Of a DNA stretch of 64,000 nucleotides, positions 1-64,000 are shown one piece after another (the first letter of the stretch is position 1; every line of letters starts with the position of its first letter). The stretch is from NCBI GenBank assembly GCA_916610825.1, contig OU744451.1:14743905-14807904 (forward strand). Direction: 5' to 3'. The translations under genes were made by a program, and so were the position numbers. The DNA comes from Haliclystus octoradiatus. Its lineage: Eukaryota > Cnidaria > Staurozoa > Stauromedusae > Haliclystidae. Under the pieces are notes generated by a model. It did no database searches, was not told the origin of the DNA, and saw only the letters and a program-made list of their open reading frames with translations.

Positions 1-1120
1 AAAAAACACAAAAAAAATTAAAAATGTAGGCCTATTTTATTCACCTTGTGCTTAATTAGATATGCATGCACTCAGACAGGCTATACAGTATACATTATGA
101 ATAAAACGTTTTAAATGCGAAATAATTAACAACTACTTAAATTCAAATAAACTATTTAGACATCATAATCAGTAGTTATAATTGTAAAACAAAAAGTTAT
201 ATAAATCTTCTGATGTTTAAAATTGTAATTATTACATCCAGTTGAAAAAGGTTTTGAATGCATGTACACAAATGAATTATAGGGGCAATCCGTCAACATC
301 AATAGACGTTCTACAAAAAAGGAATGGAAAACAGATGTATTTTCCCTGTCACTAGACATCAGCAAGACAGCAAGCCTACCCTGAGCTGGGTCTACCAACA
401 GGCTACAGCGGCGCAAATGGAAGGGTTTGCAGCCAATCATTATTCATTCAGGCTGGAATTATGTCAATGTGTTATCGTAAGATCATCTGAATATGTGTGC
501 TGAAACTAAATGGACATAATGATACAATAATTTATTAGGCCTGTAGAAGTAGGCCTATTTATCAGGCCTTAGAGACCTTTGTTGGAAACGAGAAGAGGAT
601 CCACAACCAAAATATGTAAATACAGATCTCAAACATACGGTAGTCGGCTACAATAAAATATTGAAACCAGTGAATTTAAAGCCAAAATAAAAACTACTAA
701 CTTATCTACTAACCTCTTGTGATAATGCATGCAATAGCGCTTCCAATTTTTGATAGGAAAATGAGTTCTTCTTGCAATTCTGCGAATTTTATTTACATTT
801 CTCAAACTTCTTGTTTCCTTGTGCTGATTTTTTACATTGAAAGGTTGATAATAAGTCTTCAATCAGCTAGATTTTGTCGACTGGAACTTTCTTCTTTAAA
901 TTATATGTTAAATTGTCAATATAGAGCAGATTCTGTAATAGCGCAGCAAGATAATGTTAAGCTTTCCTAGACGCCATGCTTGCAAAAGTGGAAGGCATAA
1001 CAACTTGACTTGATTAGACTTGATAAGTTAACACGAAGTTGAGAACAACACAGTTGGACTTTGTATTGTACTTGATTACTTGACGTCATTCTAATTCTAG
1101 CACTAAAAAAAGCAATGAAG
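1..1120. other. No convincing gene
   Basis: AT-rich sequence with short open frames only on both strands. The minus-strand frame at 629-862 is rich in Arg and Lys and has a possible donor at 717, but no consistent neighbouring exon was found. The short palindromic word TAGGCCTA and its variants recur here and elsewhere in the window, suggesting debris of a common dispersed repeat. I assign no function. Confidence 0.4.
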
Positions 1121-1147
1121 GTGCTCACTGGTGCTCACTGGTGCTCA
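1121..1147 (+). repeat. 10-bp tandem repeat
   Basis: The decamer GTGCTCACTG is repeated two and a half times. The core CTGGTGCTCA recurs at about 1213 and 1463. The three sites lie in the same 380-bp stretch that ends in a hAT-type terminus at 1506, so they may be subterminal repeats of that element. Confidence 0.6.
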
Positions 1148-1483
1148 AATTCCTGAGATTCCTAATTTAGAGAATATGATTGGTTGAAACGATTGGGCGA
1201 AAGCGAGAATGGAATGTTGATTGTTCTGACTGGTGCTCAAAGACGACATACGATTGGCTTTTAGATTTCCAGGGGTGCTCAGCCCTTGTTGCTGATTGGA
1301 AGATTGCTTTGAATCATTGACCCAATGAAATCGTTCACTGGGAGAGTTCGGGACTGCTATCAGCAGCAAAATATGGCAAACGCAAAAATAACTTAAATCC
1401 TTCCGTTTCTATGGCAATATCAAATTACGTTATTGCGGCAACATCACAGCTTTGAAAATCTGACTGGTGCTCAAGCACCTTTT

Positions 1484-1506
1484 GCCCCCCCTTGGATCCG
1501 CGCCTG
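1484..1506 (-). mobile_element. hAT-type element right terminus
   Basis: Read on the minus strand the end begins CAGGCGCGGATCCAAGG, close to the CAGGGGCGGATCCAGG terminus common to many hAT elements and MITEs of marine animals. The left end and an 8-bp target duplication could not be located, so the element is either truncated or its left end has diverged. A related terminus begins at 28250. Confidence 0.5.
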
Positions 1507-1955
1507 TATATACTTGCAACGAATCCTGCACCATCGCATATTTTACATGGACATCGTATACTCATAGTCGTTTAAAAAATAAATAAAATTTGAGTAGTAA
1601 AAAATATAATCAATATATCAAATAAAGTAAAAATATGTAGTATTTGATAGTAATAAAAATCAAATACAGTAATACTATATTTGTACCTTAAATTGATTCT
1701 ATTGTCTCTTTGTTTAAACAACAATTAGGATAAAAAAGGTAACGGATTTATTTTCATTTAGACAATAGAAAAATTTAGCGCGAATATCAAACCTGGTTCT
1801 TTGAGTTAATTGCCAAATATGTCAAATCAATTAAGCCAATCAGTAAGTTAGCGAATACCTTAGTCACGTGACATTTCACGTATACGTACGTTGCCAAAAG
1901 CAACAATTTTTTACTCATACGCGTCATTTGGTAAAAAAGAAAAAAGTTTGAAAGT

Positions 1956-3966
1956 ATGGACGGGAAAACTAAATTATTTTTGCAAATTTGCAAACTTGGA
2001 CATCTAGAAGAAAAGTTATCCAGCTTGGACGTAAGTAACTTTTGAGTAGACCGTAATTCATTCTGTAAATTTGTACTTTACATGTTTTTCTTAATTATTC
2101 GTAAAGTCAATTAATTGCTTACATTTTAAATTGTTTTGTTTGCATGAAAAGATTAACACCTGGGATCATATTCTGTTGTTGAAAAACAACATTCAGTTTA
2201 TGCAACGCTTCAACCTCAAATTAATTGATGAGTTAATGTTAACAAACGCTGTTCGTTGTATCAAAGAAGAAGATACTGTGAGGTTGTCCATTGTGCCATT
2301 GTTTTACTTCTTTTGTTATGTAAATAATCACGGCTTCATTGGTTTGCAATAACTGTGTATTGTTTTCATGTGGTACGTCATTATTATTTAGCTCACCAGA
2401 AGAAAATCAATCGGCAGCAGACGGGTTAAATGTTGATGCCGAACCATTCAGCGAAGATGACTTTGGCTGCATTGAAAGTTTTGGTACGTCATTTATATTT
2501 ATTTGCTTGTCACAAAACCATGCCATATTCAACTTTAGGGATTTACTCAACACAATCCATGTTATTATTTTTGATAAACAGGCTACCCTTCAATGCCATT
2601 AACACCACCATCGATGGCTTGCCTCCCACTCCCGCTCCAACCACCACCAAAGGAAAAAGTCGCGGAGTGCAGCTTGAAAGTAAGTGTTGGATGTATTACC
2701 ACAGTGATACAGCTACATTCGCTTTAGTCGTAACTTTACCAAATCTATTGTGTTACAGTATTCAATCAGGGAAGCTGCAAAAATGAAAGGGGCGTGGTAC
2801 TTCCACAGAGATATCCCCCACATGAAAATGTTGGGGGAAAAAGGCACAAAAGCAAAAATAATTAAAACAGTAAAACAGTGTAGTTTACAATTACTTACTT
2901 GCAATTATAATGATTACGATTTTAAATTATTCCAAATATACTATTTACAAATTAAAGGTACTCAAGGGACATCCAAATTCAACTTTGGAAAACATTAACA
3001 AACACCTTATTCGAAGTCTTTCGAACAGAAGGGCTTACCTGAAGAAAAAATCCAAGGCAGCAGTGAGTATTAATTATTCCTGATATAACTCAATTATATT
3101 GATAAAGTAAGTAATGACTTTAATAAAGCAAGTTTACATCTTTTATAGCCAACATCAGCATTATCAGTTAAGTCATTTAATAACACAACGTCAACAGCCA
3201 CTGTATTACAAAATGGGGAAAGGTAATTGATAATTAAAAAGACAAAATCACTTTAAACACTTTAAACACTTCCAAGTACGTATTTTTCTGTATAGATCAA
3301 ACAACAGTCAGGTCAATGACAAACAGCAGCCATCGGAATGCAGCGCTAAAGAATTTTTCAATGGGTAAGAGAGGCATGACTATGCCAAAGTTACAATTAT
3401 ATGTTTTCATTTTATTATTAATTTGTTACGATTTTGTAATCTTTATTATCAGACAAGAATTAATCGTTAGAAGCAATCGCGGGGTAGAGTTGGGGACAGC
3501 CGTGTTCGTGTCAAAAAGTAAAGGGGTGTCGGGAGGTAAGTGATCAGCTTTACATACTTAATTTTCCACATTTATTATAGCTGCCGAAGTGGTGTAGTGG
3601 TTAGGGACTGGGGCTTCAAATTGCGAACTTGCGTCAAATGTTGGTTCAAATCCATCCCGATGCTGAATTTTCTTCTTTTCTTAGATAAATTCGCTATCTT
3701 AATTTTGAAGACGAAGAAGCAAGGAGCAGAGGGATCGCTGCCTGTTGCAACCAAATCTGAAAAATATACTTTTGAGGAATTGACGGTAAGTAGAATATTA
3801 ATACTCAAGTATACATATCACCGTGATTATTATTTTATTACCAGGTCAGTAAAAGTTTGTTTTGTTTCTTCGACAGGAGAAAGAAAAATTTCAATGGAGT
3901 TTGAAAAATCTGAAAGTTGTAAACAACAAAAGAAAACGGAAGAAAAAAAAACAGCACGATGTTTAA
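1956..3966 (+). CDS. Orphan 11-exon gene, 342 aa, possible SAM-like N-terminus
   Basis: Eleven exons: 1956-2030, 2152-2282, 2392-2483, 2582-2679, 2759-2869, 2958-3062, 3149-3222, 3296-3364, 3453-3535, 3685-3785 and 3877-3966. All junctions are AG/GT and the phase is kept throughout (1029 nt, 343 codons with stop), which is strong evidence for a real gene. Introns are mostly 70-150 bp. Residues 1-67 are helical and Leu-rich, with faint likeness to a SAM domain. There follow an acidic Ser-rich stretch, a Pro-rich linker, and a basic segment around residues 130-205 (motifs FHRDIPHMKM and SNRRAYLKKK). The protein ends in a Lys/Arg cluster (KRKRKKKK) typical of a nuclear signal. I do not recognise the family; a nuclear DNA-binding or domesticated transposon protein is a guess. 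The donor at 2282 (GAG/GTTGTC) is the weakest; it was chosen because it preserves the frame. Confidence 0.75.
3583..3666 (+). repeat. tRNA-like SINE head in intron
   Basis: It has a polymerase III A-box-like block (TGGTGTAGTGGTTAGGG) and a B-box-like block (GGTTCAAATCC) at tRNA spacing. The arms do not fold into a clean acceptor stem, so I read it as a tRNA-derived SINE or tRNA relic, not a working tRNA gene. It lies in intron 9 of the orphan gene, about 20 bp upstream of the acceptor tract used by exon 10. Confidence 0.45.
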
Positions 3967-3992
3967 TTAAATTAATTTATTTCTGTTAATCT

Positions 3993-4000
3993 GTATTTTA
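3993..4000. repeat. Target site duplication, left copy
   Basis: The octamer GTATTTTA immediately left of the hAT element; an identical copy lies at 4883-4890. Confidence 0.85.
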
Positions 4001-4882
4001 CAGTGATGTGAGAATTACTTTTAAAAAGTAATAAATTACATTACAAATTACTTTTCCTCAAAAGTAACTAATTACATTACTAATTACTTCAGCCTAAAAA
4101 GTAATTGATTACAATTACTAATTACTTTACCAAAAAAAGTAATTAATTACTAATTACTTCATGATTACTTTAACTTGTGAAACAAAAGATATTGCCTCCC
4201 TTTCGATAAAGACATGTCTCGTTTTGACAATCATGGCGGCCATCTTGTTTTTTTACGAAGGGGAACGATCGATTTGATAATATTAATTTAATACTGGTGA
4301 CTTCAGCAGAACATAAATTGACGTTGAAAACTTTTTAATAAAGTTGACAAATAAATGGTTTCATTTGATTTATCAAAATGGTTTATTTTTGTCTTATCAA
4401 TCTATTCATATAGCCATAAATTTTACATCATCTTTTCAATATTCGAAACTCACTCAAATAAAAAGTGAAAAACTATGGAATCTATTCATCAACAGAACAA
4501 TGTCAGAACAGAGAAGAATAGGTTATGGGATAGGGTTTATTGGTAATATATCACACAATTCACCTGGTTTGAATAGCTCTCGTGAAAGCTGCAATTAATG
4601 TGAGATTACATCGCAGACAGAACAATAAAAAGCGGAACTTAGTGACAGCAGCGCCTTTGAAAATTATCACAAGACAACAAAGCAAATATTTTTTAATCAT
4701 AAATGTAATTTGAAAAGTAACGTCAATTACTTTCTCTCAAATAATACTCGTTACTTCAAAAAGTAATCAATTAGATTACTTATTACTTTTCTCAAAAAAG
4801 TAACTAATTACTCCTAAAATTACTCCAAAAGTAACGAGTAACGAGTAACGCGTTACTTTAGTAACGAGTATTTACAACACTG
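4001..4882 (+). mobile_element. 882-bp non-autonomous hAT element with 8-bp TSD
   Basis: The element starts CAGTGATGT and ends ACAACACTG, so the inverted termini agree as CAGTG(A/T)TGT. It is flanked on both sides by the octamer GTATTTTA (3993-4000 and 4883-4890), an 8-bp target duplication that defines hAT transposition. Both subterminal regions are packed with TTACTTTT and AGTAAC repeats, the pattern of the widespread animal elements of this kind. The middle (about 4200-4700) is unrelated sequence with no transposase. The insertion begins 34 bp after the stop codon of the orphan gene, in its likely 3' UTR. Confidence 0.85.
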
Positions 4883-4890
4883 GTATTTTA
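4883..4890. repeat. Target site duplication, right copy
   Basis: The octamer GTATTTTA immediately right of the hAT element. Confidence 0.85.
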
Positions 4891-5089
4891 ATCTGTATTT
4901 GTTTTGTTTATTATTTATGTCTTATATTATATAATTCTGTTTTCTTTCTCGCCGTGTACTCGGAGCTTTGTTTACGAATTTCGTTTATTTCAAATCATGT
5001 TCAATTATTAAGTCTAATTATGACCAAAGGCAAATTTACCGACCGGTGATTATAATTCTGTATGCAATATCAATACGAATTGGACTCTG

Positions 5090-5340
5090 TTCCAGCAGGT
5101 TTTCAGTTTTTTACCAGTATTATTTCATTAGATAGTCAGCATGTGTCCCTTATTTCAGCACATTTTCAGCAGGTTTTAAGTACACATTCAACATAATTCC
5201 ATTTTAAAATCATGAGATTTCCATCAATTTCAGCCTGCTGAAAAGGTGCTGAAGTATGCTGTTTTCAGCATGTTGCATATGCTGAAAAAGTAATGAGATT
5301 TCAGCAGATTTTCAGCATGTTTCCAGTAATTTCGACCTCA
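5090..5340 (+). repeat. TTCAGCA-rich degenerate repeats
   Basis: Irregular runs of TTCAGCA, CAGCAGGTTTTCAG and the inverse CTGCTGAAA. No coding sequence is seen. The block abuts the first pol reading frame, where the gag gene and 5' LTR of the Gypsy element would be expected. It is therefore either a diverged leader or unrelated repeat DNA fused to a truncated element. Confidence 0.4.
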
Positions 5341-5342
5341 TA

Positions 5343-8300
5343 GTGAGACCAGATGGCGTGAATACAATAGTCATGGCATTAAGCTCTGACCGTAAAGCCC
5401 CACGGATTGAATGTAAAATTACTATTCCTAATCAGACGGTTACTAAGACAATGATCTGTCTTCCTGATTCTGGGGCTGAAGCTACATGTCTGGGATGGCG
5501 GAATGCACAGTGTATGGGTATTAAACATTCTGACCTAAAGAAATACAAGGGACCAACGATTAAAGCTGCCAACGGTCAACCTCTTCAGTGCATAGGCACT
5601 TTTGAGTCTACAATTTCCCACGGACGTAAAAACACAGCTGAAACCATTAAAGTATTTTATGAACTCGAGGGTATGCTACTTAGCTGGTATGCTTCCTTAG
5701 ATCTAGGAATATTACCTCCAAATTATCCTCAACAAAGCATGACCACAACTGTTAATACCGTACAGAAAAACATATCAGTACCACCTACTGCTACAGAAAT
5801 AAACACGATACGACAACAACTATTGAATGACTTTCACGATGTTTTTGACTCAACTGAACATTTAAAGCCTATGAATACACAACCAATGAAAATACAATTA
5901 AAACCTGATGCTAAGCCTGTTCATGTCCGAGCAGCCAGATCATTACCATTCGCATGGCATGTCAAAGCTCAAGAAACGTTGAATTCTATGGTACAAAAAG
6001 GGATTATTTGCCCTGTATCTGAACCCACGGATTGGTGCTCCCCTATGCATATCACAACCAAATCAAATGGTGACCTGCGCATAGTAGGGGATATGAGGGC
6101 TCTCAATCAAAATATCAAACGTCCTGTGTACCCTTTAGTTACACCCAAAGAAGCCAAAGCTACAATAGATCAAGAAGCTACTTACTTTTTCACACTTGAT
6201 GCAACTAGTGGGTACTGGCAAGTCCCCTTGGAAGAGTCTAGTCAATCCCTAACAACATTTATAACCCCTTGGGGTAGATATAAATATTTACGTGCCACCA
6301 TGGGTTTGATCAGCAGTGGGGACGAATACAACCTTCGTGGTGATCAGGCACTGAAAGGAATACCGTCACGAACATGCAAAGTGGTTGACGACCCACTGTT
6401 GTATGATACATCATTCGGGGATCATGTTGAGCACATGCAATCTTTGTTACAGCAATGCCGTCATCATGGCATCACTTTGAATCCTACCAAATTTATATTC
6501 GCACAGTCGTCGGTCAAGTATGTCGGCTATAACATAAGTCATTCAGGCATTACACCAAGTACAGAAAGAATCAAAGCTATAACTGATTTCCCAACCCCAT
6601 TAAACTTGACAGAACTGAGATCGTTTTTTGGGTTGGTTGAACAATTGTCGAACTTCTGTCCATCCATAGCTGCTCTCAAAGAGCCAATGAGACCTTTACT
6701 TAAGTCAACTAATGTATTCCAGTGGCTGCCAATTCATGATACGGCTTTCCAAGCAGTCAAGAGGCTATTCAAAAGCCTCCAATTTTATCGTTTTATCAAC
6801 AAGATCTTCCATTAGTTCTGCAGACTGATGCTTCTAGACTTCATGGTTTGGGATACGCCCTGCTACAACGACAGAATGGTCAATGGCGACTTTTAGAATG
6901 CGGATCTCGTTTCCTAAGTGATGCTGAGAAGCGATACGCCACCATTGAGCTAGAATGTCTGGCAGTCTCATGTGCAGCTCTTAAATGTCATCTGTATCTA
7001 CAGGGTCAATCGAATTTCACCGTCGTGACGGATCATAAGCCACTTCTTCCAATTTTGAACAGTTATTCAATCACGGATACAGACAATCCTCGACTACAAC
7101 GACTTCTATACAAATTATCTCCATTCAGTTTCAAGACTGAGTGGACCAAAGGAAAAGACCACCATCTAGCAGACGCCCTTTCTAGGTCACCAATTTCTCA
7201 GCCTCAACAAGGAGATGAATTAGCAGAAGAATGTAATCTTCAAATCGAAGCAATGATGACCTCATTTGTTAATTCCACGTCACACCAAACATCACGTTGG
7301 CCTGATCGCACTCTAGAGTCTCTTCAAGATAAAGCCAAGAATGATACTGACTATTCATCACTTATAAATCTGATCACAAATGGTTTTCCTAAACATACCA
7401 ATGCTCTTCCAACGAGCCTACAACCATTTCATAAAATTCATCATGAACTCTCAATTGAAAATGGACTTGTATTGCATGGTTCACAAATTGTTATCCCTTC
7501 CTGCTGTCGCTCTGACATACTGTCAAGACTGCATTCATCCCATCAAGGGATTACTCGCACTAAACAACGGGCACGTCAAACTGTTTGGTGGCCAAAAATA
7601 TCAAATGATATTGATCGAATTATTCAAACGTGTACAGCTTGTCAGCAATTACTCCCAAGTCAGGTAAAGGAGCCATACAAAGAAGATGAGCTACCAACTC
7701 GCATTTTTGAGTCAACTTCAGCCGACTTCTTCGAAGTTCAAGGTCAGCATTTTCTGGTGTATGTAGATCGTTATTCTGGGTGGCCAAGTGCAGTAAAGTT
7801 CGGCAAAGATACTACGACTTCACCATTGTGTCTGGCATTAATGCAGCTATTTGCTAACACTGGCATTCCTGTTCGCCTTCGATCAGATGGGGGGCCTCAA
7901 TTCACAAGCTATGAATTCGCTAATTTCTGCAAGAAATGGGGCATTCAACACTCACCATCTTCTCCGCATTACCCACAATTAAATGGTCATGCCGAGATAA
8001 ATGTGAAGAAAACGAAATATCTCATTATGAAAACTTGCAAAAACGGTATTATTCATACTGAAGACTTCTACAAAGGATTATTAGAATTGCGAAACACTCC
8101 TTCTTTTCATGGTAAATCGCCTGCGCAACTCGTATTTGGCAACTCCATTCGCAGTCGGGTTCCAGCCCATTATTAGTCATTTCTACCGCAATGGGAGTCA
8201 TCAGTATCATCCTCCGCTATAATGGCAAAGCAGCACCTCGAAAAAACTAAAATCGACTATGACAAAACGTCAAAGATGTTACACGTTCTCCATGTAGGAG

Positions 8301-8572
8301 ATAAAATATTACTGCAAGATACTTCTACAAAAAGATGGCACCATCGTGGAAAAGTCACAAAAATATTGCACGACCGTGATTATGAAATTCTATTAGACTC
8401 CGGATCATCATTACGCCGCAATAGACGGTTTTTACGACCGATACAGATGACAGAACCCGAAGAACGATCTTCTACAACTGAGGTACTTCCTTCTATGTCC
8501 CCTCAAAGCAGACCACGACGCGTTCACAATCCTCCACGTCGATACGCAAACTCAAGCCCGTTAATGGAATGA
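5343..8572 (+). pseudogene. Gypsy-type (Ty3) retrotransposon pol, element 1
   Basis: Domains run in Ty3/Gypsy order: protease (DSGA at residues 42-45 of the first frame), reverse transcriptase (FTLDATSGYWQVPL and the catalytic VVDD block near residue 348), RNase H (TDAS, ATIELE, VVTDHKPL, ADALSRSP), integrase with HHCC zinc finger and DDE core (SADFF, RSDGGPQF, NGHAE), and a C-terminal region ending near 8572. It is broken: a frameshift near 6770-6780 separates RT from RNase H, and an in-frame TAG at 8174-8176 separates integrase from the C-terminal part. No gag and no 5' LTR were found. The family is an env-less Gypsy clade that uses VVDD in place of YxDD. Confidence 0.9.
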
Positions 8573-8950
8573 ACATTATCATTATCATACTATTAAACTA
8601 TGCTACGCAAATATATTACCTAAAATACTTACTCATTAATCTTACTACTATAAAAGACAACTAATCCAAGCAAATAGTTTTATACCATCAAGATATATCT
8701 ACTGTTATTAGATTTCGTATATTGTACTCTACAAAAGAAAAGAGTTTACCCATAATTCATAATAGATATAATGACTCTACAAAAGAAAAGAGTTCATAGA
8801 TAATAGATATAATAGTATTACTTACTTACTATGATTAGTACTGGCATTAGCAGTCATCTTCCAGTTTAACATTTACTGTTACCATTATTCATTTTATTAT
8901 AACCATATTTAGTAACATTGCATTTCATTTAACTTTACTATTAACGTCTT

Positions 8951-9004
8951 AAAAAGGGAGATGATGTATCTGACTACGCATGCGTCAGGCTTTTTCACAT
9001 AACT
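8951..9004 (+). mobile_element. Polypurine tract and start of 3' LTR, element 1
   Basis: A purine run, AAAAAGGGAGATGA (8951-8964), is followed by TG opening a sequence TGTATCTGACTACGCATGCG, the expected layout for plus-strand priming and the LTR start. Only about 40 bp of LTR remain before the sequence becomes RT of a second element, so the 3' LTR is cut off. The intervening 8573-8950 is AT-rich non-coding 3' region with two copies of the string CTACAAAAGAAAAGAGTT. Confidence 0.6.
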
Positions 9005-11035
9005 AGACTACAAATGGGGATGAAAAACAATGCCAGCATTCTTCAACAAGCCATCGAAAACGTTCTAAAAGGATTAAAAGGGGTTATCCCATATCAGGAC
9101 AATGTCCTTATATTTGCCAATACGGAGGACTCATTGAACAAGCGCATGGACGCAGTAATGGAACGTTTCAAGCAGCGCAGGTTGTCATCTGTTAACCATG
9201 ACAAGTGCATAAATAAAATGAAGGAAGTAACATTTCTAGGCTTTAAAGTATCCAGTGACGGTATTGAACCTGATAAGCAACTTGTTGAAAAGGTTTTGAA
9301 TATACCGCCTCCTAAAATAAAGAAATGAAGTTGCTTCCTTTGTAGGCTTAATAAATTTTTTTGGGCGACTCATCCCTAATTTTGCTAACAAAGTAACACC
9401 ACTAAATGGTATACGAAAACAAGACAAAAGGTTTGTGTGGGAAGAGACTGAGCAAAATGCACTTGAAAGCCTCAAGCGTGAAATTGCTTCTTCACCAGTA
9501 ATTCAGCCGTATTCTTTAACAAAACCAGTCACTGTAACGACAGATGCTTCCGCTACAGCGATTGCCGGTATTTTGACTCAAGACGGCCATCCCGTTATTT
9601 TTGTTTCAAAGGCATTGACCTCAGCTGAACAAAACTTTTCAGCTACAGAAAGAGAGGCATTTGCAGTAGTATGGTGCGTTGAACGTTTACGTCAATTCTT
9701 GCTTGGTCGACGATTTAAACTTATCACCGACCACTAAGTACTAGTCTGTTTGTTTGGTGCTAACAAACCAATACCTAAAACGGCCTCTGCCTGGATTTCC
9801 AGATAGGCAATAAAGCTTATGGCTTTTGATTTTGACTTTAAATATAGGCCTGGAAGTATGATCACTCATGCGGACGTACTTTCACGTCTGCGGCAGTTAA
9901 CAATTACTCGTGTGAAGATGTTGTTGACTTGCTAGTGTCGCTACGGCAACCATTTCAGCATTTTTTGCTCCAGTCCTTCCCGTTAACGAATTGAAATTTT
10001 GCTCACAAAACGATCCGATAGCGGTCAGCATAACGAAACGAATTGCTGACAATCGATGGTCAGCATTATCTGAATCTGAACGAGCTTTTTTACGTTTCAA
10101 AGATTGTTTGACAATTGAAAATGACGTCATTTATTTTAAAAGTGTTCCCTTCATTCCCGCAAAACTACGTCGAATAGTTTTACAGAAAGCTCATGAAACC
10201 CACCAGGGCATTAATGCCACATGCAGGTTTCTTCTAAAAGGAGCGTGGTGGCCTGGTATTTTTCGCAATGTAGAGAACTTTGTTTGTACTTGTCAAACAT
10301 GCTGTTCGATTAGACCTAGATTTGGTCAAAGTGTGGACACTTGACCAGAAGCAGAACCATGGGAAAGACTTCACATGGATTTTGCGCATGTTGTTGATGT
10401 AGGCTTGATATTTACTCTTGCCGATGCAGGTACGGGATGGATAGAAGCATTCAGATACCCAGATCGTGCCACAGCAACTGTAATTAAAATACTAGCTAGC
10501 GTATTTTCTCGTATTGGTATTCCTAAAACTTTCGTCTCAGATAACGCAAGGGAATTTATTAATGTTGAGATTGTGCAATGGCTTGCCAACTCCAGTTGCC
10601 GCAAATTGAATCTCCTGCCTATTTTCCGCGTTCTAACGGATTAGCTGAACGTGCGGTCCAGACAGTCAAGCGGGCAATGAAGGCATGGCACACAGGATTG
10701 CGTGTATCATTTGTAATGTTTCTAAATCGTATTTTGACAGTTCACCATGCGACTTTCCTTGCTAGAGTAAATCACCTGCAGAGTTATTGTTGGGACGCAA
10801 TTTACGTGTTACTACAAATAACAGAACTATTTTGGCTTCACGTAATCAGTTTGCTCGTAGTGGAATTATTGCTCCAGTTGCAGATCAATCATCTACAGGT
10901 ACCCGCTTAGTCAACACTCCTGATGGTAACACTGATATAACTACTGAAAGAACAGAAAGAAAACTACCACGTCGTCCAGAAAGCAACACTGACCCACCAA
11001 ATCATTATGGATATAATAACACATAGAGTAGATTC
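9005..11035 (+). pseudogene. Gypsy-type retrotransposon pol, element 2 (degenerate)
   Basis: It begins inside RT with a degraded active site (YQDN where YxDD is expected) and continues with RT thumb, RNase H (TTDASATAIAGIL, FSATEREAFAVVW, TDH), the integrase zinc finger (HETHQGINATCRF, CTCQTC) and the DDE core (LHMDFA, VSDNAREF, GLAERAVQT). Frames change repeatedly (breaks near 9328, 9737, 10342, 10640 and 10790), with in-frame stops. It belongs to a different Gypsy lineage from element 1, nearer to the group annotated in databases as K02A2.6-like. It is dead. Confidence 0.85.
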
Positions 11036-11048
11036 CTGATCTATTTTT

Positions 11049-11227
11049 GGAAAGGGGATAGTGTCGTATATCGTCACGCGTTATCACGTTATAGATTTTA
11101 GCATAATTTAATATACATTTGTGCCCAGGCTTATAATATGTAATAACGTAAATCTTGATTAAGAGATCAGATCCAGTTGAGATACAGTTGGTATCGGTCA
11201 TGTTTCAGCTATCTCACATTATATTAC
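11049..11227 (+). mobile_element. Polypurine tract and probable 3' LTR, element 2
   Basis: GGAAAGGGGATAG (11049-11061) is followed by TGTCGTATATCGTCACGCG, the expected polypurine tract and LTR start. The right end is uncertain; the last TATTACA near 11227 is a candidate. No 5' LTR is present, because the element is truncated inside RT. Confidence 0.5.
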
Positions 11228-11640
11228 ATAACTCGAATAACTATAACTTATTAACTAATAGTCTATGAAAAGCCCTGTCGGTACCTGTAACACTGTCATG
11301 TCTGATGGTCCTATATAGAAGAAAATTAATTGTTTTCTAACTTTTCAATGACGCTCTCATGCAGCGACATGACGATACTAGTCATAAAAACGTTTTCCTA
11401 GTGATTGTCAGGCGGTTTCTTCTATAAAGCTGTTGAATTTGAGAAAAATAACGCAAACGCTGCTATTTGTAAAAAAGGTCAACAATATTGTTCAAGTAGG
11501 ACGTACTGAACTATATGGAATAAGCTGATAAAATATACTGTAGATTTAAAGGTGCTTATTATTCATCACGTCATTGCTAGCAATTTTTAATTGAAGTAAC
11601 ATTTATATTCCGTCTCTATTGGAATTGAGCAAAAAGAAGC
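11228..11640. other. No gene seen
   Basis: AT-rich spacer between the Gypsy element and the PAN-like exon; it may hold the promoter of the latter. No clear TATA box or repeat was recognised. Confidence 0.4.
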
Positions 11641-11643
11641 AAT

Positions 11644-12063
11644 ATGAATGATATCATTTTATTTGGTATGGTGCTTTTTCAGTGTATGGCTTGTGAGTTG
11701 GCTTGTGTATATTCTGGAAAAAGCAATTCAGATTCTTATGCTCTAAAAGCAATCAAAGAAAACGCCAACATTCTTCTTGAGCATTTGAAAACGATCTCAA
11801 CAGAAACAGAAGTTCGATGCGTGGCCTTATGTGCTATAAATAGCAATTGTGATGTAATTGGATATGGAATACAATCTCTAAGAAAAAATAACTGTTTGTT
11901 GGTCAAGAAAAATGCTGCATTTGATCATGGAAAGACTTATATGGCAATGTCATCGTATGAAGGATTCACATTTCAGGAGATATCAGATATCAGCAAAGAG
12001 AATAAGGTTAGATACATGCCTATGATTCTACTAAGATATTATAATAGAACCAAGATAGTCTAA
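11644..12063 (+). CDS. Secreted PAN/apple-like protein, first exon or short gene
   Basis: The open frame has an N-terminal hydrophobic signal peptide (residues 1 to about 24, FGMVLFQCMACELACVYS). A PAN/apple-like core follows, with Cys59, Cys63, Cys69 and Cys84 (pattern CVALCAINSNC...NNCLLVK), the disulfide framework that folds around the central helix in this family. The last residues, after the AAG at 12004-12006, may be intron read-through, because AAG/GTTAGA there could be a donor. PAN domains bind protein or carbohydrate outside the cell. A fibrinogen-like exon lies 9.4 kb downstream on the same strand, but the phases do not match directly, so a single gene would need at least one further exon. 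Confidence 0.6.
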   Translation: MNDIILFGMVLFQCMACELACVYSGKSNSDSYALKAIKENANILLEHLKTISTETEVRCVALCAINSNCDVIGYGIQSLRKNNCLLVKKNAAFDHGKTYMAMSSYEGFTFQEISDISKENKVRYMPMILLRYYNRTKIV

Positions 12064-13570
12064 CTCAGATTTGTGTTTTTGAGAGGTCATAATATTATCT
12101 TACCTTTGTGAGAATTAACCAAATAAAATGTATTTAACATCCTCAAGCATCGAATAATTCAAATTTAAAAACGACGTCTTTGTCCGACATCAATAATATC
12201 CTCAAAAGTCTATCTTTGTTGACCCAAGATCGATCATTTCCAAACAGTTTGATCCCTTTTGCCAAGGTAAAATCACTGAGAATTGGCTTCAAAAGCAATT
12301 TTAAGATCATCTCGTTTTGATGCGAAAAAATGTTTTACTTTTCACAAGAACCAAATTTGTTTGTTTGATAATCTGACCCACTGAAATTTTAAGGTACTGT
12401 ATTTCGAAATGTGGGAAATCATGATGACAGCTGTCAGCAGCAAATTATGTTTTGCCTTCCAGATTGCAACTACGAAATTATTATAAAAGCTGAAAAGTAT
12501 GACTTAACTGTAACACAACTTTGACTTTTGTAAGAGTACACTTAAATAAACGATATTAATCATGCTCAATAAAAACTAACTACTTATTGTCAGAAAAAAA
12601 CATGCAAAAAGGGTTCTGGAATTTATTGAAATAGAATAACAATTTTTCCAATCATCATAATCTACATATTAATAGTTTTATCTGTTTGTAAATAAATTCT
12701 ATCTCATTGGCGAAATAATACAGCTAATCAGTTTTGGAGAAATTATGCAAACATTTGTGTCGAGATAACATTATATACATAGTAACAGATTTGTGGTATG
12801 AACATTATGATTTTCTGACATTGTTTTAGAATAATAAATTACCTTTGATACTTCATTTGATATCATTGTATCAACAAAGTTTAGAGATCTTCACAATTTT
12901 ATAAGGCGAATTGAAATCTCCAACAGGAAAACGTTTGCTTTGAATTTAAGTTGCAAGAAAAAAGTTTGAACAAGTAAAAGCAAATCAGTCAATCAGTTTT
13001 ATGATGATTAAAATAATACAAAATACTGAATTGCTTTGACTTGCTAGAATATCTAAACCAAACAAAATATGTTTTAAAATCAAAGAAACGTATAGGCATA
13101 TTTCATGTTTTTGTGAAATCAGCAATCTAGAGCGGGGCACAAACGCTTTGAAATTAAACAGATTTTTGGTCCATAATTTATTTATGAAACCAACACCCGT
13201 TCATTGCTTTTCTTAAATTTGATAAACCTTTTAATTATTTTAAAAGGGTTATTTTCATATTCAATTTGTGGGAACGTTGATGAATGACAATCTGTTTTGA
13301 AATCAAAGTAACGTAGGTCAACAGTCTAGCGCGGGACATATAAATATATAAATATAGGAACTTGCAAAAACATTTTAAAATGACGTCGGCGTTCGATTAG
13401 TTCGAAAAAAGTTCAAAATTCAAAGAGATTATCAAAGCATCTACACAGAATTTAAGTTATATAGTGCAACATTACTTAATGCATTGCAAATGCGTAGTTA
13501 TATAATTTATAAATATAAAAATATTAAAAATTTGGTTTATGAGCGGGTAGGTTTTGATTTTCAGATTTTA
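12064..13570. other. No gene seen
   Basis: AT-rich DNA. Two imperfect copies of a block containing ATCAAAG(A/T)AACGTA and TCTAG(A/C)GCGGG(A/G)CA lie near 13080-13140 and 13300-13340, a short local duplication. No coding exon was recognised. Confidence 0.4.
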
Positions 13571-13574
13571 CATC

Positions 13575-14430
13575 CATAAAGTAGTAGTAGTAGTAGTATA
13601 GACAGTCACATTATAGGAATGTGCCGTCCCTCTTACGCCTTACATATTTGCTACATAAAGAACGCCACAAAACACGGTCAGACATAGCTGACAAAGAAAC
13701 TTTTAAATAACACAATTCACGATACAAAACATTATGAAAAGATACTACTCTACCATAGCCCCGTCGAAGCATCTCCTTCGGTTGCCAATGAAGGATGTCA
13801 TGCAGCGGTTGAGGGGCATACGTCTTTGATCTTTCGATGTGACCTAAAAAAGACATCTGACGTTGGTGAGCAATAGCAGAGGCAGAAGGGGAAAGTTTCC
13901 TAAGTTTAGCAGTAGACAGTAAGTTGGGCCAATGTACTCCTAAAGCATGCCGAAGCATGGCGTCATAAGCTGAGTCAAGTCGGGTCAATAGTGAGGTTGA
14001 TAGAACCCACGTTTCAGAAGCATATAATAGAACAGGTTCTATCGTGTGTCTGAACAGTCTTAACTTAACGTCAGTGTTGACATCGGACGCCCAGAATTTA
14101 TTCAGACCTCTAATGGCTGCCCAAGCCTGGCCTCTACGTTGTGTTAAATCATCTGAAGAAGATGGAAGTACAGAACCTAGGTACTTGAACGAATCTACAC
14201 GTTCTATGTCACCATTAGATGTAACAAGATGTGCCTGTTTTATGCCTAAAGCAATAAATTTCGTCTTAGTCGTGTTAATTGTCAAGCCTACCGTTTTACC
14301 AACCCGTTCAACTTCATCAAGAAGCTGTTGTGCTTCAGATATGCTATTTGTTAAGATAGCAATATCGTCAACGAATGAGAGGTCCGATACGCTGCGCTCT
14401 GGATGACGTGAAGACCTACGATAAAGAATT
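13575..14430 (-). pseudogene. LINE reverse transcriptase, 3' fragment
   Basis: The minus strand encodes the RT palm (FVDDIAILTNS, with the catalytic FVDD, just upstream of 14285) and runs without interruption through the thumb and C-terminal region (SFKYLGSVLP, LFRHTIEPVLLYASETW, FLGHIERS) to a stop at 13611. The sequence is of the RTE/I-group type. The 5' half (endonuclease and fingers) is missing, a usual 5' truncation. The 3' end falls at a short (TAC)n tract on the minus strand (GTAGTAGTAGTAGTAGTA on plus, 13580-13598), the type of 3' tail many RTE-like LINEs leave. Confidence 0.85.
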
Positions 14431-15450
14431 AACGAAAGAATTATAAGCGTTATTAAAATTAAAATTTCATTATGTTGATTTAGTCTGTTCAGCGATAAGA
14501 TTTTAAAGTATATCTAATTCAGCAAAATCAAATTGAATTGAAAATAAAGCGTATGATTTGTGAGCAATATGATTATGAAATTTGTAACGTTCAAAATATT
14601 TTCAACTTCATTCAATGATGTTATCCTGTCAATCAAATTTCGCGTAGCTTTTGAATATAATTCCTGTAGATTATGTCAACAATAATTAAATATGGGGTGG
14701 GCGAGAAACGTCAACTCACCGACTCGCCAACTATCTCAACTTTTATTACGCTTTTCATTCAAATTAGGCAAATTTCACGAATATCCTGCATTACATAGCA
14801 TCTAAATAAGATGAATGAAGTATTTTCTGTGTACTGTCGCAGTCATAGGCATCAAAATAACTCGAAAAGGTTAAAAAGTTAATAAATTCTTAAATTCAAG
14901 GAATTACATTGCAAATGTTGTTAGAGTGTAACAAAAGTTTAATTATGTTTGCTATTTAGTAATCTGAAAGTTTTATCACTCAAGGTCTAGTACTGGGGCA
15001 CACTAATTGCTAGTAATTAATAATACCATGAGATATTTTGCAGGTTAAGGCTCATTCCTCCCACATTGCGTTTTATTTATTATTTTCATTGGCTTTCGCA
15101 TAAACATTCACTAACAAACGAATAAAATTAATTAATGAAACTTACGATAAAATTAGCTATTAATAAATTGAGACCGTCAATATGGCCTATAAGACAAAAG
15201 TCCTAATAGATTAAATTTGTCAATTTGTTTTTACTCTAAAAATGTTTACAGACTTTTTCAATATTTATCATGTTTTCACTTTAGAATATTTTACATGTCT
15301 ACTTTTTTTGGTTATTCATTCAGGAATGGAACTCAAGAAAAGGTAGGAGTTAATGAGTGAAGTGAAGCAGTTCTTTATCTAATTTTAAAGTAAATGTGCT
15401 TGATCGGCACATATGATTTATTTCATTTATTGATAAGTTGGATAAATAGC
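14431..15450. other. No gene seen
   Basis: AT-rich sequence without a recognisable exon or repeat. Confidence 0.4.
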
Positions 15451-15599
15451 TATCTATTACAACTGTGAACATTTACCAAATCGAGTAGGTGTGGTAGCAA
15501 TATTTCCCTGTAGTTGATGCAAGAGTTCTTGCTCAATGCCTCGTATTAATGCAAACCTCATAATGATATGAAGTTGTCTAAAGGGCTGAAAATGTGACT

Positions 15600-15990
15600 T
15601 CCCAATTGACTGATTTATAAGTCCGGCTTTGATACGCCGCAATTTGACGAGTGGTTTTCAGGGACCATTTACAAAGCGGTTGTTCATAGATAAGTCATTA
15701 TCTTATGCCAATCGTATCTCCACATTAAATTTTAAAAAGTTTCATCGACTCTATATAAAGCTTATTTATTATTTTAAAATTATAAATGGCTATGTAGATC
15801 TTAATAGAAAAATAATTTTTAAATTTACTTCAGATCGTAGAATTGAGGTACCCCATTGAAATTCTGAAAGGCATCGCCGTTTCGTTTGCTTTGAGGGCCA
15901 TCAAATCATATAATCTGCTGCAACTTGACACAACGCAATCGCAGAGCATAATTGTATTCAAAAGAGCAACCGAGAAATGAATCACTCGAT
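15600..15990 (+). pseudogene. LINE 3' fragment (RT C-terminal tail)
   Basis: The plus strand reads as a degenerate LINE C-terminus: a segment NRISTLNFKKFHRLYIKLIY with KIINGYVDLN, then frameshifted remnants of the terminal helix before 15980. Similar tails follow the RT of CR1/jockey-type LINEs. It is broken by stops and shifts. Confidence 0.5.
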
Positions 15991-16079
15991 AAAATTTTTG
16001 TATTTTAGCATTTCATCTATGTAATATATTAACTATATTCCCTTTTAACTTGTAAAACGCATTCCCATGATAAACGTAA

Positions 16080-17260
16080 ACGATCAACGTACCTACTGCC
16101 CTATCATTGTTCTCTCGCACACCTCTAAAACTTTTGGACACGTAATCACAAAGCAATTACAGAATCATTTCTCTGGCAATATTTTCCGATGACGTTTTTG
16201 GATTCAGACCTGGTCACAGTACAGAGTTAGCCATATAGAAACTCACTCAAGGCTGTATAAACGAATATAACAATGGAAACTCTTCAATCATTACCGCATT
16301 TGACCTATCCAAGGGATTTGACATGATATATCACTAGATATATATGATTAGAAAGATTGAATGCTATGGATTGGACAACAGCAGCTGCACACTGATCGAA
16401 AGCTATTTAAGCAATAGAACATAATCTGTCAAAATTAATGGAAAGATATCATCATCCTATGAATCACTGCGTAGGGCACGTCTGATTTACGGAAAACGGA
16501 AAGAAATTTACGGAAACATTTTAAACGAGGTCCATTGTATTCTGCTTTTAGATGCAGTGAATATAATATTTCGCAATGACTGCAATGTTGTCTTGGATTG
16601 TGATTACTTCGATATGCTCTTGATGATACTACCGTCTACATATCAGCATCAGGCGCTAAAAACTCAACGGCACATCAACAGTAATGAATAATGATATATC
16701 ACTCATTGTCAAATGGTTTGACGATAACTTCATGACCATAAATTCATCAAAAACCACTGCTATGTGTATTTCAGTAAAACAAAATCGTAATGAAGAACTA
16801 TTAAATACTGTAATTGACAACAATTCAATACCATTATCAAAGTCAATCAATCTTCTTGGTATAACAATTAATAATAAAACTCAATTTTAGAGATCATTTG
16901 AGAAAATGTCTAAAGAAAGCAAATTACTGTCTTAGTCAACTTAGACCTGTGAGGCATTTAATAAAAGAAGACATTGCTACGTCGCTCTTTAAAGTATACA
17001 TAAAGCCACTTTTGGGTTATGGTAACCTACTTATGTTTAACATACCACAAACAGAACGAAAAAAAAAGAAGATTATTCTATAAAAGAGCTTACCATAATC
17101 TAGGTATTAGTGTCCCGTCAATTGATCGACATTGAAGTTGCTGTGAAAGCTACTTCAATTGTACAACAAATAATCGCAAAAAAATCCCCAAGATCATTAT
17201 ATGATCTATTAGAGATGGATAAATCTAAGTACAACTTGAGTGGAAATTTCCGAAGCAGCC
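16080..17260 (+). pseudogene. LINE reverse transcriptase remnant
   Basis: Fragments in several frames: a finger region near 16200-16320 (GFRPGHS-like and AFDLSKGFD-like motifs), palm and thumb at 16684-16890 (WFDDNFMTINSSKTTAMCIS, INLLGITINN) and a later segment at 16898-17083 (LKKANYCLSQLRPVRHLI). Stops and shifts are frequent. The layout is that of a jockey/CR1-type LINE distinct from the one at 13.6-14.4 kb. Confidence 0.65.
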
Positions 17261-18180
17261 TAGGGAGCCATCCATAAAGTTTGTACTCAGTAAATACTCC
17301 AATAATTGACCCCCATCCCCCCTGTACGCAGCTGTACGCTTTGTGATAACTCCCTGTGCGTACGTACTCAGTTTTATTCTGACCCCCTCCCAATTTTTGA
17401 TTTTTTGTTAATGTGTTTTTCAAAATCAAGCAAGTACAACTTAAGCGCGAAGTTTAATCCTCGCAAAATCATAACATCAGTATACGCTTATTTCTTAATA
17501 TTAGAATATAAATTTAAAAGAAGGAAGATCATAATTGTTAAACCTTTTGAAGAATTTACCTGGACTGAAGTAAAACACACTGAAATGCAAAGAACAGAGG
17601 GGTTGATAACATAAAAACATTATTTCTTTTGAGTCTGATAACCCGTATGGCATACATTAGTAATATTCTGGATTACAACAAATCGTGACTTAAATAAGTC
17701 AAATATATTTGCTAACACGGGAATATGGGGCATCAAAGTAGCCTCATATCTGTGTTTTTTATACAGTATAATAGCAGCGAAGACATCATTGACAAGTTAA
17801 TTACAAGTACGTCTCAATTACATATCTGGAATGATTTAATCTCAACTCAATTAGGCCTACTCTCAATCAATATACAATTTTGCCATTATTATATAGAGAA
17901 TAGCAGAGATGCTAAATGATGTATAGTCTCTAGAGAAATGCGAGGACATTTCTGGAAGTGTTACTGTATATATGATTCATACAGAACATTTTTATATATT
18001 ATCATATAATTTAATTACCATTATTATTAATTGATTGGTTTTTCACATGAATTTTTTATAATCTATTGCATATTGTCTACATTTTGTTGCTTTATTTATA
18101 AAAATCAATCTTATTTGTCACCAAAACGAGGCTTATTGATGCTACTTCTGAGGAACGGGCTTGGATATCCGTAATGACGG
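17261..18180. other. No gene seen
   Basis: A GC-richer patch at 17300-17400 with TGTACGCAGCTGTACGC and GTGCGTACGTACTCAG looks like a fragment of a dispersed repeat. The rest is AT-rich. Confidence 0.35.
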
Positions 18181-18199
18181 TAGCCGTACATATTTTGTT

Positions 18200-18345
18200 C
18201 GGAGTTAGTATGAATTTGAACGGAATTTGGTCGAAATTTGATCTGAAATTTATCATTTTGGTCGAAATTTGGACAGAATTGCGTCTAAATTTGTCCGGAA
18301 ATTAGTCGGAACTGGTCGGAAAATTTGGTCGGAATTACGTATTGT
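18200..18345 (+). repeat. Degenerate AATTTGGTCGGA minisatellite
   Basis: Variants of AATTTGGTCGGAA / AATTTGGACGGAA follow one another seven or eight times with a spacing near 17-22 bp and many substitutions. No reading frame is conserved. Confidence 0.55.
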
Positions 18346-18920
18346 AGTGTCCACAGTACTTCGTCTTTCCGACCGAATATTTCCGACGTCGTTCCGGATC
18401 CGAAACGACGTAATGTGTTTAGCGGGTATTCTCTTTATTTAAATTTCATGATATTTTGTATAAATATATGTAACTTTATATTTTCTTAACTTAAAAATGG
18501 CAGATGTACACTGTCAAAACTTAATTGTCGAAACGTCGTTCCAATAAATAAAAAAACAATTACTGTTGCCCTCGATCTTTTAACTGAAACAACATAATAA
18601 CATTAAGTAATACTTACCACACACCTGTATCTATGTAAACTGGTATATTGGTAATAAATCAAAACAAACAAACAACATCATCATCATCTTAATTACATGA
18701 ATAACAAATAATTAAACACAAAGAAAGAAAGAAATAGTTACAAATTTGGTAGTATATCGTATTTGATCTGTACGCTGAGAAAAGGAAAGACAACGAAGGA
18801 GGAGCTAGTTTGAAATTTAACTTTGTGTGCCTAGGAAAGCTGATAATATGTCGCTCTGTCTCTTACACTGAGCCAACCCGCTTTATACAGCTTTCAGACA
18901 GGGCCGTTCTTAGAAGTTTT

Positions 18921-20634
18921 CTTAGAGACCTCTGTCGAGCTGGCCGCACCACTTTCTTCGATGTAGATCATTTTGGTCTTAAAAGTTTGATCACAGCCTG
19001 ATCAAATTTGATCAGTATGTTATATTTTTTGATCAGCTTTGATCAGCGAGTTATAAGCGAATTCAAGATGTACGGCTCGACACCGAAAATCCGAACAGCA
19101 TAAAATAATAAACCGAATTTGGTATCAAAAGTTTGATCACGCCCTGATTATTACTGATCAAAACTTTTTTTCGTTAATTATAATTATTAAACGTGCAATT
19201 GGCAATTTTGCTTCTGGTGCGGCCAAATCAACACCAATATTTCGAAAACGAGGTTATAATCATCTGAACTCTACGAATTTGGTATCAAAAGTTTGATCAC
19301 GCCCTGATCATTACTGATTAAAACTTTATTTTCGTTAATTATAATTATTAAGCTTGCAATCGGCAATTTAGCTTCTGGTGCGGCCAAATCAACACCAAAA
19401 TTTCGAAAACGAGGTTGTAATCTTCCGAATTCTACGAATTTGGTATCAAAAGTTTGATCACGCCCTGATCATTACTGATCAAATTTTTTTTTTCCATAAT
19501 TATAATTATTGAGCGTACAATCGGCAATTTAGCTTCTGGTGCGGCCAAATCCAGACCAAAATTTCGAATACGAGGTTATAATCTTCCGACATCTACGAAT
19601 TTGGTATCAAAAGTTTGATCACGCCCTGATCATTACTGATCAAAACTTTTTTTTCGTTAATTATAATTATTAAGCTTGCTATCGGCAATTTAGCTTCTGG
19701 TGCGGCCAAATCAACACCAAAATTTCGAAAACGAGGTTATAATCATCCGAACTCTACGAATTTGGTATCAAAAGTTTGATCACGCCCTGATCATTACTGA
19801 TCAAAACTTTTTTTTCGTTAATTATAATTATTAAGCTTGCTATCGGCAATTTAGCTTCTGGTGCGGCCAAATCAACACCAAAATTTCGAAAACGAGGTTT
19901 TAATCTTCCGAATTCTACGATTCTAAGATTCTTCCGAATCTTTCGAATGATTCGTAGAGTTCGGATGATTATAACCTCGTTTTCGAAATTTTGGTGTTGA
20001 TTTGGCCGCACCAGAAGCTAAATTGCCGAGAACACGCTTAATAATTATAATCAACGAAAAAAAAGTTTTGATCAGTAATGATCAGGGCGTGATCAAACTT
20101 TTGATACCAAATTCGTAGAGTTCGGAAGATCATAACCTCGTTTTCGAAATTTTGGTGTTGATTTGGCCGCACCAGAAGCTAAATTGCCGATTGCACGCTC
20201 AATAATTATAATTATGGAAAAAAAGTGTTGATCAGTAATGATCAGGGCGTGATCAAACTTTTGATACCAAATTCGTAGAGTTCGGATGATTATAACCTCG
20301 TTTTCGAAATTTTGGTGTTGATTTGGCCGCACCAGAAGCTAAATTGCCGATTGCACGCTCAATAATTATAATTATGAGAAAAAAAAGTTTTGATCAGTAA
20401 TGATCAGGGCGTGATCAAACTTTTGATACCAAATTCGGTTTATTATTTTATGTCGTTCGGATTTTCGGTGTTGAGCCAGCCGTACATCTTGAATTCGCTT
20501 ATAACTCGCTGATCAAAGCTGATCAAAAAATATAACATACTGATCAAGTTTGATCAGGCTGTGATCAAACTTTTAAGACCAAAATGATCTACATCGAAGA
20601 AAGTGGTGCGGCCAGCTCGATAGACGTTTCTTAG
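18921..20634. mobile_element. Foldback element with nested 160-bp repeats
   Basis: The outer arms (18921-19115 and 20435-20634) are inverted copies of each other. Both contain TCGAGCTGGCCGCACCAC or its complement, a run of TGATCA words and a GAATTCAAGATGTACGGC-type block. Inside, a unit of about 160 bp starting TTTGGTATCAAAAG is repeated five times in direct orientation (near 19119, 19278, 19439, 19600, 19760) and then three times inverted, with a turning point near 19920-19970. Each unit carries the string GATCACGCCCTGATCATTAC. There is no transposase, and no target duplication was identified. It fits the foldback class, in which tandem repeats build up within the inverted arms. Confidence 0.8.
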
Positions 20635-21370
20635 AGAGGGGTTTCGACCAATAAATTTGCCGACTTCACCGGAGTACGATCCGGATATATAACAGTAAAT
20701 TGGAAGCAATTTATCTAGTCGCCAAAATTGCTTTTTACTGGCTTTAAAAATGCATTTTCACAAACTCACGGAATATTATTAGTTCGCAATTGGTCTCTTT
20801 GATTTCAAAGCCAGGCCATCGTGATCTTTCAGTGTCTTGTCTAATGTCTATGCCAATTAAATGCTACGAAATAACCATTTAATTCGTGTAACGCCATTCA
20901 GAAAATGACCATTTACACATGGAATGATCAATAGTTACTTTTCATGATGAAAACAATTTGAGGAAGTTATTGTGAGTAAAACGAGAATAACTTTTTGTCA
21001 TCATTTTAATCTAATATCACTAAAAATACCAATAGTATTTTCACGCATATTTTCTTCGAATATTCAAGTTCTTCAGCGCTCGGCATGCAGGTCAATAAAA
21101 TCTTCAAGTGCTACATTGTATTTTGCTATAGAATTTACAAGAATTGCAAACTTACGTACAAATTAGAAAAAGTGCAATTATAGATATTTCCGATAGAATT
21201 TGTCAATGTATGTTGCACATCGTCGAGCCTGGTGTTTTCATATGATCAAAATGCTATATATAGATAGGAAACATTCCGATCTAAATATGGAACCGATAGT
21301 ACCTGTAGTGTATACTGTCAGTATTGTTATGAATTATGTAAAACCTTGAACTTTATAATTTGCTTTATTG
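20635..21370. other. No gene seen
   Basis: Intergenic or intronic AT-rich sequence leading up to the acceptor of the fibrinogen-like exon. Confidence 0.4.
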
Positions 21371-21377
21371 ATTGCAG

Positions 21378-21955
21378 TACACGAAAGTTGTAAAGATGCG
21401 TTCAATTATGTCAATTCAGATATTTTGTCGATCACAACGAAAATAAAATATAAAGATGGCTTCATTCAAGTCACATGCGAGAAAAAGCTAGATAACAAAT
21501 TTAGGTTTGTTTTAGGTCACAACCAAACAGATTTTGGTTACGAAAGGATTGATTATATTTCCGGAAGGTTCTCATATTTAAATTACAACAATACCGATGA
21601 AGAAATCAATTACATCAAAAGCATTTCTAGTCAATGCTATCAGAACGTTTCCCTTAAATGCAAGGGTGTGGCAGCTTTTGGGTTTTATTGGCAAGACATC
21701 AATGGTAGTCAGCATCAATACCTACCTGAATACATTGGCAATGGAATTGATTACTGCAATTGTTCTGGAACTGAAGGATGCTGCTGCAGCTACGAGGACT
21801 GTGCATGCTTCACAAATTCACGTTTGGAAGTGAAAAATGAAGGGTATCTCACGAAAAAAGAACATTTGCCGATTAATATGCTATACATTCAGGACGTTGA
21901 CCAAACAACTGAATGGGTGTATTTTAAAGCAAGTGCTCTCTTTTGTGATATTTAA
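21378..21955 (+). CDS. Fibrinogen-like terminal exon (neurexin IV/CNTNAP-type)
   Basis: The acceptor TTGATTGCAG precedes 21378. The exon enters in phase with two bases of a split codon and runs 192 codons to TAA at 21953. It starts SCKDAF and continues with QVTCEKKLDNKF, FGFYWQDINGSQHQYLPEYI, a cysteine-dense block (CNCSGTEGCCCSYEDCAC) and GYLTKKEHLPI, ending CD. The order Cys-rich loop, then GYLT.KEHLPI, then a terminal Cys resembles the fibrinogen-like domain of contactin-associated/neurexin IV proteins. That suggests an extracellular adhesion or recognition protein. No membrane segment follows, so this form would be secreted. The upstream exons are unknown; the PAN-like exon at 11644 is a candidate partner. 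Confidence 0.65.
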
Positions 21956-23500
21956 TCTTCTCCCAAATTCGATCAAAAAACACATTAGGAGGACATAGCC
22001 TTGACTGAATGACATTCATTGCTGCTTGCATAGCATATCATTACATTGACTATTATATATTTAGACAAATTACTTCACAGCAATTGTATAGATTATAGAA
22101 AGATGAGTAACGTTTATAACATATTAAATTATTGAAATAGACGCTTGTAATATTACACTTATCCTGCATTGTTACGGGTGCATGATATATGACATATAGA
22201 TTATTCACAACATACTGTAAAACTTGAATAACTTGATAAACGTGATTGCAGTTGGTTGTATGATTTATTTTCAAAAATTATTTCGTAATCGTCAAGTTCA
22301 CAACTATAGATATTCTGTCCCAGCTTTATATCCAATTTATAAGAGGAAATGGGCATAAGTGACTGTTCCAAAACTTTTGATTGTTTTGCTATGTTCCGAT
22401 CTATAAGGTAAAGTAAAATCAAACAATCATCATTTAAAGACCATAACAAATGAAGAACAGGGAGGCACTCGACATATACAGGGAAGGGGGAAAATTGTGA
22501 CTAATCGAATGACCTCGACAGAATTTTCAACAATTTAGAATGTAGATGATGGAGGACACTCCAACAAATTCAAATGTCAAACAATGTCCTTGTATTGTGC
22601 ATATCAAGAATTATTAATGATTATGCAACATTGGATGGCAAGCTATTCAAGCTTTTGTTTAGTTCCTTCTAAATTCTGGTACACAATTTGATGAAATTCG
22701 ATGATGAAGTCCAACAAACAACAGGCCCAATTCCAGATTGAAGTACAGACAGTAATAGCCAATTCAGCAAATAAAGGATTGTTACGTTAGCTTCTTCTAA
22801 TTATATAAATCTACACTATTTGACCTGCATAAGATAATAGATATATAACAAATTTCTGAAATTGAATTGGAAAATTTTGAAATTCACATAGAGATTTCTG
22901 AAAGTCACTTGGACATCTACATCATATCTTCGTAATAAAATATTTGATCTGATCTAATTCGTTAAAAAATCTGATTCTTATAGAATTTTGAAATTCACAT
23001 CTAAAGAAAACAGGAGAAACTTGAAGTTTTGGACAGTAATTAATGAAAAATATAAGCATTAAAAAATATATGGAATATGAGGATACAACCATTAGCCTAT
23101 CCCAGCACAGTCGATTCAACAGTCTATTGGGTTGACGCATTTCCCATAAAGTAATCTTTGTAAAATTAATGCTATCATTTTCTGAAATTCTTCTTCTGTT
23201 CGAAAACGCAGCGGCTCGTGATTTTCTGATGCCTTTTCATTGCAAACTCTGCTCCAATTACTTAATAATCGAGGCTATGTATATAGCAGTATACTTCGTT
23301 CTAATCCATCACCTACAGCATCCCACCACACAAGACGATAAATAAATGAACACACATTCATAAAGAGAACTTTTTTTTTCAAATTTGAACAACATCAGCC
23401 TTTCAGTGAGAGCTATCATAACATTGATGTAGACCAAGTAATCATTTGGATTGATAACAAATATTTCTGTTAATATCGATTAATTATCTATACGACAGTG
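21956..23500. other. No gene seen
   Basis: Spacer between two convergent genes. A block near 23200-23270 shares TTTTCTGATGCCTT and a following CCAATTxCTTAATA pattern with 36650-36750, so it is probably part of a dispersed repeat. Confidence 0.4.
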
Positions 23501-23548
23501 AACACTCGATGTCAAACATTACATCTGTTATTGTATTTGCTACATAAT

Positions 23549-26500
23549 CTATTTTGGATTTTTACAGTCAGTACATCTAATCTTTGTGATGTCTCCTTTG
23601 TTGTTAATGTCAAGTGTTGCTGGACCTGTTTTGCTCTTATCTCTAAATGTCAACGTACGGCCATCTGCAGTCTTTCCATAACTCACTCCACCGTTATGTT
23701 TTTTTCCTGTTGCCTTTTCAAACAGAGCTTTCATAGCTTTACTAGAGGTGGCACTTTCTTTTACTGTTTCTGTTCCCTTTTTCTTTGCAAATGATCTTAC
23801 CACCTTGGCACCCGAATTGATTTTATCAATCTTTGAAAGTGCTTTTGCTCCCAATTTTGTAGCTGTTACTCCCTGTCCTAGACCAGGTACGATTGCTGCT
23901 GCTGACAGGCCTGCCTCTTTCCAATTACCTCTGATTGCGTGAAGACCAGCATTAACTGCATCAGGTACTGCGCCAAGACCAGGGACCATACCTCCTACAT
24001 CCAGTGCAGTATGAACTTTGTCCCAAGTGGATGATGGCTTCTTTGGTGTTTTCGATGATGACGATGATGATGACGATCGACTGCCACCCCACCAACCTAA
24101 CGTAAGGAAGACAGTTATAATATTGAGAGTTGGAATGAATATTAATTACCTACAATCTGATAAACCTAGCTCATGAAACTAAATTTTCACAAAAAGCATA
24201 ATTGGTAATTATTTACTTATTTTTTCAATTAAGAGTGTCTTTTATTGCGCCTTGAAATGAAATCCCCTACCACTGATGAGTTAACAATAGGATAAGATAT
24301 AAAGCGAAAAATATAACTTAAAATGACTAAATACAATGCCTAATTCCCAAGTGAATAGGAAATGAGAAAAAACAATGCCACCATCAAGTAAAACAAGATG
24401 TACCGATCATGTAATGTGCTATTTACGAGGAAATCACATGTAATTACATCCAAATTTATACGGCAATCTATTCAACTATGGCTTCTATAGAAGTCATTAG
24501 TTATATAAATCATGCTCTGCTATATATATATGCATCGATTTTAACCTGTCATGATGATTTATAGCCACCTGAGCTCTATAGAGGAGTGAGTGTTATACGG
24601 GTGCGTTCAGTATAGGGCGATACCGTCTAAATTACTTTTTAGCTAGATAAGTTCACATTAGGACATATATTGATTCATTACTTGTAGGGAGTCTATGTCA
24701 TGTCGATGCTCGATGTCATAAGACGATTTCATCAATGTTGCTCCCAGGAAAGAAGAAAGTCATGCATGAATTATATGATGTCTTGTTGAATATGGTAACT
24801 ATAAGTATACTGATAACTATGGATGCATGGTTGGACTTGAAAATCCTCAAATATCAAATTTAGAGAAGAATTTTGCTCATTTATGACTTCACTATAATTG
24901 TATCCGAGGCACTGTAAATTACAGCAACTCCGTTTATCAACATAAAATAGCTTGTCAAATTGAACAATCAGTATCGCTATTATTAATCATCTGACATAAC
25001 ATATACCTAGCTTGTTATAATTCATAACCTATTCAATAAACTAAACATAATACCAAAATGCTGTTTGATGCTGCCATTTGCATTTAAAAATGCAGAATTT
25101 CCAATTCTTTCTGCGTTTTGAAAATATCATAGTGTATATAAAGTGTTGTAAAGTGTTACCTCCACTCTTGCGACCTGATGATGTCCTAGTAGATGATATT
25201 CTTGATGTGCCACTCGATCTACTACCTCCCCATCCACCTAAACATATAACAGCATTTACATAGTTTCTAGAGACAAATTGAATAATACTATATAACTGTT
25301 TAGTTACATCAACCTGCCATTCTAATGACGTGAAATTAATATATTAATAACAAAATGTTTAGTAAATTTCAGCTTACTTTCTTCCAAGTACAGTATATAG
25401 GGTAGACCTAGTGTAGAGTCAACTGTTAATTCGATCAATTCATTCATGTCCTGTGTATTGAATGGCTGCATGTGATTTAATGCAATCGATTGTTGCATGT
25501 TGTCTCTTTAGAACTATACAGTGATTTTTTATTTCGATTCATTGTCATCATCATCATCATCATCATTATAAAGCTTGAGCTTACGTTTTATGATTTAAAA
25601 TTTTCAAGGAATAGATTAAAGCAGAGCCAATTGCATGTAATAAAACAATTATAATAAATACAGAGATGTTTATTATCAGAAGAAATGTTCCAGCTGTCGA
25701 ATTCTCTAGCGATAGGATCTGACAGGAAGAGCCCAATCGTTTGGTCCTGTGATTTATGCTTAAGGGGAACGAGTCCAATTGAAGCCAATACTTATGAGTA
25801 CGCCAAAACGCGATAGTTGTTGTTGTCTTATACTCACTTCTACTTGATGTACTTGAGGATCCTCGTGATCTACTTCCTCCCCATCCTCCACCTAAAAGTA
25901 AACACAATTGCAACAAATTATGTTATATAAGATTATGGTTATCTGCCTCGAAGTGGTATTTTTATGATGAACTGATTGGTTTATCTTACATGCCAGCTAC
26001 TTCATAAAACTATCACGCCCAAATACTGGCTTCCTATACGTTACATTGCTAACTAGTAATAATTCCCCGAACATTATCATAATATCGAGAAAAACAAAAG
26101 CGTCGTTCCAAACGTGTGTTACCTTAGCCAGTACAATTAATAAAAGTATAACGATCAGCTATTTTCAATTAAGAAGTACTATAACACTTGTATTGTCATC
26201 AAGACATGATATCAACTCGTAACCGGGACAATTAACATGTATTGAAATGGATTGCATTTGAACTTACTGCTTCGACTACTGCTAGAACCTCTACTTGAGC
26301 TCCTGCTTCCACCACCCCAAAGAGGTGAACGTTTTACTCGCTCATGCTCGCTATGCTCTTCAGTTTGCATTGCCTCATCATCGTCCTCGTCTTCTTCCTC
26401 ACCAATATTATCATTGCCGTATTTTTCGTTGTATTCTGTGTAGGGAAGAAAACAATATGTCAAGGCCATGAGTTAACTTCCATCTGTGCATGTCTAGTAG

Positions 26501-27796
26501 CTATAGCTAACCATAATCTGAAGCTATTAGAAGCCTCATCGAATATAAGAAAGCTACGTCATCGAGCAGTGTACAAGGCATAGAGAGGCTGGATGTTGTT
26601 CTCATTCGTCGCAAATATTTTACTTGTATACTACATATACATTAGACAATTATAATAATGTATACGAAGAACATATAGACATCATCATCCAGTATATAAA
26701 GTGGCCAGTTACACCATATATATATATATACATCTATAGAGATATAATAAAAGGAGTCAAAGACTACACATTCATAATTGTTATATTGACTCATTTGACT
26801 CCTTTTATTATATTTAGCTCTGTCAAAGACATCGAGCACTATCTTTTGCTATTAGATGATATATACGTGATTGAAATTATCTTAAAGATATTTGCTAATG
26901 AATCGGCTAACTGCAGTGCTTATGAATAAACGTTCTAATTATGGATTAGGATTAGGAACTCAGAAGAGACATCCTTTTTGATTTCTAACTCAAATACTGC
27001 ATCTATATAATAATTATCAAAACGAATAGCATTCAGTGAAACCTCATGTAATGCAATTAATAGTGTCCGTGCATTATTGAATTCTTACCAAATCCCGAAC
27101 ATAAAATTTTGAATGTCGCAGAATTCAATGCCAATTCTGTATCATTAATGTCCTTCCCATGAACTATTTCAGGCTTTAATTTTTCCTCGAGAAGATGTTG
27201 ACATAAATGCTAATTACATAGATAAAAAGATAAATATAGTTTTTAAACTTGATATGTCATAACAAAAGCTAATAGAATATATATAGATTATGGATTTTAT
27301 TAACTTTGGGCATAGTAAATGTTTGAAATCGCTCGCGTGTAATGTATTCAGATTTTTTCAAGAAGAAACTTAAATGATGATCTATGATCAAGATAAGAAA
27401 CCTATCAAACATTATCTGATCTCAGCTAAATTCGAATGATACCTCCAAGAGGGCGTAGTAATATAAACACAGGTATATGGGCATGTATAGAGCTATCAAG
27501 TAAATTTTAGTCAATATCTGGTTTAAGCATACATACACAGTGTTTATATAGTATAACATAATTCCCGAATCCTTTTAACATCAATAACTTTCTTGTGCTA
27601 GGCTACGGTATATAAGCATTCGGAAAGATGGCACAGAATAATAATACAAATTAAACCATACTTGGAACCACTGAGCATTCTTTCTGGATGATAATAATTC
27701 TGTACAATAAACGTAATCTTATCTTACCTTCTGATAACTGCAATGTGGAAGCAGCAGTAACATACCAACACAAACGTAGAATGTCTGAAAAATCAT
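23549..27796 (-). CDS. Secreted preproprotein with polymorphic-toxin-like C-terminal region, 6 exons
   Basis: Exons on the minus strand: 27796-27728, 27209-27089, 26435-26268, 25891-25838, 25237-25160 and 24096-23549. All are GT-AG and the phases agree (1038 nt, 345 aa). Exon 1 is a complete signal peptide (Met plus hydrophobic LLLLP core). Exons 2-3 encode an acidic propeptide ending in the furin-type site RVKR (residues 96-99). Next come Ser/Arg-rich modules with WGGSRS-like motifs. One begins in exon 3, one fills exon 4 (54 nt), one fills exon 5 (78 nt) and one opens exon 6; exons 4 and 5 are symmetric, as after exon duplication. From residue 200, a VPGLG...AGLSAAAIVPGLG segment resembles the hydrophobic linker that precedes toxin domains in bacterial Rhs/polymorphic toxins. 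The last 45 residues (ADGRTLTFR, TLDIN, ITKIR) resemble the small C-terminal domains that follow it. Activity is unknown; I see no assignable catalytic triad. Gene transfer from bacteria is an inference. Confidence 0.65.
25546..25567 (+). repeat. (CAT)n microsatellite
   Basis: Seven CAT triplets in the intron between exons 4 and 5 of the secreted-protein gene. Confidence 0.8.
26715..26735. repeat. (TA)n microsatellite
   Basis: A short TA run within a 120-bp region that also contains the inverted pair AAAAGGAGTCAAAGAC / TTTGACTCCTTTTATTATAT around 26750-26815. Confidence 0.7.
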
Positions 27797-28249
27797 TTCG
27801 ATAATAACATATGCTCCTATCAACGTGGATTAATTGACTCTCCCTGTCCACCGTGTAGTAATTCGTCCCCGACTGACTTATAAAAACAGAAATGTTCTTT
27901 ATTTTTATATGTTCATATCGAAACTGAAACGTCAAGTGAATTGTACTGTTTTTTTCCATATATTACCGTCAATCAAATGTTCATATTCTACTTCCTAGTA
28001 TATGAATACTATAATACTGTTTCTAGTTTCTATAGCTCTTTACCAAGGAATTTTCTTCCCATTCATAGAAAGTAAGGATGTAAATATTAGATGACGGATG
28101 TAATGTTAAAATACCATATAATGATGATCACATTATGTACATTTTGGAATACATTTGTACATGTTTCGATACTTTTATAACTTTATAGTGAATCAATTTT
28201 ATCATAATATTATTTAGAAGCGACGAGGATCAAAAGGCTCCTATAACCA

Positions 28250-28400
28250 CAGGGGCGGGTCCAGGAAATATGCTGACTGTCGCTTTAGGGGCGAAGCCCC
28301 CTCTAAGTTGGAGGAGCATAACCCCTCACCATCTAGGAGGTCTGGGGGCATGCTCCTCCTGAAAAAATTTTGAGAATAGGATGCTTTCTAGCTTTCTAAC
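28250..28400 (+). mobile_element. hAT-type element left terminus
   Basis: CAGGGGCGGGTCCAGG opens at 28250, followed by GGGGCGAAGCCCCC and TCTGGGGGCATGCTCC. These are typical subterminal words of non-autonomous hAT elements in marine animals. The right end was not found. Confidence 0.5.
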
Positions 28401-28739
28401 TGCCGTTTCGCTTCCATATATATTGAACAATTACTCGTCAGAAACAAATTCTGGGTCAATGATTTTAGGTAATTTCTTGAATTTAATTTTTTCAGCAGAA
28501 GTTAGTGCATCTATGATATGATATGATTATTGATATGATATATTTTGTAAAATTGACTGGCAAATAAAGGACACGTTACAGCCTTAAGATTAAATAAAAT
28601 TATAAAATATTTTAAGCTACTAAAGACATTGAATAGCGATGAAAAGGACCAAATAATTTGAATCTGCTTAAATATTTTACACAAGGGTGTTAAATCCACC
28701 CGTTTCAAGTTACATTTGGATGTTAAAAATGTTACAGTT

Positions 28740-28895
28740 TCTTCAGGTAGGCCCTTCCACCAAGGCACTACGCGGCTGCAGAATTGAAATTTTACAGCTT
28801 GGCTGCGTGGAATATTTGGAACGCTCAATTTATACGAATGCCAGCCATGGTGCCAGCTGCTGGGACAGACGGGAAAAGATTGAATACGATATAGC
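28740..28895 (-). pseudogene. LINE C-terminal fragment
   Basis: The minus strand reads HSYKLSVPNIPRSQAVKFQF and then FCSRVVPWWKGLPEETVTFL, the terminal motif (surface helix plus W-LPE-V) that ends CR1/jockey LINE proteins. Little else of the element is left. It lies directly against the CCCAGCAG terminus at 28897. Confidence 0.6.
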
Positions 28896-28896
28896 C

Positions 28897-31800
28897 CAGC
28901 AGGCAAACCGACGTTGGAACAACGTTAGATTAAGGTTGGATACAACGTTGGTCCAATGTTGGATAAACAAAAGAGCTACGTTGTATATGAAAGGTGGACC
29001 GACCGACCTATCCGACGTTGGAATTGGGTAGATATCCGACCCTCGACCAACGTGGACCAACGCTGATCCAATCTTAATCCAACTTAAAGAGCCTATTGTT
29101 TCAGAAGTCACGGTTTCTGTCCAAAAATCACGCCATCTCTTAAAAAGTCTTCCTGTCGTGAAAACAACATGAATGCTCGAAGAGCGAGGCAAATTGAACA
29201 CGTCTGACAACTTTTGTGGTGTCGTATATATTAATAATAACGAAAGAATAACAATAACGAAAGCTAATAAAAAGACAAAAGTTTACAGAATAAAAGTTTA
29301 CAGTTGTTTACGAGGTTTTACAATGGAAAATCTTGCCGTCTTCTTTTTCCTCCATCTAGACGGTCAGGTGCGTATTTTAACCTGTCAGCAATATACTTTT
29401 CAACATCGGCCCTCGTCGCTTTACTGTGGTGTTGGATAACTGTTTCTAAGGAATTAATCAACAATCATGGTTTGAAATAAAATATGTATTATATCGATTT
29501 GAGCAAAATTTCAGTTCTTGTTTTATAAGAGAATCAATAAGCCTATGCTAAACCTTACAATTTTCAAGGAACTTATTAGGAAACTGAGAAAAACTTTTTG
29601 ATCAAAATGTCTTTTACATGCCTTATATATTCACAGCTCTGAACATTGATAAACTTTTCGAATTGAAATCCAACAAAAGTTTAATAGTACTATAGTACAG
29701 TCTAGGCTTCTATAACAAAATATGTGTAAATTCAAAGAATTATATACAGTACTTAAGTTTCTTGAAATTTCTAAAGGCCCAATGATAATGCCAATTGATT
29801 AGTTTCTTATAAAAGGATTTCTTATTAAAATATATGTGTATAGTAAATGTGCAAACAATAATTGTTAGACCTTATTCTACTGTACATATATACATGATTA
29901 CACAAACACAATAGGCCTACACAATAATATTTTTATATTTTGATTAAATAGGCCTACTTACCCACTACTGCCTGCATAATTCTTGAGGCTCCAACGCCAA
30001 CCTTATTCCCCCTTTTTCCTCCCATATTCATTTCTGCCATTACTTTGTCAGACAAAAATCTATGAAGATAATAAAGGTAATCAATTAAAAGGTGACTTAT
30101 GTGACTTGAACCCACCTCGAATAATTATAGCAGTAAATTGTGTAAACCCAGCTCGATTGTATTAGCTAATGTTCTTACAATTTGGTGATTACATTCGTAT
30201 ATACTTACTTCTTTAGAATATTTGCAACTTCTTCTTTGACAGAATTCCCCCCAATAGTAGATAACTGAGCCACCTTGTGATAAAGAAAACAGTTTTGTAA
30301 CAAACATTGTAATTGATTTGCTAGTCGAGCTTAGATCAGTAAATTATGGGGCTGTAGAGAGTCATGTGAAAAATGCTTGTGGCTTATCAGGTTCTGAATA
30401 ATTGATAAAGATGATAATGATATGATGTTTATTATTATTGTTACGCCCACTCTATATGTGCTGTAGTGCGGGTAAGAAATACATTGCATGCGTCACATAA
30501 AACAGACCCCAATGTTCTTAAATTGTTTTGGCTTGTGACACAAACCAGCATAGCCAGTTCAAACATTCACTTTACTTTAAATGGGAGCTCAGTTTTGTTT
30601 CGAAAATGTAAAATTATTATTATTATTATTATATGGGATAGCTTCATTTGCTATGTTGATCCCATGTTGAGATTCATTTTTCAGGGCAGTATTGTGCAAT
30701 CATATTTTACTTACAAAGTGTTGGTACTCAGTGTCAGACTCAATATCATTTTCCAACTCATCAAACTCCTCCATCAAATCAACATACTTCAAGTTCCTAG
30801 CCGATAAACCTAGTGAACACACATAGAAAATGATATTACATTGATTGGCGAAACGAAGCACAGTAGTAAACATAGATCAACCATATGAAAGTATTGACTA
30901 TTTGTTGTACTTTGGAATATTTTATTTAAATCTTTTGTGCCGAAAGACTTACTGAAACCAGATCATGATGCAACATTTATTAAATTCAAGGATCAAGATG
31001 GGTAATTTACTTAATAGATTGTTGTGTCTGTTATTAATTATGCCTATTCGTTTTAAAAAATTACATTTCCCGGGGTTTTTCTTGGGGGCTAAAGATCAAA
31101 ATGTGCAGAAGAAGACAAATCTACTTCCCCCCAGGGAATCCATTTCTCGGCAAAACCCGACTAATCCCCCTCAAGAGCCTAGGGACGACCCCTCCGGGAA
31201 CTGGGAAGCCACTGATACAGTGATATATGCATGAGAACAGAAAGTCACTCATAATACCCGTACAATGTTCTCAAAATAAGTTGATCTATGGAACAAACTA
31301 GCAGTACCATGATTCACTTTTCAAAGGTCTATTTATGTATTGACTATAAATGCAGTATCATTAGTTCTTCTGAACCTGTGTTCAAATTCATGATGTCATA
31401 GAGAGAGGTGCCTGGGTTATCTTGAATAATATAATAATAAATTATAAGTGCTTGTACTCTGCATCATCAGCCATATTATTCTGATAGTCATAGTAGCCTA
31501 GCCTATATGGCCTACACTGTGAGGTGTGAGGTGACCTATCTCATTCAAAGGGATCATTAGGCTCATTATTCTCACCTGATTTGTTTAAGCAATTGTTTAA
31601 AATATGGATGACATTGGAATGTGTATGCACAGGTCTCTTTGTATCTCTAGCAAAAGGCAAATTCCTTGTTTCTGAAAATCATAAAGTAAAAACAACATAA
31701 AACTACGGAGTATCAACAACATTTAATATTTCCAAGTAAATAATGATTCCACATATAGATTTCAAGGGGTTCAAATTGTAACAAAATTATTAGCCTACCG

Positions 31801-33583
31801 TATCACTGCATTGAGTAGGCCTACCAATTCCTCCATCCGTCAGTTGGTTTGAAGAGCTGATGAGTTAAAAAGTAGTATAAACAAAATATGCTGATATAAT
31901 TGGACATTGCTTCACTTATTAATTTGTTGGCCTACCCATATACTCTATCTGTAGGTAGACTGCTACTCTGCTTCACTTTTTCAGATGGTTATGCATTCAA
32001 TGATCGTTAATAGCCTATTGATTCTAAATTAAATCAATAAATAAAGAAATGTGATGAAAATATGTTTAATTGTTGTTATCATGTAACTATAATAATTGAT
32101 AATGAGATTGACATGCATCGCCTACAACACCAGGCCTGCTCATAAATATGTAAATCGATTACCAGTTAGGCCTACATTTCAGTGTGTTCGCTTATTCTTT
32201 CTCGTTGACATTCTTTACATATTGATGAACTCAGAACTGCAGTTTAACAACATAATTTAACTCAGTAACTCATGATCCAACTAAACTATCTGCATTCTGC
32301 AGGACGAGCTACAGATCTCCACATCTTAGTCTCTAACTAGTATCAGCATACATTCTCAGTTTGAGTTCTATAATAGCAATGACAATCTATAAAAATCCAT
32401 AAATTTTAACAAAACAACATCAGCTTACAAGTCAATGAATCACAAATTTCATTTCTAGTCCTACCTTGGCTCTGTGTTAGATTCAACAATTTGTGGGGAT
32501 TCCAAATTCATCATACAAGAACTATCCTACAAACACAAATTAAATTGTTGACGGATTGGTCTAATTGTCAATTTGTCATGCATATGCTTTTGCTTGTTAA
32601 ATAGCCTAGTCTAGTACGGTAGCTGGCTGGCTTACCTGATTTATTGATAAAAAGAAGTTATTTCCAAGCCAATGCAGTAATAACAATCCAATATTTAATG
32701 TGATGAAATTATATGGGATAGATTCAACGTGATTTAAGATAAATATAATACTTCTCGAAGTTTTCGTCCTCTGATAAAATCTTACAAACCGGCATTTTGA
32801 ATTCTAGACTGACGTCTGTGTTATCTTTACAAACCGCCAAGTTTTCAAATAATCCTCCTGTTTGCAGACCTGTTCAATAATGACGCTTTCGATGTGACCT
32901 AGTCTCCTTTGAGTCATGGTCGTTTTATCCAATATATATATGTATATCGTTTTATCTTACAATTATAATGTAAATTAAAATTAAAATAATTATGATAGAT
33001 ATCAAATTATTTGTAAACTATATTTCTCCGTTTTTGCTGCACCAGATAAATCTCACATTTTCAATTACAATTTAAAATGATTCTCAGATATATAGTATAT
33101 AGGGGGTGCAGATAAAAAATTGGAACAATCTTTCAGAAAAAAAATAATAAAGTCAGCTTCAGTAGGGCGATCTACCAGCCCAGCATTCTACTTATTAGGG
33201 TTTTCAAGTCTGAAATTATTTTTTTAAGGGTAATGACATTTGACAAATATTTCATAATCTATATTTTGGTTCCTCTCTGACGTCTTACCGGAAACCTTAT
33301 ATGATGCAAAATAAAATTGAAAATGAAACTGATCTTTGACTCTCATGATATTTATAGAGGTGTGGTTGGGCATGTGTCGGCTTTCTTATGTCGATCCAAC
33401 CTTATTTACTACACCGTTGGATCTTCGTTGTTATCCAACATAAATCCAATCATTCTTATGCACCGTTGGATTTCTGTTGGGCAAATGACGTTGGAGCAAT
33501 GTTGGATATTCCAATCCAACGTCAACCAACCAACCGACGTTGGAACAACGTTGCTCCAACGTCGGTGTGTCTGCTGGGAGACC
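28897..33583. mobile_element. Candidate transposon bounded by CCCAGCAG inverted termini
   Basis: The left end (28897 onward) reads CCCAGCAGGCAAACCGACG followed by AACGTT/TTGG repeats to about 29090. The right end (about 33400-33583) is the inverse, with the same AACGTTGG-type subterminal repeats, finishing GTCTGCTGGG. The two ends have the right orientation to be partners. The interior holds a DUF4806-like gene (29318-32526, -). I found no clear target duplication (flanks ATATAG and AGACCA), so they could also be ends of two different elements of one family. Confidence 0.4.
29318..32526 (-). CDS. DUF4806-like protein, 6 exons
   Basis: Exons on the minus strand: 32526-32465, 31664-31576 (or from 31671), 30809-30715, 30273-30209, 30059-29962 and 29439-29318. 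Phases agree at every junction, and the last exon ends TAA at 29318. The encoded protein is about 170 aa. It has an acidic helical start (DLMEEFDELENDIESDTEYQ), then LSTIGGNSVKEEVANILKKF, a basic helix GGKRGNKVGVGASRIMQAVV and a tail KYIADRLKYAPDRLDGGKRR. The order IGG..VK..V..IL, GK+G, and L-K-YAPDR is that of the DUF4806 family seen in cnidarians, insects and fish, often near transposons; its function is unknown. The true start is unsettled: either the ATGATG in the first listed exon, or an ATG at about 32794 joined by a weak donor. Confidence 0.6.
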
Positions 33584-33636
33584 AATGGAAGAAATAAAAT
33601 TATAAAACATAGCAATTGAAGTTGAAGCTCAATCAT

Positions 33637-35010
33637 ATGAAAACAAAACAATTTTCAAATTTTCTTTCAAAAGCTAGATTTCACAACAGCAACAGATGCG
33701 TTGTTATAGAAGATGTTACTGATTGTAACAGTTCATATAACGGTATGTATTACTGCAGCCAATTATATTTCTATTTATCATGGTTATATAAACATCATTC
33801 TACTCTGTCGTGTATTTGTTAGAATTTTTGACAGAGGGTTTAATCTGTATCCTTTTGCATGTTGTTTTTCTAAGGTTATTCAAGTTGGAGTTGTCAATAT
33901 GATGTCATTTATCCCGATGAAGGTAAACAGAAATTAGAATCCTTTGTACCTGATCTAAATACTATTAATTGTGGAACTGTCAATTCACAGCACGGTTTAC
34001 CTAAACTTTAAGATTATATAATCACGACAACATTTTGAGCCCTCGCAAAATGTAGGTAAGTGTGTTAAAGGGACTTATCTATTTCTTGTGAGTACTGCCA
34101 CTATAAATTCAATTGACGCACCGGCATTACGTATGATGCGAGAAACGGATGCTGCTTGCATAATGTATATATATCTCCCACATTAGAATTTCCATTATTT
34201 CGTTCAGATGAATTTCAAAACGAGCAACCTATAACAGTCGACACTTATGAAATTGTGATAGAAGATATCAGTGATGGTTTACCTGATGTTATTCGACCAT
34301 TTGAAGGTCAATTAATCACAACGAAGCGAAATTAGTATGATGTTTTATTCATGACCTCAGACGGTACAATATTTCAACTTCATAAAAATAATCATATTCA
34401 TTAGTACTGTAGCAACGTACCTATAGTATCTATGACATTCTCAATATAAAATTAAGAGGAAGGAAGATTAAAATTCATGAATATATTTTATTGTAAATTA
34501 CTGTAGGTATTATATCGTCATTCCATTCTTTGTGATTTGTGTATTTATTTTATGAAGTTTAATTTTCCATTACAGTCAAACCTGCCATAACCGTCATCTC
34601 TATACAGCGGCCACCTGTCTATAGTGGTCAATTTATCTACCTCTCTTAGCTGGTCGTTATATACAGGTTTCACTGTATTATAGTTTTATATTCGCTTGGA
34701 AATGTCATATAGTATTTATAGGCCAATGACGAAACGTCGCAAACTTTGGTATTTTATTACTTGTCTTTCTTTATAACTGCAACAGCCAAATATTAATCAC
34801 ATTCTTTACCTTTTAGAATCTGTTTTGTCAGACGTTGACGAAGAATGCATTTCAATCGCTAGTTCATCATCCAAGAACGAATCTATGAACAGAAAGTCAT
34901 CTGTAATCAAATCTATTTTCAGGTCAGCCGAAGCAGTATTTAGATTTGAATTACCACCTTCCCACCAGATGTGGTTTTATCATTTGTACCAGACACATGG
35001 TGCTAATTAA
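33637..35010 (+). CDS. Orphan four-exon gene, 148 aa
   Basis: Exons 33637-33742, 33875-33922, 34208-34306 and 34817-35010 join in frame (447 nt, 149 codons with stop), with good GT-AG sites. The protein carries two copies of a short acidic motif (VVIEDVTD near residue 22 and IVIEDISD later), then a Ser-rich stretch with a basic RKSSVIKSIF segment, and ends FELPPSHQMWFYHLYQ plus a short tail. There is no signal peptide or membrane segment. An AATAAA at 35035-35040 follows the stop at a suitable distance. I do not recognise the family. More 5' exons may exist; the start is the first ATG of the open frame. Confidence 0.55.
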
Positions 35011-35044
35011 AAGAATTTGGTTCTCAAATTTGTAAATAAATAAA

Positions 35045-37110
35045 ACATTTGTCTAAATAAAGTATGGTATAGCTAATCATTTTTGCTTTGAATTGAATAA
35101 ACTTATTAATACTGTATTTGAAAAGGTTTAATTATTTTATAATAAATAAGTAGTTGTAGTAGATCCAAATACCTGAGAATTTGAGGATGTCTGGAATTCC
35201 CTAAAAAGAGGTCATAGAATAATTTATTAATTTTTGTGCCTGCTGTATACCATTTGAAGACTCTTGTTTGCATTCGAAAATAGCACGTAATTAATGCTGG
35301 AAATGATCCAAAAATTAGCCAAAACTATTGACTGACATTTTGCATTTTGTTGCCTATTCTTTATATCATAGTTTTCTTTGTATAACAGATATAACTATCT
35401 CATTTGTTTATTGTTGTATTATATCCGTAAATAGTTACTCCCAGTAGATTGTCCCCTTCCATAATAATGTTTTTAATACTTATGTCGTTAAATAAATTCC
35501 GATTTAAATATGTTATATATTATGCAAATTAGCTATTCCTTATATAGACGATGTAAGTTTGTTCATTCTCTCTCTTACTGCCTGAAGATGATTTTAGATT
35601 AAATCGAAAACGTAGCAAAATATTGTGTCTTGTTCTTATCTAGGCTAGTTCTTATCGCTAATCAACATAATGAAGTATTCAAGTGAATTACAAGTTTATA
35701 GTAAAAGTTGTTTGTCCTTTGTTGGTCGAATGTCGGTTTCCGCTGGCAACCCAGCGCGTCTTTGCTCGCTTAAAACCAGCGAGCCAGCATCGAGGCACTA
35801 AATAAAATACTGAATATTGAAGAAATGAAAATCAAAGGCGCATTACATACAAAGCCAAGAAATTGGACCAATTAAATTTTGAACACCAAGAAATATGTTA
35901 AAGTCCATGTAAGTGGAAATCTGAAGAAAAAAAACCGAAAACTCTAACTATAAAATTATTCTACAATATTGGGATCAATCAGTTTTAGCCTGGAAAATCT
36001 TTCCAGCCTGGAAATATCCATACTTTTAAAGGCCCGTATGGTCATATCCATGTTTTAATTAATAATCTTTATTTAATCTAGTTCCTAACAAATATTAAGG
36101 CTGTATTGTAAGTGACACTTTCTATAGCGCAAAGTGTCCTTTATATGCCGGTCAAAATGACAAAATATATCACATCATATCATATCATACAGGAATATGC
36201 AATAGGAAAACAAATAGGAAATTACATGGCAAAAACACAGAAAATCATCAAATCGTCGTCAAATGAGAGTCTGCACGTAGATAATACAATTCTACGTTGC
36301 AAATTTCAAATATCAACGTCTATTTTCCACTCCGTCTGAAGACCTCATTATGTGTGACATTATGAATAACTAGTCATCGACTTTATATTTGTATTGATTG
36401 AATAATTATGATGTATTTTGTATTTATAATTGAAATTAGTCGAAACCGACTATGGGTATTATTCGATGATCCGCATATGATTTGGATTGTTTGCTCAATC
36501 GTTCACTATTTTCTATTGCATTATAACGAAAATGATTCGATCAATCTGATTGGTTTAGAGTATGACGCCATATCACCATAGTAAAATTTGGTTCGAAAAC
36601 AATATCGATCTTACATTTCGAACTCGAAGGCGAAAATTACTCGCTGAGGCGAGTCGTTTTCTGATGCCTTCTCGTTTTCTCCTTACGTGCCTCTCGTGCG
36701 CCAAATAACAATAGCTCATAGGAAACTGTGCACCAATTGCTTAATAGTGAACGCTGGCAATTAGGTACCTTCGCAAATTTCAAAAAGTAAACAAGCGATT
36801 CGCAAATGTTTTTGAATCAATTTTATACGAGAGTCTTATAAATTCCGTGTCCGAGAAATCAAAACAAGCAACAAAATATGATCTCTCAGGCGTGAAACCT
36901 TAATAGTAGCAAAATAAATGTCCAATTTTTTGACTATTCTCAACTATATTACACCCTCTGCTGTATGGCATTGAGCACTCTCACATTCAGTAAAGACAAA
37001 TAATAAATATAATTATATATTTATTCATTTATTTATATATATAAAGACAGTGTGAGTGCATACGCTAACTAAATTTATAGATTGTAATAAATATACGTAA
37101 TCAATACACA
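35045..37110. other. No gene seen
   Basis: Spacer between the orphan gene and the 3' end of CFAP418. It contains dispersed repeat fragments (for example 36640-36750, shared with 23200-23270) and (TA)n runs near 37010-37040. Confidence 0.4.
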
Positions 37111-37114
37111 TAAA

Positions 37115-40100
37115 TCAATGCCCTGCACAGATCCATCTCGAGTTCGTCTTAGGTAATGCTTCTTCTAATTTCTTAATTTTCTCAACGCTAAGCCAATTAC
37201 ATTGACATGAATACGCTCTTTTTCCTGAGAAAATGAACAATAAAAAGGATATTTGATTGCACAAAGAAACGAATGACGTATATATTGCATACATAACATC
37301 TGATTAAATTAAACATCACGACTAATTTTTTGCGTTTGAATCTATTTCGTTCTTTTTGTCGTTTCAATCACTTTCAGTTCAAAAGCATGCAGACTAGCTC
37401 ATCCTGCTCAATCTTGTTTCAAGTACAATGGCTGAATGATGTCAATGGCATTGGCATCGTCATATGCTCGTTTCATTTTCCCTATTTTGTATTACGAACT
37501 AACAAAATTAGATATTTTGCCCGTGCCTCTAGTAACAGTTAATATAATAGCTATACAAAAGGGCATCTTCTGCCCTTTCTGCTTCTGCTCCTCGTGCGCC
37601 TTTGATACGATATGGTTCTATCAATAAATAAGGAAGGTGGATACACAGTAGAATTATATATGATAATTTCATTAGTGACCGCATGACGTCGTCTTCCTAT
37701 AAGCAATGTTTGTTTGTTCTGCAGTACGGGGCCGGTAATTTATACAGGTTGAAAACGGAATAGGAAGAGATAAATTCGATACAAAATTAGACCTTCTGCA
37801 AATTAGCTAATATCGTTATATAATTGACTTAAAATGAAATTGTTTTAATCTTATCGCGGAAGAAATGAGGCTCGAAGAATACAAAGTGCTACTACATAGT
37901 TTCATTAAATAGAGTTTGAGATATGACCCTTATTCCAGACATTAGACCGGGATCGGTAGACCTGATTAAGCACACCAGTCCGCAGAACAAATCAACGACG
38001 CTGTATATAGGTAAGAGCATAGAAGTCATAGAAGAAATTAGCAATTATGGAGAGACAATCCCAAGAAGAAATATACAAACAGGGCGAATCCTCAAAACCT
38101 ATTGTTGAGGCTCGCAGTTGTTGATTCGTTAATATATCAAGGTGCCACAATAGAAATTGATAATAAATCCTAAACGTCCTAAATGTTACCATGTTATTAC
38201 TTTCTGATTTGTGAGTAGTGTATATATTACAATTTCAGAAGAGCCTCTATAATGAAGAGTAGGCTAACTCTTAATTAGCACATGCGTGGCTGAGGCTACA
38301 AGCTGAGCCCAATCCCCCAAGAAATCCTATTGAAGCATTTGACACCGGCTGCAGATATTTCCAGAGTAATGAAATTGCTTAGAGTGAAATTTCCAAAACG
38401 TGAAAATGAGCAATTGTGCAATGAGCAAGTCATAGCATCTCGAGATTGTGCGATTCCATGTAAACATTTTTTATGCATTCGTATGTTAACAAATACAATG
38501 ATGATAATTCAATGTTGTTACTTACCTCTTGACCGAGTTAACATTAATTTCAATCGATCAAAGTCAGGATAATTGTTTCTGAAGAATAAATAATCACACG
38601 ACTTGTCCCATTTGTATTCTTTAAATTGAATGACTTTATGATCACATGATGTGCAATGTAAAGAATTACAAACCCTACAAACGTAAGTCAAATATACAGT
38701 ATACATATAATATATATATATATATGTATAGAGAGTATAAAACAGAGACGAGGAATAGCCTTTTCCGTAACTCGGAGTTTCACGCGTTTATTGCGATCTT
38801 CAGACGGTGATACCGGAGCATTTGCCGGCTTTGCCTCGTCTCTGTTTTATACTGTGTCCTAAAAAACATTGAGCACTTTCATATACATGTGTGTATAAGA
38901 GTTCACACTAAATACAATTAATTTCTTTAATTAATTAATTATTATATATATATAACAATAATGGAGTCAAAGACTACGCATTAATTTTCTGTAACTTGAA
39001 GTTTCTCGCTTTATGCGATCATCAGACAGATATATATATATAAAGTAATTGTGTGGGCAAAACATCAATTTGAGTGCTCCATGCTAAAAGCAAAGCAATA
39101 TAAAAAAAATATATATATATATATACTATAGTACGTGCAAGTTTTCTATGTCAAATTTGTGCAACTACCTTTTGTGGGCTACTGTGGAAAGGCCCGGTAT
39201 ATCATTTGAGCTTCCAACAAAGATTGGAAAGCACTTAGTTGATGTGGATGATGTCTTTTTTGTTGTAGTTATACTTGAAGGCATCTGAAATGATATCATT
39301 GTTATTATATTAATTAATTCCTTTATTGTAACTGTTATTTTTATTTAAATATATATCGATTAAATAATGTACTAAGTAAATAAAAACCTTATTATGCTAC
39401 AGTAGAACCCAGATCACGTTTACGGACAAGCGTATACCGGTAAGTAGCAAATAGTAAGGGTTTTTTGGCATAGTTTTAGCGGCAAATAATAAACAGCCCA
39501 GGAGTTGTAATGAAACTTCTTGGAGGGTTCGGGACAGTTTATAAACATGAACAGATTTACAATATATCATAGAATTGAACAGTTCATGAACAGTTCAGAG
39601 ACAGTTCAATTTTGAAAATTAATTCACGTTCATGAACTGTCCCTGAACTGCTCATGGAACTGTTTATATCTATGGAATTTTGATAAATTCAAGTCCATGA
39701 ACTGTCCATGAAACATCCAGGAGGTTTTCATGCCAAGTGCATGGGTTGCTTATGAATTGTAGCGGCTCAGTAACAATTCCTGAATGTGAATTAATCTACA
39801 AAATTACATGGAATTGAACAGTTCAGGAACACTTCATGAACGTGAATTAATTTTCAAAATTACATGGAATTGAACAGTTCAGGAACACTTCATGAACGTG
39901 AATTAATTTTCAAAATTACATGGAATTGAAGAGTTCAGGAACACTTCATGAACGTGATTTAATTTTCAAAATTACATGGAATTGAACAGTTCAGGAATAC
40001 TTCATGAACGTGAATTAATTTTCAAAATTACATGGAATTGAACAGTTCAGGGATGTTGATGAACATGAATTAATTTTCAAAATTAAATGGAATTGAACAG

Positions 40101-43100
40101 TTCAGGAACACTTCATGAACGTGAATTAATTTTCAAAATTACATGGAATTGAACAGTTTAGGAACACTTCATGAACGTGAATTAATTTTCAAAATTACAT
40201 GGAATTGAAGAGTTCAGGAACACTTCATGAACGTGATTTAATTTTCAAAATTACATGGAATTGAACAATTCAGGAATACTTCATGAACGTGAATTAATTT
40301 TCAAAATTACATGGAATTGAAGAGTTCAGGAACACTTCATGAACGTGATTTAATTTTCAAAATTACATGGAATTGAACAGTTCAGGAATACTTCATGAAC
40401 GTGAATTAATTTTCAAAATTACATGGAATTGAACAGTTCAGGGATGTTGATGAACATGAATTAATTTTCAAAATTACATGGAATTGAACAGTTCAGGAAC
40501 ACTTCATGAACGTGAATTAATTTTCAAAATTACATGGAATTGAACAGTTCAGGAACACTTCATGAACGTGAATTAATTTTCAAAATTACATGGAATTGAA
40601 CAGTTCAGGAACACTTCATGAACGTGAATTAATTTTCAAAATTACATGGAATTGAAGAGTTCAGGAACACTTCATGAACGTGAATTAATTTTCAAAATTA
40701 CATGGAATTGAAGAGTTCAGGAACACTTCATGAACGTGATTTAATTTTCAAAATTACATGGAATTGAACAGTTCAGGAATACTTCATGAACGTGAATTAA
40801 TTTTCAAAATTACATGGAATTGAACAGTTTAGGGATGTTGATGAACATGAATTAATTTTCAAAATTACATGGAATTGAACAGTTCAGGAATACTTCATGA
40901 ACGTGAATTAATTTTCAAAATTACATGGAATTGAACAGTTCAGGAACACTTCATGAACGTGAATTAATTTTCAAAATTACATGGAATTGAACAGTTCAGG
41001 AACACTTCATGAACGTGAATTAATTTTCAAAATTACATGGAATTGAAGAGTTCAGGAACACTTCATGAACGTGATTTAATTTTCAAAATTACATGGAATT
41101 GAACAGTTCAGGAATACTTCATGAACGTGAATTAATTTTCAAAATTACATGGAATTGAACAGTTCAGGGATGTTGATGAACATGAATTAATTTTCAAAAT
41201 TACATGGAATTGAACAGTTCAGGAACACTTCATGAACGTGAATTAATTTTCAAAATTACATGGAATTGAACAGTTCAGGAACACTTCATGAATGTGAATT
41301 AATTTTCAAAATTACATGGAATTGAAGAGTTCAGGAACACTTCATGAACGTGATTTAATTTTCAAAATTACATGGAATTGAACAGTTCAGGAATACTTCA
41401 TGAACGTGAATTAATTTTCAAAATTACATGGAATTGAACAGTTCAGGGATGTTGATGAACATGAATTAATTTTCAAAATTACATGGAATTGAACAGTTCA
41501 GGAACACTTCATGAACGTGATATAATTTTCAAAATTACATGGAATTGAACAGTTCAGGAACACTTCATGAACGTGAATTAATTTTCAAAATTACATGGAA
41601 TTGAAGAGTTCAGGAACACTTCATGAACGTGATTTAATTTTCAAAATTACATGGAATTGAACAGTTCAGGAACACTTCATGAACGTGAATTAATTTTCAA
41701 AATTACATGGAATTGAACAGTTCAGGGATGTTGATGAACATGAATTAATTTTCAAAATTACATGGAATTGAACAGTTCAGGAATACTTCATGAACGTGAA
41801 TTAATTTTCAAAATTACATGGAATTGAACAGTTCAGGAACACTTCATGAACGTGAATTAATTTTCAAAATTACATGGAATTGAACAGTTCAGGAACACTT
41901 CATGAACGTGATTTAATTTTCAAAATTACATGGAATTGAACAGTTCAGGAACACTTCATGAACGTGAATTAATTTTCAAAATTACATGGAATTGAAGAGT
42001 TCAGGAACACTTCATGAACATGATTTAATTTTCAAAATTACATGGAATTGAACAGTTCAGGAACACTTCATGAACGTGAATTAATTTTCAAAATTACATG
42101 GAATTGAACAGTTCAGGAACACTTCATGAACGTGAATTAATTTTCAAAATTACATGGAATTGAACAGTTCAGGAACACTTCATGAACATGAATTCATTTT
42201 CAAAATTACATGGAATTGAACAGTTCCGGGATGTTGATGAACGTAAATTAATTTTCAAAATTACATGGAATTGAACAGTTCAGGAACACTTCATGAACGT
42301 GAATTAATTTTCAAAATCTACATGGAATTGAACAGTTCAGGAACACTTCATGAACATGAATTCATTTTCAAAATTACATGGAATTGAACAGTTCCGGGAT
42401 GTTGATGAACGCGAATTAATTTTCAAAATCACATGGAATTGAACAGTTCAGGAACACTTCATGAACGTGAATTAATTTTCAAAATTAAATGGAATTGAAC
42501 AGTTAATGAACAGTTCATGAATGTGAACTAATTTTCTAAATTTCATGGAATTGAACAGCTCAGGGACATTCATAAACGTGTATTGATTTTCAAAGTTTAT
42601 GAAGCTGTTCAATTTCATGAGATTTTGAGTAACTCACGTTTATGAGCTGTCATTAAACCCGGAGGTTTTCAAGTGCATGGGCTGTTTATGATTTGTAACA
42701 GCTCAGTAACAGTTCATGAACGTGGATTAATTCCAAAATGTCATGCAAGTGAACAGTTCATAAACATGAATTAGTTTTCAAAATTTAATGGAATTGAACA
42801 GTTCATGAACAGTCCAGGGATGTTGATAAAAGTGAATTAATTTTCGAAATCCAAATAGCAGCCGTGAAACAGGATATTTTATTTGAAAATATGTAATTTG
42901 AATCCTTAAGGAAAGAAGTTTGTTGTTAAATGTTAGTCGCTGAGCAAAATCAAACAACAATACAATAACTATACACATGAACAACCCGCAAGTGGAGCGA
43001 CGAACAATGAAACATTATATTTCGAAAATCTATCTGTTTGTAAATTTATAATAAAAACAATTACAAAACAATAACCGGCTTCTTAGTCGATTATAGGTAC

Positions 43101-46100
43101 TAAATAATCGACCGATTACTGATTATGTTAAAAAAAGCCGGTTAATCTGTAAAATCGATTACTTACGATTAAAGTGTATATCCCGGATATTGGGAAATTG
43201 CTTCTTTATAAGGAGAAAATTTTCTATTCGTACATGATCTCCCTGTGTTTTTACATTGCGCGATCATTTCTCCTTCAAAAATGCAGTCAAAGTGACGATT
43301 TTGGATTAATTTTGTGTCTTACTCTTTTTCCTCGAACAGGAACCCGTTTATTTTCAACAAGAGAGTTTACACCGGAAAAAACACTAAACTTTTTACTTAT
43401 TTGTCTCTAAATAAAAAGCCGCTAAACCAAATGACAATCTGCTTTCGGAATGAAATTTTTAATGTTCAGCTGAAGATTTAGAGCTATATTTGATTAATAG
43501 TCAAGATCCAGGTAAAGAGATATAAGCCTTTAAAGTCAAAAGTTTTTAGTTTTGGATTTTTCTCACTCAAGTGCTCACACCTTTACCATTAACACCTCTT
43601 TGCGGCTTCGTCTAAGCATAGTCGGTATAGTTGATGCGTATTAAAAATAGTCACACACCTCCAATAACCAGCAGCGATAACCTGCTTAGACAAAGTCGTA
43701 AAGAGGAGCTAATCGCGTGAGCACTTGAGTGGGAAAAATCCAAAACTAAAAACTTGTGACGTTAGAGGCTTATATCTCTTTACCTGGATCTTGAATATTG
43801 ATCAAATATAGCTCTAAATCTTCAGCTGAATGTTGAAAATTTCATTCCGAAAGCAGATTTTCATTTGGTTTAGCGGTTTTGTATTTAGAGACAAATAAGT
43901 AAAATGTTTAGTGTTTTTTCCGGTGTAAACTCTCTTGTGGAAAATAAGTGGGTTCCTGTTCGAGGAAAAAGAGTGAGACACAAAAACGTAACTTTGATTG
44001 CATTTTTGAGGGGGAAATACTTGCGCAAAGTAAAAATACAAGAAGAACATGTACTGATAGAAACTTTTTCTCTATATAAAGAAGCAATCTCCCAATATCC
44101 GGGATATACACTTTAATCAGCTCATCTCTAGGCTACAAACTTGATTCTGATAATTGTTTTGTTTCAGAAAAGGGTTACCACACACTTTTGCCGTGTTTGT
44201 ATATTCATATTTACTATACTCAGATAAGTTGGAAGACATTTGGGAAGTGTTGAAAGCACTCGTGTCTTCCAACATTTCACGTGAAGTACATATGAATGCA
44301 AAGAAGGCAAAGTGTGTGGTATAAATGTCGATTTAGAATTAGTCGATTGTTAAAACTACTAAGAATTTAAAAACAATAACGATATCAGAAACATTCGTTT
44401 CAAGAGCTAAACATAAGAACTATATATAAATGAGGCAAAGCTCATTTTAATTTATTTATCATCTTCAACTTTTCATATTTGATAAAATGTAGGATGTGAA
44501 TGGTTTTTAATACTGCATTTAGGTTGAATTTACGCGTTTTGAAAAAAGTTTTACGCTGTTGGCTATAAAGTCGAATTGTTGTTCGCCCAAGCATCCAACA
44601 GCGCCGACTTTTTCATACAACAAAGCTGGATCATTTGCTCAGGCCTTAGCTTTTGTGTATTATTTTTCCATGAAGATCTATATCTTTATGTTTTATATTT
44701 GATAATTAATCATATGGCGTATTATTCACACACTTAGATTCTGTGAACGCAATAATAAGAAATTAAGATCATCAAACATGGTCAAATCATTTGTGATAAA
44801 TTTAAATCAAGTTACCGTGGAATCATTAAAATGAGAATAATCTTCTTCATCATCAGCACATATATCAGCTATGGCCAGATTCAACTCTTCCTGGCTGGTT
44901 CTAGAATTAAAAATGCATCATAAAAATAGGACAGTTGAACGGACACCCTACAGTGAGATGTTTTTAATTTGAAGTTGAAGTAATGCATAATCAGAACAAA
45001 TATAAAGTATGTGTAGGCCCATAGTGCAACATCTGTAACAAATGTGGCTTCTTGTATAATTTCGGAAATGGAATGTTGTATTTTTGAGAAAAGAAATATC
45101 AAATTCATGTGAAAGTATTCACTGTAGCTTTATGGGTGGAAATGTAAGTTTTCATGGGATCCCACTGTAAACATTGTTTAACGCTCCGCCTAATAAAATT
45201 GATTTAGAAAATTTTTCAAAGACACTTTATTTTTCATTAAAGATATCATAAAGTATAGCCTGCGTGCAGACTAAAACCTATTTTGGCAAAAGTGTAAAGT
45301 CTGCGCACTGCTCAGAAAAAGCCATTTTGTTAACACTGCGCTAGACTTGAGTCGCCTTGTAAAAACCTCAAGAAGTTCCAGTCTCAGTTGCGTGCTTGTC
45401 GATTGTTCACATCCCCATGTGGCTATGAACTGTGACGTACGAAAACAACAGTCAACGTGCTGAAAAGATGGTCGTGTTGCCCAATATTTTGTTTCATTTT
45501 ATTGTGTTTACTGGTAATATCTCAATTATTTATTGTTACTGGTGTGTAGATAATTTTGCAATAGATCATCCATTTGAAAATATGAAAGCGGAAGAATCAG
45601 AAAGAACCCCAAAGGGGACACTAAAATCAAGCTAATTCAAACATAAATTAGAAACAGTGCAAACAGAAACTAAACCTCAGATGCAGCAGTCTTACATCAA
45701 TTTCATGACAACATTGTTTGTGTGCTACATCAGCAAGCCTGTAGTTTGATATTATACATTCAGGTAATAGGAGCAACACTTGAATTAATATCTGAACATT
45801 TATCATTGAAATGTTTAATATTAAATCGATTGAAAACCAAAAAATACGGCAGCTACATTTAGTAGCTAATGCCTTCACGTTTTGATTTCCAGTATGTTTA
45901 TCGTCAAAACCATGCCAAAACAAACAATCCAGATCACATGAACAGACAGTGCAATTTAGCTCGAGTCATCTAATTGGCTAATGCGGGGTTACTATGGCGT
46001 GATAAAATCAACACATTTTAATTGGGTCAAGGTTTTCTCAAGGCCAGTGTCAGCAAAATGGCTATTTCTGAGCAGTGTGCAGACTTTACACTTTTGCCAA

Positions 46101-49100
46101 GATAGCTTTTAGTCTGCACACAGGCTAGATATAATATGGTTTAGGGATGTATTATATGATAATATTAAATGGTTATGGTACAGATCAGAATCCTCAATAT
46201 TTGAGTTGATTGTTGCATGGGGTAAACAATGTTAATATTTTATTATTATTATCTGTCAAGTAGTGTCAGTGATACTCCTGCAAAAAACAATTCAGGACTA
46301 CCTGACTGATAAGCATAACAAAGTAAGGAATATACATTATAGCTATCTTACTTCAATATATTAATATCTTGATATAAACATAGCCTACTTTGGAATGGTT
46401 GATAAAGGATTTACAGCATGGTTAATAAAGGATGTCGTGGGAATCCAAGTTTCTCTCAAATTAGAATCCCACTTCTTGAATCCATGTCTGTTACTTTAGA
46501 TATATCCAGCTAAATCATAGCTGATTTTTCAAAAAGTTGGAGCATCGATTGACAAAACCTGGGATTTTTAAACGATTTTCAGCTAAATGCTGACGTACAT
46601 TATGAATGTTGACTAGGCAGTAACTTGAGTTCTTGTGTGGTTGTTTGCTGCATTATCTTCAAATTATATGTAACTATTCATCACCTATTTGATTACAAGC
46701 TTGGTTTATGTTCTTAAATGTGTCGCCGCTATGAAAACATTCTGCCCAGGCAGTCATTAATAATTTAAATATAAATGATATTAAACGTTTCCAACCTGCT
46801 TACATTTGTAATATCAACATTTTACGGCTTTATTGCATTTAAGTGAAACTTGAAATTACGTTCCTACATTTAAATTGATATAAGGCATTATGCTAGAAGC
46901 GATTGGTCATATTAAAATGTTTAATATAGTTAACAAAGACATTTCCATAATGATCATGTACGATAATGAAACTAAAATAATAATGACTAATATTTTGATT
47001 TACTCAAGTTAATGCAAACATAGATGACTTATTTTGTAATAAAAGACAACGCAATTAAATTTATATTTTTATTCGCAACGTTTCGGCTTTGCACAGAAGC
47101 CATTATCAAGCTAAAAAATAATTTTACATGTTACCTATTTCACTTGTCGCCATTTACACACTCGAATTATAGAGCATCAAAGACCATCCTCATCAATAGG
47201 TGAACACATGAGGCAAGCACACCAAAATAGTGACATCAACGAGATTTTTAACAATTTTACAATTCTTAAGCACTGCCGAAATCAATTTGATCGCAAAGTT
47301 TACGAAATGTTATTTACCCGAGAACAATCTCCTTCATTAAATCGACAAATGGATTCAATTCCATCGTTATTATTCTCATGAACAAAGTGCTTCAAGTACA
47401 ATGGGTCCCAATAGACCAGTATATTACTATTCCCAATAGACCTTAGTATTAATTTCATATTTCTGTAGTTATATAAATAGGTAACATGTAAAATTATTTT
47501 TTAGCTTGATAATGGCTTAAGTGCAAAGCCGAAACGTTGCGAATAAAAATATAAATTTAATTGCGTTGTCTTTTATTACAAAATGCGTAAATTTGAAGCT
47601 TCTAATCAGATGACTTATTGTTTGGATAAATTTAATTTAACATAATGATACCATGTAGGAGAACGACAAAACACACCATGTTATGTTTATAAATATGCCT
47701 ATATAATGTTTGCGTTGAAATGAATCTAATAATAGCCTAGATGTAATCAAGTATAAATGTAAGAAAAATAACTGTAACAATGTGGAGATAGAAAGTAAGA
47801 GTTGAATGTATACCAGAAGATTTACATATTTACGAGAGTTTATGTTTAAAGACCATAAAATGACCAGCAGCCTTTGCAAATTTTTGTCTTTGAAATCTGG
47901 ACCCAGATTTCAATCACTTGTTTTTATGATACACGGCCTGCCTTTGTGTCTCCTTTGCACACAAACGCGATTTTGCAAAACATTTCGTAAAACGAACATT
48001 GAAGCATTCTGCTAAGTTGTTTATCAACGAACTGGTTTGGAAAGTTGTAAGAGCAATAGAGGTGGACGTCGTAAGGGCTCTCGACGCTTGAATAAATGTG
48101 TACCACGAAAATCAATTCACTTGCTACTAGTGTCATACGAATTGAGGAAGGAGGACAAAATTGAAAGCTACAACTGAACTCGACTGATTCAGAATTTCAT
48201 GTTGGTGCTTACTTGATACAAGAATATTAGGGATTGAAAGAACGGGAAGAGATTTGTTAGCATTCAAAATCGAAATTTATCACCGAAGCAAAATGAAATT
48301 ATAACACCAGGTGAATTCGATTATCAATACGGATACTTTGATCATTGACTCCAAATTATGTTTGTAAACACGTAGGCTTCGTCTAAAAATAGTTAGTTAC
48401 ATACCTATGCATGTTTTATATTTGCCTTGTTTACCTGCAGTAATTGTGCACGTAAATTGTAAAATTTAGAATCATATGAATTTATTTAGTGTTGATTTGA
48501 AAGTACATTTTATCCAAGTTGTTTTGATTTGCGTCAAACTTCTCAGACAGATAATCGGACTGTGACTCCCATTCTGCTATTTATTTTTGAGCCGTTTACA
48601 TTTGTTGGCTATCTATAGCCATAGACAAGTAAGAATTGAGATTTATCCAAAACTGAAATTGATAAACCAGACTATTTTCTCGAGCTTTCTGTCGTGTCTT
48701 TCCGTAGCAACAGCCACGAGGACAATCCTCTGACGTGAGCGCTGACGTCACTTTCCAGAGGATTAGCCTCGTTTCTTGTAATCAAGACAACAAAACAAAG
48801 CAAAGGCTGCTGGTCATTCGAAACACTTTAATGTTACAAAATCAATATCAAGTTATAGAAGAAAGAATTTGGAGTATTCATTGGTGTCACTCTATATATA
48901 TCATTCTATAAATAGTAGATCAAAGATCATGAGTTTACTCCGTTACTCTGAGTTTCGTGTAAAGACGCTCTTCAGACGGTTTATTGAATGAAAAATAATT
49001 ACGGTGTGCTCAAATATATACATGACTTAAGGAAGCGTTTCTATTAGCCGCTGTGGCTAGTATCGACCATTTTATTTGGTAATTGATATGTTTCTCTTTA

Positions 49101-52100
49101 AGCTTCCAAATATGTTTCGATAATTCTGTGCTATTTGTATATTTCTTTGCTTTGAAGGACATCTTATGTTGGGCTGTGCGCTGCTTGAAAGTGCCTTCAG
49201 TCAAACCGATATAGTTTTGGCCTATGCTGTCATGTGCCGTTGTGACGTTGGCTTTGTAAACGAGAGTTGAGGATAAGCATTTGTTGTCCAATGGGCAGTT
49301 GTTTTTGTTGCGGCAGTTGCATGTCTTTTTAGGTTTAGCGCTGCTATTGTCATTTAGGATTTTATTGTTATGGCTTCTAATTATGGTTTGGACATTAGCC
49401 ATGCAGTTGTAAGATACCTTAACATTATTTCTATTAAAACTCTTCTAAAAAAAATCTATTGCTTTCAGGTTTGTGTGGATAGTAATGCCTAGACCGATGC
49501 TTTTGAAGACTTTCACAATACCTTTTCTGGTTCTTTCCGCTTGTGGTCCCAACGTATTCTTTAATAATGCAATACCGTCATCCCTGTATAGGCCAACGTT
49601 TTTATACCATACTTTTTCGCAATTTTTTCTAATAAGAAGAGGCCGACTAATTCGCAGATTTCAGCCCCATCAAAGCTACCCATCGTAAAGTCAAATAAAT
49701 TGCCATTGTTTCTCTTCACCCAAGCAGAGCTATTGTCAAATAGCAATAACTTTCTCGCATGCATTATAATTTTTATATCCTCGGTAGTGATGTTAATAAA
49801 CTTTTTTGCGTATTTAATTGCATTGAGGAGATTGCGAGATTGGAGTCAGATTGGAGGAGATTGCAGCGAGGTGAAGAAAAACAATGGCAATTTATTTGAC
49901 GTTACGATGGGTAGCTTCGATGGGGCTGAAATCTGCGAACTAGTCGGCCTCTTCTTATTAGAAAAATTTGCAAAAAAGTATGGTATAGAAAGAGTTGGCC
50001 TATACAGGGATGACGGTATTGCATTATTAAAGAATACGCTGGGATCACAAGCGGAAAGAGCCAGAAAAGGTATTGTGAAAGTCTTCAAAAGCAACGGTCT
50101 AGGCATTACTATCCACACAAACCTGAAAGCAATAGATTTTTTAGATGTAACTCTCGACTTGAGTAATGGAGCTTACAAGCCCTACAGAAAACCAAACAAC
50201 GACCCGTCTTACATTAACGCAGAATCTAATCATACCCAGAGCATTATCAAGCAGATACCAATAGCTGTAAGTCAAAGGATCTTCGATCTATCAATTAATC
50301 AGGATGTCTTCGATAATTGTAAAGGCCCATATATATCTGCATTGAAATCCAGTGGGTACAACCCAGAGTTCACATACAAGGAACGCAGCCCTTTAACAAC
50401 GCCGGCCATTAACAGAAAAAGGAATATAATCTGGTTTAACATGCCATTCAGCCAAAATGTGGATACTAACATTGCAAAGAAATTTTTAGCGATGATTGAC
50501 AAACACTTTCCCAAAGCCCATAGACTGCACAAGATTTTTAATAGAAATAATGTTAAGGTATCTTACAGCTGCATGGGCAATGTCCAAACTATAATTAGAA
50601 GCCATAATAATAAAGCCCTAAGTGACAATAACAGCACTAAACCAAAAAAGACTTGCAACTGCCGCAACAAAGACAACTGCCCATTGGACAACAAATGCTT
50701 ATCCTCAACTCTCGTTTACAAGGCCAACGTCACAACGGCACATGACAGCATAGGCTAAAACTATATCGGTTCGACTGAAGGCACTTTCAAGCAGCGCACA
50801 GCCCAACATAAGATGTCCTTCAAAGCAAAGAAATATGCAAATAGCACAGAATTATCGAAACACATTTGGAAGCTTAAAGAGAAGCATATCAATTACCAAA
50901 TAAAATGGTCGATACTAGCCACAGCGGCTGCCTACAGTAACAAAACTAAAAAATGTAATCTATGTCTAACCGAGAAATTCCACATTATTTATTATAAACA
51001 TAACAATTTACTAAATAAAAGAACAGAACTCATTTCCAAGTGCCGACACAAAAACAAATATTATTTAAGAAACTACAAGAATAACAAGTAGATATTTAAC
51101 AATAGCATCGATAATGCAATAGAATGTAATAATATATGTAAACAATAGAAATGCTTCCTTAAGTCATGTATAGGCCTATATTTGAGCACACCATAATGAT
51201 TTTTCATTCAATCAACCGTCTGAAGAGCGTCTTTACGCGAAACTCAGAGTAATGGAGTAAACTCGTGATCTTTGATCTACTATTTATATTGCTCTGCTTT
51301 TGGCATTGAGCACTCAAATTGATGTTTTGCCCAAACAATTACTATATATCACTCTATATAAACCTCTCCTAAAGCTGTCCTTGACACTTCGCAGTTATTG
51401 GTGAGTCTTCTTATCAATGTAGTAAAAACTAAAAAGGTTCAATGTCTTGGTCCCTTTGGAAGGTTTGTACAGCTAGCCTTCAATTTGAATAGAAATCCAG
51501 CACACATTAAATTTACAAATAGAAAAAGTCAATGTTGATTTCATCTGAGTATGAGACTGTCATAGTATCAAGTACATAATCAAATTTGATACAAACCTAG
51601 CTGTAAGTTGTTAAAAGAAACGTAAGGAGAGTTTGTAATCATATAGGTGATAAATTATGATGAATAAACTGAAGAAGAATGCGACACGCATGCACGCAAG
51701 AACGCAAATACCACTCCCAACTCCTATAATCGAGTGGTTGAGAACTTGAACTTGACTGTAACTTTAATAGCTATTGTCTTACCTAATTGGCACCATAGTT
51801 CAATCCATGTATGTCGTGCTAGATATATCCGGAGCAATTGTGTTGCTGTATCGATCAATTTTGACGTACGTATAATCAAAAGGGGAGACTTTTCTATAGT
51901 TTGCATATTTTGATGTATTTTGAATGTTGACTTTGCGTGGTGTAAATATCTGATGTTCCAATCCTAATTACAAAGATTCCACTAAAGGACTAGCACTATG
52001 GCATGGAAACAGGAGCTCATTTCATTTACGTCTAAATCAATCTTACCCTGTATATAGAATATTTTAATAGCATAGCCTAACATTTATATAAGCGGTACAC

Positions 52101-52270
52101 CTATAGATTTAATGTGAAAATTCAACATACAGAGGTTGTGATTTTCCTGTTCTTCTCTGTTTTAAATCTTCTGCTGGCATGCTGGATTTCATTGCCATTT
52201 GACGAGATTTGGGAGAGCAAAACTTTGACTCAACTTCATCAAGTAAATCATCAATATCATCAACCTCCAT
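37115..52270 (-). CDS. CFAP418: Cilia- and flagella-associated protein 418 (C8orf37 homologue)
   Basis: Five exons: 52270-52131, 44894-44816, 39284-39169, 38674-38526 and 37224-37115. All junctions are phase-consistent (594 nt, 197 aa; the human protein is about 207 aa). Exon 1 encodes the acidic start (DDLLDEVESKFC), and exon 2 an acidic linker. Exon 3 contains KCFPIFVGSS. Exon 4 carries the hallmark HCTSCDHKVIQF and WDKSCDYLFFRNN, and exon 5 the end RAYSCQCNW...RWICAGH. Conserved cysteines are kept. In vertebrates the protein sits at the ciliary base and in photoreceptors and is needed for outer-segment membrane organisation; mutations cause retinal dystrophy. The gene spans 15 kb, about 96 percent of it intron filled with mobile DNA. 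It starts about 410 bp from the divergent Rab gene. Confidence 0.92.
37923..38460 (+). CDS. Possible small gene nested in CFAP418 intron 4
   Basis: The open frame from ATG 37923 reaches a consensus donor at 38010 (ATAG/GTAAGA). An acceptor at 38296 would continue it in frame into a segment with PQEILLKHLTPAADISRVMK, which loosely resembles an F-box start, and further to about 38460. It lies opposite to CFAP418. No downstream exon or stop was established, so this may be chance. Confidence 0.2.
38735..38852. repeat. 118-bp hairpin around a hammerhead motif
   Basis: GTATAAAACAGAGACGAGG (38735-38753) and its exact inverse (38834-38852) bracket the ribozyme motif at 38765-38807. The arrangement looks like a terminal repeat fragment of a Penelope-like element. 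Confidence 0.65.
38765..38807 (-). ncRNA. Hammerhead ribozyme motif A
   Basis: On the minus strand: stem I CCGT, core CTGAAGA, stem II CGC/GCG, core GAAA, a three-base stem III ACT/AGT with a 3-nt loop, cleavage triplet GTT, and stem I closed by ACGG. This is the minimal short-stem-III hammerhead known from Penelope-like terminal repeats. It lies in CFAP418 intron 3, in the sense direction of that gene. Confidence 0.7.
38988..39030 (-). ncRNA. Hammerhead ribozyme motif B
   Basis: On the minus strand: stem I TCTGT/ACAGA (five pairs), core CTGATGA (the canonical form), stem II TCGC/GCGA, GAAA, stem III ACT/AGT with loop TCA, and triplet GTT. All helices pair perfectly. Downstream on that strand lies GTAGTCTTTGACTCC, a word also present at 63820-63835 and, inverted, at 26757-26772. 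Confidence 0.75.
39070..39130. mobile_element. Penelope-like terminal fragment
   Basis: The block GCAAAACATCAATTTGAGTG with a following TGCTAAAAGCAAAGCA is the inverse of 51296-51345, beside the right end of the Penelope-like copy, so both belong to one family. A (TA)n run follows. Confidence 0.5.
39480..42850 (+). repeat. 56-bp satellite in CFAP418 intron 2
   Basis: A unit of about 56 bp, containing GAACAGTTCAGGAACACTTC and ATGAACGTGAATTAATTTTC, is repeated nearly 50 times from about 39790 to 42530 with high identity. A variant unit with GGGATGTTGATGAAC recurs near 40050, 40441, 40830, 41168, 41450 and 41725, at intervals of 5 to 7 units, giving a higher-order pattern. Diverged monomers flank the array, and at 39590-39720 they run in the opposite direction. 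A longer block with AAGTGCATGGG and GCTCAGTAACA occurs at both edges (about 39710-39790 and 42655-42720). Confidence 0.9.
43169..44116. mobile_element. Foldback MITE flanked by TTAA
   Basis: Inverted arms of about 400 bp each (43173 to about 43570 and about 43710 to 44112) begin AGTGTATATCCCGGATATTG. Each outer edge is followed by TTAA (43169-43172 and 44113-44116), the target duplication of piggyBac and Kolobok transposons. Open frames on both arms are mirror images, with stops and no transposase motif. It lies in CFAP418 intron 2. Confidence 0.75.
44169..44322. mobile_element. AAGGGTTACCACA MITE, copy 1
   Basis: A short element with inverted ends AAGGGTTACCACAC...GTGTGTGGTA and an inner stem GTTGGAAGACA / TGTCTTCCAAC-like pair. 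A second, longer copy lies at 56347-56542. Confidence 0.6.
45256..46127. mobile_element. 872-bp TIR element
   Basis: The inverted termini of about 70-80 bp begin TAGCCTG(C/T)GTGCAGAC and include GGCAAAAGTGTAAAGTCTGC; the ends agree at most positions. The interior has no transposase-like frame. It is in CFAP418 intron 1 and its superfamily is not assigned. Confidence 0.65.
47033..47583. mobile_element. Inverted pair of retroelement ends
   Basis: The arms at 47033-47147 and 47478-47583 are inverted copies containing GCAACGTTTCGGCTTTGCAC and the inverse GCTTGATAATGGCTT. GAAACGTT after a short stem is the style of Penelope-like terminal repeats. A hammerhead core is not intact here (TTGATAA where CTGATGA is expected). 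Confidence 0.5.
47860..48817. mobile_element. Candidate 958-bp element with short TIRs
   Basis: The ends ATGACCAGCAGCCTTTGC and its exact inverse GCAAAGGCTGCTGGTCAT bound a segment without a transposase frame. An 18-bp perfect inverted match makes chance unlikely, but no target duplication is seen. Confidence 0.45.
48907..49764 (-). pseudogene. Penelope-like element, left (inverted, deleted) copy
   Basis: The minus strand encodes part of the RT (FDFTMGSFDGAEICELVGLF) from 49764. An internal deletion near 49440-49470 follows, then the zinc-linker (CNCRNKNNCPLDNKC) and the GIY-YIG endonuclease (LVYKANV, NYIGLTEGTFKQRTAQHK) to a stop near 49010. The 3' end carries a hammerhead motif at 48940-48979. 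It is head-to-head with the right copy; the two are inverted repeats ending symmetrically at 48907 and 51288. Confidence 0.85.
48940..48979 (-). ncRNA. Hammerhead ribozyme motif C
   Basis: Stem I CCGT/ACGG, core CTGAAGA, stem II with one mismatch (GCGT/ACAC), GAAA, stem III ACT/AGT and triplet GTA. It lies at the 3' end of the left Penelope-like copy. Confidence 0.65.
49835..51288 (+). pseudogene. Penelope-like element, right copy (RT plus GIY-YIG)
   Basis: The RT segment from about 49870 contains FDVTMGSFDGAEICELVGLF, the catalytic YRDDG, and IDFLDVTLDL, and runs through the thumb to the zinc-linker CNCRNKDNCPLDNKC and the GIY-YIG start LVYKANV. A single TAA at 50757 (CAA in the left copy) interrupts the endonuclease, which continues in frame (NYIGSTEGTFKQRTAQHK) to a stop at 51091. 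The N-terminal third of the RT is missing. Penelope-like elements insert by GIY-YIG nicking and target-primed reverse transcription and often leave partial inverted copies. The whole pair sits in CFAP418 intron 1. Confidence 0.88.
51216..51255 (+). ncRNA. Hammerhead ribozyme motif D
   Basis: Stem I CCGT/ATGG (one G-T wobble), core CTGAAGA, stem II GCGT/ACGC (perfect), GAAA, stem III ACT/AGT and triplet GTA. It lies at the 3' end of the right Penelope-like copy, mirror image to motif C. Confidence 0.7.
51289..52130. other. Intron 1 of CFAP418, 5' part
   Basis: AT-rich; apart from a short Penelope-related patch at 51296-51345, no feature was recognised. Confidence 0.5.
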
Positions 52271-52680
52271 CGTCCTTCGTCAAACGATATGCAGTTATAG
52301 GCTAGCTAGCTAGCTAGGCCAAATCCTAATAATAATGATATTTTAAACTTCCAAAAATCGTTAGAATCAGCGCTCTTCGACTTCTTCCAGTAATACCAAC
52401 AATGCTAACATGACAGCACACTGCCAAGATTTCTCAGCATATGCTTTTTGAACAATTGAATTTATAGATATACGTATCTGTCTTTGCATCAGACAATCAA
52501 GAGTGGCATGGCGACGTAAACAAGGTAGCATTGAATAATTATGTATAAATTACTTCTTTTGATATTTCTTGCCATATTTTCTAAGCCTCTTCGTTTTTAC
52601 TTGGTTACGAGGGTAACTGTTGAAATTACGAAATAGAATCTCATACACTTTCTGGATTTCCCTAATATGATGACCTAGCG
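52271..52680. promoter_or_regulatory. Probable bidirectional promoter region
   Basis: CFAP418 starts at 52270 on minus and the Rab-like gene at 52681 on plus, leaving about 410 bp for both 5' UTRs and promoters. No TATA box or X-box could be assigned by eye. GCTAGCTAGCTAGC at 52300-52316 is a short palindromic run. The assignment rests on gene layout only. Confidence 0.45.
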
Positions 52681-55600
52681 ATGGCTTTAGAAGAGGAAAG
52701 TTTTCTCTACAAAGTGGTGTTGATAGGTGAAGTTGGTGTCGGTAAATCATCAATTTATAAACGATTTAAAGATGGAATATTTATGGAGAGACTACAATCG
52801 ACGTTTGGTATGGATAAGTTTACCAAAACCTTAAAAGTTGGACAGAAGAAAGTTTCGGTAGGTGCTAAACTGATTAGCCTAGAGAGGTGACAATTGACAT
52901 AGTGCTGTTTTCAAGAAACCATTCAGAATTAGTTAATCTATTTAACGAAAGTTAGTGCTCAAGGCTATTTTTAATAGACTTCTCTTAGCATGTTGCTCTT
53001 ATGACCATGTTGCATAGCACAGGTGAAAATCGAACATTGACTCGCAGTCACTCACTGAGGTCACTGAGGATTGAACTTTGAATCTGCTTCCCACTATTCC
53101 TCGAATCAAATTTGAATAATGCACGCCTAGACCAAGTTTCTGATAGATAGCTCAATTGAGGTTCACAAATTGTAATTAATAAAATATGGCACAAAAGGCG
53201 CTATAAAACACCCAGATTGAAAAGATTGCAATTTGCGCACCTGAGATTCAATCAAGTTTAGTTGAAATCCTATGTAGGAAAGTCTGCTGCGCCCCTGGGA
53301 TCTCAGGCGTGCACAACAAACTTTTCAGTCTGGTAAAACACCATGGTCTAGGACCATCCCAAACTGCAAAATGTGTTGTGCGCGCCCAATTTTTCGTACT
53401 TTTTTTCTTGAGCAAGTAGGACGCGCGTTCTATTTGGACGCGCAATTTCTGAATTTTCAGTAAAGTTCAAGTTTATAAAGAAGGTAAATCCTTAGGTAAA
53501 TTACTGTAGTTTTCATCAATTATCATAAACTGCTACTTTTTAATGTTTTCGTAAGTGTATGTTGCACTAAGGGCACTTTTGAAGCATTAAAAAAGAAAAA
53601 TCAGCGAAAAATTCAAAGAATTTCGACCAGTACGGAGACTTGAATCCACAACCTTGATAAAACTATTTAAGCTAAACGCATTAACCACTCGGCCATCGCA
53701 ATGTTAGGTTGAAGTGGAAAATTTATTACCTATTCTAGACGCGCAAAATTCAGTTTTTAGACGCGCAGTTTCAAGTTTCGAAAACCATATTGGGCGCGCA
53801 CTTTACAAACTTTGCAGTCTGGGCCCCGTCTAGCAGCCTTTTAAAACACGGATGCCATGTGCTTGACCTGTTTTTGCTAGGTGTGGTTATCTAGGTATGT
53901 TGAATTGTGATCTGGACTTTGACCCCTGGGTAATTCTCTCCTGACAAACTTCGGGGGTTTTATATGATGTGAGCCAGCCCGGCAAATTTAAACGCTGCTT
54001 TGATAGAAGAGTATTTACATACATATCAATCAATCATTTAATAGAAAACACATTGCCATTTATTGATGGGGTAGACATTCATCAACACAATCAGAAAAAA
54101 CAGGATTTCCGTAAGCCACTTGTAAAAACTAACAGGGGAACTTACAGAACAATAATCAAGTGTACAGAAGACTGGAACTTGTTAGACAACGGTATTAGAT
54201 CCGCCAGAACCTTTGATTTATTTAGAAACAATTTAAAACGTTCAATGTTTGCCTAAATGAAACATCATACATACAACATCATCAAACTCTGTTGTGTGAT
54301 CATTTAAGTGCACACACAAAATATGCTATCATATGAAACAGTATCATATCAACGTAATACAAAAATGCATTAAGAAGACTCCAGGGAGTAACCCCAGAAA
54401 CTGCCAAGGATTTTGCAAGATTCTGTGTACTAATTTCTGTGTACTAAAACGATGTTATGTAAACAATGTGCAGAAAGGATCAATGTTATAAAACCTATTT
54501 GACCGTTGGGGAGGCCCAGTTACTAGAAGATATTTTCTCTAGCAACCCATTGCTAACAGCATCATTCAAGGCATCTTCTACCACAGGTCTTAAGGCAAAA
54601 AAAGCGACATGAGAACGAGCAAAGGATGGCACGGCATCGACCATTGCGTCAGTTCTATCACCCTCCATTGCATCCGAGATATTATCGCTGTGAAAATTCG
54701 TTCATGAGTTCATGAATGTGAAAATTCCCAATTGTTCATGAACTGTTCACAAACCGACAAGGAAATCCTCATGAACTGTCCTTCTAAAATATCACAAAGG
54801 TTTTCCGCAATCTGATTGGTCGAAAGAGCGTGCATGAAAACCTAGGGTAAAACATGGCTCCGAAAACCGGGAAAATTCGCAAGCTTCAAAAAGTTTGATT
54901 TGTGATAAAATACAGAATTTATAACTTTTGATAACAATCCAATAAATATCTCGATAATGGCTACGATTTACAAAACGACATTTAGCTCAAGATGTTTTTG
55001 ACTCATGGTTACGTAAGTGACCTTGAGTCTATGCTGTCATGGTGGAAACGTTTTCATTTCATTTTTGACCAACTCTTTTGTTCTTTTGAAATAACGTTCA
55101 ACATACTGCTTTGCGTGCTAACAAAGGTCGAACAAAAAACGATGGCGCAAGAAACTCCATGTTATTGTTAAAAATACAATGGGCAAGCTGTGTGATAGTT
55201 CCAAATTTTTATCTGGATTTGACATAAATTTTTTTCCATTGCCCACCATGATGGCCGACTCGCAGCTTAGCGAGATTACAATTGCATTATCAAATGAAAT
55301 GTGATCTAATATTCCTAGATTAGTTTACATCGTGTTATCTCTTCATTGGTAGAACACATGATTTTTTTCTTCTTTTCGTCAGTTGAAATGGTTAATGAAA
55401 GGTTTTAATCGTTCTGTAACATCACTATTTGAGGTGAAACTTAGAAGATAATTTTTGTTGTGTTTTGACCATAAGAACTTTTAAACCGACATTTTTTCTA
55501 CATCATTTGTTTGGGGGCTTAGACAAGACAGTGTTATATATTTATTGTTTGTATTGTTTTCTGAAGTTATTTATTACATTAAATTGCTATGCCAGTCGTC

Positions 55601-58600
55601 ATGATTTTATTTGGTTTATTAAAATGTTTTAATTCTGCTGCGACATCAGCTTAAGGTATGGTGTAGTGGTGGAGCGTCTGCATCAGGCGCGTGGGGTTTG
55701 GAGTTCAATCCCAACGGTCTGCATTAACATTTTTTCCTTTTTTAATTGATTTATTATTTGGATATCTTTTTCTTTAAATTATTATATTATTTGGACATTG
55801 TTTTAATATATTTTATTTTATTTGATTGAAATTGATTTTTTTATTTGATCTGATTTAATATCATTTGATTGGATTGATTTACTTTTTTGAATTGGATTTT
55901 ATTTTATTTTTCTTTGTATGATGAGTTGATTGATTTGATATTATTCTATTGAATTTGATTTCGATTGGCTTATTTTGATTATTATATCATTCACCATGAG
56001 TCCGAGCTTAGCGGAGCTATTTTTATTTATTGAAAAGCGTGGTAAATGAGTTATTGGTCGTGTAACATGCAAAATAAAATCACAGAATGAAAGACAGTTA
56101 TAGGCTATGCTGTTTCAAGGGAAACCTAAACTTTAAATAGCAATTACTGCATTAATTTGCTAAAGAACTATTGTACCTCTTTTATTACAGACGTTCTTGT
56201 AGATGTCCTTCTTTATTCGAAAAAATCTATCTTGTTATGGAATTCTCTTCATGCTTGGTTTATGAATCGAAATTGAATTTTAAATTGTGAATTCATGGAT
56301 TGAACATTCGCCGTCAAATGAGATTCCGACATTTGTTTCATTTTAGAAAAGGGTTACCACATGCTTGCAAATGTTTGTATTCATATTTACTAAACTCGCA
56401 AAATGTTGGGAGACACTCAGGAAGCTAAAAATCATTCGCTTGGAGCTCGTGATTTTTTAGCGCTTCACTCGTGTCTCCCAACATTTTCTCGTTTAGTAAA
56501 TATGAATAGCCTACAAACATGGCAAGTATGTGGTAACCCTTTAATGAAATGTGCTTTTCATGAACTCATGAATTTTTTATAGGGCTAACTGTTTAAACAT
56601 GTGCGGCCAAGTTCTTTTTGACCTATAATCAAAATATACAAGTAAATATTTTTCTATCGCTATTTGAATAATTTGTAAACTTAGACTTTGATTGATTTTG
56701 ATGATATTTATGTTTCTTATCAGGAACAAGTCCTTTCACTGTTTCTGTGGCCACAGTTTGGAATTTATAGACCCTCTATTTTGTGATATTTACAAACCCA
56801 ACAGTGATATTGTTTGTTGTTAAAAAAAAAAAAAAAAAAAGGAGTTCTTTTGTTATTTGACACAGCAAGCCATCACCAACTCATCAATCCTGCCTGCTTC
56901 TTTTAATGTTATTACTTACATTTCAACAAAGGCAGACAATTTTTTTTATCTTGTGGTATTGAACTAGCTCTCACTGGTTGAAATGATCCAAATCATCCAT
57001 TAAACAATGCCACTTGTCTTTTATTCCCTCCACACTTCCTTTCCAACTACTAATATTTGGTTGTATCATATGCTATTGCGGAATGTGCTAGGCCTCGAAT
57101 GGCATTAAAAGTATTGCCTCAGAGGCAGTTTGTAGTGCTCTGTATCAACTTGTATCCTGGAGTTGCTGAGGATTTTTCAATTATTGATGTTGTCTATCCC
57201 AGTTGTCTAGTCAATTAGATTTATGAATATTTATGTTCAGCCGAAGAAATGGTTTTTGACACATAAATGACAGGATGTCCTTCTTGCGTTAAAATATCAG
57301 CAATTGCAGTCCCAGAAGCATATGTCACCAAAGCCACTGGATTAATTCATGCAAATAAATTTGCACCATACATTTTTCTAAGAATCCCTTTAAGTTCGGA
57401 ATCGGATAAGCGTAACTCAAAATATTATCGTGATCGTCATACAGCTGCAATTTTCCATGTGTCTGGTTAAGATCAGGATTGCCAAGCTTGTCCCATATAT
57501 GACAGAATAAATTACAGTACACAACGCCCGCCCCCAGTAACAATTTGCATGGGTACAGAGTCATCATGTATGGTTATGGTTTCAACAATTTCATTCATGT
57601 TATTTACATCATCCGATTGAATGACTGTTGAATTGTAAACAAAATACACTTTTCCTTCACCATCGTTTGATAAATACATGGTTTGATTAATGAGGATAAG
57701 AACCTCACCAGCAGATTCATTAGGCATTTGTTTAAGTGCCAAAAAGTTGGTTCGTTCGGCAATAACAAGGCATTGCTTTGGTTCAACTAATTTGGTGTTT
57801 TCTTTTCAACGGTTTTGTATGGCAAATATGCAAGCTTCATTGGCATAATCAGTCTTGTGAGTTTAATAAGAGCATTTTTGCCACAAAGTGACAAGAAAAG
57901 ATCTGTAATTGGGTACAGTTTGTTCATTAGATCATCTATTAATGTCTTCATTTGTGCTTTAGACACCGTTCATTGTTTATACCACAGGGAGTTCCAAAGA
58001 ACACTGAAATTCTCTGAAAAACTTTTACCCACCTTTTCAAGAGGAGAAACAAAAAGCTTTGATCTTGTTTAAAATGCAATTCATGAGAACATTCATGAAA
58101 ATGGGGCCATATTTTACGTTCATGAACTATCTTGTGAACTGTTTTTCGCTGGGGATACTGACTGACCTTGAACGACATTTTCCCAGCAGAAAAGCTATTA
58201 TTCTTGTTTTCAACAGACATCACATCGGTTGATGATTGCATTTGTGTAACAATGCCATTGGTACAGTGCATTAGTTTTCCTCTGAGGAACTCTAGGTTTA
58301 TGGCATTGTTGTCCCATACAAACGTTAAGAATGAATTTATTTTGTAAAACAGCATGTTGATTAACATACAGAAAATGGTATTAAAATTTATGATTAATTA
58401 TATATAAAATGAATAGTAGGTTATAAATATAGAATTGAAAATTAGTTAAGTACATTTAAGATATTGTGACAAGTCTTCAGAATTTAGTTTAATTTTAAAA
58501 TTATTTACAGTTTTTGCCAAACGAGTAGCTAGAGATAAAGAATTGTAAATAGTTATACAACAACAAGGCAAAAGAGTATCGATACTGTAAAAACTGTATG

Positions 58601-61600
58601 TACTGCCTTTCCTCGGACTCCAAAATCGTAGAATTACTTATGATACCCAATTCCATTACCTGACAGTAAACCAGTCTCGAGCTTAGATGCTTGATAAACA
58701 CAGTTTTATCTTGCCAAATTTCTCAGCAAAGAAATGAAATAACTGTTTAAAAGAACTCACAAATCCAGAAGCATTTACTTGGCCTTCTCTACTAACCCAG
58801 ATCATAGCCAAATAGAATAATTGAAAAATATGGCTTATTGATTGACAGATGACCAAGTTTCTTCTGTTACTATCATGTACTTCACTGTCACTTTGTATAA
58901 TGTAATATAAAATGTTGTAGCGAAGCAGTTACCTGAAAACACCATCTTGATTGCAATAATTTTATATCCATTTATTTCACAATATCAAACACATAATGTT
59001 TTCTTGTTCAAAAATTAATTCTCATCTTTATCCTGCAGCTTTCATTTTTGACCACGAAATTTAATTATTGAAAAGATTTAACTTCTTTATCACTATTATA
59101 TTGCTGAAAGTGAATCTAGCAGTAGATAGATAGATGGATGGATAGATAAGAGTATATTTAAAAGGCATATAAATAAAATGATACATTGAGAGTTAAAACT
59201 GCTTTAAGTAACTTCTGTACGATCTCTGCGTGATTCGTTGAAAAGCTGTTATTGATTTACACTGTAATGTTATTATAATTCTGTTTTAAGCTATTTTTAA
59301 TTTCTTTTTCTGTTTGATAATATTATGGTGTTCTAGATTATTATGTTTATTCAAGAGGTAAGGACGACGAAAGGAGAACGATCGCTTACCACAATCAGTA
59401 GAAACATCTGGAACTGTATATAGGTTGTTACAAGTGCTAAAATTCGAGTTTTGTTGTTCAAACAAGGATTTCATTTCACCTCCATTCAACCCATATGATG
59501 AATTACGAGCCGTGCACACTGTGCGTAGTTCAGCCAAGTCTTTGATACAAATCCTGCCAATGTCATCCAAAGGAGTGGCTTTTATCACATACCCATTTAG
59601 CCTATCATTTCCAGGTGCCTTCCAGTTTGGTAGCATTGAAGCTTCTTTAATTATGTCAATCTCAGTAACACTTTGAATATCTCATCACATAACTCAATGT
59701 TTTCGTTAGTGTGTGTTGCATTTTTAATACTTGGACCTACTTGACTGAAGAATTCATGTTGATGCATTGCATTTGTATTTTTGCTTCTTTGTTACCCTTT
59801 TAATTTGATTCCAAATATCAGTCACATTATCACCACATCCGTTGAATTTTGCTCTTTTGTAATTCACTTTTGCTTTTCGTAATTTATAATTTATCTGATT
59901 TCTTAGAATTCAAATTGATATAATTTCCAGTCGTGTTGTCCTTTTTGTGTCCATTGCAATGTATCTCATCTTATATGTTTTAATTGGTTTCTCATTTCAA
60001 TTGATTCCCAAGGAGCATAATTTGGATGTTGAACGTTAATGGAGCATGTATGTCTCTGTTTGATTGTAAAATAGTCTGCAGTTGCTCTGCTGCTTCATTA
60101 ATACTCTCATTAACTATTGCTTTAGTAGCTATGGCTCTTATGCTTGTATTGAGTAGATATTCGCAAAAAGCTGCCTTATCAAACTTTTTATATGATCTTA
60201 CAGTTTTCAATGCTCTTTTTGGAATTTCGATATTGCAAGATATTGTAGTATTTAAGCCAAGATGATCGGAGCTGCACGATGGCGTTGAGTTACATGGACC
60301 AATTCTATTACTCATTGTGGGCGACGATATTACATTAATCAATTTACGTCTCTGTTAGTTTAGTTATTCATGTTGCCTCTGTATTGTATATATGTAGATT
60401 AAATTGTGATATAAGGTCTAACAGAAAAGTTTGGGATGGTGGTCTTTTCATAAATTTAATATTCAAATCACCAACAATAATATAATTGTAATTATGTTCT
60501 GTCATTTTTTGGTAGTTTAAAATTGCTATGAGATTATAAGATAGGTAGTAGATACACGCCACCATATATATATTATAAATTTATTTCACTGTTTGATTGT
60601 TGCGTGCATTTAGAAATTGTTATCAAAGTAAAATTGATAGGTAAAATTACCAAACTATGGTTATGGGTTTATCATATAAAACACTAGCCACTAACCATTT
60701 CTAGGATTGTAACAGTTTACGATGTAGAATGAATTGCTATTAGATATTTTATTTTCACAGATTTTTTTTTATAGATTCATCAACTGATATTTTTAAATTG
60801 TTTCTGTAGTGAATTGCAGCTCCATCATATGTATGCCATATTTATCATTTCTTAATATGTTACACCCAGGTATTTAATAATCCATAGATTCGGTTTGTAG
60901 CCAGGTTTCTTGTAATAATACGATATCAACTTTATTTTCAATTAAGTGCGTGTGTAATTCTGTTAATCGTTCATTGGTTAAGTACTCATGTACATTTATT
61001 GATGGGAGTTTTAAACTTTTGGATGACAGTGATGTGTGTTGATTGATTGTTTCCCGTCAACCTTGAGATCGAGATTCGCTTTAATGATTTTAATTGGACT
61101 ATAGAAAAATCTCTGGTTACCCAGCGATCTGTTGGGATTTGTATGTCGTCGTTTCTGATTCTACACTCTGATCGCAGTTTACTCATTAGCTTTTGCTCAT
61201 TTATCGTATAGTCTGGAGATACATAGACATTGTAAAGGCAAGTGTCCTCCAAGTATCTAGAGTTTTTAACAATGTGATCTTGTCACTGAAATTTTTTGGT
61301 TTTACAGGTAAGGGTTGGGGTCTGGTATTGGCCTGCTACTGCCAGTCTCATTTCCTAATCGTTTGTAGGTCTCTACCTCTCTTTCGATGCCAAGGATATT
61401 TTCAGCATTTCAGAGTTTCAAATTTTGTATTAATATGTGTATATTTTGTATTATAATGTTGTAGACTGTCGAATGCTTTGGATAGATCGAGCAAGATTAG
61501 AAGAGAAAGTTCGCGATGTTCCATAGTATTTAAACATTTTCAGTTTTATTGAGTTACGCTGTAATTGTAGAACAACTAAGCTGAATCCCATGTTGGTATT

Positions 61601-64000
61601 TTGTTAGGAGAGGTGAAATATGTGGATACAATTGAAGGTATATTATTTAGGATACAATGGAGTTATCAACAGAATGAATATATTAGTGTCACTACATTAT
61701 CTATATATGACATAGAAATGAGGCTATAACAAAGAGGCCAGACTATATATTGATTATCACACATCTCCATAAGGTGTAATTGTAATGAAGTATTCTAGCT
61801 AAATTTATCAGAAGGATAAGATAAGTTACTTAGATACTAAATGTTTGATTGAGTAAATTATGATCATTGTATTAAAAGCCCGATTAAAAGTAACTGCATG
61901 CATAATGAGGTATAATATTGTATATTATCAAACCAATATTAAATTACCTAACAGACCAAATCGGCTAACGCGTCACCAGACCTGAATGCGGTGTTTGGGT
62001 TATTCAACAACAGAACGCAATGGTCTGGCGCAACTGTTTTTATCGCATATTCCTCTTCGTAATATGCTCTTAAATTTAGTATTTAAATGATTTATGGCAA
62101 ATTGAAGATGGATATAAGCAGATTAAGAACCAATATAAGAACCAATAAAAACGCCTGTGACCTTAACATTTATATATCAGTACTCTACTATCGTCAATTA
62201 TTCCATCAAAAAGTAACATTTCTTAAAACAATATCGATAGACAATAACAATTTCTTAAACAATGTTTCGCTATGTTGATTCAAAAACAATACTACATGAT
62301 GGTATCAAGCATATCAAGCATATTTAATGTAATGAACGAAAAATGTCATTATTTCACAATCAATATGACATGCACAATAGAGCTGTAGAGTTGATCGTAA
62401 ACATAGCTGATGATGTAGAGCACAGAACTCCATGCGTTCTCAAACATTGAGATGTGCCGCGCCGTAAAGAAAAAACTAAAACAACATCAATTTATAACTG
62501 TAAATTATAACATAAAATTGAAACAAAGAAATTCTTTGCTTTCCAAATGAAGAATATAAACATACAACAGTCATATTAATAGGGAAGGTAATATAAATAG
62601 GCAACACAAGTCATTTTAACGACTCAATCAAATCAGAGTTTCGTGAAATTTTCATCAAACTCCTCGCTGTTAGTTCTTCGTAAAACATAACTAATTTTCC
62701 GCTAACAAATGTACACATAAAACTTCTACATAGGCCTACCATAAATATACTTTCTAATTCATAAATGCTTGGTATTTTATTTAAATAAGCAAAGATTAGT
62801 TGGTTTCAATGCTTCAAAACATCGCATATCATAACATTTTTTCATCCCAAATTACATAGTCCATGTACGTAATCTTTCACTATAACAAAAAATTAAGATC
62901 TTTCCAATTCATACTGCATATTCATCTCCAGTTTAGCTTAGCTTCTTTTATTTTCACTTTAGTTTATCAAATGCTTTCAAACCATGTTTCCAAATTCATA
63001 AAACATTCGGTTCCAATTTTACGGTCATCTACATCTAAATGAAGCTTTACCACCCCAAAATCGACAGAAAATCTTTTCCACGCACCGAATAATATTTCTC
63101 CAAATACTAAATATTCGACCTTTCAACTAAATAGGTAGTTTAAAATATGTTTCATGAAATCAAAAATGAAGGAGCTTCTCGTACAACAACAAGGCACGAA
63201 AGGACGTTTGCTTGAAAAAGCGCAAAGAGTCCCGCATCTGGGTCACGTGATCAGGAAATTGAAGAGTTAGCCGATTTGGTCTATTGTAACGAAGTAAAAT
63301 TAGCAAAGATTTTTAGGACGTAATAATATATTTAATAAACGTAAACAGAATTTTGCAGCGTAATAGATTTCATAAACGTAAATAGATCTATGAAGCAGTA
63401 GCATCGGAAGATGTCGACGGAGAAGTTGTAGTAGGAAATTGGCGAAGAATAAGGCAGCGATTGCGACGAAGTAAACTTCCACCAACTAGCTTGACAAAAT
63501 AGTCTCGACCAGATAATACTTCGACAATGGAGCATTCTTACCAAGGTTGAATATTAATGGCCAATCAGAGTAGGCATCAATAATTTCGAGGAATTGATGG
63601 GCAGCATACGTGCCAATGTCGCCGTGAAGTTCTTCGAATGCTTTTGTTGGTGCAGGACGTGAACGTAGAGGTTATTTTCCTTTTGAAGGTAATTCTTGTT
63701 GGCAGGATTGTCAGGAACGTGTTACTCGTTGAAATGAAATGAAAATTACTTTTTTTATATACCTTGTAAAGCGCTTTTCCGCATTTTGAAAAAAGCGCTC
63801 TATAAGTTGTCATTATGAATGTGTAGTCTTTGACTCCTTGTTTTTTAAGCTATTATTTTAAGTACTCTGATAACCTTAAACTCATTGAAGTATAGGATTT
63901 AAGAGGAGACAAAAAAGTAAAGTAATTATGTTTTTGTCTTTCAGTTGAGTATTTGGGACACTGCCGGTATGGAACGCGCTGGACAATTAACATCGAATTA
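52681..64000 (+). CDS. Rab-like small GTPase, exons 1 and 2 (runs off window)
   Basis: Exon 1 is 52681-52857 (59 codons, donor TCG/GTAGGT). Exon 2 begins at 63945 after TTTTGTCTTTCAG and continues past the window end; the junction is in phase 0. Exon 1 gives a P-loop GEVGVGKS (residues 16-23), the switch I Thr in STFGMD and the strand FTKTLKVGQ. Exon 2 opens with the Walker B/switch II block, WDTAGME. Rab proteins switch membrane traffic between GTP and GDP states. Two catalytic positions are unusual: Val at the position of Ras Gly12, and Met where nearly all Rabs have the catalytic Gln (DTAGQE). Both predict slow GTP hydrolysis. The subfamily cannot be named from this part. The 11-kb intron is full of retroelement fragments. 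Confidence 0.88.
53358..53823. mobile_element. 466-bp TIR element with GCGCGCCCAAT ends
   Basis: The left end CCCAAACTGCAAAATG...GTGCGCGCCCAAT and the right end (inverse) CCCAGACTGCAAAGTT...GTGCGCGCCCAAT form inverted termini of about 40 bp with a few mismatches. ACGCGC words recur inside, and a tRNA-like segment lies in the middle. Confidence 0.6.
53630..53700 (-). repeat. tRNA-like segment (Leu/Ser-type A box)
   Basis: The minus strand has GATGGCCGAGTGGTTAATGC, the A box typical of Leu/Ser tRNAs, and a B-box-like GGATTCAAGTC. There is no variable arm or clean acceptor stem, so it is a tRNA relic or SINE head inside the TIR element. Confidence 0.45.
53960..54256 (+). pseudogene. LINE C-terminal fragment
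   Basis: The open frame contains INHLIENTLPFIDG, NRGTYRTIIKCTEDWNLLD and a terminal helix RSARTFDLFRNNLKRSMF, the layout of the RT C-terminus in CR1/jockey-like LINEs. Everything upstream is missing. Confidence 0.6.
54480..54645 (-). pseudogene. Gypsy RT N-terminal fragment
   Basis: The minus strand reads FFALRPVVEDALNDAVSNGL followed by ISSSNWASPTV, which matches the start of Gypsy RT (alpha helix, then W(A/C)SP). It ends in a stop soon after. Confidence 0.55.
54690..54790. repeat. TTCATGAACTGTTCA monomers
   Basis: Several copies of TTCATGAACTGTTCA-like words, related to the satellite of CFAP418 intron 2. A similar cluster at 58080-58150 suggests the two bound one element of about 3.4 kb. 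Confidence 0.5.
55655..55725 (+). repeat. tRNA-like SINE head
   Basis: A-box-like TGGTGTAGTGGTGGAGC and B-box-like GAGTTCAATCC at tRNA spacing; the arms pair poorly. T-rich DNA follows. Probably a SINE or tRNA relic. Confidence 0.4.
56347..56542. mobile_element. AAGGGTTACCACA MITE, copy 2
   Basis: Long inverted termini AAAGGGTTACCACATGCTTGC...GCAAGTATGTGGTAACCCTTT and inner paired arms (TATTCATATTTACTAAACTCG and inverse) make an almost complete hairpin. It is the same family as 44169-44322. Confidence 0.7.
57325..58367 (-). pseudogene. Unclassified mobile-element coding remnant
   Basis: Minus-strand frames at 58367-57948 (FVWDNNAINLEFLRGKLMHC, SAGKMSFKV), 57742-57512 (ESAGEVLILINQTMYLSNDG) and 57567-57325 are protein-like and ordered in one direction but frameshifted. 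The WDN...GK..HCTNGI pattern recalls a repeated, unnamed coding family of invertebrate genomes; that likeness is from memory and weak. It lies between the two TTCATGAAC clusters. Confidence 0.4.
58400..59280. other. Rab intron, no gene seen
   Basis: AT-rich; a short GATA/GATG microsatellite lies at 59124-59150. Confidence 0.45.
59290..61252 (-). pseudogene. LINE remnant: ORF1 end, APE endonuclease and RT start
   Basis: In minus-strand order: an ORF1-like end (NVYVSPDYTINEQKLMSKLR, 61225 downward), the endonuclease N-terminus (LTELHTHLIENKVDIVLLQE, near 60900-60990), its middle (IIVGDLNIKF, near 60460) and end (SDHLGLNTTI, near 60260). Then come an alpha-helical linker and the RT start (PNWKAPGNDRLNGYVIKA, 59636 downward). 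It finally runs into a short C-terminal tail (DCGKRSFSFRRPYLLN), so most of the RT is deleted. Frames are broken throughout. The type is CR1/L2-like, with two ORFs and an APE-type nuclease. Confidence 0.7.
61260..63390. other. Rab intron, no gene seen
   Basis: AT-rich sequence without a recognised exon or repeat. Confidence 0.4.
63395..63665 (-). pseudogene. Gypsy integrase fragment with internal deletion
   Basis: The minus strand reads FEELHGDIGTYAAHQFLEII and DAYSDWP, the first Asp block of the integrase core. It passes directly into SKYYLVETILSS, stop, LVGGSLLRRNR, the post-core C-terminal motif. The second Asp and the Glu blocks are missing. The family resembles Gypsy element 1 at 5.3-8.6 kb. 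Confidence 0.6.
63770..63840 (+). repeat. Dispersed-repeat 3' end with GCGCTTTT stem
   Basis: AAGCGCTTTTCCGC...GAAAAAAGCGCT forms a short stem, followed by GTAGTCTTTGACTCC, the same word that follows hammerhead motif B. It lies about 100 bp upstream of the acceptor of Rab exon 2. Confidence 0.45.

Follow-up and report, generated by a model that had tools for sequence, protein, structure and literature searches.

Can the tip of a bacterial polymorphic toxin become the last exon of a secreted animal protein, and what might such a protein do? The question is raised by a locus on the minus strand of the genome of the stalked jellyfish Haliclystus octoradiatus, within a window of 64,000 nucleotides (the whole stretch of DNA that was analysed). 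Positions 23549-27796 carry a 1,038-nt coding sequence whose six exons join in frame into 345 codons plus a stop. The elements of the predicted gene are as follows.

27900-27909, minus strand: TATA-like TATAAAAATA, 113 nt upstream of the ATG
27871-27876, minus strand: initiator-like TCAGTC, 80 nt upstream of the ATG
27871-27909, minus strand: possible core promoter made up of these two elements, read from the sequence as a consensus match only
27728-27796, minus strand: exon 1, residues 1-23, with the start codon and a putative signal peptide
27089-27209, minus strand: exon 2, first part of the propeptide
26268-26435, minus strand: exon 3, acidic propeptide, furin-type site and first W-G-G-G-S-R-S module
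25838-25891, minus strand: exon 4, WGGSRS module
25160-25237, minus strand: exon 5, WGGSRS module
23549-24096, minus strand: exon 6, WWGGSRS module, pretoxin linker, toxin domain and stop codon

All five introns are of the GT-AG type; intron 1 is in phase 0 and introns 2-5 are in phase 1. GC content is 34-49% in the exons against 30-33% in the introns. A preliminary description of this DNA had proposed six spliced, in-phase exons, and the open frame, the splice sites and the matching phases all agree with it. We regard the predicted six-exon model and its 345-aa protein as confirmed, and the last exon is independently backed by relatives on other contigs. Searches of the jellyfish genome with the window sequence (E<=0.1) and with the relative P0002 (E<=10) matched this exon alone, and the gene looks to be single copy. 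One own-genome search with residues 64-178 found no relative of exons 1-5 outside the gene itself.

The C-terminal half of the protein resembles two modules of bacterial toxins, both within exon 6.

23822-24031, minus strand: pretoxin linker, residues 186-255 (linker profile, E=2.2e-26; plasmid-borne bacterial toxins)
23552-23755, minus strand: toxin domain, residues 278-345 (toxin profile, E=6e-6), with R315, S318, T324, K335, R337 and an RC..C motif (C338, C341)

The linker profile was built from 14 sequences and the toxin profile from 15, both without the window protein and its relatives P0001 and P0002. P0007, missed by the search pattern, was left out of the former and L018, a short match, out of the latter. 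Searched against 1,432 open reading frames of the window (>=25 aa), the two profiles matched only exon 6, at the values given above. The E-value of the toxin profile is modest, and the pattern of ten residues used to collect the bacterial loci came from an alignment containing the window protein, so that those ten columns are favoured. Among 2,000 shuffled sequences the best linker score was 1.4e-3 against 1.8e-28 for the real sequence, and the best toxin score 0.048 against 1.4e-6; hhalign placed the toxin domain at 94% (E=1.2e-7). With residues 186-345 as the query, six proteins were found at E<=1e-3, and 14 at E<=10 once candidate size was taken from the whole protein. F289, G309, R315, S318 and T324 are identical in all 18 aligned sequences, and K335 and R337 in 17 of the 18; alignment A8 was made without L008, L011, L012 and L013, and alignment A4 without L008, L012 and L018.

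Scans of the window protein and its pieces against Pfam and NCBIfam returned no relevant family for either module. No catalytic annotation can be borrowed, because neither module is represented in these collections. The profile comparison that the preliminary description had named as its check did find toxin-module similarity, which Pfam and NCBIfam alone would miss. The exon combines linker homology with a bacterial-family toxin domain at the extreme C-terminus, two features of a polymorphic-toxin tip. The profile tests support the earlier suggestion that the C-terminus, a hydrophobic linker followed by a small effector domain, derives from an Rhs-type toxin. We consider it very probable that the last exon is an acquired tip of this kind in a real gene. 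The linker is not preceded by a bacterial carrier of the Rhs, CdiA or LXG type, and Pfam recognised none; in its place the protein has a signal peptide, a propeptide and W/R/S-rich repeats.

Bacteria share the linker as HTALDVGGMVPGLG...NAGL...LSAAAIVPGLGQ, upstream of differing toxins. It precedes a nuclease in Pseudomonas (P0009, nuclease domain by scan) and toxin type 15 in Burkholderia, and it occurs in an Rhs toxin of Vibrio tasmaniensis (L003) that adjoins an immunity gene. A plasmid search for the linker gave 20 records at E<=1. A profile search that combined the window protein, P0001 and P0002 gave 144 proteins at E<=0.1 among 8,000 scored candidates, and relatives were taken from the best 120 of these 144. 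When the relatives were scanned against Pfam and NCBIfam, the Duffyella protein showed PT-VENN, P0009 its nuclease domain, P0061 Ntox15 and the Rhs protein of Vibrio tasmaniensis a faint PT-TG signal (E=0.037); nothing else relevant appeared.

The toxin domain was reached by way of P0002, whose C-terminus aligns over 38 aa (E=8e-3) with the last part of a haemagglutinin-type protein with PT-VENN from Duffyella gerundensis (L002). A genome-collection scan with alignment A3 yielded 29 pattern matches, 15 of them confirmed (L004-L018). The toxin match ends 0-3 codons ahead of the stop codon in 15 of 15 loci. In all 15, the longest open reading frame in the next 700 nt encodes 108-141 aa and starts within 50 nt, and most of these frames are alike by eye. 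This layout suggests that the bacterial loci are toxin and immunity arrangements with a small gene directly behind the toxin, whose carriers vary by eye among CdiA-, Rhs- and LXG-like forms. The toxin domains and the immunity-like frames appear to form a pair outside Pfam and NCBIfam. Pfam held no model better than E=0.14 for the 15 toxin domains, NCBIfam no relevant match for the four toxin domains tried, and neither collection a relevant match for the four immunity-like frames tried, members of a candidate family of about 108-141 aa behind the toxin domains of L004-L018. One bacterial immunity-like frame matched nothing in the jellyfish genome, in a search unable to show absence.

Viral contigs gave 12 pattern matches and no confirmed relative. 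Phage records returned nothing with the window sequence as the query and, with the Duffyella domain, one phage that is entered twice.

Among the matches listed, the sequence that appears closest to a donor is P0023, which lies on a metagenomic contig of 1,874 nt. By eye it begins with the end of an Rhs core; next come the linker and a toxin domain in which TFRASSKSGPATVDV and KIKF occur. In bacterial genomes, open reading frames as long as 3,580 aa match parts of its 91 N-terminal residues; five of the six genomes matched, one of them via another part. P0023 is collinear with the jellyfish exon, with both modules in the same order and 37% identity over 146 columns. No relative of its toxin domain better than E=0.5 was found among plasmids. 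Of 398 genomes from the phylum of G001, three matched its tip (L032, L033 and L034). In one of these bacteria (L032, positions 88-1146) the toxin-domain variant reads GGQEAAEDLFQQL...GEPTIDIN, and a possible 126-aa immunity gene starts 4 nt behind it.

The tip also occurs in five animal-type relatives among the matches listed, on long ENA contigs: P0001 (2.46 Mb), P0019 (251 kb), P0020 (55 kb), P0021 (281 kb) and P0022 (887 kb). All five carry the linker (cut in P0001), the toxin domain and a new C-terminal RC..C motif, and the toxin core of P0001 is nearly identical to that of the jellyfish protein. Position 338, a tyrosine or phenylalanine elsewhere, is a cysteine in six animal-type forms. 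In P0019, P0021 and P0022 an L-G or S-G step directly precedes the conserved part, as expected if an AG|GT phase-1 acceptor had been read through, a reading drawn from the protein letters. The linker of P0002 (362 kb) groups with the animal-type relatives, but its toxin has the common bacterial form without RC..C. In a tree of 127 linkers (4 of 131 were dropped), the jellyfish protein, P0001, P0002 and P0019-P0022 make up a seven-member clade with a support of only 0.72, and the clade of P0019-P0022 has one of 0.915. The tree fits a single acquisition event, with moderate support.

The preliminary description had suggested a structure prediction for the last 100 residues. In a first structure model the linker is disordered (mean pLDDT 54.9), and fold searches gave unrelated sheets. 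The toxin domain modelled alone reached a pLDDT of 78, with a strand, a helix and four strands. Fold searches with both models gave no significant match and none to a nuclease, although absence from the match list excludes nothing; likewise, the BECR fold had no significant match with the toxin-domain model, and its absence from the list is not informative. Sequence searches of the PDB yielded no relative of the toxin domain, and with the Duffyella protein as the query only the stretch upstream of the toxin matched, to the tRNA nuclease CdiA. YxiD-type LXG RNases were considered and rejected, since the 18 aligned sequences have no conserved histidine column; YxiD belongs to Ntox50, a family described with three conserved histidines (PMC12700104).

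The first half of the protein has the layout of an animal proprotein. Its predicted processing signals are listed here.

26341-26400, minus strand: acidic stretch EEEDEDDDEAMQTEEHSEHE, residues 76-95, from sequence and charge
26329-26340, minus strand: predicted RVKR furin-type cleavage site, residues 96-99

Residues 1-22 are hydrophobic and signal-peptide-like by hydropathy. Furin-type sites follow the consensus R-X-K/R-R. The propeptide (residues 23-99) has a net charge of -13 and ends in RVKR. The mature part (residues 100-345, 246 aa) has a net charge of +30; its first stretch, residues 100-185, holds 15 K/R and no D/E. The protein thus combines a putative signal peptide with an R-X-K/R-R site, as furin-processed proproteins do. 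The signal peptide by hydropathy, the acidic propeptide with RVKR and the WGGSRS modules are all present in the sequence as the preliminary description had read them, and we consider it probable that the product is a furin-activated secreted protein. Cationic antimicrobial peptide precursors carry an anionic propeptide, and here too an acidic propeptide precedes a cationic mature part; in contrast to such precursors, what follows the propeptide is 246 aa long and ends in a bacterial toxin tip.

The W-rich modules are arranged by exon. WGGGSRS lies inside exon 3, and WGGSRS starts exons 4, 5 and 6. Over their first 45 nt, exons 4-6 repeat one another at the DNA level (identity to exon 5 of 78% for exon 4 and 60% for exon 6), which fits exon duplication, and the exons towards the 3' end can be duplicated without a change of frame because they have phase 1 in common.

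Compared with the bacterial Rhs-, CdiA- and LXG-like tips (P0023, Duffyella L002 and L004-L018; L003 for the linker), the jellyfish protein shares the linker and the toxin at the extreme C-terminus, in the same order as in P0023. It differs from them in lacking a carrier and in its predicted signal peptide, acidic propeptide, furin-type site, exon repeats, RC..C motif and introns. The novelty claimed in the preliminary description does not hold in kind, as animals with acquired polymorphic-toxin domains have already been published: at least 14 such domains are described from metazoans (PMC3482391), and Ntox44 from three stony corals, with a signal peptide and introns (PMC8162421). The coral case is likewise a bacterial polymorphic-toxin domain acquired by cnidarians and retained in several species. 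It concerns a different toxin family, and the description of the coral proteins, as far as covered, mentions no linker, acidic propeptide or furin site (PMC8162421). An Ntox44 model did not match the full jellyfish protein up to E=1; an Ntox44 search of the jellyfish genome gave no match, and its control also gave no match anywhere. Teneurins derive from Rhs-type proteins and were shown to be absent from cnidarians, as far as covered by the cited account (PMC13018210). Compared with them, the 345-aa protein lacks a YD shell, a beta-propeller (NHL) and a transmembrane helix (Pfam up to E=1), and a PDB sequence search lent no support to a likeness with the teneurin ABD.

As far as seen, three features are new: this toxin family in an animal, the co-occurrence of linker and toxin, and a furin-type layout with charge masking. 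No prior report of any of them was found in the literature, mostly in non-subscription texts. Previously known animal cases are single bacterial toxin domains, whereas here the linker and toxin stand behind what is predicted to be a full animal secretion and activation layout. This raises the question of how a toxin built for injection works once an animal secretes it. A published polyA RNA-seq run (ERR9434978; PMC9975415) exists for the species, so expression is testable at once.

Our preferred reading, to which we give a probability of about 45% as a whole, is that the acquired Rhs tip now belongs to a cationic effector that is secreted, activated by furin and directed at microbes or foreign cells. 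A cnidarian ancestor would have acquired the linker and small toxin, which became the last exon of a secretory gene whose product is made as a proprotein. The signal peptide would take it into the secretory pathway, where the acidic propeptide (-13) could mask the cationic mature part (+30) until furin cuts at RVKR. The W/R/S-rich repeats may replace the bacterial carrier and, judging from their composition, bring the protein to the anionic membranes of target cells. Within the target the toxin domain would most likely act on nucleic acid, if toxins of comparable size and context are a guide. In this proposal the producer is safe without an immunity protein because the toxin is masked and confined to the secretory route. 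An extracellular disulphide would fit the animal-type RC..C motif. Bacteria or other microbes are the likeliest targets, and we lean slightly towards a tip that is still toxic.

Alternatively, the tip may have lost its toxicity through domestication, leaving a secreted protein with a structural, signalling or adhesive role, whose S/G/R/W-rich part would serve as a linker in matrix or mucus. Teneurins offer a precedent as a toxin-related protein used as a receptor (PMC13018210), and the cysteine that replaces Y/F338 in six animal-type forms lies beside the conserved K335 and R337. The residues identical across the bacterial members are retained, however, and we consider domestication somewhat unlikely. 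The core SKTGPATLD could be taken for decay of SSDGRPTLE, but this is ruled out by its bacterial counterpart SKSGPATVD in P0023. Use of a secreted toxin in predation or venom, instead of antimicrobial defence, would suit a cnidarian host and the secretory signal seen by hydropathy. We hold it to be improbable, since a cysteine-rich venom scaffold is absent and all sequence kin are antibacterial-type toxins; the role in allorecognition or venom raised earlier is not supported.

That the acquired DNA is no working gene, but a decaying insert open by chance or a wrong exon model, draws on exon 2, which has no known relative. Six open exons with matching phases, the near-identical toxin core of P0001 and the frame and motif retained by the copies in exons 4-6 speak against it, and make it very unlikely. 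Bacterial contamination or misassembly has the bacterial similarity in its favour and nothing else. It is set against the introns, the scaffold length of 26,960,693 bp (the assembly totals 261,861,806 bases over 33 scaffolds), the surrounding retroelements and a local GC content at the gene close to that of the remainder of the window, and its probability is negligible. In its most far-reaching form, which we judge unlikely, the secreted-effector proposal becomes a self-delivering interbacterial toxin made by the stalked jellyfish and its relatives. A furin-activated, charge-masked proprotein would use exon-duplicated W/R-rich repeats for a carrier, and its disulphide-stabilised, active Rhs tip would kill microbes or foreign cells. 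Since the producer's cytosol would never be exposed to the toxin, no immunity protein would be required. The teneurin ABD fold might also have originated from this bacterial toxin family.

The window and assembly hold several further elements. The 18,316-bp scaffold C33 carries COX1, readable under code 4. Retroelement pol pieces with broken frames lie on the plus strand at 5286-8572 (reverse transcriptase by Pfam, E=7.7e-18) and at 8945-10910 (by eye only), and the minus-strand open frame at 13611-14513 resembles, by eye, the terminal part of a reverse transcriptase from a non-LTR retroelement. Two facing frame copies at 49010-51091 with a repeated CNCRNK..CPLD...YIG resemble, by eye, the GIY-YIG end of a Penelope-type element; no Pfam match at E<=0.01 was obtained for the 388-aa frame there. 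A cysteine-rich 198-aa open frame adjoins the toxin-tip gene (21359-21952, plus strand), also with no Pfam match at E<=0.01, and an open frame at 11629-12060 (plus strand) starts with a hydrophobic stretch and matches the PAN domain at E=0.0038, which falls below the curated cut-off. Intron 2 contains a perfect 20-nt inverted repeat with 32 nt between its arms (26742-26813), possibly a small transposon.
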